49,905 nt of DNA from Thermoplasmata archaeon (lineage in GTDB: Archaea; Thermoplasmatota; Thermoplasmata; Lutacidiplasmatales; UBA184): positions 1-49,905 of the forward strand of contig JASHOK010000043.1 of assembly GCA_030041175.1 (NCBI GenBank), in the 5' to 3' direction. Within the stretch, counting starts at the first letter, position 1, and each line of letters begins with the position of its first letter. Both the position numbers and the translations under genes were made by a program. Under the pieces are notes generated by a model. It saw nothing but the letters and a program-made list of their open reading frames with translations. It searched no databases and was not told the origin of the DNA. This document shows, one piece after another, positions 1 to 49,905 of the stretch.

Positions 1-2
1 CA

Positions 3-1238
3 TTCGTCCCACTCGGGGACGCCACGATGGACGAGGCGGTGGCGCTCTCCGTCCGCCTGGGGGAGCGGATCTGGACCGAACTTCACGTTCCGGTCTACCT
101 GTACGCTGCAGCGGCGCGCCGCCCCGAGCGCGCCGACCTTGCAGTGGTTCGGCAAGGGGGATTCGAAGGGCTCCGGGAGACGGTGCGAACCGACCCGCGC
201 CGCAGGCCAGACTTCGGAGACGCAGAGCTCCATCCTACCGCCGGCGCCGTAGCGGTGGGAGCGCGTCCGGTGCTGATCGCCTTCAACGCGTATCTCAGCA
301 CGCCGGACGTTGCGGTGGCCAAGAAGGTCGCCCACGCGGTCCGCGGGCGGGACGGCGGCCTGGCCGAGGTCAAGGCCCTGGGCTTCGAGATCCGGGAGCG
401 GAACCGGGCGCAAGTCTCGATGAATCTCACCGACTATCGAAAGACTCCCATCCACCGGGCGCTCGAGGCCGTCCGCCGGGAAGCGATCCGATACGGCGCG
501 ACGATCGAAGAGTCGGAGATCGTGGGACTCGTACCGGAGGACGCTCTGCTGGATGCCTCGGAGTTCTACCTCCAACTGAACCGGTTTTCCCGGGATCAGA
601 TCCTCGAGCGCAAGATTTCGCCGGCGCCGGGTGGGTCCGACTCGGACGCGCCGAAGACGGGGCTCAATCTCGCGGTCCTGACCGTTCAGGAGCTCGTCGA
701 TCGTGTGGCCGCGCGCACACCCACGCCCGGAGGAGGCAGCGCAGCCGCGATCGCCGCCGCCCTCGGAACGGCGCTCGGAGAGATGGTCATCGCCTACTCG
801 ACTCCGCTCAAACAGTCCCCCTCGGCAGCCCTAGCGGCTCTGGCGAAGGAGCTCACCGCGAGCCGGGGGACCTTTCTCGAGCTGGCCAATGCCGACACTG
901 CGGCCTACGAAGCGGTCCGGTCCGCTCGTCGGGAGCGAAAGTCCCACCCCGACGACCCGGCAGCCCAGAAGGCGTTCGTCGCCGCACTCCAGAAGGCCGT
1001 GGAAGTGCCCATGGACACGGCCCGGTTGGCCCGTCGGACGGAAGGGCGGCTAGAGGCGCATCGCGAGCAGACCAATCCCGCCCTGGGGAGTGATCTCGTT
1101 TCGGGGCTGGCTCTCCTCCGCGCCGCCGCCGAGTCCGCCCTCTCGAATGTCTCCATCAACCTCGCGGACCTGCGCGCCGAGGGACTCCCGGTCGCAGACC
1201 TCGAAGCGGAGCGGGACCGACTCAGTGGCCAGCCATGA
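3..1238 (+). CDS. ftcD: Glutamate formimidoyltransferase / formimidoyltetrahydrofolate cyclodeaminase fusion (5' truncated by window edge)
   Basis: Frame stays open to the window edge (FVPLGDATMDEAV...); formiminotransferase-like region (MNLTDYRKTPIHRALEAVRREA) followed by cyclodeaminase-like region (TPTPGGGSAAAIAAALGTALGEMV). Confidence 0.85.
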   Translation, partial: FVPLGDATMDEAVALSVRLGERIWTELHVPVYLYAAAARRPERADLAVVRQGGFEGLRETVRTDPRRRPDFGDAELHPTAGAVAVGARPVLIAFNAYLSTPDVAVAKKVAHAVRGRDGGLAEVKALGFEIRERNRAQVSMNLTDYRKTPIHRALEAVRREAIRYGATIEESEIVGLVPEDALLDASEFYLQLNRFSRDQILERKISPAPGGSDSDAPKTGLNLAVLTVQELVDRVAARTPTPGGGSAAAIAAALGTALGEMVIAYSTPLKQSPSAALAALAKELTASRGTFLELANADTAAYEAVRSARRERKSHPDDPAAQKAFVAALQKAVEVPMDTARLARRTEGRLEAHREQTNPALGSDLVSGLALLRAAAESALSNVSINLADLRAEGLPVADLEAERDRLSGQP

Positions 1239-1939
1239 AGGGCGGGCACCGCCCGCGTCCGCGGCCCTTCGTCCACGTCAACTGCGCCATCTCCCTGGAT
1301 GGCCGGCTCGCCTTCTCGGGAGGCCGACGCGCGCCCCTGTCGGGGCCGCGGGACCTGGCCCGGGTCCAGCGACTTCGAGCCGAGCTCGGTGCCGTGCTCG
1401 TCGGCGTTGGGACCGTCATTTTGGACGACCCGTCGCTGCGTGTGCACTGGGAGCTGCTGGACGGCCCCCGGGGCGCGGATCCTGTACGAATCTGTCTCGA
1501 CGGCTCCGGCCGGCTGCCGTCGGACGCTCGACTCCTGGATGGAAGCCAGCGCACGATCATCGCCACGACGCGGGCGACCCACCGTGACTACCCCGCGACC
1601 GCCGAGACCCTGGTGGCCGGCGACGGGCCGGAGGTCGACCTCGCCCAGTTGCTCGGCTCCCTGTGGGAAGCGGGAGTCCGCGGCGTTCTGGTCGAGGGAG
1701 GAGCCCACGTCATCGCCAGCTTCCTGCGCGCGTCGCTCGTCGATCGGATGACCGTGTATGTGGCCCCGGTCGTGATCGGCGGGGTGACGGCCCCCTCGAT
1801 GGCGGCGGGGCCCGAGTCGCACTCGTCCGACGAGTGGGTCGAACTTCTCCGGGAATCTGTGGAGGCGCTGGATGACGGCGTGCTGATCCGCCTTCGACCC
1901 CGGCGCCCGCCCGCGGGCTCGCCGCCCTCACCGTTATAG
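1235..1939 (+). CDS. 2,5-diamino-6-ribosylaminopyrimidinone 5'-phosphate reductase (RibD C-terminal / archaeal riboflavin reductase family)
   Basis: FVHVNCAISLDGRLA, LRAELGAVLVGVGTVILDDPSLRV, VRGVLVEGGAHVIASFL signatures; 4-nt overlap with upstream gene. Confidence 0.85.
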   Translation: MKGGHRPRPRPFVHVNCAISLDGRLAFSGGRRAPLSGPRDLARVQRLRAELGAVLVGVGTVILDDPSLRVHWELLDGPRGADPVRICLDGSGRLPSDARLLDGSQRTIIATTRATHRDYPATAETLVAGDGPEVDLAQLLGSLWEAGVRGVLVEGGAHVIASFLRASLVDRMTVYVAPVVIGGVTAPSMAAGPESHSSDEWVELLRESVEALDDGVLIRLRPRRPPAGSPPSPL

Positions 1940-1974
1940 CCGCACCGGTCTCCGACGGCCCCGACGGGATCTGC

Positions 1975-2976
1975 GTGAAGCTCACCCACTTCGTACTCGC
2001 CGACCAGTTCCATTTCGGCATGATCACGGATGCGGGTGACTTCATCGACCTGGATACGGCCTGCCGCGACTACTTCGGGGTGAACCCCGTCAAGGGCGCG
2101 GACCCGAGTCGGTTCCGAGACATGCGGACCTTCTTCACCGGTGGCGCGGAGTCGGTGGCGATCACCAAGAAGATCCAGGAGTACATCGACCGACGGCGCG
2201 CCATGGGGTGGACGCCCCGGGCCGCTACCGGCGCTCGGTTCTTCTTCAAGCCGGAGGAAGGAATCCGGCTCCTCGCTCCGGTGGCCGCCGGCGCCAAGAT
2301 CTACCTGTTGGCCTCGAACTCGCGGAGCCACCTGGCGGAGCAAAAGAAGGAGCCGCCGTCGCAGCCCTACTTCTTCACTCGCTTCTTCAACAGCCTCATT
2401 GGGCCCAGCGAATCGCTGGTGCTCAGCCCCCATGGCCACTTCCCGGACGTCGAGCTGGAGCTGGCGGTCGTGATCGGGCAGCGGGGCAAGCACGTTTCCG
2501 CGGAGCGGGCCATGGAGATGATCGCCGGGTACACGATCGCCCTGGACATGGGCTACCGCGACCTGCAGTACCCTCCGGGCGGCGCGGTGGATTGGGTGCA
2601 AGGGAAGGGTTTCGATTCCACGATGGTCGTGGGCCCGTGGGTCGTTCCGAAGGAAGAGGTCGGCGAGCCCTATCCGCTTCACATGGAGCTCAAGGTCAAC
2701 GGCACCGTTCGCCAGAAGGGGGACACGACCGACTACCTGTTCCGGATCCCCCAGGTGATCGCGCATCTGACGCGCGGGGTCACGCTCGAGCCGGGCGACC
2801 TCATCTCGCTCGGGACCCTCGGGGGCGCGCCGGGCTTTGAGTTCGGGAACGAGAGTCGGAAGCTCCAGCCCGGCGACGTCATCGAGGGACTGATCGAGCG
2901 CGTCGGGCCGCTCAAGGTGACGGCGAAGGCCGAGACGGCCCCAGCGCCCGCGGCCGCCCCTCCCCCCGAAGCGTAA
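1975..2976 (+). CDS. Fumarylacetoacetate hydrolase family protein
   Basis: ELELAVVIGQRGKHVSAERAMEMIAGYTIALDMGYRDLQ; VKGFDS-type and GDLISLGTLGG motifs; GTG start. Confidence 0.85.
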   Translation: MKLTHFVLADQFHFGMITDAGDFIDLDTACRDYFGVNPVKGADPSRFRDMRTFFTGGAESVAITKKIQEYIDRRRAMGWTPRAATGARFFFKPEEGIRLLAPVAAGAKIYLLASNSRSHLAEQKKEPPSQPYFFTRFFNSLIGPSESLVLSPHGHFPDVELELAVVIGQRGKHVSAERAMEMIAGYTIALDMGYRDLQYPPGGAVDWVQGKGFDSTMVVGPWVVPKEEVGEPYPLHMELKVNGTVRQKGDTTDYLFRIPQVIAHLTRGVTLEPGDLISLGTLGGAPGFEFGNESRKLQPGDVIEGLIERVGPLKVTAKAETAPAPAAAPPPEA

Positions 2977-4210
2977 GGAACAGCGCCGTCGACGCGCTCA
3001 CGCGCACCGTCTCGCCTTCCCGGCCCTGGGTCCGATCGGGGACGGTGGGGTAGTCCACATCCGTGAGCAGATCGACGTCTACGGGCGGCGCCCCGTTCGC
3101 CGGGATCGGCGCGTCTCGGAACGGTTGGAACTGGTCCAGGTCGTCTCGCGAGAGCGGCAACACGCGGAATCCCGTTCCGCCGTGCAGGGAGCCGGGCAAC
3201 CGGATCAGCCGATGCACATCCGTCGTGACGGGGGCGTCCGTCTCGCCCTGAACATTGATCCGGGCGCGGTCCAGGATCTGCTGGAGAAGCGCCGGGGGAA
3301 AGTCGGCCGTCGAAACGTCGAGAGACAGGCCCTTGCGGATCTGACGGCCCCGTCCGTCGCGCACGAGGCGCTCGGCCCAGTCGTGGGCGACGGCCTCGGT
3401 CGCGCCGGCGTCCCTCAGGTCGCGGGCGGCCAGTTCCACTCCGCCCTCGTCCCATCGGGAGAGGATCTGGAAGAGCGCCCGCGTCAACCGGCCCGGCCAC
3501 CCGGGGGCGTCCGGGGGCGCCAGACGCCGGTAGGGTCGCTGTCGCACGCCCTGAGGGCGGCCGCCCTCCATCCCCGCGAGCTCTCCCCCGCTTCCAAACG
3601 AGAGCGAAGGGCCGCGCTCCCCTTCCCGGCTCTCGATCACCGCCTCGCTGGGGTCGACGCCGACGCCGAGGATGTACTCGACGAGCTCGCGCCGTTCCCC
3701 CGAGGAGAGCCCAAGAACCGACTCGGCATGCACGTGGGCATGGAATCCTCGACCTCCCGAGAAGACGAGGTCGACGTCCTGCTCATCGAAGCCGAAATCG
3801 CCGAGAAGAAACTCGTCGAGGAGGTCCCGGAACCGACCCCTCGCCAGTTCCAGCTGCTCGGCGTAGGTCTTGCCCTCGGCCTGCCGGAGGTGGTCCGCGT
3901 CGAGGTCGAAGATCAGGTCCGCGCCCAGCCAGTCCTTGGCGGACATCGTGGACGCACTGGGCGTGCGGTAGTAGGCCGAGGAATAGTAGACATGTCGCGG
4001 CGCCTCGGTCTGGAGGAATCCCCGCAGGTCATCGACGGACCGGAACGACGCGTGGCGCCGCATCAAGGTCTGCATCGAAAAGGGGAAGGCCGCGAACTCT
4101 CGGCGGGTGAATCGGGTGGGCGGCTCGACGCGAGTCCCTCCGTAATAGGACTGGAAGCGATGGTGGGCCCACTCGAGGGCCGGGGGGTCGAGCGTGGCCG
4201 TCTTGCTCAC
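2912..4210 (-). CDS. priS: Archaeal DNA primase small (catalytic) subunit PriS
   Basis: YYGGTRVEPPTRFTRREFAAFPF, DLIFDLDADHL, DVDLVFSGGRGFHAHVH catalytic motifs; GTG start. Confidence 0.92.
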   Translation of the reverse strand: MSKTATLDPPALEWAHHRFQSYYGGTRVEPPTRFTRREFAAFPFSMQTLMRRHASFRSVDDLRGFLQTEAPRHVYYSSAYYRTPSASTMSAKDWLGADLIFDLDADHLRQAEGKTYAEQLELARGRFRDLLDEFLLGDFGFDEQDVDLVFSGGRGFHAHVHAESVLGLSSGERRELVEYILGVGVDPSEAVIESREGERGPSLSFGSGGELAGMEGGRPQGVRQRPYRRLAPPDAPGWPGRLTRALFQILSRWDEGGVELAARDLRDAGATEAVAHDWAERLVRDGRGRQIRKGLSLDVSTADFPPALLQQILDRARINVQGETDAPVTTDVHRLIRLPGSLHGGTGFRVLPLSRDDLDQFQPFRDAPIPANGAPPVDVDLLTDVDYPTVPDRTQGREGETVRVSASTALFLTLRGEGRPRALGPSRPSPSP

Positions 4211-4217
4211 GCTCGCG

Positions 4218-4790
4218 TCACTCCTCGCCCGGCAGCTGGGTGGGCTCCAGGGCTTCGGCTTGGTTCGCCTCCGTTCGGAGGCGCACCAGGAGGTGGAAGA
4301 CCGTGGAGTGCTCGCTGCCCCGCAGCAGAAGCTCCACCGCCTGAGTGGCCCGGTCGAGCTCCGCTTCCTTGCCGATGAGCGCCACGGTGTTCCCGTAGAC
4401 GCTGACCGAACAGCCGGACAGCTCTTCGAGCCGGCTTCGTGCGCGACCCGCGGTTCCGATGAGCCGAGACCGGATCCTCCACAGCGCGGACTTCGACTGC
4501 TTGCCAGTCACCTGCTTGATGTCGATGACTCCGAGGTAGGTGTCGTCCACCAGCAGTCGCATCGCGCGCTGGGGCGAGAATCCCCGGCCGATTGCGACCA
4601 CGATGTCCCGAGCCTTTAGCGCCCCCACCGGATCGTCGGACGCATCGCCCGAGATCCCCACGCTGCCCTCCTCAGTATCGATCTCCAGCTTGACGTGCGT
4701 TTTCTGCTCGATTTCTCGGCGGGTGGCCCCTCCGGGACCGATCAGCGCGCCGACCCGGTCGTCCGGGATCCGGGCGAAGAGAACGCTCAT
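4218..4790 (-). CDS. KH-domain ribosome maturation protein (Dim2/Pno1-like)
   Basis: VGALIGPGGATRREIEQKT and IGRGFSPQRAMRLL, LIGTAGRARSRLEELSGCSVSVYG: two KH modules. Confidence 0.88.
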   Translation of the reverse strand: MSVLFARIPDDRVGALIGPGGATRREIEQKTHVKLEIDTEEGSVGISGDASDDPVGALKARDIVVAIGRGFSPQRAMRLLVDDTYLGVIDIKQVTGKQSKSALWRIRSRLIGTAGRARSRLEELSGCSVSVYGNTVALIGKEAELDRATQAVELLLRGSEHSTVFHLLVRLRTEANQAEALEPTQLPGEE

Positions 4791-5575
4791 CCCGAAGCTC
4801 CGGCCGTGAGGGTAAGGCCACCCGCCGCCTCGAAAAACTCCTCCGGGGAGGTGTCGACCCCGAGGCGGCGGAAGTACCTCGCAAAGTTCGCTGCATCGCG
4901 ACGGAGAAGCTCGCTCGCCTGTGGGTGCTCGGTCGAGATCGCCTGGGCCACGTCAATGAGGTACGGCCGGTCCTCCCGAATCAGGACGTTGTAGGGCGAA
5001 AGGTCTCCGTGGACGAGTCGAGCGGTCACTACCATCCGGTGCACCTGCGTCGTCAGATCCGTGTACAGCGCTCCCGGGTCCGCCAGCATCGCCTCTTGCA
5101 TGGGGGGTGCGGGGAGGCCCTCCACCCCGACGAACTCCATCACCAGTACGTTGCGGAAGTAGGCAAGGGGCTCTGGAACGCGGACCTCGGCGGCCCTCAA
5201 CGCGGTGAGAACGGTATGCTCTCGCCGGGTCCAGGCATAGATCATCCGGGCGGTGTTCCCCATGGCGCCGACTTCCCGCCGGAGCCACTCGATCACATAC
5301 GGTGGCACGTGTCGGAAAATGGAGTTTCCGATGCGGTAGATCTTCACGGCCCGGAACCCGGCCGGGCCGCTCGCGCGGAACACCCCGCCCTCCTTTCCGG
5401 TCGAGATCGGGTAATCGACGCTCTGGAACTGACCCTGGTTCACGAGCCGACCGATGGCGAGCAGGGTGGCATGGTCGAAGAATTCATCCACCAGCTTCCG
5501 CTGCTGCCGCTCCTTGCGGCGGTCCTCGACCCGCTCGGCGCGGGTCGGATAGAGGAGCTCCTCGGGGTCAGACAC
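4787..5575 (-). CDS. rio1: RIO1-type serine protein kinase
   Basis: STGKEGGVFRASG, RAVKIYRIG, LVHGDLSPYNVLI, PYLIDVAQAI; GTG start chosen at VSDPEELLYPTRAERVEDR (ORF track extends further upstream); ATGA overlap with the KH gene. Confidence 0.9.
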   Translation of the reverse strand: MSDPEELLYPTRAERVEDRRKERQQRKLVDEFFDHATLLAIGRLVNQGQFQSVDYPISTGKEGGVFRASGPAGFRAVKIYRIGNSIFRHVPPYVIEWLRREVGAMGNTARMIYAWTRREHTVLTALRAAEVRVPEPLAYFRNVLVMEFVGVEGLPAPPMQEAMLADPGALYTDLTTQVHRMVVTARLVHGDLSPYNVLIREDRPYLIDVAQAISTEHPQASELLRRDAANFARYFRRLGVDTSPEEFFEAAGGLTLTAGASG

Positions 5576-5695
5576 GAGTTGCCTACCCCGGTGCGGAGAC
5601 AAAACCGTTCCCAGAACATTGGATATAGGTCGTCGGGGGCGACGGACGCCCGAACCCCTTATGCGCCCTGTTCCCTTGCACCGGGGACCGCAGCG

Positions 5696-6172
5696 ATGGT
5701 TGACCCCGCAAATCTGGCGATCAGCGCCGTTCTGATCATAGTGGGCAGCGCACTGTTCGGCTTTGAGCTGGTGCACCCCGGCGCGTGGTTGCTCATTCCC
5801 GCCTGCATCATGATCGTGGCCGGCATCCTCTATCTCACGCTTCCGGGGCTGCTGCTCAACTCCTACTTTGGTCCCGCCGTGGTCGTGCTCGTCGCGCTGG
5901 GCGCCGCTCTTGCGACGATTCCGTACTACCGGTGGGTCGCTCCCACGCATGAGCCGTTGAGTACGACCGTCCAGTCCCTCGAGGGAGAAACCGGGGTCGT
6001 GGTGGTACCGGTCGTTCCGGATTCCTTGGCGGGGAAGGTTCAGATTCGCTCCGAGGTCTGGTCGGCACGGGCCGCGGGGCCGATCCCTGCCGGGACCCGG
6101 GTTCGGGTCATTTCGGGAGAGGGGGTCAGCGTCCTGGTTCGGCCGCTGGATGCTGCGCGAGGAGAGAACTGA
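5696..6172 (+). CDS. NfeD family membrane protein
   Basis: Hydrophobic helices then OB-like C-terminus (LEGETGVVVVPV...GTRVRVISGEGVSVLVRPL); directly upstream of SPFH gene. Confidence 0.82.
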   Translation: MVDPANLAISAVLIIVGSALFGFELVHPGAWLLIPACIMIVAGILYLTLPGLLLNSYFGPAVVVLVALGAALATIPYYRWVAPTHEPLSTTVQSLEGETGVVVVPVVPDSLAGKVQIRSEVWSARAAGPIPAGTRVRVISGEGVSVLVRPLDAARGEN

Positions 6173-6184
6173 GGGGGAAGAACG

Positions 6185-7447
6185 ATGGTGGATCCGCTAG
6201 CGCTGACGCTGATTGCAATCTTTGTCGTGGCCATCATTCTGATCCTGATCAATCGGATGGTCTACCAGATCCAGCCGTACCAGAACGGAATCGTCACCCT
6301 GCTGGGCTCGTACAAACGCATTCTCAATCCGGGGTTGAATTTCGTCAGCCCCCTCGCTCTCGTGATCAAGATCGACCTCCGGACGCAGGTGCTCGAGGTC
6401 CCGCGGCAAGAGGTCATCACGAAGGACAATTCGCCCACGAATGTCGACGCGATCATTTACATCAAGGTCGTCGACGCACCCAAAGCGATCTTCCAGGTCC
6501 AGGACTACCACGTGGCCACGGTGGCACTGGCCCAGACCACGCTCCGGTCCGTCATCGGTGACATGGAGCTGGACGAGGTGCTCTATAACCGGGAGCGGAT
6601 CAACACCCGGCTCCGCGACATCCTCGACCAGTCGACCGACAAGTGGGGCGTACGGGTCGAGGCCGTAGAGATCAAGGAGGTCGACCCGGTTGGACCGGTC
6701 AAGGCCGCGATGGAGGAGCAAACCTCCGCGGAGCGGCAGCGGCGGGCGGCCGTGCTCCGGGCGGACGGCGAGAAGCGCTCGGCCATCCTGGTGTCGGAAG
6801 GCCAGAAGCGGTCCCGCATCCTGCAGGCGGAAGGGGTCCGGCAGTCCAAGATCCTCGAGGCCGAGGGAACCCGGCTCGCGACGATCCTGGAGGCCCAGGG
6901 CGAAGCGCAGCGCCTACGGATCCTGGCGCTCGGCGCCGGACCGCTCGATTCCAAGGCACTGACGGTGCTGTCGCTCGACACCCTTGCGAGCGTGGGCAAC
7001 GGACAATCGACGAAGATCCTCTTCCCGTTCGAGCTCTCGCGCCTCGTAGAGGGTGCGTCCGAGTACCTGGGCATGTCCCGGACGGTTCCGGATCGGAGCC
7101 TCAATACGCTCGACGAGCTCGAAGCTCGTGTCGGCAAGATGGACGACATCCTCGGTCCGATTCCCCGGCAGGACGAGCTCTCGACCGAGATCAAGTCCAT
7201 CGAGGACGAGATCAAGGCGGAATCCGACGAGTCCGCCTCGATGATCGGACCCGACATGCAGGGGCGCGCCGCCGCCAATCTTCCGGACCCGCTCGGGTCG
7301 CCCCGCCGGTCCGCTCCGCCCCCGTCCTTCGGCGTCGCACAGTCCCACGGGAGCGCGCCGTCCACGGTTCCGGACGAGGGTCCGCACGACTTCACGCAGC
7401 CCACGCCCAAGCCGGCGGCCAAGAAACCCGGAGACTCTTCGGGGTAA
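6185..7447 (+). CDS. SPFH/Band 7 (stomatin-like) protein
   Basis: YQIQPYQNGIVTLLGSYKRILNPGLNFVSPL...RTQVLEVPRQEVITKDN; coiled-coil E/A/R-rich repeats. Confidence 0.92.
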   Translation: MVDPLALTLIAIFVVAIILILINRMVYQIQPYQNGIVTLLGSYKRILNPGLNFVSPLALVIKIDLRTQVLEVPRQEVITKDNSPTNVDAIIYIKVVDAPKAIFQVQDYHVATVALAQTTLRSVIGDMELDEVLYNRERINTRLRDILDQSTDKWGVRVEAVEIKEVDPVGPVKAAMEEQTSAERQRRAAVLRADGEKRSAILVSEGQKRSRILQAEGVRQSKILEAEGTRLATILEAQGEAQRLRILALGAGPLDSKALTVLSLDTLASVGNGQSTKILFPFELSRLVEGASEYLGMSRTVPDRSLNTLDELEARVGKMDDILGPIPRQDELSTEIKSIEDEIKAESDESASMIGPDMQGRAAANLPDPLGSPRRSAPPPSFGVAQSHGSAPSTVPDEGPHDFTQPTPKPAAKKPGDSSG

Positions 7448-7483
7448 ACCGGTCGGTCGGCGCCGCACCAAGGGTTTTCGCCA

Positions 7484-7500
7484 GCGCACCAAAAAGCAGG
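7484..7500 (+). repeat. 17-bp element gcgcaccaaaaagcagg, copy 1 (upstream of GT2)
   Basis: Exact match to reverse complement of 9476-9492. Confidence 0.85.
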
Positions 7501-7546
7501 TGCCTCGCACCGGCGTGGGGCTCCCCCGAGGGGGTGGCCGTTCGCA

Positions 7547-8551
7547 GTGCCGGGCCCGTCGACCGACCTGGTCGGGGGTATCGTTGCCTTCAACGAAGAA
7601 CGCGCTCTCCCTGCCGCCGTCGAGTCCCTTCTTTCTCAGGAGCTACCCTCCGGTGTCCGCTGGAGGACGCTCTGGGTCGTTGCCAGCGGATGCACGGACC
7701 GCACGGAATCCGTGGCGCATGCCTTGGCCCGAGCGCACCCGGAGGTCCGGGTCCTGGTCGAACCGGACCGTCGCGGAAAGGCCGCCGCTCTCGGGCGGGT
7801 CTTTCGGGCCGCGATAGGGGACTATCTGGTTCTGCTCAATGCGGATGCCGAGGCAGCGCCCGGCGCGGTAGCCGCTCTCCTCCGAGAGGTCGACGCGGAT
7901 TCGCCGTTGTTTGGCGTCATGGGCCGGCCCGACCCGGCGCCGCTGCCCGCTGGCCCGCTCGGGCGAATGCTGGCCTTGCTCTGGCTGCTTCACCATCGCC
8001 TGCACCTGGACCTAACCGCGAAAGGCCAGGGAACCCACCTGTCCGACGAGCTCCTGCTCCTGCCGATCGCCCATCTGCCGCCGCTGCCGGAAGAGGTGGT
8101 GAATGACGGGGCATTCATCGGGGCGTGGCTGGCCGGCCATGGGGGGCGGCTCCGCTATGCGCCGGAGGCCCGGGTCACCATCGAGCTTCCCTGGACGATC
8201 CAAGATCACCTTCGGCAGCGGCGGCGGATTCGGTCGGGGCATCAGCAGGTCGAAGCCTTGCTCGGCGTTCCGCCCACGACCCTGGGCCGGTTCCTCACCC
8301 AGGATAGCGGTCGGGTGATTCGGCTGGTTGGCCAGGCCGTCGCGGACACTCCGCGGGGGATCGAGGGACTGGCCGGACTTACCGTTGCAGAGATTGCGGC
8401 GATGGTGGCGGCGGCGTGGGACCGGTTGCCGCCCCGCCGTAGTCACCGTCTGTGGGAGACCATTGCCGATCCTCCGTCGCCGACCGCGGCCTCCCTGCGG
8501 CCCGCCGTTCGAACGCCATCGTCGCGAGGGCCATTCGAGAGGGTCGGGTGA
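7547..8551 (+). CDS. Family 2-like glycosyltransferase
   Basis: GIVAFNEERALPAAVESLLSQ, GCTDRTESVAHALARAHPEVRVLVEPDRRGKAAALGRVF, VLLNADAEAAPGA; GTG start. Confidence 0.85.
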   Translation: MPGPSTDLVGGIVAFNEERALPAAVESLLSQELPSGVRWRTLWVVASGCTDRTESVAHALARAHPEVRVLVEPDRRGKAAALGRVFRAAIGDYLVLLNADAEAAPGAVAALLREVDADSPLFGVMGRPDPAPLPAGPLGRMLALLWLLHHRLHLDLTAKGQGTHLSDELLLLPIAHLPPLPEEVVNDGAFIGAWLAGHGGRLRYAPEARVTIELPWTIQDHLRQRRRIRSGHQQVEALLGVPPTTLGRFLTQDSGRVIRLVGQAVADTPRGIEGLAGLTVAEIAAMVAAAWDRLPPRRSHRLWETIADPPSPTAASLRPAVRTPSSRGPFERVG

Positions 8552-9461
8552 GCGTCCGAAAGCAATGACTCGCCTGACCGGCCCGTCGCAGTTGATGGTT
8601 GACCCAGAGCCCTTTGACCTGGAGATAGGTCGCCAGGATGGGGAAGAGCAGCCCGTTGAGGCACCGGATCCCGGGTCCCGGAGGAGAATGGGCCGGTCCC
8701 TGCCTCGCTCCCTCGCCCGACCCCCAGCTCGCATACAGCCGAGGGAGTTCCTGCCGGAGCCATCCGTTGCGGTCCAGCAGCTGCCGGTATTCCCCCGGAC
8801 CGACCACGGGGCGCACGGTGAGCGCCTCCCGGGCAAAGAGGAAGCCACGCGCCTGGGAGTATTCGCGCTGGACCGCGCGTTCGTCGAGGACGTAGTTGAG
8901 ACACCAGATGGGGTCCCCTTGCCGTTCACCTCGAATCCGGTCCAGCCGAAGGGAGAGGAAGGTCCACGCCAGGTACGCCCAGAGCGTTCCGGGTCTCACG
9001 ATCGCCATCAGGTCGCAGTCATCGGTCGGGCCTGCGTCCCGATATGCCGCCGAGCCGGTGACGCCCAGGAAGCGGAGCCAGCGATCCCCGGGGGCCCCCG
9101 GGGATGCGAATCGCTCGAGGGCGCGCTGCCAATACTGCTCCGCGCGCGCTCGCCGATCGGGGTCCGGGCTGCGCGGAGCCTCGGTCGGGCCCCGGACCCA
9201 CCGCCCGTCGACCTCGATGACCCCCGGGTGCGCCCGGATCCAATCCCGAAGGGACCCGGCATCGGCGGGCCCAGTGTTGGGCAGCAGCGGCACGAGGTCT
9301 TCGAGCTCGAGCGACACGTGGAACTGGGACGCGACGTCGGCGAGCTCCCGAACCCGTTCACGGACCGGGTCCGCGGTACTGGGGGTGGCGTGGCCGGGAT
9401 GCGTCGAGAGTGCGGCAGTCGTAGGAATCGTCTCTCCGGGCGGCGCCACTGCCTCCGCCAA
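8379..9461 (-). CDS. Nucleotidyltransferase-superfamily (pol-beta-like) protein of unknown substrate
   Basis: VTGSAAYRDAGPTDDCDLMAIVRPGTLW = GS...DxD motif; start probably TTG at 9461 or an internal GTG; overlaps GT gene 3' end by 173 bp. Confidence 0.6.
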   Translation of the reverse strand: MAEAVAPPGETIPTTAALSTHPGHATPSTADPVRERVRELADVASQFHVSLELEDLVPLLPNTGPADAGSLRDWIRAHPGVIEVDGRWVRGPTEAPRSPDPDRRARAEQYWQRALERFASPGAPGDRWLRFLGVTGSAAYRDAGPTDDCDLMAIVRPGTLWAYLAWTFLSLRLDRIRGERQGDPIWCLNYVLDERAVQREYSQARGFLFAREALTVRPVVGPGEYRQLLDRNGWLRQELPRLYASWGSGEGARQGPAHSPPGPGIRCLNGLLFPILATYLQVKGLWVNHQLRRAGQASHCFRTLTRPSRMALATMAFERRAAGRPRSATEDRQWSPTDGDYGGAATGPTPPPPSPQSLQR

Positions 9462-9475
9462 CCGCCTCGAAACCT

Positions 9476-9492
9476 CCTGCTTTTTGGTGCGC
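9476..9492 (-). repeat. 17-bp element gcgcaccaaaaagcagg, copy 2 (upstream of nucleotidyltransferase-like gene)
   Basis: plus strand cctgctttttggtgcgc. Confidence 0.85.
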
Positions 9493-9586
9493 CTGCGGAA
9501 TCCGTTGGGTCACCGGCGGTTCCGTCCAGTCAGCGGCCAGACTGTCGGGCCAGCCGGAAGGAGTGCACGGGGTCGGGAGGTAGCGA

Positions 9587-10750
9587 ATGAAGACTGCGAC
9601 AGGTCCCGGGAGTCACTCGCTCGAGCTTTGGACCGACCATGCCGTCGTGCCGCTCGGTTACGCCGAGGGGGACGGGACGGTCTACCTCGTGGCCCGGAGC
9701 CGTTCGGCGCAGTGGCCCGTGGATGTCCTCCGGTCGGGGAAGGCGCGCCTCCGGCTGCCGGATCGAACGATCGATGGCGTACCGACCCTCGTCACCTCCG
9801 CGGCGGAGCGTCAGCGCGTACTCGGGCTGTTCCGGGCGAAGTACGGTATGGAGGGGTTCACACGGTGGTACGACCAGCCCGCACGCGTCCTCCGGATCAG
9901 CCCGGCGCCCCCCGGCCCGGACTCCTCGGCTGGCGGCCCGGCATACTACGACTGGCTTCGAGCGGAGTTCGACAGCGTGGCAGGCGACTACGACCGCCAT
10001 ATCACGGGGAACCGGATGAACCTCCTGTTGCGCAACCGTTCCCTCGCGATCCTCGGAGACCGATTCGCAGACTGTCCGCGACTCCTCGAAATCGGATGCG
10101 GATCCGGCATGGAAACGCTCCCGATGCTCGAGCAGGGCCACGAGGTCCTCGCGGTCGACATTTCCGGAGAGATGCTCGCGACGGTTCGTCAGAAGGCGGG
10201 GAAAGCGGGGCTCTCCGAACGGCTCTCCACCCGGGAGCTCGCGGCGAGGGACCTCCCCCAGCTCTTGGCGGACGAAGGGCCGGGGTCGTTCGACGGAGCG
10301 TACTCGACGTTCGGAGCCCTCAACTGCGAGCCGGACCTCTCCGGAATTCCGGCGCCGCTCGCCGGCCTGCTTGGCCCGTCTCGACCGTTCCTGGCTGGCA
10401 TCTACAACCGTTGGTGCCTGTTCGAGCTCGGAGGCTATGCCCTGACGTTGCAGGCTCGCCGGGCATTCGGTCGGCGTCGGAATCCCGTTCCGGTCGGTGC
10501 CTCCCGGTTCTGCATCGACGTCTATGCCCATTCGGTTTCGGATTTCGACCGAGTGTTCCGACCCTGCTTCCGTCGTGAGCGGATCGAGGGCGTTCCCGTG
10601 CTTCTTCCTCCGTCCGACCTGGTCCGGTACGCCGACCGGTTCGCCCAGCATTTCGACCGATTAGCCGCCTGGGACGCGGCCGCGGGTCGTCGGTGGCCGT
10701 TCAATCGCCTCGGCGATCATTTTCTGGTAACCTATGCGAGGGGACCTTGA
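9587..10750 (+). CDS. N-terminal PNPOx/deazaflavin-nitroreductase-like domain fused to class I SAM-dependent methyltransferase
   Basis: C-terminal part: YDRHITGNRMN...LLEIGCGSGMETLPMLEQGHEVLAVDISGEMLA; N-terminal ~100 aa resembles split-beta-barrel nitroreductase-like proteins (weaker). Confidence 0.75.
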   Translation: MKTATGPGSHSLELWTDHAVVPLGYAEGDGTVYLVARSRSAQWPVDVLRSGKARLRLPDRTIDGVPTLVTSAAERQRVLGLFRAKYGMEGFTRWYDQPARVLRISPAPPGPDSSAGGPAYYDWLRAEFDSVAGDYDRHITGNRMNLLLRNRSLAILGDRFADCPRLLEIGCGSGMETLPMLEQGHEVLAVDISGEMLATVRQKAGKAGLSERLSTRELAARDLPQLLADEGPGSFDGAYSTFGALNCEPDLSGIPAPLAGLLGPSRPFLAGIYNRWCLFELGGYALTLQARRAFGRRRNPVPVGASRFCIDVYAHSVSDFDRVFRPCFRRERIEGVPVLLPPSDLVRYADRFAQHFDRLAAWDAAAGRRWPFNRLGDHFLVTYARGP

Positions 10751-11052
10751 CGTCGGCCTCGTCGGACAACGGCCCTCCGCCGCACCGGCCGACCTCGCGC
10801 TTCGAGTGGTCCGGTCGTTTCCTTCAGGTCTACTCGGAGCGATGGCCGATCAAGTACCTGGTCTCGAACCAGGGCCTGTGCCTCGGCATCGACACAAAAC
10901 GACATTCGTTCCTTTTCATCGCCAGTGCGGACGGAATCCTGGCGCGTACGCGACCGGTCGGTGATACGGTGGTCGAGACCCTGGACTATGACATTTCCCG
11001 GATCGTCCGCGCCCTCAGGGAGGGGCCGGGCTCGGTCGCTCCGGGCCCGTGA
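10747..11052 (+). CDS. Small conserved-looking hypothetical protein
   Basis: TTGA overlap with upstream stop; SRFEWSGRFLQVYSERWPIKYLVSNQGLCLGIDTKRHSFLF. Confidence 0.5.
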   Translation: MTSASSDNGPPPHRPTSRFEWSGRFLQVYSERWPIKYLVSNQGLCLGIDTKRHSFLFIASADGILARTRPVGDTVVETLDYDISRIVRALREGPGSVAPGP

Positions 11053-11875
11053 CGACGTCGGGACCCCGCTCCAGTCGTGCCCACCGGTCGGGCTGCAGAA
11101 AGCCCCGGATCAGTTTCCCGTAGAAAATGGGGGAGTAGAGGAGATTCCGAGGCCGGCGGCTATTCATGTGGATGAGCAGAACGACCTCGCCGGCGTAGGC
11201 TAACTCTCGGACACTCCAGCCCGACGTGGAACGTATCCAGGCGCCCTGGAATTCCGGCCAATGCCGGACGCTTCGGTACGTTCCATAGTGGACCATGGCG
11301 TCGTCCACGTACCGGACGCGCTTCCGCTGGAAACGGGCCGCTCGCTGGAGATAGTACGTTTCCCGGGACTGGACGCTGTCCGGAATTCGTGCACCGAGAG
11401 ACCACGCTCGGCCGGTGAGCGTCAACCCCAGAGGCAGGCCGTATCGGAACCGGTGCCCGACAGACAGCCCGACCACCGCCGCCGTCCCCGGACGAGCGTA
11501 CTCCTGTACGGCGATCGAGTAAAAGTCCGGTCGCACAATCCGGACGTCACTGTCCACGAACAGCACCGGGTCGGTATCGGCCGCGCGCAGGGCCGCGTTC
11601 CGTGCGAAACCCAGCCCCGACGGATCCGGCAGGATCCGACCCCCAAACTCTCGGACGATCTCCACGGTCCCATCGGTGCTCTGGCGGTCGACGACGATGA
11701 GGCAGTGGACCGGAATGAATCGATGAATTGCCTCCAGCGCCTCACGGATCGTGGCGCCGGAGTTGTAGGTTCCAATCAGGACGTCCACCGGTGGAGTCTT
11801 CGGGGACGACACCCCCGAGACACGCTCAGAGCCGCGCGCGCTTCCCGTGCGGTCCGCATCAACGAAGGCTGTCAC
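11015..11875 (-). CDS. Family 2 glycosyltransferase
   Basis: VDVLIGTYNSGATIREALEAIHRFIPVHCLIVVDRQSTDGTVEIVREFGG; LFVDSDVRI DxD motif. Confidence 0.88.
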   Translation of the reverse strand: MTAFVDADRTGSARGSERVSGVSSPKTPPVDVLIGTYNSGATIREALEAIHRFIPVHCLIVVDRQSTDGTVEIVREFGGRILPDPSGLGFARNAALRAADTDPVLFVDSDVRIVRPDFYSIAVQEYARPGTAAVVGLSVGHRFRYGLPLGLTLTGRAWSLGARIPDSVQSRETYYLQRAARFQRKRVRYVDDAMVHYGTYRSVRHWPEFQGAWIRSTSGWSVRELAYAGEVVLLIHMNSRRPRNLLYSPIFYGKLIRGFLQPDRWARLERGPDVVTGPERPSPAPP

Positions 11876-12022
11876 GGGGCCGCGTCACCCCTCCGCCGCG
11901 CCTCATGGGCGGCTCTTCCCATGGCGTTTGGGGGACTCGCACCCTGCCCAGCGACGAGCCGGGGAGGCTCTTTGGGGGTTGGATAGGCGCAGCGTAAAGG
12001 ACCTGAAGTCGGTGTGGCAGGC

Positions 12023-12832
12023 ATGGATGCCTCTTTGCCACCGACGATTCAGGTCGACCGACGCCAGGCCGTAGCCCGCGTCCGGCTGTCCCGGCCCGCG
12101 AAGCTCAACGCCCTGGACCCGGACGCGGTACGGGCCTTGCGATCGGCGCTCCAGACCGCCGCACACGACCCGTCCATCCGGGCCGTTATCCTCACGGGGG
12201 AGGGCAAGGCGTTCTCGGCCGGCGGCGACGTCGCCTCGATGAAGGCCCACCTGGATTCGGGCAGCCTGGCCCGGCTCTTCTACGAGCTTACGGGGGAGCT
12301 CGAGTTCGCGATCCGGGAGCTGCTCGGGATGAAGAAACCCGTCGTAGCCGCCCTCCCCGGGGTCGCCGCCGGAGGAGGACTCTCCTTGGCCCTGGCCTGC
12401 GACTGGCGTATCGCCTCCTCGACCGCGATGCTCGTCCCGGCTTTCGGGGCGCTTGGAGCGGTTCCCGACGGGGGGCTTACCTTCCTCCTGCCTCACTACG
12501 TGGGAATTGGTCTCGCCCAAGAGTTGTTCTTCACGAACAGTCGTGTCAGCGCCGATCGCGCGTTCTCCCTCGGGCTCGTCCACGAGGTCATCGCGCCCGA
12601 ACGCCTGGAGGAACGGGCCTGGGAGCGTGCCGCGGAGCTGGCGGCCGGCCCGACCCGTGCCTACGCGGCGCTCAAACACCTCATGGTGACTTCCTACGGC
12701 TCCAGCCTCGAAGCGCAGCTGGCCCTCGAGCGTCGGTACGCCACAGAAGTGGCGGCCGGCCCGGAGGTTGCCGAGGGCATCGAAGCCTTTGGCGAGAAGC
12801 GGAAGCCCGAGTTTCCCCCGCCCGAAGAGTGA
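12023..12832 (+). CDS. Enoyl-CoA hydratase/isomerase family protein
   Basis: RLSRPAKLNALDPDAVRAL, ILTGEGKAFSAGGDVASM, VAALPGVAAGGGLSLALACDWRIA. Confidence 0.92.
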   Translation: MDASLPPTIQVDRRQAVARVRLSRPAKLNALDPDAVRALRSALQTAAHDPSIRAVILTGEGKAFSAGGDVASMKAHLDSGSLARLFYELTGELEFAIRELLGMKKPVVAALPGVAAGGGLSLALACDWRIASSTAMLVPAFGALGAVPDGGLTFLLPHYVGIGLAQELFFTNSRVSADRAFSLGLVHEVIAPERLEERAWERAAELAAGPTRAYAALKHLMVTSYGSSLEAQLALERRYATEVAAGPEVAEGIEAFGEKRKPEFPPPEE

Positions 12833-12850
12833 TGCGGGCCCGGCCTGGGC

Positions 12851-13126
12851 TCAGCGGATCCGCACGGGCGGCTCGACACCCAGGACCGCAACTTCTTCTC
12901 GTTCCACGTGGTCCACCCGAGCGTTCGGATGCTCTTCGCGCATGACGCGTTCCAGCTCTCGAACCATCGCCGGCTCGCCCTCGAGTTCCGCCACGACACT
13001 GCCATCCGCCCGGTTCTGGACGAAGCCTCCGACGCCCAGGGGTTCGGACCGGCTTCGCACGAACTGCCGGAACCCCACGCCCTGTACTTCTCCGACTATC
13101 CGGAGCCGCACGCGGACGCTTGCCAC
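12851..13126 (-). CDS. acyP: Acylphosphatase
   Basis: VRLRIVGEVQGVGFRQFVRSRSEPLGVGGFVQNRADGSVVAELEGE; GTG start set at VASVRVRL. Confidence 0.93.
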   Translation of the reverse strand: MASVRVRLRIVGEVQGVGFRQFVRSRSEPLGVGGFVQNRADGSVVAELEGEPAMVRELERVMREEHPNARVDHVEREEVAVLGVEPPVRIR

Positions 13127-13140
13127 GCTGCCGCACCCCC

Positions 13141-13168
13141 CGGACCTTAAATAAAGAGAGAAGGTCCG
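13141..13168. repeat. Inverted repeat CGGACCTT-N12-AAGGTCCG bracketing the acyP/nuoA promoter
   Basis: 8-bp perfect arms around the AT-rich element. Confidence 0.75.
13145..13156. promoter_or_regulatory. AT-rich TATA-like element between acyP (-) and nuoA (+)
   Basis: ccttaaataaagagag in otherwise GC-rich DNA, about 55-60 nt upstream of nuoA ATG and about 20-30 nt upstream of acyP GTG. Confidence 0.6.
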
Positions 13169-13208
13169 AAACGCTGAACCAGCATCCGAGCCGGAGGCGG
13201 GTCGAAAA

Positions 13209-13574
13209 ATGGCTGCCGGGGTGACCACCTTTCTCGTGTTTGCCGCCGTGGCCTGCATCTTCGGCGTCGGCTCGATCCTGGGGAATCGGGCTCTCGGGGC
13301 CCGTCGGCGACGCGCCTACCTGCAGTCCCTGACCTACGAGTCGGGTCAGGAGCCGGAAGGCGAGACCCAGATCGACTTTCCGACCCAGCACTATACCTTC
13401 GCGATCGTGTTCGTCGCGGTCGATGTCATCGGCTTCATCCTGGCGCTCTGGGGCGTAAACTACCGCAGTGTGAACGACGCCTGGCTCCCGACCTTCATCG
13501 CCTTCGGATTCACCGCGCTCGCGATCGTGGGCATTTACTACGCTCTCGTCGGAGAGCGGAGGCTCGTCGTATGA
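13209..13574 (+). CDS. nuoA: NADH-quinone oxidoreductase subunit A-like
   Basis: YESGQEPEGETQIDFPTQHYTFAIVFVAVDVIGFILALWG; first gene of complex I cluster. Confidence 0.9.
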   Translation: MAAGVTTFLVFAAVACIFGVGSILGNRALGARRRRAYLQSLTYESGQEPEGETQIDFPTQHYTFAIVFVAVDVIGFILALWGVNYRSVNDAWLPTFIAFGFTALAIVGIYYALVGERRLVV

Positions 13575-14197
13575 GCGGGCAGGCTCCGGAGGTACCCCGG
13601 CCGGCGGTACGGCCGCAAACTGACGCCTCTCCGGCGGGCGACCTTCCGTTGGCGGTCATCGGCCAGCCCGGGGTCCCCTTCGTCGAGATCGAGACGCTCC
13701 GGGCGCGCGAGTTCATTCCAGCGGCCAAGGAGGCCCTCAGCTCTCTCCTAAAAGAACAGGCCCAAGGCAAGCTCATCCGCCCCGTGTTCAACTGGGCGGG
13801 CCGGAACTCTCTCTTTCCCCTCCACTGGGGCCTCGCCTGCTGCGCCATCGAGTTCGCCGCGGCCTTTGGGGCGCGTTGGGACGCGGAGCGGTTTGGCGTC
13901 GTACCCCGGTCCTCGCCCCGGCAGTGCGACCTGCTGATCGTCAACGGGACGGTGACCTGGAAGGTGGCCCACAAGCTGATCGCGCTGTACGAGCAGATGC
14001 CCGAGCCCAAGTGGGCCATCGCGATGGGCAACTGTGCGACCGGCGGGGGCCCGTTCCGGACCGCCTATTCGGTCGTTCCGGGAGTTGACAAGCTGATTCC
14101 GGTCGACGTCTACATCGCCGGATGCCCGCCTCGCCCCGAAAACATGCTGGACGGAATCCTCCGCCTCGAGCAGCTGATCAAGGAGCGGGGAGAGTAG
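13571..14197 (+). CDS. nuoB: Complex I subunit B-like ([4Fe-4S] N2)
   Basis: LACCAIEF, CDLLIVNGTVTWKVA, GNCATGGGPF, YIAGCPPRPE cluster ligands. Confidence 0.95.
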   Translation: MSGQAPEVPRPAVRPQTDASPAGDLPLAVIGQPGVPFVEIETLRAREFIPAAKEALSSLLKEQAQGKLIRPVFNWAGRNSLFPLHWGLACCAIEFAAAFGARWDAERFGVVPRSSPRQCDLLIVNGTVTWKVAHKLIALYEQMPEPKWAIAMGNCATGGGPFRTAYSVVPGVDKLIPVDVYIAGCPPRPENMLDGILRLEQLIKERGE

Positions 14198-14237
14198 GTC
14201 CCCGGCACGCCACGGACCGAGGGGGAGGGACGAGAGG

Positions 14238-14714
14238 ATGGACGCGAAGCAGCTGTCCGACGGACTCGCGACCCGGTTCCCAGGGAAGATCCTTGGGGTG
14301 GATCCCCTGGACGGTACCCTGGGTCGGATCCGCTTCGACCCCGCGGTGGCTACGGATCTCTTCCGGTCGCTGCGGGACGACTACCAGTTCACGCACCTCA
14401 CGCTGGTCGGGGCCACCGACTGGATCGACCACCGCGAGGTGTTCTACGTGCTCTGGTCGGATACGGACCGGCTCTACCTCGTCCTGTCGGCGAACTTGCC
14501 GACGGATGCGCCGGTGATCGCCAGTTCCGTGCCGATCTGGCCGTCGGCGAATGCCCACGAGCGCGAGGCGTGGGACCTCGTCGGCGTCAAGTTCGAGGGA
14601 CATCCGGACCTCCGCCGGATCTTCATGCCGGAAGGATACGCCTACCATCCCCTGCTTCGCTCGTTCAAGATCCACGAGCCGGAGGACCTTGAGGTGAAGG
14701 TGCGCAGTGACTGA
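14238..14714 (+). CDS. nuoC: Complex I subunit C-like
   Basis: AHEREAWDLVGVKFEGHPDLRRIFMPEGYAYHPLLRSF. Confidence 0.92.
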   Translation: MDAKQLSDGLATRFPGKILGVDPLDGTLGRIRFDPAVATDLFRSLRDDYQFTHLTLVGATDWIDHREVFYVLWSDTDRLYLVLSANLPTDAPVIASSVPIWPSANAHEREAWDLVGVKFEGHPDLRRIFMPEGYAYHPLLRSFKIHEPEDLEVKVRSD

Positions 14715-15852
14715 GATGTGGGTGAACATGGGGCCGCAACACCCCATGACGCACGGCCTCTGGAACCTCCGCGTCCGGATCGAGGGCGAGATCATCAAGG
14801 ACGTGGAGCCCGAGATGGGCTACCTACACCGGGGAATCGAAAAGATCTCGGAGGACCGGCACTACAACGAGATCATCACCCTCATGGACCGGACCTGCTA
14901 CGTGGCGGGGCTGGCCTGGGAGCACCTGTTCATCGTGGCGGCCGAGCAGGCGCTCCACGTAACCCCTCCCGAGCGCGCCGAGTACATCCGGGTCCTATCG
15001 GCCGAGCTCCAGCGAATCGCGAGTCACCTGATGTGGTACTCCGCGTTCGTCCAAGACCTCGGCCTGATGACCCCGTTCCTGTACGGGATGCGAGACCGGG
15101 ATCTCATCCTGGACCTGTTCCAGAGCTACACGGGCGGGCGGCTGACCTACGAGTACATGCGGGTCGGCGGAGTGCGCAGCGACCTGCCGCTGGGCTTTAC
15201 CCAGCGCTGCCGCCAGGTCGTTGACTGGCTGATGGACCGCTTCGTCGAGTATGATCAGCTCTGCCTCTCCTCGACGATCTTCCACGAACGGTGCGACGGA
15301 TTGGGCGTTCTCCTCGAACCCGAAGCCGTGGCGTACGGCGTGACCGGCCCAATGCTCCGTTCGGCGGGCTCCCATCGAGACCTCCGCAAGGACCGACCCT
15401 ACTCGGTCTACGACAAGCTCCAGTTCCAGGTAGCCACCGCTTCGACGGCAGATGTCACCGGCCGTTATCTCGTCCGGATGGAGGAGATGCGACAGTCGGT
15501 ACGGATCGTGCGACAATGCCTCGACTGGCTCGACGACCATCCGGGCCCGGTCATGGCGGAGCATCTCCCCCGCTGGCTTGGCGCGCCGTACGCGCCGATG
15601 GGGAACGAGTCGTACCTTCTCAAGCGGAACTATCCCACCGGCGTCGGTCTCTCCATGATGGAGGAGCCGCACGGAGAGGCGGGCGCCTACGTCGTCAACG
15701 ACGGCGGCGAGCATCCGTACCGGGTAAAGTTCCGGTCCCCCGTTCTCATCAACATCTGGGCCGCGAAGCGCTACCTGCCCGGTTACCGGGTGGCGGACAT
15801 TCCCCCGATCATGGGCAGCGTCGACGTGTGCGTCGGGGAGTGTGACCGGTAG
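14707..15852 (+). CDS. nuoD: Complex I 49-kDa subunit D-like
   Basis: MGPQHPMTHGLWNLRVRIEGE, DVEPEMGYLHRGIEKI, ADIPPIMGSVDVCVGECDR. Confidence 0.95.
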   Translation: MTEMWVNMGPQHPMTHGLWNLRVRIEGEIIKDVEPEMGYLHRGIEKISEDRHYNEIITLMDRTCYVAGLAWEHLFIVAAEQALHVTPPERAEYIRVLSAELQRIASHLMWYSAFVQDLGLMTPFLYGMRDRDLILDLFQSYTGGRLTYEYMRVGGVRSDLPLGFTQRCRQVVDWLMDRFVEYDQLCLSSTIFHERCDGLGVLLEPEAVAYGVTGPMLRSAGSHRDLRKDRPYSVYDKLQFQVATASTADVTGRYLVRMEEMRQSVRIVRQCLDWLDDHPGPVMAEHLPRWLGAPYAPMGNESYLLKRNYPTGVGLSMMEEPHGEAGAYVVNDGGEHPYRVKFRSPVLINIWAAKRYLPGYRVADIPPIMGSVDVCVGECDR

Positions 15853-15857
15853 CTCGT

Positions 15858-16988
15858 ATGTCCAGCGTCACGCTGTATTCCGTGGCCTACTCGATCGCAG
15901 CCATCCTTCTGGGGGGCCTGGCCCATCTCTTCCCGGCCCCGGTCCATGGCTGGCTCATCTCCGGGGATGTGGTCACTGCGCTGGCCACGGTGATCTTCGC
16001 GGCGATCCTCCTCGCCGCAAGCATGCTCAACACGATCCTGCTCATCTGGTACGAGCGAAAGCTGCTCGGCCGGTTCATGGACCGGCGGGGCGCGATGCAC
16101 GTGGGATACGCCGGGCTGCTCCAGAACTTCGCGGACGGGCTCAAGCTCTTCCGGAAGGACACGGTGCGGCCCGGTCAGGCCGACCCGCTGGGCTTCTGGC
16201 TCTCGCCGACCGCGTACATGGTCACCTCGCTCGTCATCTTCGGATTGCTTCCCATTTCGACCGGCTGGAACGGCGGATCGCTTCCGCTGACCCTGCTGCT
16301 GGCCCTCGTCATCTTCTCCTTCGCACCGCTGTTCATCTTCCTGGGCGCGTGGGCGAGCAACAACAAGTACTCCCTCATCGGCGGCATGCGGTCCGCCGCC
16401 CAGATGATCGCCTACGAGGTCCCGATCCTCCTGGCGGTCGTGGCCGTCGTGGTGCTCGCCGGCAGCTTTGACCTCAACACCATCGTGCTCGAGCAACGGA
16501 ACTACTGGTTCTGGGCTCCGCTGTTCCTCGCGCTCATCGTCTTCCTGACCGGCATGCTCGCCGAAATGGAACGGATCCCCTTCGACCTCCCCGAAGCCGA
16601 GGCCGAGCTGGTCGAGGGCTGGAACACCGAGTACGGCGGGATGCTGTTCGCCTTCTTCATGCTCGCCGACTATCTTCGGGCGCTCGTCGGGAGTATCCTG
16701 GTCGTCCTCCTGTTCCTCGGCGGCTGGACGCTGCCGTCGTACATCCCGGCGGCGCTCACGAGCTTCCCGCTCGCCGGGATCGTCTGGTTCATGGTCAAGA
16801 CCTACCTCGTCTTCGGTCTGTTCGTCTGGGTACGCGCCTCCCTGCCCCGGATCCGGACCGACCAGCTGCTGCGACTCGGATGGATGCGCATGGTCCCGCT
16901 CGCGCTCCTGAGTGTCATCCTGGCGGCCCTGGTGGTCTTGGCGCGCTGCCTGCCGCTGATCGGATGCGTTCCCTCGATGGGGGGCTGA
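15858..16988 (+). CDS. nuoH: Complex I subunit H-like
   Basis: ERKLLGRFMDRRGAMHVGYAGLLQNFADGLKLFRKD, DLPEAEAELVEGWNTEYGGM. Confidence 0.95.
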   Translation: MSSVTLYSVAYSIAAILLGGLAHLFPAPVHGWLISGDVVTALATVIFAAILLAASMLNTILLIWYERKLLGRFMDRRGAMHVGYAGLLQNFADGLKLFRKDTVRPGQADPLGFWLSPTAYMVTSLVIFGLLPISTGWNGGSLPLTLLLALVIFSFAPLFIFLGAWASNNKYSLIGGMRSAAQMIAYEVPILLAVVAVVVLAGSFDLNTIVLEQRNYWFWAPLFLALIVFLTGMLAEMERIPFDLPEAEAELVEGWNTEYGGMLFAFFMLADYLRALVGSILVVLLFLGGWTLPSYIPAALTSFPLAGIVWFMVKTYLVFGLFVWVRASLPRIRTDQLLRLGWMRMVPLALLSVILAALVVLARCLPLIGCVPSMGG

Positions 16989-16992
16989 GTCG

Positions 16993-17766
16993 ATGGACGG
17001 TACCAGCGCGTCAGGCACCGAAGAGAAGCCCTTCCTGTGGGTGACGAGACCCCTCGCGACCGCCGCCAAGCAGTTCGCGAAGAGTCTCTGGCGGCCCTCG
17101 ACGGTCGTCTACCCGTTCGAGCGCCTGGAGGACCCGAAGTTCCGCGCCAAGGTCGCGGTGGCGTCCGGCAAGCCGATCGGCGTCGGAGAGATCTGGGACA
17201 ACTACCGAGGCGTCCACGCCCTCAACATCAACACCTGCATTTCCTGCAACCTCTGCGCGTTCAGCTGCCCGGACGTCTGCATCGAGATGGTGACGGTCCC
17301 GGGCGGGGACCCGAAGCACCCGAAGAAGTGCCCGCAGATCGACTACGGCAAGTGCTCGTTCTGCGGCTTCTGCTCGGACGCCTGCCCCGAAGGGTGCCTG
17401 TCCATGACGACGCGCTACGAGCTCTCCGTCCACAAGCGCGAGGAGATGGTCTACTCGCCGGCGAAGATGTTCGACGTCTACAAGTCGAAGCTGCCGATGA
17501 ACCCGATCCGGGTCGAGCGGCCGGAGAACGAGGATCAGATTCTGCTCGACGCGCCGCTGTGCATCGGCTGTAACGCCTGCTCGCGGGACTGCCCGACCAA
17601 CTGTATCACGATGCTCGACATCCCGAAGCTCACACCCAAACCGGGCGAGAAGATGCCGAAGCGCATCTGGAAGGAGCCCGTGATCAACGACTCCGACTGC
17701 GTCCGGTGCGGCACCTGCATCAGCGTCTGTCCCAAGGACTGTCTGTTCTGGGGGACGCGCCAGTGA
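16993..17766 (+). CDS. nuoI: Complex I subunit I-like iron-sulfur protein with four ferredoxin-type Cys motifs
   Basis: CISCNLCAFSCPDVC, CSFCGFCSDACPEGC, CIGCNACSRDCPTNC, CVRCGTCISVCPKDC. Confidence 0.93.
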   Translation: MDGTSASGTEEKPFLWVTRPLATAAKQFAKSLWRPSTVVYPFERLEDPKFRAKVAVASGKPIGVGEIWDNYRGVHALNINTCISCNLCAFSCPDVCIEMVTVPGGDPKHPKKCPQIDYGKCSFCGFCSDACPEGCLSMTTRYELSVHKREEMVYSPAKMFDVYKSKLPMNPIRVERPENEDQILLDAPLCIGCNACSRDCPTNCITMLDIPKLTPKPGEKMPKRIWKEPVINDSDCVRCGTCISVCPKDCLFWGTRQ

Positions 17767-18251
17767 TCCTCGACCTGCTCGCATTCCTCGTCCTAGCGGG
17801 TACGGCCGTCGTGACGGCCCTCGCGGCGCTCCTCGTTCGGGAACTCGTGCACACGATCGTCTGGGTAGCGCTCTTCTTCGTCTCGCTCGCCGGCTTCTAC
17901 TTCCTGGTCTCGGCGCCGTTCCTGGGCGTCCTCCAGCTGGGCGTGTACGCGGGCGCCGTGACGATCCTGCTGCTGTTCGGTGTGATGGTCACGCGAAAGC
18001 GGATCTTCGCCCGGGAGGCGGCTACCGGCCTGGGACCGGCGCCCATCGCCCTCGCGCTGCTCGTCGTGGTCGTTCTCGCCACTGCGGCGTCGACGATCCC
18101 GTCGGCCACGACGCAGGTGCACGGCTACAGCGTGGACGCGCTCTCGGCCGCGCTCTTCGGCCCGTACGGCGCCTGGCTGCTGCTCCTCGGGCTGGTGATG
18201 CTGCCGGCGCTGGCGGGTGCGATCTACCTGGTGAGGGAGGGTCGAGAGTGA
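17763..18251 (+). CDS. nuoJ: Complex I subunit J-like
   Basis: VRELVHTIVWVALFFVSLAGFYFLVSAPFLGVLQLGVYAGAVTILLLFGVMVT; GTG start overlapping nuoI stop. Confidence 0.92.
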   Translation: MILDLLAFLVLAGTAVVTALAALLVRELVHTIVWVALFFVSLAGFYFLVSAPFLGVLQLGVYAGAVTILLLFGVMVTRKRIFAREAATGLGPAPIALALLVVVVLATAASTIPSATTQVHGYSVDALSAALFGPYGAWLLLLGLVMLPALAGAIYLVREGRE

Positions 18252-18571
18252 CCGACCTGCCGCTGGCGGCCTTCCTGGGGCTGTCGGCTGTGCTCCTCGG
18301 CATCGGGATCTTTGGTATACTGACCCGGCGGAACTTCATCCTCCTCCTCATCGCCATCGAGGTCGCGATGAACTCCGCGATCCTGAACTTCGTCGTCTTC
18401 GGCGCGTACTGGGGCGCCGTGCCGGGCTACGGCCTCGAGGGGCCGGCGGTCGCGGTCGTACTGGTGGGCCTGGCCGCGACCGAGGTCGCTGTGGGCCTCG
18501 CCATTGTGCTCGCCCTGAACCGGCTCCGCGGCTCGATCAACGTCGCCGAGGCGACCGCGCTGAAGCTCTGA
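18248..18571 (+). CDS. nuoK: Complex I subunit K-like
   Basis: GIFGILTRRNFILLLIAIEVAMNSAILNF. Confidence 0.93.
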   Translation: MTDLPLAAFLGLSAVLLGIGIFGILTRRNFILLLIAIEVAMNSAILNFVVFGAYWGAVPGYGLEGPAVAVVLVGLAATEVAVGLAIVLALNRLRGSINVAEATALKL

Positions 18572-18580
18572 GGTCGTCGA

Positions 18581-20590
18581 ATGTCCGGACCGCTCTCCGC
18601 GCTGTTTCCGTGGGCCTTCGTGGTCCCCCTGGCACCGGCCCTGGCGTTCGTGATCATCGGGCTGTTCGGCCGCCGGATGCAGCGGCTGGAGTGGGGCGGC
18701 TGGATCGCCGTCGGTGGCGCATTCGTGGCGATGCTGGTCGGAGTTTTGATCGCCGTCGGCGAGATGCTAACGCCCGGGACCTACACCGACCGGAGCATCT
18801 CCTGGCTCACGCTGCCCGGCAACGGGACCGGCACCTTCCCTCACGGATTCTCGCTCGTCATGGGAACGCTCGTCGACCCGCTGTCGGCGATCATGCTGAT
18901 CGTCGTCACGGTCGTCGGATTCCTGGTCATGCTCTTCTCCATCGGCTACATGCATCGGGACCAGGGACTGCCCCGGTACTACGCCGAGCTGTCGCTCTTC
19001 CTCGCCTCGATGCTGGGGCTGGTTCTGGCGGACAATCTGCTCCAGTTCTTCCTCTTCTGGGAGCTCGTCGGCGTCTGCTCGTACTTCCTGATCGGCTTCT
19101 ACTACGCGAAGCCCTCGGCGGCGAGCGCCGCGAAGGAGGCCTTCCTCGTCACCCGGATCGGCGACGTCCTCTTCCTGCTCGGGATTTTCATCTACTTCCA
19201 GCAGTTCGCCACCTCCGGACCCGGTGCCGGCTGGGCCGCGTCGGGATTCCTGTTCGTCTCGCACGGTGCGCCGTTCCTGGCGGGGGTCCCGATCGCGAAC
19301 TCGACCCTCTTCACGATCGCCGGGCTCATGATGCTCGGCGGAGCCGCCGGGAAGTCCGCCCAGTTCCCGCTCGACGTCTGGCTACCCGACGCGATGGAGG
19401 GGCCGACGACGGTCAGCGCGCTGATCCACGCCGCGACGATGGTCGCCGCCGGCGTCTACCTGCTCGCCGTGGTATCGGTCTTCATCGGCTTCACCGCCAC
19501 CGACCAGCTCGTCATCGTGGCGATCGGGGGCTTCACCACCTTTTGGGCCGCTTCGATGGCCCTCGTGCATCGGGACATCAAGCGGGTCATCGCCTACTCG
19601 ACGGTCTCCCAGCTCGGGTACATGGTCCTCGCCGTCGGGGCCGGTTTTACGATGGTGGGACTGTACCATCTCTTCACTCACGCCTTCTTCAAAGCACTCC
19701 TCTTTCTGGCCGCCGGCTCGGTGATCCACGCGGTCGAAACGCAAGACCTGTTCAAGATGGGCGGTCTCCGCAAGACGATGCGGATCACCTCCATCGGCTT
19801 CCTGATCGGTGCCCTCTCGCTGTCGGGGATCCCACCGTTCGCGGGATTCTTCAGCAAGGACGACGTGCTCGCCAGCGTCTATCAGGCCGCCCAGAGTCAT
19901 CCGGCCTACTGGCCGTTCCTCATCCTCGCCTATGCGACCGTCTTCATGACGGCGTACTACATCTTCCGAGCCTGGTTCCTCGCCTTTTCGGGCGACCATC
20001 CGCGCGACCCTACGCTGCCCCATGCCCACGAAGCGCCGTGGACCATGACCGTCCCCATCGTGATCCTCTCGGCTCTCGCGATCGTCGCCGGCCTGCTCGC
20101 ATTTGTTCCTCAGTTCGGAGGACTCTTCCGCGCCGGAGCCGGCTTTCTGCCGACCCCCGGGGTCCCTCCGACCTACACGACGTCCACGCTGCTGCTCTCG
20201 GGCCTCTCCGTGGGCCTGGGGCTCACCGGCATCGCCACGGCCTACGTGCTCTGGGGTAACGGGCGGGTCTTCACGCTGGCCGACAACTCTGCGGTACAGC
20301 CGATCCGACGCCTGTTGCTGGAGCGGTACTACGTGAAGGCCGGGGTCGATTGGTTCGGCCTCCGAGTCGCCTACACCGTCTCCCGGTTCCTCGCCTTCGT
20401 CGACGAGTACATCATCGACGGAACGGTGCACGGCTTCGAGCACCTGTTTTCGGAGCTCTCGACTCGGCTCCGACGGGTTCAATCGGGCGTCGTCCTCGAT
20501 TACGCGGCGTACGTGGTGGTCGGTCTCGCGATCTTCCTCGTGTTCCTCTACCTGGTGGTGCCGGCGTTCCCGGCGCTCGGAGGTGGCTAG
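18581..20590 (+). CDS. nuoL: Complex I antiporter-like subunit L
   Basis: WELVGVCSYFLIGFYY, GKSAQFPLDVWLPDAMEGPTTVSALIHAATMVAAGVYL. Confidence 0.95.
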   Translation: MSGPLSALFPWAFVVPLAPALAFVIIGLFGRRMQRLEWGGWIAVGGAFVAMLVGVLIAVGEMLTPGTYTDRSISWLTLPGNGTGTFPHGFSLVMGTLVDPLSAIMLIVVTVVGFLVMLFSIGYMHRDQGLPRYYAELSLFLASMLGLVLADNLLQFFLFWELVGVCSYFLIGFYYAKPSAASAAKEAFLVTRIGDVLFLLGIFIYFQQFATSGPGAGWAASGFLFVSHGAPFLAGVPIANSTLFTIAGLMMLGGAAGKSAQFPLDVWLPDAMEGPTTVSALIHAATMVAAGVYLLAVVSVFIGFTATDQLVIVAIGGFTTFWAASMALVHRDIKRVIAYSTVSQLGYMVLAVGAGFTMVGLYHLFTHAFFKALLFLAAGSVIHAVETQDLFKMGGLRKTMRITSIGFLIGALSLSGIPPFAGFFSKDDVLASVYQAAQSHPAYWPFLILAYATVFMTAYYIFRAWFLAFSGDHPRDPTLPHAHEAPWTMTVPIVILSALAIVAGLLAFVPQFGGLFRAGAGFLPTPGVPPTYTTSTLLLSGLSVGLGLTGIATAYVLWGNGRVFTLADNSAVQPIRRLLLERYYVKAGVDWFGLRVAYTVSRFLAFVDEYIIDGTVHGFEHLFSELSTRLRRVQSGVVLDYAAYVVVGLAIFLVFLYLVVPAFPALGGG

Positions 20591-20593
20591 GCG

Positions 20594-22057
20594 ATGCTGC
20601 CGATCCTGAGCCTCACGCTGGCGACGCTCTTCGTCGGCACCGTCGTCACCTTCCTCGCCGGTCCCCGGGCGAAGTACGTGGCGGCCGCCGTGTCGGCCGT
20701 CTTCCTCGTCGAGATCGCCGCCATGTTCTGGATGTTCACCTGGCCCGCCTTCGGCGTCGGACCGGCCCACTTTGCCGAATCCGAGAGCTACGCCTGGATC
20801 CACGTGGACTGGCTCCACGTGAACTACACCGTCGGGATCGATGGGATCTCCCTCGTCCTGATCCTCCTCACGGGCATCCTTCAGGCCGTCACCGTTGCCT
20901 ACTCGTGGAATGAGACCAAGCAGCCCGGGGCCTGGTTCGGCCTGGTACTCCTCACCTGTCTGGGCTGCTTCGGCGTCTTCGTCGCGCTCGACGTGCTGCT
21001 GTTCTTCGTGTTCTGGGAGGTCGTGCTGGTCCCGATGTTCTTCCTCATCGGGTACTGGGGAGGCCCCCGTCGACGGTACGCGGCGCTCAAGTTCTTCATC
21101 TACACGCACGTCGCGTCGGTGACGATGCTGGTGGCCTTGCTGGTCACCGCCTTCTATTCGCACAGTCCCACCCTGGATTTCGCCAGCCTGCAGGGCTCGG
21201 CGGCGACGCTGGCGGTCCCCACGCAGGTCATTCTGTTCCTGTCGTTGTTTTTCGGCTTCGGCGTCAAGTTCCCGATCGTGCCGTTCCACACGTGGCTGCC
21301 CGACGCGCACGTGGAGGCGCCGACCGGGGGCTCGGTCTTACTCGCCGGACTGCTGCTCAAGCTCGGCGGCTACGGACTCATCCGTTGGGGACTCGAGATC
21401 TTGCCGACCGGCCTCTCCCACGCCGCCCCCGTGTTGTACGCCGTGGCCTTCGCCTCGATCATCTGGGGAGCGGGCGTATCGCTCGCGCAACGGGACCTGA
21501 AGCGGCTCGTCGCCTACTCGTCCATCAACCACATGGGCATCGTGCTGCTGGCCATCGCCCTCGACACGTCTCTGGGCCTGCTCGCGGCGGTGCTGCTGAT
21601 GTTCGCCCACGGCATCGTTAGCGCGCTGCTGTTCATGGTCTCGGGCAGCGTCCATCACACGTTCGGCAGCCGGGACCTCGCCACGGTGAATGGCATTACG
21701 CCCACGGCGCCGACCCTATCCACGATGACCATGGCCGGGGCGCTCGCCTCGCTGGGCCTACCGGCGCTCATCAGCTTCCCGGCCGAGTTCACGGCGCTGC
21801 TGGCGACCTGGGACAAGCTCGGCTACTGGGTGGTCATCCCGCTGTTTACGCTCGTGGTCACGGCAGCCTTCTACATCTGGATGATGCAACGGCTGCTCTT
21901 CGGAACGCCGAAGGGGATCCCGGCCGATGCCCACGACCTTCCCTACGCCGAGGCGCTGGCGATGGGCGCTCTGGTCGTGTTGACCGTGGTCTACGGCATT
22001 CTCCCGAACCTGTTGGTCCACTGGATCACGCTCTCCCCGGTCGCGGGGTTACCGTGA
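20594..22057 (+). CDS. nuoM: Complex I antiporter-like subunit M
   Basis: FWEVVLVPMFFLIGYWGG, KFPIVPFHTWLPDAHVEAPTGGSVLLAGLLLKLGGYGLIR. Confidence 0.95.
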   Translation: MLPILSLTLATLFVGTVVTFLAGPRAKYVAAAVSAVFLVEIAAMFWMFTWPAFGVGPAHFAESESYAWIHVDWLHVNYTVGIDGISLVLILLTGILQAVTVAYSWNETKQPGAWFGLVLLTCLGCFGVFVALDVLLFFVFWEVVLVPMFFLIGYWGGPRRRYAALKFFIYTHVASVTMLVALLVTAFYSHSPTLDFASLQGSAATLAVPTQVILFLSLFFGFGVKFPIVPFHTWLPDAHVEAPTGGSVLLAGLLLKLGGYGLIRWGLEILPTGLSHAAPVLYAVAFASIIWGAGVSLAQRDLKRLVAYSSINHMGIVLLAIALDTSLGLLAAVLLMFAHGIVSALLFMVSGSVHHTFGSRDLATVNGITPTAPTLSTMTMAGALASLGLPALISFPAEFTALLATWDKLGYWVVIPLFTLVVTAAFYIWMMQRLLFGTPKGIPADAHDLPYAEALAMGALVVLTVVYGILPNLLVHWITLSPVAGLP

Positions 22058-22070
22058 GGGGATTCCACCG

Positions 22071-23699
22071 ATGACGGCGATCCCCTGGACCGTCTTCCTT
22101 CCAGAACTCTTCCTCCTGGCGGCGGCGCTGCTGATCTTCCTCCTCGACTCCGTCGGCGTTCGATGGCTCGAGCTGTTCGGAGGGCTCGCGACCGGCGGGA
22201 TCGTACTCGCGCTGTTCGCGGTCCTCGCCGACCTGAGGTTCGCGCCGCTGGCGGCCTTCGCGACGGCCCCGGCGAGTGTCGTCGACGCCCCGTGGAGCCA
22301 GCTCGGGGGCTCGCTCGTCGCCGTCACCAGCTTCGGGCTGGTCTTCCAGGCCATCTTCCTGACCTCCGCCCTGCTCGTCGCGCTCTCGTCGCTCTCGCGG
22401 CCCACGAAGGAAAAGGGCGCGGCGATTTTCTTCGGGCTCCTGCTGTTCGCGACGCTGGGAATGACCCTCGCCGCCCTGTCGGCGGACCTGATCTTCCTGC
22501 TGCTGTCGATCGAGATCACGGGGATCTCCACCTACCTCCTGGTCGGCTACACCCGACGGGACCCGCGGGGCCTCGAGGCCGCGATGAAGTTCTACATCAT
22601 CGGTGCCCTCTCCGCAGCCCTGTCCTTCTTCGGCGCCTCGCTCCTGTACGTCGCCTACGGTACCACGAGCTTGTACGCGCTCGGTACCACGATGATCTAC
22701 CTCGGCCACCCGCCGCTCGCCGGGGCCACGTCGATCGCGCTCCTCGGCTACGGCTTCCTCGTCGTCGGGATCGGCTTCAAGGTCACGGCGGTGCCCTTCC
22801 AAGCCTGGGCCGTCGACGTGTACGACGGCGCGCCGTCCGACGTCTCCGCGTTCCTGGCGGGCGGCTCCAAGAAGGTCGGCCTGTTCGGCTACTTCCTGGT
22901 CTTCCTCGTCCCGATCCTCTTCGCGAACCGGCTGGCGGTGGCGCCACCCGCGTGTGCGCCGGCCATTTGCGTGACGCTGCATCCGAGCTTTGCCGTCCCC
23001 CTGCAGGTGATCTTCGGCGTCATGGCCGTCGTCACGATGACGGTCGGCAACGTCCTTGCTCTCCAGCAGTCGGAGATGAAGCGGATGCTGGCCTACTCGA
23101 GCATCTCCCAGGCCGGCTACATGCTCATCGGCCTCGCCGTGGCAACGTCCCCGGCGCTCGCCGGCGCGCTCCTGCAGATCTTCGCGCATGTGTTCATGAA
23201 GGCCGGAGCCTTCCTGGTCGTCGGCGCGGTCGCCGGACTCGGTATCGGGAGCAAGATCGAGGACTGGAAGGGCGTCGGCCTCCGGTACCCGTTCCTCGGC
23301 GTGTCGTTCGCGGCCATGCTGCTCTCGCTCGCCGGAGTGCCCCTGACCGTGGGCTTTGTTTCGAAGTTCGTTCTCTTTTCGGCGGCCGTCCAGGCCCAGG
23401 GATGGTTCGTCTGGCTGGCGGTCGCCGGCCTGCTCAATAGCGCACTGTCCGTCTTCTACTACGCCCGGGTCCTGCGGGTCATGTACATGGAGCGTCCCGA
23501 CCCGGTGACGGCACCGATCCGATCCGGTGCGGTCCTCGGCGGTTCCGAGCCCCCGATGCTGGCGCTGGGCGGAATCGGATACGGCCGGGCCGTGGCGATC
23601 GGGATTGCGGTCGTCGCGATCTTCGCCTTCGGCGTCTATCCGCAGATCGTTCTCTCGACCTTCCAGAACGCGGCGAACCATCTGTTGCAGGCGCTCTAA
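22071..23699 (+). CDS. nuoN: Complex I antiporter-like subunit N
   Basis: FKVTAVPFQAWAVDVYDGAPSDVSAFLAGGSKKVGLFGY, MLAYSSISQAGYMLIGLA. Confidence 0.93.
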   Translation: MTAIPWTVFLPELFLLAAALLIFLLDSVGVRWLELFGGLATGGIVLALFAVLADLRFAPLAAFATAPASVVDAPWSQLGGSLVAVTSFGLVFQAIFLTSALLVALSSLSRPTKEKGAAIFFGLLLFATLGMTLAALSADLIFLLLSIEITGISTYLLVGYTRRDPRGLEAAMKFYIIGALSAALSFFGASLLYVAYGTTSLYALGTTMIYLGHPPLAGATSIALLGYGFLVVGIGFKVTAVPFQAWAVDVYDGAPSDVSAFLAGGSKKVGLFGYFLVFLVPILFANRLAVAPPACAPAICVTLHPSFAVPLQVIFGVMAVVTMTVGNVLALQQSEMKRMLAYSSISQAGYMLIGLAVATSPALAGALLQIFAHVFMKAGAFLVVGAVAGLGIGSKIEDWKGVGLRYPFLGVSFAAMLLSLAGVPLTVGFVSKFVLFSAAVQAQGWFVWLAVAGLLNSALSVFYYARVLRVMYMERPDPVTAPIRSGAVLGGSEPPMLALGGIGYGRAVAIGIAVVAIFAFGVYPQIVLSTFQNAANHLLQAL

Positions 23700-23717
23700 C
23701 CAGGTCGGAGGTGGGTC

Positions 23718-24821
23718 ATGGAGCGATTCGATGTCGTCGTGGTGGGAGCAGGCCCGGCGGGAGCCACGGCCGCCCGCTTCGCCGCTCGAGGCGGGGCCCG
23801 GACGCTCTTGGTGGACCAGCGTCCCGAGCTCGGCCACCCGGTGCAGTGCGGAGAGTTTCTGCCCGCTCCGGAAGAGCTGGCCGATCTCTTCCCGTGCCGG
23901 GAGGTGATCGACGAGGCGTTTGATGTCCCGCCGGAAACGGTCCTGCAGGCGACGCGCGAGATGGTCTGCGTCTCGCCCCGGGGTCGACAGTACCGGTTCC
24001 CGCTCCGGGGCTTTGTGGTCTCCCGTCGAGCGTACGACAAGCGTCTCGCGCTGGCGGCAGAGGGAGAGGGTGCGGAGCTTCGCTTCCCCTGCGGCGTGAC
24101 GCGCGTCCGCGACGACCGCGTCGACTTCGCGGGGGGCGAAGCGGTCCAGGCCGCCGTCGTGGTGGGCGCCGATGGACCGCTCTCCACCGTCGGCCGGAGC
24201 GTGGGCTTCCAGCCGCCCCGGGAGATGTTTCGGATGATCACCGCCTCCATCCCCGACGAGGGGCGGCCCGAGATCGAGCTCTATTTCGGCCGACTCGCTC
24301 CCGGTGGCTACGCGTGGCGGTTCCCGCGAGCGCACGACGCGAACGTGGGATTGGGGGTTTCCCGGCTCCCGCCCGGCCGACATCTGGATGAGCTCCTGGA
24401 TGAGTTCGTGGGCCGGGAAGACTGGGGACCCGTCGCCGAGCGGACGCGATGGTGGGTCCCGCTGGGCCCGCCACCGGCGACTGCGGTCCGCGGACGAGCG
24501 ATCTTCGCCGGCGATGCGGCGAACCTCGTCATGGCGACGAACGGGGGCGGGATCCCCACCGCGGTGCTGTCCGGTCGGGACGCCGGAGTTTCCGCCGCCC
24601 GGCATGTGCGCGAGGGCGTTCCGCTCTCCGACTACGACCGGCTCTGGAGGGCCCATCTGGCCGGTCCGCTCGACAGAGGGTATCGGATCAAGCGCGTCGC
24701 CGACCGATTGCTCCCGAGCGACCTCCTCGTCGCGGCGGGGATGAGATATATCGGGGGACAGGGTCTCGACGCGATGATGCGGCTGCGGTGGCCGGGCCGC
24801 CTGGGAGGGATCGGCGGATGA
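23718..24821 (+). CDS. Geranylgeranyl reductase family FAD-dependent protein
   Basis: FDVVVVGAGPAGATAARFAARGGARTLLVD; VQCGEFLP; GDAANLVMATNGGGIPTAV. Confidence 0.88.
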   Translation: MERFDVVVVGAGPAGATAARFAARGGARTLLVDQRPELGHPVQCGEFLPAPEELADLFPCREVIDEAFDVPPETVLQATREMVCVSPRGRQYRFPLRGFVVSRRAYDKRLALAAEGEGAELRFPCGVTRVRDDRVDFAGGEAVQAAVVVGADGPLSTVGRSVGFQPPREMFRMITASIPDEGRPEIELYFGRLAPGGYAWRFPRAHDANVGLGVSRLPPGRHLDELLDEFVGREDWGPVAERTRWWVPLGPPPATAVRGRAIFAGDAANLVMATNGGGIPTAVLSGRDAGVSAARHVREGVPLSDYDRLWRAHLAGPLDRGYRIKRVADRLLPSDLLVAAGMRYIGGQGLDAMMRLRWPGRLGGIGG

Positions 24822-25873
24822 CGAGTCCGGCCGATGCGACAACCGCTGAGGTGCCGCTCGAGGTGCTGGTCAGCCGTGCCTTTGGCCCGGAGGCCTTCTT
24901 CGAGCTCGGCGGTCTGCTCCCGGAACTCGCGGAGGACCTGAGCGGCATCGAGGACCGGCTGAAGGGCGCGCTGCCGTCCGACTTTCCCCCGCTGACCGAG
25001 GCCGTCCTCTACGCGTGTACCACCGGGGGCAAGCGCCTGCGGCCGCTCCTGATGGCAGCGGCTCACCGGGCCCTCGGCGTCACTTCGACCAAGCCGATCC
25101 ACGCGCTCGCCGCGGCCTTCCAGCTCATTCACACGGCGTCCTTGATCCACGACGACGTCATCGATCACGCGGACCAGCGACGGGGCCGGCCCTCGGTGCT
25201 CCGGGCCTTCGGCCTTCCGTCCGCCATCGTAGCCGGCGACTATCTGTACGTTCGCGCCTTCGAGCTCGCCGGAGAGTATCCGCAGGCGATCATCCTCCGG
25301 TGCGGCGAGGCCTGCGCGAACCTGGCCGAAGGCGAGATGCTGCAGGAGGCCGGCCGGTTCGACCTCACGGTCAGCCGGGATCAGTACCTCCGGATTGTCA
25401 CGCGGAAGACCGCGACGATCGTGTCCGCCGCCCTGGCGAGCGTCGGGGACGTGGCGGGCTCAACGGCCCCGGTGGTTGAGGCGCTGGCTGCCTACGGGCG
25501 TGCGGTCGGCATCGCCTTCCAGCTCCGCGACGACCTGCTCGACGCCTACGGGGAGCCGGACCTGCTGGGCAAACCGCTCTATGCCGACTTCCGGGAGGGC
25601 AACCCGACGCTCCTGTCCCTCGAGGCCTACCAGCACCTGCAGGGACGCTCGAAAGCCGAGTACGAGCGGCTCTTTGCCCGACGCGAGAAACGGCCCCGGG
25701 AGCTCGCCCGGCTCCGGACGCTGACCGACATGACACCGGCGCCACGGCTGGTGGAGGCCGAGGGCCGGCACTGGGCGGCGGCGGCGATCCGGGCGTTGGA
25801 TCCGATCCCGCCGGGCCCGTACCGCTCCCTGCTGGAGCGGCTCGCGAACGCGGCTGCGACCCGTCGGTACTGA
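24818..25873 (+). CDS. Polyprenyl (isoprenyl) diphosphate synthase
   Basis: GGKRLRPLL, LIHDDVIDHADQRRGRPS (first DDxxD), FQLRDDLLDAYG (second DDxxD); ATGA overlap with upstream gene. Confidence 0.92.
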   Translation: MTSPADATTAEVPLEVLVSRAFGPEAFFELGGLLPELAEDLSGIEDRLKGALPSDFPPLTEAVLYACTTGGKRLRPLLMAAAHRALGVTSTKPIHALAAAFQLIHTASLIHDDVIDHADQRRGRPSVLRAFGLPSAIVAGDYLYVRAFELAGEYPQAIILRCGEACANLAEGEMLQEAGRFDLTVSRDQYLRIVTRKTATIVSAALASVGDVAGSTAPVVEALAAYGRAVGIAFQLRDDLLDAYGEPDLLGKPLYADFREGNPTLLSLEAYQHLQGRSKAEYERLFARREKRPRELARLRTLTDMTPAPRLVEAEGRHWAAAAIRALDPIPPGPYRSLLERLANAAATRRY

Positions 25874-25946
25874 ACGCGCAGTCGAACGAAACCTACTTGA
25901 CAGGACCGGGGCCCTTGGCCCGTTGCCCGGACGGTCGGGGAACTCG

Positions 25947-26411
25947 ATGGCCCGTCTACTGGCACAACCGGCGACCTCGGCGGACGACGGGGACGGGCCT
26001 CCTACTGTGCAGCATCTGCCGCCGGTCTGGGCCCGGCAGCTTCCTCCGCCGAGCCTCCCGATCGGGGTGGCGATCCTCGCCATCGTGACCGCCGCCATCG
26101 GTGTGCTGCTGATCGTTTCCGGCATTCTGTTCGACCTGACCTATTACGGCAGCGTGGTCCTGCCGTCTTCGCTCATCATCCTGCACATCGGCGACCCCCT
26201 GGGAGCGATCGTCCTGGTCGTCCTGGGCGGCGTGATCGCCATCCTCTCGTCGGCGCTCTGGCACCAGGAGCTCTGGGCGTTCTATCTGACGGTTGGCTTC
26301 CTCTTCCTCGGGCTCGCCTACCTGTTCTTCACCGACTCGATCACCTATCTCTTCGTGATCGTGCTCGTCGTCTTCATCTACCTCATCGCGGTCCGGCACC
26401 ACTTCTATTGA
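25947..26411 (+). CDS. Hypothetical integral membrane protein (about 4 TM helices)
   Basis: Hydrophobic segments throughout; TGATG overlap with downstream gene. Confidence 0.6.
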   Translation: MARLLAQPATSADDGDGPPTVQHLPPVWARQLPPPSLPIGVAILAIVTAAIGVLLIVSGILFDLTYYGSVVLPSSLIILHIGDPLGAIVLVVLGGVIAILSSALWHQELWAFYLTVGFLFLGLAYLFFTDSITYLFVIVLVVFIYLIAVRHHFY

Positions 26412-27241
26412 TGCGGGTCCTGCTGGCCCAGCTCGCCCCTCGGCGCGGCGACCGGGAATCGAATCTTCGGCGCCTCGACGAGGTCGTTCGGGCGGCGGAG
26501 GCGGACCTCTACGTGTTTCCCGAGCTCTACGTCCTCGGGTATGCACCGGGGGACCGCGTCCATCGGCAGGCCCTCTTCGCCGGCGATCCCTCGGTGCACA
26601 AGATCGTACAGCTGGCACGGGAACGGACAGCCGCCGTGCTGGTGGGTCTTCCGTGGAGATCTACGGACCGACCCGGGGAGGTCCATAACGCCGCTCTGCT
26701 GGCGGCGCCGGACGGCTCCATCCAGGTACAGGTCAAGCGCTACCTACCGAACTTTGGACCGTTCGAGGAGGCTTCGATCTACACTCCGACGGCCAGCAGC
26801 GTCCCCATGGTGCTCGGCCCCCATCGCATCGGCGTGCAGATCTGTTACGATGCGTACTTCCCCGAGGTTTCGCGAGAGCTCGCCCTGCAGGCATCGGTCC
26901 TGCTGGTCGTTCTCTCCGCCGCGCCGGTCACGTCGAAGAGCCTCTTCGAGAAGGTGCTGCCCGCCCGGGCGGTCGAGAATGCCTGTCCCGTGGTCTACGT
27001 GAACCGGGTGGGCGTCGAGGACGGCATCGTCTTTGGTGGCGGCTCGGGCGCCTGGGACTCCCGAGGGGAGCCGCTCTCGGGCGACCTCCTTCCGGTGCCG
27101 GCCGGCGCACCCGAGGAACGCTTGGAGCGGGTGAACCTGGACCTCGACGACGTACCCCGCTGGCGGCCGTTCCGGCCGGTGCTGCGAGACGTCGCCAAGT
27201 CCACAGCGGCGGGGGCGGCGACGCAGCTTCCACCGCCATGA
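26411..27241 (+). CDS. Carbon-nitrogen hydrolase (nitrilase superfamily)
   Basis: VFPELYVLGYAPGD (Glu), VQVKRYLPNFGPFEE (Lys), IGVQICYDAYFPEVSRELA (Cys). Confidence 0.9.
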   Translation: MRVLLAQLAPRRGDRESNLRRLDEVVRAAEADLYVFPELYVLGYAPGDRVHRQALFAGDPSVHKIVQLARERTAAVLVGLPWRSTDRPGEVHNAALLAAPDGSIQVQVKRYLPNFGPFEEASIYTPTASSVPMVLGPHRIGVQICYDAYFPEVSRELALQASVLLVVLSAAPVTSKSLFEKVLPARAVENACPVVYVNRVGVEDGIVFGGGSGAWDSRGEPLSGDLLPVPAGAPEERLERVNLDLDDVPRWRPFRPVLRDVAKSTAAGAATQLPPP

Positions 27242-27288
27242 CGACTCTAAGCTACCCGTTATAGCCCGGCAGGTACCGACGCCGACCG

Positions 27289-29313
27289 ATGCCCCGGACG
27301 GCAACGCTGGCGGAACAGCTGGCGGCGAAGCAGCGCGAGATCTCGGTGGCCGAGTTCTTCGAACGCAACCGCCAGATCCTCGGCTTCGACAACCCGCAGC
27401 GAGCCCTTCTTACGGCCGTCAAGGAAGCCGTCGACAACGCGCTGGACGCCGCCGAAGAGGCCGGGGTGCTGCCCGACGTCAGCGTTGAGATCTCGAAGGA
27501 CGACTCGGGACCGGATCGGTACCGGCTGGTCGTCTCGGACAACGGCCCCGGGATCCTGCGGCGGGAGCTTCCGAACGTCTTCGGACGACTGCTGTACGGC
27601 TCGCGGTTCCACGCCCACCGGCAGTCGCGGGGGCAGCAGGGCATCGGCATCTCCGCCGCCGTCCTCTACGCCGGGCTCACGACCGCCCGGGCCGCGACGA
27701 TCACCTCGAAAGTGGAGGAAGAGGAGGCCGCCCACGTGCTCGAGGTCGTCGTCGATACGCAACGAAATCTCCCCAAGATCGTCAGCGAGCGGCTCGACCT
27801 CTGGGACCGGCCCCATGGGACCCGTGTGGAGCTCGTACTGAAGGCGAAGTACCTCCGCGGGCGGCAGTCGCCGCTGGAGTACCTCCGAGGGACGGCCATC
27901 GTCAATCCGCATGCTCGGCTCGTCCTGGTCGAGCCCGACGGGACCCGGACCACGTTCGAGCGGGCCTCGACCGAGGTCCCGGCCGTCTCCAAGGAAGTGC
28001 TGCCGCATCCGTACGGGCTGGAGCTCGGCGAACTCGCGGCCATCCTGAAGCAATCGAAGGAGAAGTCCCTCGCCGAGGCGCTTCCGAAGCGCCTCGCCGG
28101 CGTGACCCCTCGCGCACTGAAGGAGGTCCTGGCCCAGGCGTCGTTGACCGGCAAAGAGGATCCCGCCTCGGTCCAGGGCCCGGGCCTCGAGCGCCTGCTC
28201 TCCGCCTTGCATTCGGTGTCGCTGCTGCCGCCGTCGGGGGAGTCCCTCTCCCCGATCGGCGCCACTCTGATCAAGCGGGGCCTTCGGAACGTTCTTGGAG
28301 AGCTCCGGCCCGATTTCTATGCCCCGCCGGTCAGCCGACCGCCCCGGATCCGGGGAGGTTCGCCGTTTCTGGTCGAGGTGGGTCTCGTGTACGGAGGCTC
28401 GCTGCCTCCGGACCAGCCGATCCAGCTCCTCCGGTTCGCCAACCGGGTGCCGCTGCTCTTCCAGCAAGGAGCCTGCGCCATCACGACCGCGGTAGAGTCC
28501 GTCGACTGGCGGCGTTACGGGCTCGACCAGCGCGGAGGGCAGGGCCTCCCGACGGGGCCCTGCATTGTGCTGGTGCACGTAGCGTCGACCCGGATCCCGT
28601 TCACCAGCGAGTCGAAGGAAGCGATCGCCGAGGACCCGGAGGTGCTGAAGGAGCTGCAGCTGGCCCTGCAGGCCACGGCCCGGCACCTGAAGGCGCACAT
28701 TTCCCGTCAGATCCGGCGGCAGTACGCCTCCGAGAAGTTCACCATCATTCGGCGGATCTTGCCGCAGATCGCCGAGCGGACGAGCCACCTGCTTGGGAAG
28801 CCGGTCCCGGACCTCGCTCCCGTCATCACGGAGATCATGAACGTGGTCACGCTCGAGACGGCCGCACCGGAGACGGGACCGGGCCTGATGGTAACGATCA
28901 CGAACTATACCCCCCGGGCCCGTGTGCTCGAGCTGTTCGCGGAGATGCCACCCGAGCTCGTGAGCACGCTGACGGGTACTCCTGCATCCGATGGCACGGA
29001 TCCCTCCCTCGGCCGGGCCTGGTGGACCCTGCCGAAACTCGCCCCGAACGGTCAGACCCGGATGGAACTGCGATGGCCGGCCGGGACGGATTGCGATGCC
29101 TCTGACTTTGATTGGTACATCGCCGGGGTCGATGAATCCCGACTGCTGGGCGCCGACGCCCTACCCGGCGACTGGGACGTCCGGCTGCCGCGTCAAGTGA
29201 TCGAGGCGGCGGAGGCCGCCGAGGTAGCGTCCGTGGGTGCGGGCCCCGCGGCTGAGGAGGAGGTGGACTACGATGGCGCCGAAAAGACCGCCGGCCTCGA
29301 AGAAGACGACTGA
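27289..29313 (+). CDS. top6B: DNA topoisomerase VI subunit B
   Basis: [62 protein letters not shown]. Confidence 0.96.
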
Positions 29314-30406
29314 CGAGCCTGAAGTGCGCATCGACGCCCTCGCGCCGACCTTCGACCTCGCTGCACAGATCTACGCCCAGCTCACGAAGGGCGAGGTCCC
29401 GCGGATGCGGCTGCCGCTCCGGACCAAGCAGAACATTCAGTTTCAGCTCAAGGAGGGCGTCTGGCGGCTCGGCCGGGGAACGGGTACGCGGTCGGCCCGG
29501 AAGCTCGACGGCGCGCTGATGCTGCTGCGGACGTTCTACCTGGTGGACTTCATCCACGAGATGGCCAGGGACCGGAAGACCTCCACGCTGCGGGAGCTCT
29601 ACTACATCTCCGAGCAGTGGAAGGACGCCAAGTTCCACAGCGAGGACGAGTCGAACCTGCTGATCGAGGACCTCGAGGTGCTCTGCACCCGGCTGCGCGA
29701 GGACTTCCGTCTGCATCCGGAGGAGAACGGCGCCTCGGTGATCGGAGACCTCACGCTCGAGGAGACGAACCGGAAGGGGGTCGTCAAACGCATCAACTGC
29801 CGGGACGATGTGGGCGACGGCGGCTACGCCTTGCCGTTCAATGTCGAGAAGGAGAAGGTCAAGCTCCGCGCCACGAACGCCAAGTTCGTCCTAGCGATCG
29901 AGTGCGGCGGCATGGTGGACCGGCTCGCCGAGAACGGGTTCGACGAGGCGCAGGATGCGCTGCTCGTTCACCTCAAGGGCCAGCCGGCCCGGTCGACTCG
30001 GCGGTTCCTGAAGCGGCTCAACGAGGAGCTCAAGCTACCGGTGGTCGTGTTCACGGATGGGGACCCGTGGTCGTTCCGGATCTTCGCCTCAGTGGCCTAC
30101 GGGGCCATCAAGACGGCCCACATCTCGCACTATCTGGCCACGCCCGGTGCCGAGTTTCTCGGCGTGACCGCCTCGGACATCGAGAACTACGAGCTCCCCT
30201 CGGACACGCTCACGGACCAGGACACCCGCGCCCTCCACGCGATGCAGACCGACCCCCGGTTCGGGACGGCCGACTGGCGCAGCGAGATCGACCTCATGCT
30301 GAAGAACGGGAAGAAGGCCGAGCAGCAGTCGCTGGCGAAGTACGGGCTCAACTACGTCACGGAGACGTATCTCCCCGAGAAGCTCGCCGAAATGAGCGTG
30401 ATCTAG
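29273..30406 (+). CDS. top6A: DNA topoisomerase VI subunit A (Spo11-like)
   Basis: [24 protein letters not shown] catalytic Tyr motif; [26 protein letters not shown]; overlaps top6B by 41 nt. Confidence 0.96.
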
Positions 30407-30840
30407 GCCCCGCGTTCCGCCGCCGGTGGAACCCCCAGCACCCGGCGCCCTTCATGGCCCAGGAGCCGGCCCTCCTCGCCCTTGGGCAGGTAGAGCCGGT
30501 GGCCGCCCGCCAGCGCGAGTCGGTGCCAGTCGATGCCCTGGTCCCGAAACTCTTCGGGCTCGAGGAGCGTGGCCCCCGCAGCCCGCCGGCGGGCGGGGCC
30601 GGCGGTCCCGCCCGGGGCGATGAGCAGCAACGTGTCCGACGCCTCCTCGTAGTGGACCCACTCCCGCGGGACGACGACCCGCATCCGCACCAGCTCCGGT
30701 CGGAGCTTGGCCTCCGACTCCGTCTCGGTCCGGCCGAAGACGGCGTATTCCAGGTCGCCCACGACGACCGTAGAATCGTAGTCGAAGCTCTTCCCGGCGA
30801 ACTGGAGGACGTTCATCGAGAGGGTCTCGTCGTCGACCAT
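30403..30840 (-). CDS. Hypothetical protein
   Basis: Open frame between top6A and eL41; stop codon shares CTAG with top6A stop. Confidence 0.5.
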   Translation of the reverse strand: MVDDETLSMNVLQFAGKSFDYDSTVVVGDLEYAVFGRTETESEAKLRPELVRMRVVVPREWVHYEEASDTLLLIAPGGTAGPARRRAAGATLLEPEEFRDQGIDWHRLALAGGHRLYLPKGEEGRLLGHEGRRVLGVPPAAERGA

Positions 30841-30933
30841 GGGCGGGCCACCGGTGCAGCGTACTTAATCCGGGGGTCACCCGTCGGAGGCGCACCCGGC
30901 CCGCCGGCGGCCGGCGCTTCGCCCTCGGAGCGG

Positions 30934-30940
30934 TTATAAA
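30934..30940 (+). promoter_or_regulatory. TATA box upstream of eL41
   Basis: ttataaa in GC-rich context about 47 nt before ATG at 30981. Confidence 0.55.
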
Positions 30941-31019
30941 CCGAAGGGAATACCCCGCCTCGTCCTCGAGCGCGAACTGGATGAAACGGAGTTCCCGAGT
31001 CTGGAAGAAGCGCGGCCAC

Positions 31020-31088
31020 ATGCGCTGGAAGTGGCGTAAGAAGCGGATGCGCCGGCGCAAGCGCGCGCAGAAGATGCGGAAGCAGTAG
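31020..31088 (+). CDS. Ribosomal protein eL41 (L41e); possible in-frame N-terminal start at 30981
   Basis: MRWKWRKKRMRRRKRAQKMRKQ stop; matches the known L41e pattern M-R-x-K-W-R-K-K-R-M-R-R; too short for the supplied ORF track. Confidence 0.85.
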   Translation: MRWKWRKKRMRRRKRAQKMRKQ

Positions 31089-31116
31089 GGCCGGAGGGCC
31101 TCCTACGGAGCCGGCC

Positions 31117-31320
31117 TCACCAGGCGAGGCGTTCGAGTTCCCGCGACTCTTTGGTGGCCTTCTTCCACTGCTTGTAGTGGTCCTTGCAGAGCGGGGCCCG
31201 CCGTCCCTCTTCGGAAAGGTCGGGGAACGCCTTGCGGACCTCCGACCGGGCGAGCGACCGGACCGCGAACCCGGCACAGCCGGGGATCGTGCATGGCGTG
31301 TCGTCGGCGGGTGGAGTCAC
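31117..31320 (-). CDS. Small putative zinc-binding protein (CxxxxC ... CxxH)
   Basis: DTPCTIPGCAGF...PLCKDHYKQWKKATKE; GTGA overlap with sucD stop. Confidence 0.55.
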   Translation of the reverse strand: MTPPADDTPCTIPGCAGFAVRSLARSEVRKAFPDLSEEGRRAPLCKDHYKQWKKATKESRELERLAW

Positions 31321-32201
31321 CGGTTCCCGGCCTCCCGGAGACGCTGGGCAACGAGCGCCGGGACGTCGTACGGAAAGTCCGCGACCGTGGCGCCGGCCTG
31401 CATCAGTGCGCTACGCTTGCTCGCTGCCGTGCCCCGGCCCCGGGCGATGATCGCCCCTGCATGGCCCATCCGCTTGCCTTCGGGGGCGGAGCGGCCCGCG
31501 ATGTAGGCGACTACGGGCTTCGAGAAGTGCTGGTGGATGTACTCCGCCGCCTCTTCCTCGGCGGTACCTCCGATCTCCCCGACGAGGACCACCAGATCGG
31601 TCTCCGGGTCCTGCTCGAAGAGCGGCAGGGCGTCGACGAAGCTGGTCCCGACCACGGGGTCCCCTCCGAGCCCGATGCAGGTGCTCTGACCGAGACCGAC
31701 CTCTTTGATGCCGTTCACGATTTCATAGGTGAGCGTGCCACTGCGGGAGACCACCCCCACGCGTCCGGGCCGGAAGACCACGTTCGGGATGATGCCGGCC
31801 TTCGCCTTTCCGGGAGCGGCGACTCCCGGACAGTTGGGGCCGATGATTCGGGTGCCGCGCAGCCGACCGTAGTGGAACATGGTGAGCATGTCGTGGAACG
31901 GGATATGCTCGGTCACGATCACCGCGAGGCGGATGCCGGCGTCTGTGGCTTCTACGAAGGCGTCCCGAGCGAACGGCGCGGGCACAAAGATGACGGAGAC
32001 GTTAGCGCCGGTCTTCGCCACGGCGTCCGCCACGGAGTTGAAGACGGGAACGCCCTCGACCTGGGCACCACCCTTGCCCGGCGTCACGCCCGCGACCACC
32101 TGAGTTCCGAACAGTTTCATCTGGACCGTGTGAACCGTCCCCTGGTGACCCGTGATCCCCTGGACCACGACGCGCGTGTCGGAGTCCACGAGGACTGTCA
32201 C
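31317..32201 (-). CDS. sucD: Succinyl-CoA synthetase (ADP/GDP-forming) alpha subunit
   Basis: [71 protein letters not shown] start. Confidence 0.93.
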
Positions 32202-33346
32202 GATCCACCCCCGGCCTTCCGCTGCTTTTCCGCCTCGACGACCGCTTGGGCCGACGCCTTCAGATCGGAGAGCGCGGTGATGCCGGCAGACTCCAGGATC
32301 TGGCGGCCGAGGTCCTCGTTGTTCCCCCGGATCCGAGCCACGAGAGGAAACCGGTCCGAGTCCGGGACCTGCGTCATGGCGGCGACCAGGCCTTTTGCGA
32401 CTGTATCGCATCGGGTGACGCCACCGAAGATGTTCAGAAAGACCACCGAGGGACGGGCCTTGGCCATCAGCAAAAACGCCTCGGTGACCTTGTTCGGGTC
32501 ATCCGTGCCGCCAAGGTCGAGGAAGACCCCGGGCTTTCCGCCGAACTGAGACAGTACGTCGAGCGTGGCCATGGTAAGCCCTGCGCCATTCGCGATGACT
32601 CCGATGTCTCCATCGAGCTGCACGAACGCGATCTCCTTCTCCCGGGCGATCTCCTCCAGCGGTGTCCGGTCATCCCGGATTTCGGCGTATTCGGGGTGTC
32701 GGAACGAGGCATCGTCCTCGATGATGACCTTGGCGTCGAGGGCGACCAGGTGGCCGTCGACCACGGCCAGGGGGTTGATCTCCACCAATTCCGCGTCCTC
32801 GCGCTGGAAAGCCTGCCAGAGGGCGTCCAATAGGCCTCCGAGCTCCTTGGATGCCGGCGGAGTGAGGGAAAAGACGCCGCCGACCCGGAGCTTCTCATAC
32901 GCCGCGAGGCCCACGAACGGATGTACCGGAACGCGGAGGAGCTGGTCGTCGGCCATCGACTCGATCTCGACCCCGCCCTGCCCACTCGCGATCAGCAAGG
33001 GCACGCGAGCACTTCGGTCCAGGGCGATTGAGAGGTAGAGCTCCCGACCCACGGCCACCTTGGGCTCGAGCAGGAGCTCTTTCACTGTCTCGCCCTTGAA
33101 CTGCATGCCGAGCATGGCGGAGACGACGGCCTGCAGTTCGTCCGGCGTCGAGGCGAACCGTACCGCGCCACCCTTCCCCCGGCCTCCGGCCAGGACCTGC
33201 GCCTTGACGACCACCGGTAGCGCCACCGCGCCCGTGCGGACGACGTCTGCCGCTTCGGCAGCGCTGCGAACCACGCGTCCAGAGGGGATCGGGATTCCGT
33301 ACCGCCGAAAGATCTCCTTCCCGCGCCACTCCGCGAGCTTGACCAC
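32198..33346 (-). CDS. sucC: Succinyl-CoA synthetase beta subunit
   Basis: VKLAEWRGKEIFRRYGIPIPSGRV, VVKAQVLAGGRGKGGAVRFA, NGAGLTMATLDVLSQFGGKPGVFLDLGG. Confidence 0.95.
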   Translation of the reverse strand: MVKLAEWRGKEIFRRYGIPIPSGRVVRSAAEAADVVRTGAVALPVVVKAQVLAGGRGKGGAVRFASTPDELQAVVSAMLGMQFKGETVKELLLEPKVAVGRELYLSIALDRSARVPLLIASGQGGVEIESMADDQLLRVPVHPFVGLAAYEKLRVGGVFSLTPPASKELGGLLDALWQAFQREDAELVEINPLAVVDGHLVALDAKVIIEDDASFRHPEYAEIRDDRTPLEEIAREKEIAFVQLDGDIGVIANGAGLTMATLDVLSQFGGKPGVFLDLGGTDDPNKVTEAFLLMAKARPSVVFLNIFGGVTRCDTVAKGLVAAMTQVPDSDRFPLVARIRGNNEDLGRQILESAGITALSDLKASAQAVVEAEKQRKAGGGS

Positions 33347-33380
33347 GCCTGTCCCTCGGGCGCGCCCGAGCCGGGCCCCT

Positions 33381-33388
33381 TATTTATC
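33381..33388 (-). promoter_or_regulatory. TATA box upstream of sucC
   Basis: minus strand gggataaataag, about 35-40 nt before sucC start. Confidence 0.6.
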
Positions 33389-33412
33389 CCACCGGGGGTC
33401 CGCCGCGCGGAG

Positions 33413-34063
33413 TTGCCGTTGGTATCGGACGTTTCTCTCGGGCTGCTCGTTTTCGCGACCCTTTTCGTCATCGTGGACCCGGTCGGGATGCTGCCGTTCT
33501 TCGTCTCCCTGACGCAAGGATTCTCGCGCGACGATCGACGCTACGTCATCCGCCGCTCCACGATCTTCGCGACGGTCCTGCTGCTGGCCTTTGCCGTGCT
33601 CGGCCGCTACCTCTTCCTGCTCCTTCGGTTCACGGTCTACTCGTTCGAGATCGCCGGGGGGCTCCTGCTCTTCGCCATCGCATTCGACATGCTGTTCGGG
33701 GATACTCCGCGTACCAAGCTGAGCCCGATGGACCGGGACGAGCTGCTCGCTCGCCGGGAAGAGGTGGGGATTGTTCCGCTCGGGATGCCGCTGCTGGCCG
33801 GCCCCGGCGCTATTTCGTCGGTGGTGATCTATGCCGAGTCCGCCGGGGGGAGCATCGTCGCGACCGTCGGCCTTTACGTGGCCATCGTTCTCACGATGGT
33901 GGTCACTTTCGTCGTGCTGCGCCTAGGCATACAAATCCTCGAAAGGGTCGGCCGAGTGGGGCTGATCGCGATCAGCCGCGTGATGGGCCTTTTGCTCGCC
34001 GCGATCGCCGTGCAGTTCGTGATCGGTGGGGTGACCGGCGCATTCGGGCTGACGATCCCATAG
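33413..34063 (+). CDS. MarC family membrane protein
   Basis: FVIVDPVGMLPFFVSLTQGF, GIVPLGMPLLAGPGAISSVVIYAES. Confidence 0.88.
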   Translation: MPLVSDVSLGLLVFATLFVIVDPVGMLPFFVSLTQGFSRDDRRYVIRRSTIFATVLLLAFAVLGRYLFLLLRFTVYSFEIAGGLLLFAIAFDMLFGDTPRTKLSPMDRDELLARREEVGIVPLGMPLLAGPGAISSVVIYAESAGGSIVATVGLYVAIVLTMVVTFVVLRLGIQILERVGRVGLIAISRVMGLLLAAIAVQFVIGGVTGAFGLTIP

Positions 34064-35309
34064 CGACCGGGATCTTGGCGCGGAAGGCCAGGTCCCTGCC
34101 GAGCTCGTCCAGCAACCGGCCGGCCACCTCCGACTTCGGGCCCCGGATCCAGTGGCTTCGACCGTCCTTGCGCAGGAGCAGTACTTCCGCGGTTGGAGCG
34201 CCCATGACGGCGCGGTCGTTCCCGACCACGGCGTCCAGCCCGGCTTCGGAGAGGAGCCGCTGCGACTGCTCCTTGAGCTCCTCCGGACTCCGCCGACTCA
34301 CCAGCTTGAATCCCACCACCAGCCCGGGGGCCGGAACGCGTTCCCGGATCTCGGGCAGGATCTTCGGCGCCGGGCCGAGCGCGAGCGTGAGTTTCGGATG
34401 GGTCCGTGAGTCGATCTTCTCCGCCTGAGCGGTGACCGTATAGTCGGCCAGCGCCGCGGGAATCCAGACGGCCTCGGCGTCTCGGAGCGACGTGGGATCC
34501 TCCCGCACGAGGGCCCGGAGGTCCTCGACGGAGGCCCACCGGTGCGTCGGCACGAAGCTCGGCAACGGCACCGACGCGGAGCCCATCCACAGCGTCACCT
34601 GAGCTCCGCGGAAGTGGGCCTGAGTCGCCAGCGCGACCGCCGTCTCGCCGCTGCTTTCGTTGGTCACGGAGCGCACATCGTCAATCGGTTCGTGCGAGGC
34701 GCCCCCGATGATCAACACCCGACGACCCGCCCAGGGTCCCCGGCCCAGCCGGTGGAGCACCGCGGCCGCCACCTCTTCGGGCGAGGCCACCTTCTCCTCG
34801 TTCTCTTCCCGATGCGGCTCCACGACCTCGACGCCCCAGCTCCGGAGCTGACGCAGGCTGGCCTGCACGGCGGGATTCTCTCCCATGTGCGCATGCATGG
34901 CGGGGGCGATCAGGATCGGTACATGGGCACCCAGAGCGACCGAAGCGAACGAGGTCACCGGGGTGTCGTCGATCCCCGCGGCCATCTTCGAGATCGTATT
35001 GGCGGTCGCCGGGGCGATGAGCAACAGGTCAGCTCGGTGATCCCCCGACCCGATCCAGGTAACATGCTCCACATCCCCGGAGAGCTCCGTGATCGGCGGA
35101 TGCCCGCTCGCGAACTGGAGGCTCTCGGGCGTTACGAGCCGGGCCGCCTCCGCCGACATCACGATCCGGACATCGGCGCCGTGCCGGATCAACTCCCGCA
35201 CGATGCGAGGCACCTCGATAGCGGCGATCGACCCCGATACGCCGACGATGATGCGGGCTCCGGCCAGAAGATGCGACCGTCGTCCGCGGATCTGGTCGCT
35301 GGGATGCAT
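33972..35309 (-). CDS. coaBC: Bifunctional phosphopantothenoylcysteine decarboxylase / phosphopantothenate-cysteine ligase
   Basis: ARIIVGVSGSIAAIEVPRIVREL, APAMHAHMGENPAVQ, LIIGGASHEPIDDVRSVTNESSG; ATG at MHPSDQIRGRRSHLL. Confidence 0.9.
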   Translation of the reverse strand: MHPSDQIRGRRSHLLAGARIIVGVSGSIAAIEVPRIVRELIRHGADVRIVMSAEAARLVTPESLQFASGHPPITELSGDVEHVTWIGSGDHRADLLLIAPATANTISKMAAGIDDTPVTSFASVALGAHVPILIAPAMHAHMGENPAVQASLRQLRSWGVEVVEPHREENEEKVASPEEVAAAVLHRLGRGPWAGRRVLIIGGASHEPIDDVRSVTNESSGETAVALATQAHFRGAQVTLWMGSASVPLPSFVPTHRWASVEDLRALVREDPTSLRDAEAVWIPAALADYTVTAQAEKIDSRTHPKLTLALGPAPKILPEIRERVPAPGLVVGFKLVSRRSPEELKEQSQRLLSEAGLDAVVGNDRAVMGAPTAEVLLLRKDGRSHWIRGPKSEVAGRLLDELGRDLAFRAKIPVAMGSSARMRRSPHRSRTARRSRRAKGPSRG

Positions 35310-35365
35310 CGGATTCTCTCGGGGGCCGGCACCCCCGACCTCCGTGGGGCGCCCCCGCCGCGAGC

Positions 35366-36292
35366 GTGGGCGGCCATATAGCGCGGCGCCCGAAGACGAG
35401 GCTCGGGGTGCTTTATCTGCCCCGCGGTATCGAACGCGCCGTGAGCCCCGGACCCCACCCCTCGTCGCCCGAAGAGGACGAAAGATCCGAGACACCGATC
35501 ATCCCTCTCCCCGTTCTGGCGAACAAGTCCCTGGATACTCCGGAACCCTCGCCGCTGCCCGAGGAGGCCCCGCCGGAACCCCGGCGCGTCCCGCGCGGCG
35601 TCGTCGTGTTTGATCTGGATGGGACGATCCTCGACGACCTGAACCACATCAGCGAGGTCGCGGCCGACGTCATGTCGACGGAGTTCGGCACGCCGCCCGC
35701 GGAGGCTCGGGTGCACTACCTCGCCACGACCGGTCTCCCGTTCGAGGCGCAGCTCGCGCAACTCTATCCGGACGTGGCGCCGGCGGAGCGACATCGCGTC
35801 GCGCTCCGGTTCCACCAGCGGAAGGCCAAGGAGGCGTACGGCACCGCCCACCCGTTCCCGGAGATCCCCCGCGTGCTGAAGCGGCTGGCCCAGGAGCAGT
35901 GGACGCTCGTGATCTCGACCGGAGCGGAGAAGGAGATCGCCGATCTCCTGCTCGAACGCGAGGGGATCCGCTACTGGTTCGAAGCCGTGCTCGGAGCGGG
36001 GCAAGGGACCAAGCGGGAACACCTGGCAGAATACCGCCGCCGGTACCCCGGTGTCCCCGTGTTTCTGGTCGGCGACTCCCGCTTCGACATGGAGGCCGCG
36101 GCTTCGGTCCCCGGCGTCATTGCACTGGGACGGGCCTCGAGCCTCCCCGGATGGGCCCTGGCCCCGAAGGACCTGGAACAGTGGGGCGCCGCCTGGGCCG
36201 ACCACACGCTCGCCCGCCTGCCGGAGGAAGTGGCCCGGCTGACCCGACCCAAACGCCCCCGAGCCACTCGCCGGCGGCCCGCACGAAGGTAG
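35366..36292 (+). CDS. HAD-superfamily hydrolase (start uncertain)
   Basis: VVVFDLDGTILDDLNHI, LVISTGAEKE, VFLVGDSRFDMEAA. Confidence 0.85.
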   Translation: MGGHIARRPKTRLGVLYLPRGIERAVSPGPHPSSPEEDERSETPIIPLPVLANKSLDTPEPSPLPEEAPPEPRRVPRGVVVFDLDGTILDDLNHISEVAADVMSTEFGTPPAEARVHYLATTGLPFEAQLAQLYPDVAPAERHRVALRFHQRKAKEAYGTAHPFPEIPRVLKRLAQEQWTLVISTGAEKEIADLLLEREGIRYWFEAVLGAGQGTKREHLAEYRRRYPGVPVFLVGDSRFDMEAAASVPGVIALGRASSLPGWALAPKDLEQWGAAWADHTLARLPEEVARLTRPKRPRATRRRPARR

Positions 36293-36400
36293 GGCCGGGA
36301 CCGAGACTCTCCGGGGGCGGGGGGTGTCCCCGCTCCCATTTGAACCCGGGTCGAGGGATCCACAGTCCCCCAGGATAGGCCAGACTACCCCATCCCGGCC
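36293..36400 (-). tRNA. tRNA-His (anticodon GUG) with encoded G-1 and a 32-nt T-loop intron (36307-36338)
   Basis: Minus strand G GCCGGGA TG GGGT AGTCTGGCCTA TCCT G GGGGA CTGTGGA TCCCT CGAC CCGGG TTCAAA [intron] T CTCGG TCCCGGC C; 7-bp acceptor stem, G-1:C73 pair, 5-bp anticodon stem, T stem restored only after intron removal. Confidence 0.87.
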
Positions 36401-36483
36401 GCGACCGAATGACAGCCGTCCGGCAGAAAAGGGTTTGCGGCTCTCGAGCAAAGATTCGCGGCGTCCGCGCGTCGGCGACGAGC

Positions 36484-36750
36484 TCAGATCAGACTCTCTT
36501 CCATCACTTCGACGGATTCAACGCCCGGCACCTTGGCGAGCGCCGCTTCCAGGCGGTCGAGTACACCGCCCGCGTCCGGCATCTCGGCGGCCACGAGGAG
36601 CGCCTTGAGACCGAACGCAATGTCCTTGACCTGCATGCCCCGGAGCCGGACTCCCTCCGGCACCGAGCTCTTCACGCCGGCCGCGAGCGCCGTCATGTCC
36701 GTCTCCACTCCGTGCGGCATCAGCCGGAGCAGCACCACGACGTCGCCCAT
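36484..36750 (-). CDS. ef1b: Translation elongation factor 1-beta (aEF-1B)
   Basis: GDVVVLLRLMPHGVETDM...VKDIAFGLKALLV. Confidence 0.9.
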   Translation of the reverse strand: MGDVVVLLRLMPHGVETDMTALAAGVKSSVPEGVRLRGMQVKDIAFGLKALLVAAEMPDAGGVLDRLEAALAKVPGVESVEVMEESLI

Positions 36751-36765
36751 CGAGTCGCCCCGGGA

Positions 36766-36939
36766 CTACGGGCCCACGAAGCCGCAGTTCTTGCACGTAT
36801 AGGGAACGCTCTGGTCCCGGCACCGGGCATCCCGGCCGATGGTCTCCGTGCCACACGAGGGGCAGAGGAAGGCGGTGGCGCCCGGGCCGGTCAGCCCGCG
36901 GCCACAGGACGTGCAGCGAAGCTCCGTACGCGCAAGCAT
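36766..36939 (-). CDS. Small two-zinc-ribbon protein of the type found next to aEF-1beta in archaea
   Basis: LRCTSCGRGLTG...FLCPSCGTE...CRDQSVPYTCKNCGFVGP, four CxxC-type knuckles; immediately upstream of ef1b. Confidence 0.85.
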   Translation of the reverse strand: MLARTELRCTSCGRGLTGPGATAFLCPSCGTETIGRDARCRDQSVPYTCKNCGFVGP

Positions 36940-36947
36940 GCGTCGAC

Positions 36948-37775
36948 CTACCGGTTCCCGGGACGGCGTCCCTGGCGGCGCGCGCCCACGACCGTCCCCC
37001 ATATAAAGACGGCCAGCGCGAAGGCGGCGATCCCGACCCCGATGTCCAGGGATTCGTCCGGTGGTGCGCCGGCGATGTAGAACCGGACCGAGTACTGTTG
37101 GACGCCGCCGGTGAAGGTCACGAAGCCGTGCTCCTCCGCGAGCGACACGGACAGGGTATGCCATCCGGGAGCGAGACTCGCCGTCACGTAGTCGAAGCTG
37201 AACGCATGCGACGTTTCGGCCGAGAGCGTCGGAATGGATACCTGACCCACGGCGACGCCGTCGAGGGTCACGGTCATGTTGAAGGCATTGACCGTGGTCG
37301 TGCCGGAGTAGAGCGTGCCGGCGAGGACGTATGGCGCCACCACCCGGATCTGCGTCGTGATGTTCGCGGAGACGTTGGTGCCCGCATAGCTCGAGGTGAG
37401 CTCGACCCGGAGCGTGACGACCTCCACCAGGCTGGGGGCGGTGAATCGGAGGATCTCGGAGCCGTTGATCAGGACCCCGGTCGGCGGTTGGATCGATGCC
37501 GTCGAGACATTGTTTCCCGAGAGCGTTGCGTTGAACGTGATGTTGCCGACGAGCGTTCCGTTGGCCGCCTCGGCCGGTCCGCCGGTTCCGTTCACGACGT
37601 AGTCGGCCGTCAGCGATTCTCCCACGACGGCCGGGCCGGTGATCGTCCCGGTCACCGCCGGATAATCGGAGGCTCGCGCCATCCCGCCCGCCCCGAGGAC
37701 CAGGGCGGAAAGCACGAGCGCCAGGACGAGCCCCGAGCTCAGACCCCGAAGCGCCCACGGAGAACGACTAACCAT
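36948..37775 (-). CDS. Secreted, C-terminally membrane-anchored Ig/beta-sandwich-like protein
   Basis: N-terminal signal-like helix (LSSGLVLALVLSALVLGAGGMARA), Thr/Asn-rich extracellular part, C-terminal TM (IGVGIAAFALAVFIWGTVVGARRQGRR). Confidence 0.75.
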   Translation of the reverse strand: MVSRSPWALRGLSSGLVLALVLSALVLGAGGMARASDYPAVTGTITGPAVVGESLTADYVVNGTGGPAEAANGTLVGNITFNATLSGNNVSTASIQPPTGVLINGSEILRFTAPSLVEVVTLRVELTSSYAGTNVSANITTQIRVVAPYVLAGTLYSGTTTVNAFNMTVTLDGVAVGQVSIPTLSAETSHAFSFDYVTASLAPGWHTLSVSLAEEHGFVTFTGGVQQYSVRFYIAGAPPDESLDIGVGIAAFALAVFIWGTVVGARRQGRRPGNR

Positions 37776-37781
37776 CCGAGT

Positions 37782-40700
37782 TCACCTCCGCACCCATCGG
37801 CGGGTCCGCCACCAGCGGATCGTGAGCAGGATCGCGAGGAAGGCCACGGCGGGGATGATGGCGATCACGGTCCAGGCCCAGTCGGGCAGGACCGGCGGGG
37901 TGCCGACGTGAGGCCCCGAGACCGTGAGACCATTGGGGGCGCTCACGACCCCGGTCGGCACGGAAATGTCGGCGGATGCGACGGGGTTCCCCGTCGTGTT
38001 CACGGCCTGGGCCTGGACCACGACCGTGTCCGGCGGCATCGCAAATCCGGAGGTCGTCAGGGAGACCGAGAAGAGCAGGCTCTGTCCCGGCCCCAGACTC
38101 ACGGTGGCCGGGGCAGTCGCGGAATTCTCGAGCAGGGCGACGGTCCAACCGAGTTGCTCGAGCTGGACCTGGTTCACCACGCTCACCACCGCGCTGTAGG
38201 GCGTATTCCCCGTGTTGTCGACCGTGAACTGCACCGTGGCGGACCGGGGGGCCACGGTGGCGCCGGACGGATCCGCCGTCACCGAGATCGCCGGCACCGG
38301 GATGACGTTCACGACCGGCGACGGGGACGAGGTGCCGATCACGGTGTTCGGACTTGCGGCCAGCATCGCGCCGAGCGCAACCGGGGCGTGGTTCGTGGTC
38401 GCGCCGTAGGGCACGCGCACCACCACCGTTCCACCCCCGGTGGAGTTCCCCGGCCCGACGCCCAGCGTAATGGTCGCGGGGCTGAAGGTGAAGTTCCAAC
38501 TCGACGGGTCGCCGTAGAACCGGATCGTCACGGGAGTGTTCCCCGTGTTCGTCACCGTGAAGGAGAACGTTGCGATCCCGCCGGCCGGCACGGTCGCGGA
38601 GGCCGGAGGCAGCGTCGCGATCACCACCGACCGGGTGTAGGAGGGCACGAGCGCCAGGCTGGTCGCCTGGTTGCCGAGCAGTAACGAGACGGAGGCCGAC
38701 GCGGTCGTCGGCACCGATTGGCCCGCGATGAGGGCCGTCCCGTTACCTACCACGGTCCAAGTTCCCTGGGGAAGCACCCAACTGGTGGCCGTGCCGAGCC
38801 CGACGCCGACGGAGGTCCAGGACAGACCGGCCGAGCTCTTCCACGTCACGTTGCCGGTGGTCAGTGACGAGAGGCCCGACGGCGGAGTCAGTGTGAGCGT
38901 GTCGGTCCACGCCGGCGACAGCGGGATGCTCACGGCCACGGACGGGAACGGCACCGTGACCTGTACGAGCGCTGCATAGACCCCGGCGCCGGAGCCCGCG
39001 GTGGCGTACACCGTGTACACTCCTGGGAGAACGGCCGCCGAGAATGCGCCGTTCGTGGTCGTGACCGTGGTACTGTTCGTGGATGGATAGGGTCCCATCA
39101 GTCGGACGGTCGCGGAGATCGTCAGCGGTCCGCCATTCCAGTACAACTGGCCGGAGATGCCCGCGTTGTGGTACACCACGGTGAGCGGTATGGCGCAGGT
39201 GGAGGCGGACGTGCCGACGGAGCAGGTGGTCCCCGCGACGACGGTATACGTGGCGTACCGCAGCACGCCGCCCACGGTCGTTGCGAGAGTGACATTCACG
39301 TACGGCGTGTAGGTTGCCGGTCCCGGCAGGTTGAGAGCGACCGTCCCATTGGTCGAGAGGGAGTAGAGCTGTACTCCCGAGGGCCCGGTCCAGTACACGG
39401 GCACGGACAGTGGCAAGGTGCCCCCACCGGTGCCCACCAGCGTCGCCACTACGGGAACGCCCGACCCGAGCGTGACGGTCGGCGTCGTGACCCCGGTCGC
39501 GTTCACGGTGACGATCGTGAGCGTTGTGTAGTTGACGCCGCTGGCCGAGGCGGACCCGTAGACCGAGTACGATCCGGGCGATATTCGGTACCCGGACAGG
39601 AACGTCGAACCGGCGACGGTGAAGTTGAAGGGCGGCCCGTAGATGCGCAGCTGGACCGACGAGGCCGTCACACCGGCCGGCAACGACAGCTTGCCCGTCG
39701 CGGTCACCTGGCGGTAGAGCTGAACGCTCAGGTTGGTCGGACTGATACCTACCGGTAACGTGACGTTGATCGTTTCGGGCGGCTGTAAGACGCCGGTTCC
39801 GGATGCGGGCGGGGCCCACGCCGTGATCTGGTAGGGCCCGGGCGCAAGCGAGACGGAGAACGACGATCCGCCCGTAACGGTCAGGCTCTGGGCCGGTGGG
39901 CCGGTCGCGGTGGCGTTCAGCCGAAGCGTTCCGCCGGAGGGGAGGCCGGTCACGGTGACCTGGAGGGTGACGTTCAGCAGCGGCACGACGACCCGGGTCA
40001 GGCTCGTGAGCTCTCCCACGGAAAGGCTACAGGCCTGGTACGCGCCGAAGCCGGTCGCCGAGGCCGATAAACAGTAGGTCGTCGACGGCTGCGCCGTCGG
40101 CAACAGGAAGCTGATGTTGCCGTTCGCCGCGGTGAGCGTGCTCAAGGTAGCGCCCGTGGGATTGACCGTCAGGTGCACCTCGCCGGCCTGGACCGGATAG
40201 AAGGCTCCCGAGGGCACTAGCGCACCGAGCGTCGTGGCGAAGGTGTAGGCCTTGCTGAGCGGCAGAGAGATCGTCGTCGCCCGGTCGAGGTCGACGTAAC
40301 CGACGGCTGAGAAGTTGCCCACCGTTGGAGCGACCTGGGTGGCGAGCGCCTGCACGCTGTAGTCGCCGGCCGGTGCGTAGACGGACCAGGTTCCGCTGCT
40401 GTTGGCAAAGAACGTGAGCTCATTCCCCGACGACCCGTACAGGGAGATCTGGGTCGCACTGACCTCGCTGCTGAGGATACCCGAGGGCAGGGAGGACTGT
40501 CCGGAGAGGAGCACCGACGTCGACAGCTGGAGCGGAGCCACGGCGATGGCGGACCCGGTACTCGGGAGGTAGGCGCTCTCAAAGCCGGCGAGGAACGTCG
40601 AGCCGACCGGCCCGTATCCGTAGATCGAGTAATTGCCGGCCGGGATCGTGGCGTGGACCGTGCCGGTGGCATCGCTCGTGAAGACCAGGGCGTCCGAGGG

Positions 40701-43700
40701 CCGGGGGGCCTGATTGGCCGACGAACCGACCGTCGAGCGAATCGGTGTCAGTCGGACGGTGAAACCGGGGACCGGCGCTCCGCCGGTCTCGACTTCGAAA
40801 CTGATCGAGACGACCGGAACCAGCGTCAGGGACTGCGTCAGGGTCCGGTTGGTCGTGGAGTTGAGCTCCACCGCCGTCGCATTGCTCGCCAGGTTGGCGC
40901 CGCTCGTAGCGCGAACGGAGAAGTTACCGGGCACCAGGTTCGAGAAGTCGTAGCCCCCGGAGGCGTTCGTGACCGTCGTCTCCGAGAACCCCGTGGCATT
41001 CGAGACCGTCACCGTCGCGCCCGGAACCAGGCTCCCAGACGCGAGAGAGACGGTTCCCTTGAGCTGGGACGGGACCAGTCCCGCCGTGGCATTGGCCGCG
41101 CCGCCCGCGGGCACGGCCACCTGGCCCACCGAGAAGGTAACGCCGGCGGTTCGGACCGTGTAGTTGTAGACCCCCGGCGCGACGTCCGTCAGCTGGAAGC
41201 TTCCATCGGCATCGGTCGTCGCCGTATAGTTTTGAAGGCCCGCGGCACTGAGCGTGACACTCGCGCCAACGGCCGGCGGGTCGACCGACGACATGTAGGT
41301 CTGGTTGCCGGTCGAGTTCCAGTAGACGAACCCGTTCACGGACCCCGGCTGAAGCACGATGTTCTGTGAGATCGGGACGCCCGTGAGGCTGAAGCCCAGG
41401 GCGGGCGCGACATACAGGTGAATCGAGTCGAGGAGCTCCGTGCCGTTCTGGTCGAGGCCCTGCAGGGTTCCGCTGGTCACGTTCAGCGTAACGTTCCCCG
41501 GCGGGAGGATGACGGAGTACGAGCCATCGGCGGAGGTCAGCACCGTCTGGTGGGGGATTCCCCAGCCGTCGTAGACGGTCAATCGGGCGCCGGCGACCGG
41601 GCTTCCGTTCGGCAGCGTCACGGTACCGGACAGCGGCTGACCCGGGTAGTACTCCAGGATCGCCTCTCCGCCGTTGAAGTAGCAGCTGGCGGCCAGGTTG
41701 GCCGTGCCGTTGGTCTTGGCGGCCATCGCTTCGGCATCGGGATAGTTGGTCGCGATGTCGCACGTGGAGGTCGAGGTCGTGGGCGTGGGCGAGTAGTAGG
41801 CCGTCTTGTAGGCCACTTCGAAGTGCTGGAGCATCCAGCCCGGCTCCGGAGTGTAGCTCGTGAGCGAGCCCTCCAGACCCGGGATCCCCGGGCTCAGGCC
41901 GATGTCGGTCCCGTTGTAGCCCATGTAGATCCGGTAGATCATCGAGTTGTAGAACGGGGCGAGCTGGTTCAGGACGTAGTTCACGACGGAAACGCCGGCC
42001 GGCACCTGGTCGACCGGGTAGAGGTTCCCGTCCGAGCCCTCGGCCTCGATCGTGTAGTAGGTGGTCGGCGCGCCGTCCGCCCCGATGACGCGGCCGGTCA
42101 GCTCGGCCGGCGCGTAGTAGATTCCCGTGTCGGTGCCCGTGAACGGGTAAAGTCGGTCGTCGACCATGGCGTAGCGGATCGTCCACCCCGTGTACGATTG
42201 GATGTCGTTGTAGACCTCGGCCACGCCGTTCTCGTTCAGCGTGTTCGCGAGGAACCAGCTGACCGCGTCGTACATGGCGTTCGTCGGCGTGAGCGTGCTC
42301 GCGTCCACAGGCAGGTACCGCTCGGGGTGGTTCACGACGAGCGTCACGTCCGCCGACGTGTTGGCCAGGAGGGTGTGGAGCTCGCCCAGGTTGACGCCGT
42401 CCGAGGCGAGGATGGTGTTCAGTTGCGGAGGCAGATACGCCAGACCCGATGCCTGCTGCTCGGCGGCGAGCAGGGTGGTGGCGAGGACGGCGATCGCGAG
42501 GGACTCGTTCTGGGCTAGCAGGAAATTCCCGGCGGCCGGGATGCCGTTCTGGAAATTGTCGGCGACCGAGGGATGCTGGCCTTCTGCGATCGCCTGGAAG
42601 CCGTAGTCCCACCAACTGATGAAGGCGGGACGGGAGGCGTAGGCCAGATTGGTATCTTGCGTCGCGAGCCAGTTGTACCCGGCTTCGTCATACTGGTTCG
42701 GAGTGTCGAGGTCGATCCCCGAGGCCCCGAGATAGAAGCTGGACGCGTTGCTCGAGTTGGTCTGGAGGAAGGACGGCAGGGTGTCGTAGACCTGGGTGCT
42801 GTAGCCGGCCTTGGTGTTGTACGGAATCCCGCCATCGATGGAGTACCAGACATTGGGCACGACCAAGGCGACGACGAGCAGCATCACGAGCACATGCCGG
42901 GCCTTGAACGACCGCCGGAATGCCGTCAGCGTCCCCCGGCTGCCGGCCAGCGACTCGGTGGACCGCCGGAGTTGCGAGTACCCGGCCACATCGAGGATGA
43001 TCAGGAGCGCCTCGGCGGGAAGCAGTGCGAAGGCCGGGGAGCCGACGTAGAAGAATTTGGACGCCGAAATCGGCAGAAAGATGCTGACGATCGCAAAGAC
43101 GACGAAGAGCGTGTGCTCCCGTCGGAACCTCTCGCGAGCGAGCTTCAGCACGAACAGTGCGAGTCCGACAAAGGCGAGGAAGAAGGTCAGGACGCCGTAC
43201 GAGATGATCAGCGCGTCAAAGGAGGGCGCCTGTGCCTCCGCGACGGTGGAATAGATCAGGGTCTTGGCAAAGTAGCCCTGCCCGGTGATCAACGTCTGGA
43301 ACGACGCGGGTGCAAGGAAGTCGACGATGCCCAGGCCGGCCACGACCACTCCGGCGAGGACGGGGACGGTGACGACCCACGGATATTGCCGAAGCAGGAC
43401 GAACGGCAGCAGCGCAATGAGCGCTCCGAAGTAAATGAGCAACGGAAGGTCGAACCAGGTGGCGAAGAGACCCTGGCCCAGATAGTACGGCACGGCCATC
43501 GGGAAGCCGATGATGCCCGCGATCCAGGTCACGACGTAGAGATTGACGGAATCCACGCGCCGGATCCGCTCGACCACCATGATGACAGCGAGGAAGATGA
43601 TCACAATCGCAACGGCGAGCGGGTAGCCCTGCCACGCCAGCGCGAGGGCTCCCAGGGACACCCCGGAGAAGACCGCCCACTTGACGGCCTTCTGCTCCTG

Positions 43701-44345
43701 TCGGAGGATCTGCCGGAGCCCGGCCAGGACCTCCCGCGGATGTCGGAACGACTGAATGTAGGTCTTGGTGCTGACGGCCTTCGCCGTTCGCAGGTAGGCG
43801 TAGAAGTAGATCAGGATGAAAAAAGTGTAAAATGTGAGGTAGTTGGCGTAGCCCAGGTCGGCGGCCTGGATGCTGCCGACGACCCAAGGATAGGTCAGCG
43901 CAGCGACCATACCCATCCGCTTGGAGCTGATCTCCTTCCCGATGAGGTAGATCGGGAACACCGTCAGGGCGGACCAGAGTGGTGAGTCGAGGTTCAGGAT
44001 GAACGCCGCGGCGTTCGTCGCGTTCCCGCCGAAGATCGGGGCGAACAGGAGGCCGAGAATCGCGTTCATCCAGTCGAACAGCGGTTCCCGGGGGTTGAGC
44101 GCCCCGAGCGGGTACTTGAGCAGCGGGTCGTGGATCAGGTTCCGATGATTGGTAAGGATGAACTCGGTGACTCTCCAGTGGTAGTACGAGTCCGAGCCGC
44201 CTCCGTAGACGTACAGCCAGCCATACTGTTCGAAGACGCTGAGCGTGAAAATCGTGCGTACCAGGAATGCGAGCCCGAACGCGGCGAGCAGCAGGGTGGT
44301 GGTCCAGCCATACCGGCTCCACCAACTGCCTGATTCCGAATCCAT
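37782..44345 (-). CDS. aglB: AglB/STT3-family oligosaccharyltransferase with giant extracellular C-terminal extension (2187 aa)
   Basis: N-terminal polytopic domain (YVYGGGSDSYYHWRVTEF), catalytic ISWWDYGFQAIAEGQHPSVADN motif; from about aa 900, repeated carboxypeptidase-regulatory-like beta domains (LSGTVTLPNGSPVAGARLTVYDGWG...), late CARDB/NEW3-like domains, C-terminal TM. Confidence 0.88.
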   Translation of the reverse strand: MDSESGSWWSRYGWTTTLLLAAFGLAFLVRTIFTLSVFEQYGWLYVYGGGSDSYYHWRVTEFILTNHRNLIHDPLLKYPLGALNPREPLFDWMNAILGLLFAPIFGGNATNAAAFILNLDSPLWSALTVFPIYLIGKEISSKRMGMVAALTYPWVVGSIQAADLGYANYLTFYTFFILIYFYAYLRTAKAVSTKTYIQSFRHPREVLAGLRQILRQEQKAVKWAVFSGVSLGALALAWQGYPLAVAIVIIFLAVIMVVERIRRVDSVNLYVVTWIAGIIGFPMAVPYYLGQGLFATWFDLPLLIYFGALIALLPFVLLRQYPWVVTVPVLAGVVVAGLGIVDFLAPASFQTLITGQGYFAKTLIYSTVAEAQAPSFDALIISYGVLTFFLAFVGLALFVLKLARERFRREHTLFVVFAIVSIFLPISASKFFYVGSPAFALLPAEALLIILDVAGYSQLRRSTESLAGSRGTLTAFRRSFKARHVLVMLLVVALVVPNVWYSIDGGIPYNTKAGYSTQVYDTLPSFLQTNSSNASSFYLGASGIDLDTPNQYDEAGYNWLATQDTNLAYASRPAFISWWDYGFQAIAEGQHPSVADNFQNGIPAAGNFLLAQNESLAIAVLATTLLAAEQQASGLAYLPPQLNTILASDGVNLGELHTLLANTSADVTLVVNHPERYLPVDASTLTPTNAMYDAVSWFLANTLNENGVAEVYNDIQSYTGWTIRYAMVDDRLYPFTGTDTGIYYAPAELTGRVIGADGAPTTYYTIEAEGSDGNLYPVDQVPAGVSVVNYVLNQLAPFYNSMIYRIYMGYNGTDIGLSPGIPGLEGSLTSYTPEPGWMLQHFEVAYKTAYYSPTPTTSTSTCDIATNYPDAEAMAAKTNGTANLAASCYFNGGEAILEYYPGQPLSGTVTLPNGSPVAGARLTVYDGWGIPHQTVLTSADGSYSVILPPGNVTLNVTSGTLQGLDQNGTELLDSIHLYVAPALGFSLTGVPISQNIVLQPGSVNGFVYWNSTGNQTYMSSVDPPAVGASVTLSAAGLQNYTATTDADGSFQLTDVAPGVYNYTVRTAGVTFSVGQVAVPAGGAANATAGLVPSQLKGTVSLASGSLVPGATVTVSNATGFSETTVTNASGGYDFSNLVPGNFSVRATSGANLASNATAVELNSTTNRTLTQSLTLVPVVSISFEVETGGAPVPGFTVRLTPIRSTVGSSANQAPRPSDALVFTSDATGTVHATIPAGNYSIYGYGPVGSTFLAGFESAYLPSTGSAIAVAPLQLSTSVLLSGQSSLPSGILSSEVSATQISLYGSSGNELTFFANSSGTWSVYAPAGDYSVQALATQVAPTVGNFSAVGYVDLDRATTISLPLSKAYTFATTLGALVPSGAFYPVQAGEVHLTVNPTGATLSTLTAANGNISFLLPTAQPSTTYCLSASATGFGAYQACSLSVGELTSLTRVVVPLLNVTLQVTVTGLPSGGTLRLNATATGPPAQSLTVTGGSSFSVSLAPGPYQITAWAPPASGTGVLQPPETINVTLPVGISPTNLSVQLYRQVTATGKLSLPAGVTASSVQLRIYGPPFNFTVAGSTFLSGYRISPGSYSVYGSASASGVNYTTLTIVTVNATGVTTPTVTLGSGVPVVATLVGTGGGTLPLSVPVYWTGPSGVQLYSLSTNGTVALNLPGPATYTPYVNVTLATTVGGVLRYATYTVVAGTTCSVGTSASTCAIPLTVVYHNAGISGQLYWNGGPLTISATVRLMGPYPSTNSTTVTTTNGAFSAAVLPGVYTVYATAGSGAGVYAALVQVTVPFPSVAVSIPLSPAWTDTLTLTPPSGLSSLTTGNVTWKSSAGLSWTSVGVGLGTATSWVLPQGTWTVVGNGTALIAGQSVPTTASASVSLLLGNQATSLALVPSYTRSVVIATLPPASATVPAGGIATFSFTVTNTGNTPVTIRFYGDPSSWNFTFSPATITLGVGPGNSTGGGTVVVRVPYGATTNHAPVALGAMLAASPNTVIGTSSPSPVVNVIPVPAISVTADPSGATVAPRSATVQFTVDNTGNTPYSAVVSVVNQVQLEQLGWTVALLENSATAPATVSLGPGQSLLFSVSLTTSGFAMPPDTVVVQAQAVNTTGNPVASADISVPTGVVSAPNGLTVSGPHVGTPPVLPDWAWTVIAIIPAVAFLAILLTIRWWRTRRWVRR

Positions 44346-44392
44346 CCTCGGCCGGATCTCCCGAACCGGCGGGCCGCGCAGACGGGGACCGG

Positions 44393-44399
44393 TATAAAT
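44393..44399 (-). promoter_or_regulatory. TATA box upstream of aglB-like gene
   Basis: minus strand gatttatacc about 50 nt before the ATG. Confidence 0.55.
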
Positions 44400-44447
44400 C
44401 CTTTGGCAATTTTTCTCGCCGGTAAACGCCCCGGCACGGGGACAAAC

Positions 44448-44987
44448 TTACGAGACCACGCGGAACGCGTAGTAGGCGCGTCCGTCGGGTAACTCGAACG
44501 GCTCGATCCGGACCCGCATGCCGATGCGGCAGGCGGCCCACTCGACGCCCTGGATCCGACCGAAGATCCGGAGCGGGGACCCATCCAGCTCCACGAGACC
44601 CACGACGCGGGGCAGCTCTCCTTCGAGCCCGGACGGCGCGCCCGCCAGGATCGCACTGAAGGCGTAGATGCGGCCGGTCTGCGGAAGGTCGACCCACTCC
44701 AGGTCGGAGGTGTGGCAGGTCGGGCAGACGATCCGGGGCGGCCAGAGGACCCGTCCATCCTTCCGACAGCGGGTGGTGAGGAACCGGCCCTCGCGCAGGC
44801 CGTCGAAGAACGGAGCGAGCCGGGTCTGTGCCGGCGACTCCGCCGGATAGAGATCGAGCAGATACGGGAGCCGAGCCGGCCGGTCCCCGGACGCCGCCGG
44901 GGCCTGGGCGGGTTCCGCCGTGGAGGGCTTGGCCTTCCGCGACCGCGGCCGCTTGCGGGGGACGACCTCGACCACCGCACCGGACAC
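44448..44987 (-). CDS. DUF35-type zinc-ribbon/OB-fold protein (thiolase partner)
   Basis: CRKDGRVLWPPRIVCPTCHTSDLEWVDLPQTGRIYAFSAI. Confidence 0.88.
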   Translation of the reverse strand: MSGAVVEVVPRKRPRSRKAKPSTAEPAQAPAASGDRPARLPYLLDLYPAESPAQTRLAPFFDGLREGRFLTTRCRKDGRVLWPPRIVCPTCHTSDLEWVDLPQTGRIYAFSAILAGAPSGLEGELPRVVGLVELDGSPLRIFGRIQGVEWAACRIGMRVRIEPFELPDGRAYYAFRVVS

Positions 44988-44991
44988 CGGG

Positions 44992-46173
44992 CTAGCCCCC
45001 TCGCTCGTAGACCATCAGGGAATGCACGTTCGCGCTTCCGCTCAGGTTGTGCACCATCGCCCATTCGGGATCCGGAACCTGACGAGCCGGGTCCACCCGA
45101 TGCGCGAACTGGTCGCTGACCTCGACCGCCTGGGCGATACCGGTGGCGCCGAGCGGATGACCGCAGCCCAGGAGACCGCCCCGAGGGTTCACGACGACGT
45201 CGCCCCCGAGCCCCGATCGGCCATCGGCGGCGAACTGTCCACCCTCCCCCGGCCCACAGAAACCGATCGCCTCGTACTCGATGACCTCGGAGATGGAGAA
45301 GCAGTCGTGCAGTTCGGCGAGGTCCACGTCCCCCGGTCCGATGCCCGCGGACCGAAACGCTTCCCGGGAGGCCCGGGTCAGGCCCGTCCAGTCGGTCAGT
45401 GAGGCCATGTTCGCGAGGTTGTGGAAATCCGCGTACTGCCCCGAGCCCCGGATCCACGCGGGCACATCCGTAAACTCCCGAACGCGCTCCTCGGCGGCGA
45501 GAACGACCGCCCCCGCCCCATCGGTCATCGACGAGCAGTCTCCCAGCCGAAGGGGGGGAGCGACCATCGGCAACCGGAGCAGCTTCTCGCGGTCGAACCT
45601 CTTCTCGTAGAACTGGGCCACGGGATTGGCGTTGGCGAACCGGTGGTTCTTCTCCGAAACCGCGGCGAGCTGCTCTTCCGTGGTCCCGTGCTCAAGCATG
45701 TGCCGCTGAGCGACCATGGCGAAGAACGGAGGGGCGGTCAGCCCATGCGCGGCGTCCCACGGACGGTCCAATACGCAGGCCATTGCCGAGTTGGCCTCGG
45801 CCATGTCCGGCAGATTCATCTTCTCCACACCCACGGCCACGGCCACATCCGAAAGACCCGCGCGGATCGCCGCGTAGGCGCTGCGGATGGCCGACTGCCC
45901 GGAGGCGCAGGCCAGCTCGTTCCGCTGAACGATCCGGTGCGGCGCGAGTCCCATCTGTTCGGCGACCAGCGGGGCCACATGGGACTGGAACGCAAAGCGC
46001 TCGGGTTCCGCCGCTCCGACGAAGAGGCTGTCGACATCGGCGGCGCGGAGATTCGGTACGCTCCGAAACAGCACTTCGCCGGCCTCTTGGGCCAGTTCGG
46101 CCCAGGTGACCCCCCGGACGCCGAACTTCGTGAGTCCGCCACCGACGACCGCCACCTCGCGGGAGCCGCTCAC
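44992..46173 (-). CDS. Thiolase-superfamily protein (acetyl-CoA acetyltransferase-like)
   Basis: ACASGQSAIRSAYAAIRAG, LHDCFSISEVIEYEAIG, NPRGGLLGCGHPLGATGIAQAVE; GTG start. Confidence 0.9.
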   Translation of the reverse strand: MSGSREVAVVGGGLTKFGVRGVTWAELAQEAGEVLFRSVPNLRAADVDSLFVGAAEPERFAFQSHVAPLVAEQMGLAPHRIVQRNELACASGQSAIRSAYAAIRAGLSDVAVAVGVEKMNLPDMAEANSAMACVLDRPWDAAHGLTAPPFFAMVAQRHMLEHGTTEEQLAAVSEKNHRFANANPVAQFYEKRFDREKLLRLPMVAPPLRLGDCSSMTDGAGAVVLAAEERVREFTDVPAWIRGSGQYADFHNLANMASLTDWTGLTRASREAFRSAGIGPGDVDLAELHDCFSISEVIEYEAIGFCGPGEGGQFAADGRSGLGGDVVVNPRGGLLGCGHPLGATGIAQAVEVSDQFAHRVDPARQVPDPEWAMVHNLSGSANVHSLMVYERGG

Positions 46174-47306
46174 GGTCGATCCCCCGATCGGATCGCCGCT
46201 GCGACCCGTTCGCCGGCCTCGGACGTCGTGACGGTTCCGCCCTGGTCGTACGTGCGGGCACTTCCGTCTCCGAGCACTCGGCGGACCGCTCCCTCGAGAC
46301 GGTCGGCCTGGAGAGTCATCCGGGAATCGCTCCGCTGCTCTCCGAGCCACCGGAGCATCATCTCGATGGCGGAGAAGGTGGCGAACGGGTTGATCTCGTT
46401 CTTCCCCGCATGCTTGGGCGACGAGCCATGGACGGGCTCGAACATCGCATGCTGGGCACCGATGTTGCCTCCCGCCGCGAACCCCATTCCGCCCTGAAGT
46501 ACCGCGGCCAAATCTGTGACGATATCGCCGAACATGTTGGTCGTGACGACCACATCGTAGTGTTCCGGGTTCCGGACCATCCACTGGGTAAAGGCATCGA
46601 CGTAGGCGTACTCGCGTTCGACCTCCGGAAAGTCCGCTCCGACCTCCTCGAAGACCTCGCGGAAGAACTGGCATCCGCGGAGCACGTTCGCCTTGTCGAC
46701 ACAGGTGACCCGCCTCCGGTGGTCCTCGGGAGCCCCACGACCCCGTCGCTTCGAGAGATCGAAGGCGTACCGAATCACTCGCTCGGCACCTCGCCGGGTG
46801 ATCACTCGTGTGTCAATCGCCACTTCGGTCTGACCGCCCCGGTTCAGTGCCCCGCGAATCGGCGTGTACAGGCCCTCGGTATTCTCCCGGATGATCACGA
46901 AGTCGACGTTCTGCGGCGTCCAGACCTGCTTCCACTCCCCGCTGACCCGGTGCCGGACTCCGGGATAGAGGCGGCAGGGGCGCACGTTGGCGAAGAGGTC
47001 GAGTCCGAAGCGGAGACCAAAGATCAGTCCCGCTCCGGCAATGTCCCCGTTCGGCAGGGACACCCCGGGCCATCCGACCGCGCCCAGGAGCACCGCATCG
47101 GACGACCGGGCCGCCGCCTCGGCGCCGGGCGACCACTCGTGTCCGTGGTCGCGGAAGTAGGTCGCCCCGGCCTCGTACTCCTCCAGCGACCAGGGCGCAG
47201 CTTCGCCCTCGGCGAGCGCCTCCAGAACCCGACGGCCGGCTCGGATGACTTCCGGACCGGTCCCATCGCCGGGGAGCACCGCGATCCGATACGTGGCGTC
47301 CTTCAT
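46170..47306 (-). CDS. Isocitrate/isopropylmalate/homoisocitrate dehydrogenase family protein
   Basis: LPGDGTGPEVIRAGRRVLEAL, VIIRENTEGLYTPIRG, VVTTNMFGDIVTDLAAVLQGGMGFA. Confidence 0.9.
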   Translation of the reverse strand: MKDATYRIAVLPGDGTGPEVIRAGRRVLEALAEGEAAPWSLEEYEAGATYFRDHGHEWSPGAEAAARSSDAVLLGAVGWPGVSLPNGDIAGAGLIFGLRFGLDLFANVRPCRLYPGVRHRVSGEWKQVWTPQNVDFVIIRENTEGLYTPIRGALNRGGQTEVAIDTRVITRRGAERVIRYAFDLSKRRGRGAPEDHRRRVTCVDKANVLRGCQFFREVFEEVGADFPEVEREYAYVDAFTQWMVRNPEHYDVVVTTNMFGDIVTDLAAVLQGGMGFAAGGNIGAQHAMFEPVHGSSPKHAGKNEINPFATFSAIEMMLRWLGEQRSDSRMTLQADRLEGAVRRVLGDGSARTYDQGGTVTTSEAGERVAAAIRSGDRP

Positions 47307-47824
47307 CGAACGGGACCCGCCGTGCCCGTTGCCAGCTCGCGCTTCACCTTCTCGACGAGGCCACCGGCCTCGAGTAACTCGAGCAGATGCGAAGGAAGGG
47401 GCGGAAAGCTCACCGCAGCACCCGTCCGCGTATTCGAGACCCGACCGGCCTTCATCTCGATCCGGGCGGTATCGCCCGCTTCGAAGAGGGCGCGGACGCC
47501 CGGCGCCTCGATGGTCGGGATCCCGACGTTGATGGCGTTGCGGAAGAAGATGCGGGCAAAACTATCCGCAACGACCGCGCCGACCCCCATCGCCTTCAGG
47601 GCCTGGGGCGCGTGCTCCCGACTCGAGCCGCAACCGAGGTTGACCCCGGCCACGACAATGTCGCCCGGATGTGCGTTCGCAGCGAATTCGGGGAGCGCGA
47701 TCTCAAAGACGTGTTTCTTGAGCTCGTTGGGATCGATGACCGTGAGGTACTTTCCGCTGATGATCTGGTCGGTGTCGACGTCGTCCGGTAGCGTCCAGAC
47801 CCGGCCCTCGATGAGGTCCTGCAC
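47303..47824 (-). CDS. leuD: 3-isopropylmalate dehydratase/homoaconitase small subunit
   Basis: DDVDTDQIISGKYLT, NLGCGSSREHAPQALKAMGVGAVVADSFARIFFRNAINVG; GTG start. Confidence 0.92.
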   Translation of the reverse strand: MQDLIEGRVWTLPDDVDTDQIISGKYLTVIDPNELKKHVFEIALPEFAANAHPGDIVVAGVNLGCGSSREHAPQALKAMGVGAVVADSFARIFFRNAINVGIPTIEAPGVRALFEAGDTARIEMKAGRVSNTRTGAAVSFPPLPSHLLELLEAGGLVEKVKRELATGTAGPVR

Positions 47825-47832
47825 GGCCGCTC

Positions 47833-49119
47833 CTAGAGGAACTCCCGAGGATCGGCCAGCTCTCCGCGAATGGCCGCCGCCACGGTGGCCGCCGGCGACA
47901 GCAGATAGATCTCCGCGTTCTTGGCCCCCATCCGGCCGGGGAAATTGCGGTTCGACGAGGAGGCACAGACCTCGCCCGGCGCGAGGATTCCCATGTTGCC
48001 GCCGAAGCACGCGGAGCAACTCGAGTTCGTGAACACCCCGCCCGCTTCCGTGAAGGTCTCGATGAGCCCCTCGTCGAGCGCCTGCCGGTAGATCGAGGTC
48101 GACGCGGGGGAAACGATGAACCGAACTCCGGGTGCGACCTTGTGACCCTTCAGGATGCGAGCGCCCTCCCGGAGGTCGTCGATGCGGGCGTTCGTACAGG
48201 AGCCGAGAAAGACCTGGTCGACCTTCACGTGCTTCGGCAGGACCTCGGCGAGCGGCCGCACGTTATCGGGAGAATAGGGGCAGGCGACCATCGGTCCCAG
48301 CTCGTCGACGTCGACGTCCACTACTCGCTCGTAGCGGGCGTCAAGGTCCGGGGAGAGGGGATGCATGGGGTGCTTCGCGATCTTCTCGAGGAAGGCGTAG
48401 GTCGTGGCGTCCGGCGCGATCATCCCGCACTTCGCACCCATCTCCGTTGTCATGTTGCACAGCGTGAACCGCTCGGACATGGTCATCCGCTCGATCGTGG
48501 GCCCCGAGAACTCGACCGCCTTGTACGTCGCCCCCGTGGTCTTGATCTCGCCCAAGATACGCAGGATGAGGTCCTTCGCGTAGACCCCCTTCCCAAGCGT
48601 CCCCCGGATCCGGACATGGATCGTGGGAGGAACCTTGAGCCAGAGCCGCCCGAGCGCCAGCACCGCCGCCATCTCGGTGGGCCCGATCCCGGCGGCGACG
48701 GCCCCCATCGCGCCGAGCATGTTGGTGTGCGAATCCGTGCCAACCGCGAGATCGCCCGGGACCACCCATCCGTGCTCCGCAAGGATCTGGTGGCAGATTC
48801 CGTGATTCCCTACATCGTAGAAGTGGGGCAGACCCTGTTCTTTCGCAAACTGACGAAGTATTCGGTGCAGGACCGCCGCGCCTTCCGTGGAGGCGGGCAC
48901 CCAGTGGTCGATCGCAATGACGACCCGGTCCGGGTCCCACACGCGCGAGGCGCCCATCTCATGGAACGGTTGGACCGTCTGCGCACCCTGTTCGTGCATC
49001 ATTGCGAGGTCGACTCGTCCGTCGATGATCTGTCCCGGCACGACCTCCTCGAGACCACCGGCTCGGGCGAGAATGCGCTCAGCCAGTGTCTGCCCGGCCC
49101 CGGACCCGTTCCCTGTCAC
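47833..49119 (-). CDS. leuC: 3-isopropylmalate dehydratase/homoaconitase large subunit
   Basis: GTDSHTNMLGAMGAVAAGIGPTEMAAVLALG, LGSCTNARIDDLREGARIL, NSSCSACFGGNMGILAPGE. Confidence 0.93.
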   Translation of the reverse strand: MTGNGSGAGQTLAERILARAGGLEEVVPGQIIDGRVDLAMMHEQGAQTVQPFHEMGASRVWDPDRVVIAIDHWVPASTEGAAVLHRILRQFAKEQGLPHFYDVGNHGICHQILAEHGWVVPGDLAVGTDSHTNMLGAMGAVAAGIGPTEMAAVLALGRLWLKVPPTIHVRIRGTLGKGVYAKDLILRILGEIKTTGATYKAVEFSGPTIERMTMSERFTLCNMTTEMGAKCGMIAPDATTYAFLEKIAKHPMHPLSPDLDARYERVVDVDVDELGPMVACPYSPDNVRPLAEVLPKHVKVDQVFLGSCTNARIDDLREGARILKGHKVAPGVRFIVSPASTSIYRQALDEGLIETFTEAGGVFTNSSCSACFGGNMGILAPGEVCASSSNRNFPGRMGAKNAEIYLLSPAATVAAAIRGELADPREFL

Positions 49120-49905
49120 GATGCCTTCGCCCCCAATCCCATCTCATCCACGAGCTTCCAGAAATCCGCATCGGACATCCCGGGCTGCTCGAAGAGCATA
49201 CGGTACTCCTGGAGAAACGCCTCGAGCTCGCTCTTCGAGCGCTTCTCCGCGCTGGCCTTGAGCCGCTGCAAGAGGTCGACCAGCACCGGGTCGGGGAGCT
49301 CCATTCCACGTTCCTTGAGCTTCTCGACCAATGCGGCCTTTCCCGTGTGCTTTCCCAGGATCATCCGCCGCTGGCGCCCCACCACCTCCGGCTGCACCGG
49401 CTCATACGTCAGCGTGTGGGCGAGGATGCCGTGGGTATGGATGCCCGCCTCATGCGAGAAGGCGTTGTAGCCGACCACCGCCTTGGTGGCGGAGACGGGT
49501 ACCCCGGAGATCTGTTCGACCAATCGCGAGAGTTCGTAAATGCGGGACAGGTCGAGCCCGGTGTCGACCCCGTACACCTTCTCCAAGCAGAGAGCCAGCT
49601 CTTCGAGCGGCGTGTTGCCGGCCCGTTCCCCAAGTCCGTTGACGCAGACATGGGGGCTCGTGACTCCTTCCTCGAGCGCGGTGAGCGCGTTCGCAGTCGC
49701 CAGCCCAAAGTCATTGTGGCAGTGGACCGACCAGTCTGTCGGCGCTATCCTCCGGCGGAACTCGCGCAGATACCAGCGGAACGTCACGGGGGTCATGATT
49801 CCGACGGTGTCCGCAATCACGAGACGGTCCGCTCCGGCCTCCTTGACCGCGTTGTAGAGCCGCTCGACAAAGTCGAACGGCGCCCGGACGGTGTCCTCGG
49901 TCACG
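49116..49905 (-). CDS. Homocitrate/2-isopropylmalate/citramalate synthase family protein, N-terminus cut by window edge
   Basis: VIADTVGIMTPVTFRWYLREF, VHCHNDFGLATANALTALEEGV, VNGLGERAGNTPLEELAL. Confidence 0.9.
   Translation of the reverse strand, partial: VTEDTVRAPFDFVERLYNAVKEAGADRLVIADTVGIMTPVTFRWYLREFRRRIAPTDWSVHCHNDFGLATANALTALEEGVTSPHVCVNGLGERAGNTPLEELALCLEKVYGVDTGLDLSRIYELSRLVEQISGVPVSATKAVVGYNAFSHEAGIHTHGILAHTLTYEPVQPEVVGRQRRMILGKHTGKAALVEKLKERGMELPDPVLVDLLQRLKASAEKRSKSELEAFLQEYRMLFEQPGMSDADFWKLVDEMGLGAKAS

Follow-up and report, generated by a model that had tools for sequence, protein, structure and literature searches.

The analysed window was the whole 49,905-nt stretch of contig JASHOK010000043.1 (assembly GCA_030041175.1) from a Thermoplasmata archaeon. 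It was found to contain a single open frame with an ATG start, encoding a giant oligosaccharyltransferase (OST) of the STT3/AglB type, followed on the same strand by the gene of a secreted single-TM protein. The catalytic unit of the OST continued in frame into a long extracellular extension (aa ~904 to 2187, 1284 aa) made of 13 beta domains, a C-terminal TM and a basic tail. The features of the locus are collected in the table.

Features of the OST locus and the evidence on which they were assigned
Position in the window	Strand	Feature	Evidence
37782..44345	-	giant OST gene, 2187 aa (228 kDa), stop codon included	single open frame; PF02516 match; orthologues full length across the class
42828..44345	-	aa 1-506: polytopic GT-C TM region with DXD1 (GGSDS) and TIXE (TVAE) motifs	AF2 mean pLDDT 89, pTM 0.86; Foldseek best match A. 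fulgidus AglB 7e9s, E 7.5e-27, TM-score 0.67 on the target
41646..42827	-	aa 507-900: extracellular catalytic globular domain	profile and structural matches to AglB; AF2 model
42600..42614	-	WWDYG motif, aa 578-582	invariant in A2
38616..41636	-	aa 904-1910: 11 consecutive prealbumin-like (PLD)/CarboxypepD_reg-like beta domains	PF13620 E 7.8e-34, 116.3 bits (gathering cut-off 32.3); repeat profile finds 11 consecutive units; all-beta AF2 model, pLDDT 87
41466-41633, 41082-41276, 40827-41066		CarboxypepD_reg stretches, with weaker ones further on	CarboxypepD_reg matches in the genome search
37941..38615	-	aa 1911-2135: two NTGN-type (CARDB/NEW3-like) beta domains; NTGNTP at aa 1933 and 2044	choice_anch_T E 2e-9 at aa 1921-2076; N and G of the NTGN motifs nearly invariant; strands in the AF2 model
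37785..37883	-	aa 2155-2187: C-terminal TM helix and basic cytosolic tail	hydropathy 2.55; AF2 helix; a C-terminal TM in every class representative whose end was read
36948..37775	-	partner, 275 aa: signal peptide, N-terminal beta domain, CARDB domain, C-terminal TM; candidate OST subunit	begins 6 nt after the OST stop; next to the OST in 30/30 class representatives, 4-nt stop/start overlap in 57 of 87 loci; CARDB in 44/48 members; 9 sequons, about 2.4 expected

The membership of the protein in the AglB/STT3 (GT66) family was examined first. The STT3 profile PF02516 scored 46.8 bits in a search of the 1.79-Mb, 89%-complete genome (cut-off 24.5), where it gave no second match, and 39.1 bits in a separate domain search. 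The first DXD motif was present as GGSD52 and the TIXE motif as TVAE at aa 367-370, with T367 and E370 invariant in A2. However, the second metal-binding DXD motif, which is D-H-H in A. fulgidus AglB and D-H-D in most class members, was changed to N-Y-L in the window's order, in the window protein and in the families designated f1-f3. This was not used as an exclusion, since the motif also departed (GRMH) in the OST of a genome tentatively assigned to T. acidophilum, a species whose N-glycan is known (Vinogradov 2012, as cited in PMC12448462). The protein did not belong to the archaeosortase-A-associated OST subfamily TIGR04154, as it scored 226.9 bits against the curated cut-off of 450.

The sequence-only reading had described an OST fused to a sequon-rich extracellular extension of about 1285 aa, with at least three carboxypeptidase-regulatory-like repeats, two late beta domains, a single TM and a basic tail, and this observation was confirmed. 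An assembly join had been named beforehand as a possible refutation, and so had equally long tails in all relatives. The former was excluded, as the same frame occurred in more than 100 other assemblies, closed chromosomes of 1,564,906, 1,584,804 and 1,938,699 bp included. The latter held within the class, hence the window protein is typical of its class rather than exceptional. The same architecture was inherited vertically throughout the wall-poor class Thermoplasmata, including closed chromosomes tentatively assigned to Thermoplasma and Cuniculiplasma, and the class OSTs formed one clade with an SH-aLRT support of 100. The stretch after WWDYG measured 1617 +/- 9 aa in 80 order-level proteins at ~30% tail identity, and 1473-1723 aa (mean 1570) in 28 class representatives, with a tail identity of about 20-35%. 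Further, the eleven-unit register recurred in many families. The class-wide, fixed-length architecture had been missed by the sequence-only reading, and so had the coupled downstream gene. That partner was absent from only 3 of the class genomes searched.

The sequons of the protein were counted next. The stretch of aa 901-2160 contained 34 sequons (26 NxT and 8 NxS), when 13.6 were expected from shuffles and none of 2000 shuffles reached as high a number; the reversed motif [ST]xN occurred 19 times. When one protein per family was taken, the ratio of observed to expected sequons was 2.0 for the tail, 3.0 for the partner and 1.01 for the TM region. In one family (f8, probably Methanomethylophilaceae), 8 of 9 proteins had lost the catalytic motifs while the rod, anchor and partner were kept, and closed f8 chromosomes held no other STT3. 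In this catalytically degenerate clade the ratio was 1.22 for the tail and 1.02 for the partner. However, several lineages with intact motifs also showed little or no enrichment (L154 0.91, L158 0.60, L181 1.08, L177 1.18 and L159 1.33), and the degenerate clade is a single evolutionary event next to L158, therefore the correlation is not independent.

Some additional searches were performed. A separate rod gene was looked for beside the short OSTs of other families and none was seen. Matches of the partner within the long OSTs of families outside the class were only suggestive of a fusion (lineage L189, E 2.5e-15; L198, E 6.6e-8), since a generic CARDB match was not excluded. The GlcNAc-phosphotransferase family PF00953 was uninformative as a marker of the glycan pathway, as it was absent even from the genomes tentatively assigned to Thermoplasma. 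No paper describing giant OSTs or the partner was found in a literature search that did not cover subscription journals, and the arrangement seems not to have been described.

Based on the sequence alone, it was established that the sole AglB-type OST found in this genome has an AglB-like catalytic unit which continues into an extracellular array of 11 PLD and two NTGN-type beta domains ending in a second membrane anchor, and that it is genetically coupled to a secreted single-TM beta protein. The remaining steps were inferred, namely the N-glycosyl transfer itself, the complex and the coat function. We proposed, tentatively and with somewhat less than even confidence, that the catalytic unit transfers a dolichol-linked glycan to sequons of surface proteins, including its own rod and the partner, and that OST and partner form a complex. 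Because both ends of the rod sit in the membrane and the number of domains is held constant while the sequence drifts, the ectodomain would work as a glycan-coated arch or spacer standing roughly 20-25 nm off the membrane. This height is our estimate from 13 domains of about 3.5-4 nm, folded back, as the domain packing was undetermined in the AF2 model (pTM 0.49). In cells without a crystalline S-layer, the arch would supply or organise part of the exterior protein layer and keep the active site in a sheltered zone below it. The structural role would be separable from catalysis, since one family lost the catalytic motifs but kept rod, anchor and partner. An unordered exterior protein layer of ~20 nm and of unknown identity is present in Cuniculiplasma and Oxyplasma (PMC12448462), and a closed genome tentatively assigned to C. 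divulgatum had the giant OST, intact motifs and the partner. The giant OST of the class offers a specific, testable candidate for the unidentified exterior protein layer of S-layer-less Thermoplasmatales, and the family that lost the catalytic motifs but kept the architecture offers a natural "enzyme removed" control. However, one OST molecule per arch would have to be very abundant to make a dense layer.

The interpretation given in the sequence-only reading was thus partly supported. An OST and a sequon-rich beta extension in one gene was right. The suggested auto-glycosylation gained indirect support, as the sequon enrichment was confined to extracellular parts, extended to the coupled partner and was much weaker or absent in the one clade whose catalytic motifs were gone. 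Tethering to, or formation of, a cell-surface layer remained plausible on present evidence, given the S-layer-less hosts, the unidentified layer and both chain ends in the membrane. The holding of acceptor substrates near the active site was neither supported nor excluded.

In a stronger form of the proposal, Thermoplasmata would have a two-protein OST whose giant self-glycosylated ectodomain, with its partner, is itself a main component of the cell coat that replaces the S-layer, and in the family that is probably Methanomethylophilaceae the enzyme would have died while the coat scaffold was kept as a pseudo-OST. This form was not excluded but was considered unlikely.

The main rival, which we regarded as doubtful, was that the PLD rod and partner act like NOMO or other accessory subunits of the eukaryotic ER translocon and OST, catching, spacing or chaperoning acceptor chains as they leave SecY so that the fused OST can modify them. 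Among solved chains the tail profile matched human NOMO2 best (9c7v, E 2e-38; the next was SdrD, E 1e-10), NOMO_5th matched 8/20 members and the EMC7 beta-sandwich 7/20, and NOMO is likewise a PLD array belonging to a translocon complex (PMC11186639). The partner also has the layout of signal peptide, beta domains and TM, and the rod is physically fused to the OST. However, the alignment was not colinear, as several NOMO repeats fell on the same query units; orthology to NOMO was hence rejected and the kinship placed at superfamily level. NOMO was not among the 50 best structural matches, no homologue of known OST or TRAP subunits was found among Pfam matches of the partner, and OSTs without catalytic motifs kept the rod.

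It was considered less likely still that the tail is a fused surface protein or adhesin sharing a gene with the OST without joint function, its repeats expanding and contracting as in other cell-surface proteins. CarboxypepD_reg, SdrD_B and SpaA-type domains are common in adhesins, and tail length varied widely across the phylum, with frames from about 930 to 3245 aa. Against this, length and repeat number were nearly fixed within the class despite the low identity, the fusion was inherited across the class, the partner lay alongside in all 30 representatives, and five of six CarboxypepD_reg matches in the genome lay in this gene. An assembly or annotation artefact, conceivable for a draft genome in 98 contigs, was refuted by the independent assemblies and closed chromosomes.

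Compared with known systems, the protein resembles the archaeal S-layer or the exterior protein layer of Thermoplasmatales in being a large, glycosylation-prone, membrane-anchored and beta-rich protein predicted at the cell surface, although no S-layer domain was hit and that layer has not been identified biochemically (PMC12448462). With NOMO of the BOS complex in the ER multipass translocon it shares tandem prealbumin-like domains, and NOMO also works next to a translocon. However, NOMO is a separate protein not fused to an enzyme, and its function is unrelated as far as known. As in the multi-subunit eukaryotic OST with accessory single-TM beta subunits, a catalytic STT3 is accompanied by extra extracellular beta domains and TM anchors, here partly fused and partly in a coupled gene; the partner showed no sequence match to ribophorin, OST48 or TRAP families and carried CARDB and generic Ig-like matches only. 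The closest system is archaeal AglB (A. fulgidus AglB-L, PDB 7e9s/3waj), the best structural and profile match, with the same polytopic GT-C fold, extracellular catalytic domain and DXD1, TIXE and WWDYG motifs, although DGGK reads DGGI and DXD2 reads N-Y-L in the window protein. Archaeal OSTs are usually treated as single-subunit enzymes under 1000 aa, and A. fulgidus AglB is 875 aa as listed in the PDB, when here a whole class, including species in culture, has an OST more than twice that size with a fixed-length rod of extra beta domains (13 in the window protein), a second membrane anchor and an apparently translationally coupled candidate subunit.

The giant oligosaccharyltransferase (OST) gene was found to be a single open frame of 2187 codons with an ATG start. 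It was the only STT3 match in the genome, which is 1.79 Mb in 98 contigs and 89% complete. The N-terminal part of the protein matched the archaeal STT3 profile TIGR04154 over aa 17-809, however below the subfamily cut-off, and A. fulgidus AglB in the PDB (E 7e-34). An AlphaFold2 prediction based on 49 homologues gave a confident model of aa 1-1000 (pLDDT 89, pTM 0.86), and the best solved match of this model was A. fulgidus AglB. The DXD1, TIXE (TVAE) and WWDYG motifs were present, and T367, E370 and WWDYG were invariant in the alignment. The second DXD metal-binding motif, which is DHD in most of the class, was replaced by N-Y-L throughout the order of the studied genome (orthologues in families f1-f3), and families f19, f27 and f31 also departed from it. 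The extension from aa 904 consisted of 11 consecutive carboxypeptidase-regulatory-like units up to aa 1910, two NTGN-type domains, a TM helix and a basic tail. The repeat profile used for counting the units was built from class sequences, but the first unit and most of the proteins were not included in it. The predicted tail was all-beta and locally confident (pLDDT 87), although the packing of its domains was not determined by the model (pTM 0.49). The upstream genes were read by eye as isopropylmalate/isocitrate dehydrogenase, small and large isomerase subunits and an isopropylmalate-synthase-like gene, which made up a probable leucine-type pathway cluster of an ordinary kind.

Coordinates of the features at the OST locus
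Feature	Position	Size or residues
Giant OST gene	37782-44345 (-)	2187 codons
Region of the second DXD motif of the OST	about 43836-43862	aa 162-170
Partner gene, beginning six nt after the OST stop	36948-37775	275 aa
Probable leucine-type pathway cluster upstream of the OST	46170-49904 (-)	

The possibility of an artefact was ruled out by the relatives. The gene was held by 40 of 41 genomes in the relatives search (the genome under study included), mostly at full length and with 31-86% identity within the order. In a sample of 400 genomes of the class, the STT3 match was located in frames of about 2050-2440 aa nearly wherever the gene was uncut. The relatives were placed in Thermoplasmata, near Ca. 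Lutacidiplasma. The gene was also present in closed chromosomes of 1,564,906, 1,584,804, 1,486,778, 1,488,669 and 1,938,699 bp, taken to be those of T. acidophilum, T. volcanium, A. boonei, Ca. Methanoplasma termitum and C. divulgatum, respectively. Hence, the sequence-only reading of a giant OST with a long sequon-rich extension held, but the protein was not an oddity.

Outside the class, the phylum showed a series of OST frames: about 930-1000 aa without extra repeats, about 1030-1430 aa with up to four repeats and no C-terminal TM, 2340-2740 aa with an anchor, and 3100-3245 aa with a C-terminal TM anchor. The largest frames (proteins L185-L188 and L208-L210) were found in families f46 and f52, which were probably marine Poseidoniia. 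A catalytic-domain tree placed all class OSTs in one clade (SH-aLRT 100) and clustered the anchored forms. The short OSTs L190, L193 and L195 (about 900-980 aa), from other families of the phylum, were positioned on a long separate branch, possibly representing a different AglB lineage or an acquired gene.

The length of the rod was compared next. In 80 proteins of the order of the studied genome, the stretch from WWDYG to the C-terminus was 1617 +/- 9 aa (1599-1645), although the identity over the rod within the family was about 25-40% against 50-65% for the enzyme. In 28 family representatives of the class it was 1473-1723 aa, with a mean of 1570 aa. The length and the domain count were thus kept while the sequence drifted, and we inferred that this would be expected of a spacer or scaffold rather than of a binding surface. 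As both ends are membrane-bound, the chain must come back, and 13 domains of about 3.5-4 nm folded back would give at most about 23-26 nm by our estimate.

The partner gene encoded a protein with a signal peptide, an N-terminal beta domain, a CARDB domain and a C-terminal TM. A homologue followed the OST directly in 30 of 30 family representatives of the class, and in 57 of 87 loci its best start overlapped the OST stop by four nt. A search of 223 genomes detected the partner in all but three class genomes. CARDB was matched by 44 of 48 members, while no known OST or TRAP subunit family was hit. It was inferred that the conserved overlap pointed to translational coupling and hence to a complex. 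In two families outside the class, the C-terminus of the OST itself (L189, aa 2497-2620, and L198, aa 2631-2741) matched the CARDB and TM half of the partner, and no separate partner was seen nearby, suggesting a possible fusion.

Further, the sequons were counted. The tail had 34 sequons against 13.6 expected from its composition, and none of 2000 shuffles reached such a number. When one protein per class family was taken, the ratio was 2.0 for tails, 3.0 for partners and 1.01 for the TM region. In family f8, probably Methanomethylophilaceae, 8 of 9 proteins (L156, L157, L214, L219, L220, L222, L223 and L226) had lost DXD1, TIXE and WWDYG, the latter being replaced by, for example, WFEYS, WIDYV or WFGNS, while the rod, the C-terminal TM and the partner were kept. 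These apparent pseudo-OSTs formed one clade (SH-aLRT 100) and were the only STT3-like genes in closed f8 chromosomes. The ratios there were 1.22 for tails and 1.02 for partners. Thus, the enrichment was extracellular, affected both proteins, and was lost or much reduced with the catalytic motifs. However, the loss was one event, and the f8 member with intact motifs (L158, ratio 0.60) as well as some other lineages also lacked the enrichment. We regarded these data as indirect evidence that the rod and the partner are N-glycosylated by this enzyme elsewhere.

Thermoplasmatales lack a crystalline S-layer, and cryo-tomography of C. divulgatum and O. meridianum has shown a dense, unordered layer about 20 nm thick whose proteins are unidentified (PMC12448462). 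It was proposed that a glycosylated, doubly anchored arch of comparable height, present with intact motifs and the partner in the genome taken to be that of C. divulgatum, was a reasonable candidate component of such a layer. The sequence-only interpretation of the protein as an OST tethered to, or itself forming, a cell-surface layer, and possibly auto-glycosylated, was supported in part. The domain architecture, its class-wide distribution, the adjacency of the partner and the sequon counts rested on the sequences themselves, whereas glycosyl transfer to the rod and the partner, complex formation and the spacer or coat function were inferred. The rival explanation was a NOMO-like substrate-handling role. 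Among the PDB chains the tail profile matched NOMO2 best (E 2e-38), but the match was not colinear, and NOMO was not ranked by Foldseek among its top 50. The preservation of the architecture after the apparent loss of catalysis favored a structural role.

Neither the giant form nor the partner was described in the literature that was searched, and both appear to be new, whereas the enzyme type is already known. Nothing that was tested made the protein an S-layer protein, and it was not a NOMO orthologue. Based on the profile, the fold predicted by the model and the core motifs, it was concluded that the protein is an AglB/STT3 OST, which differs in this order by the altered second DXD motif (N-Y-L instead of D-H-D).
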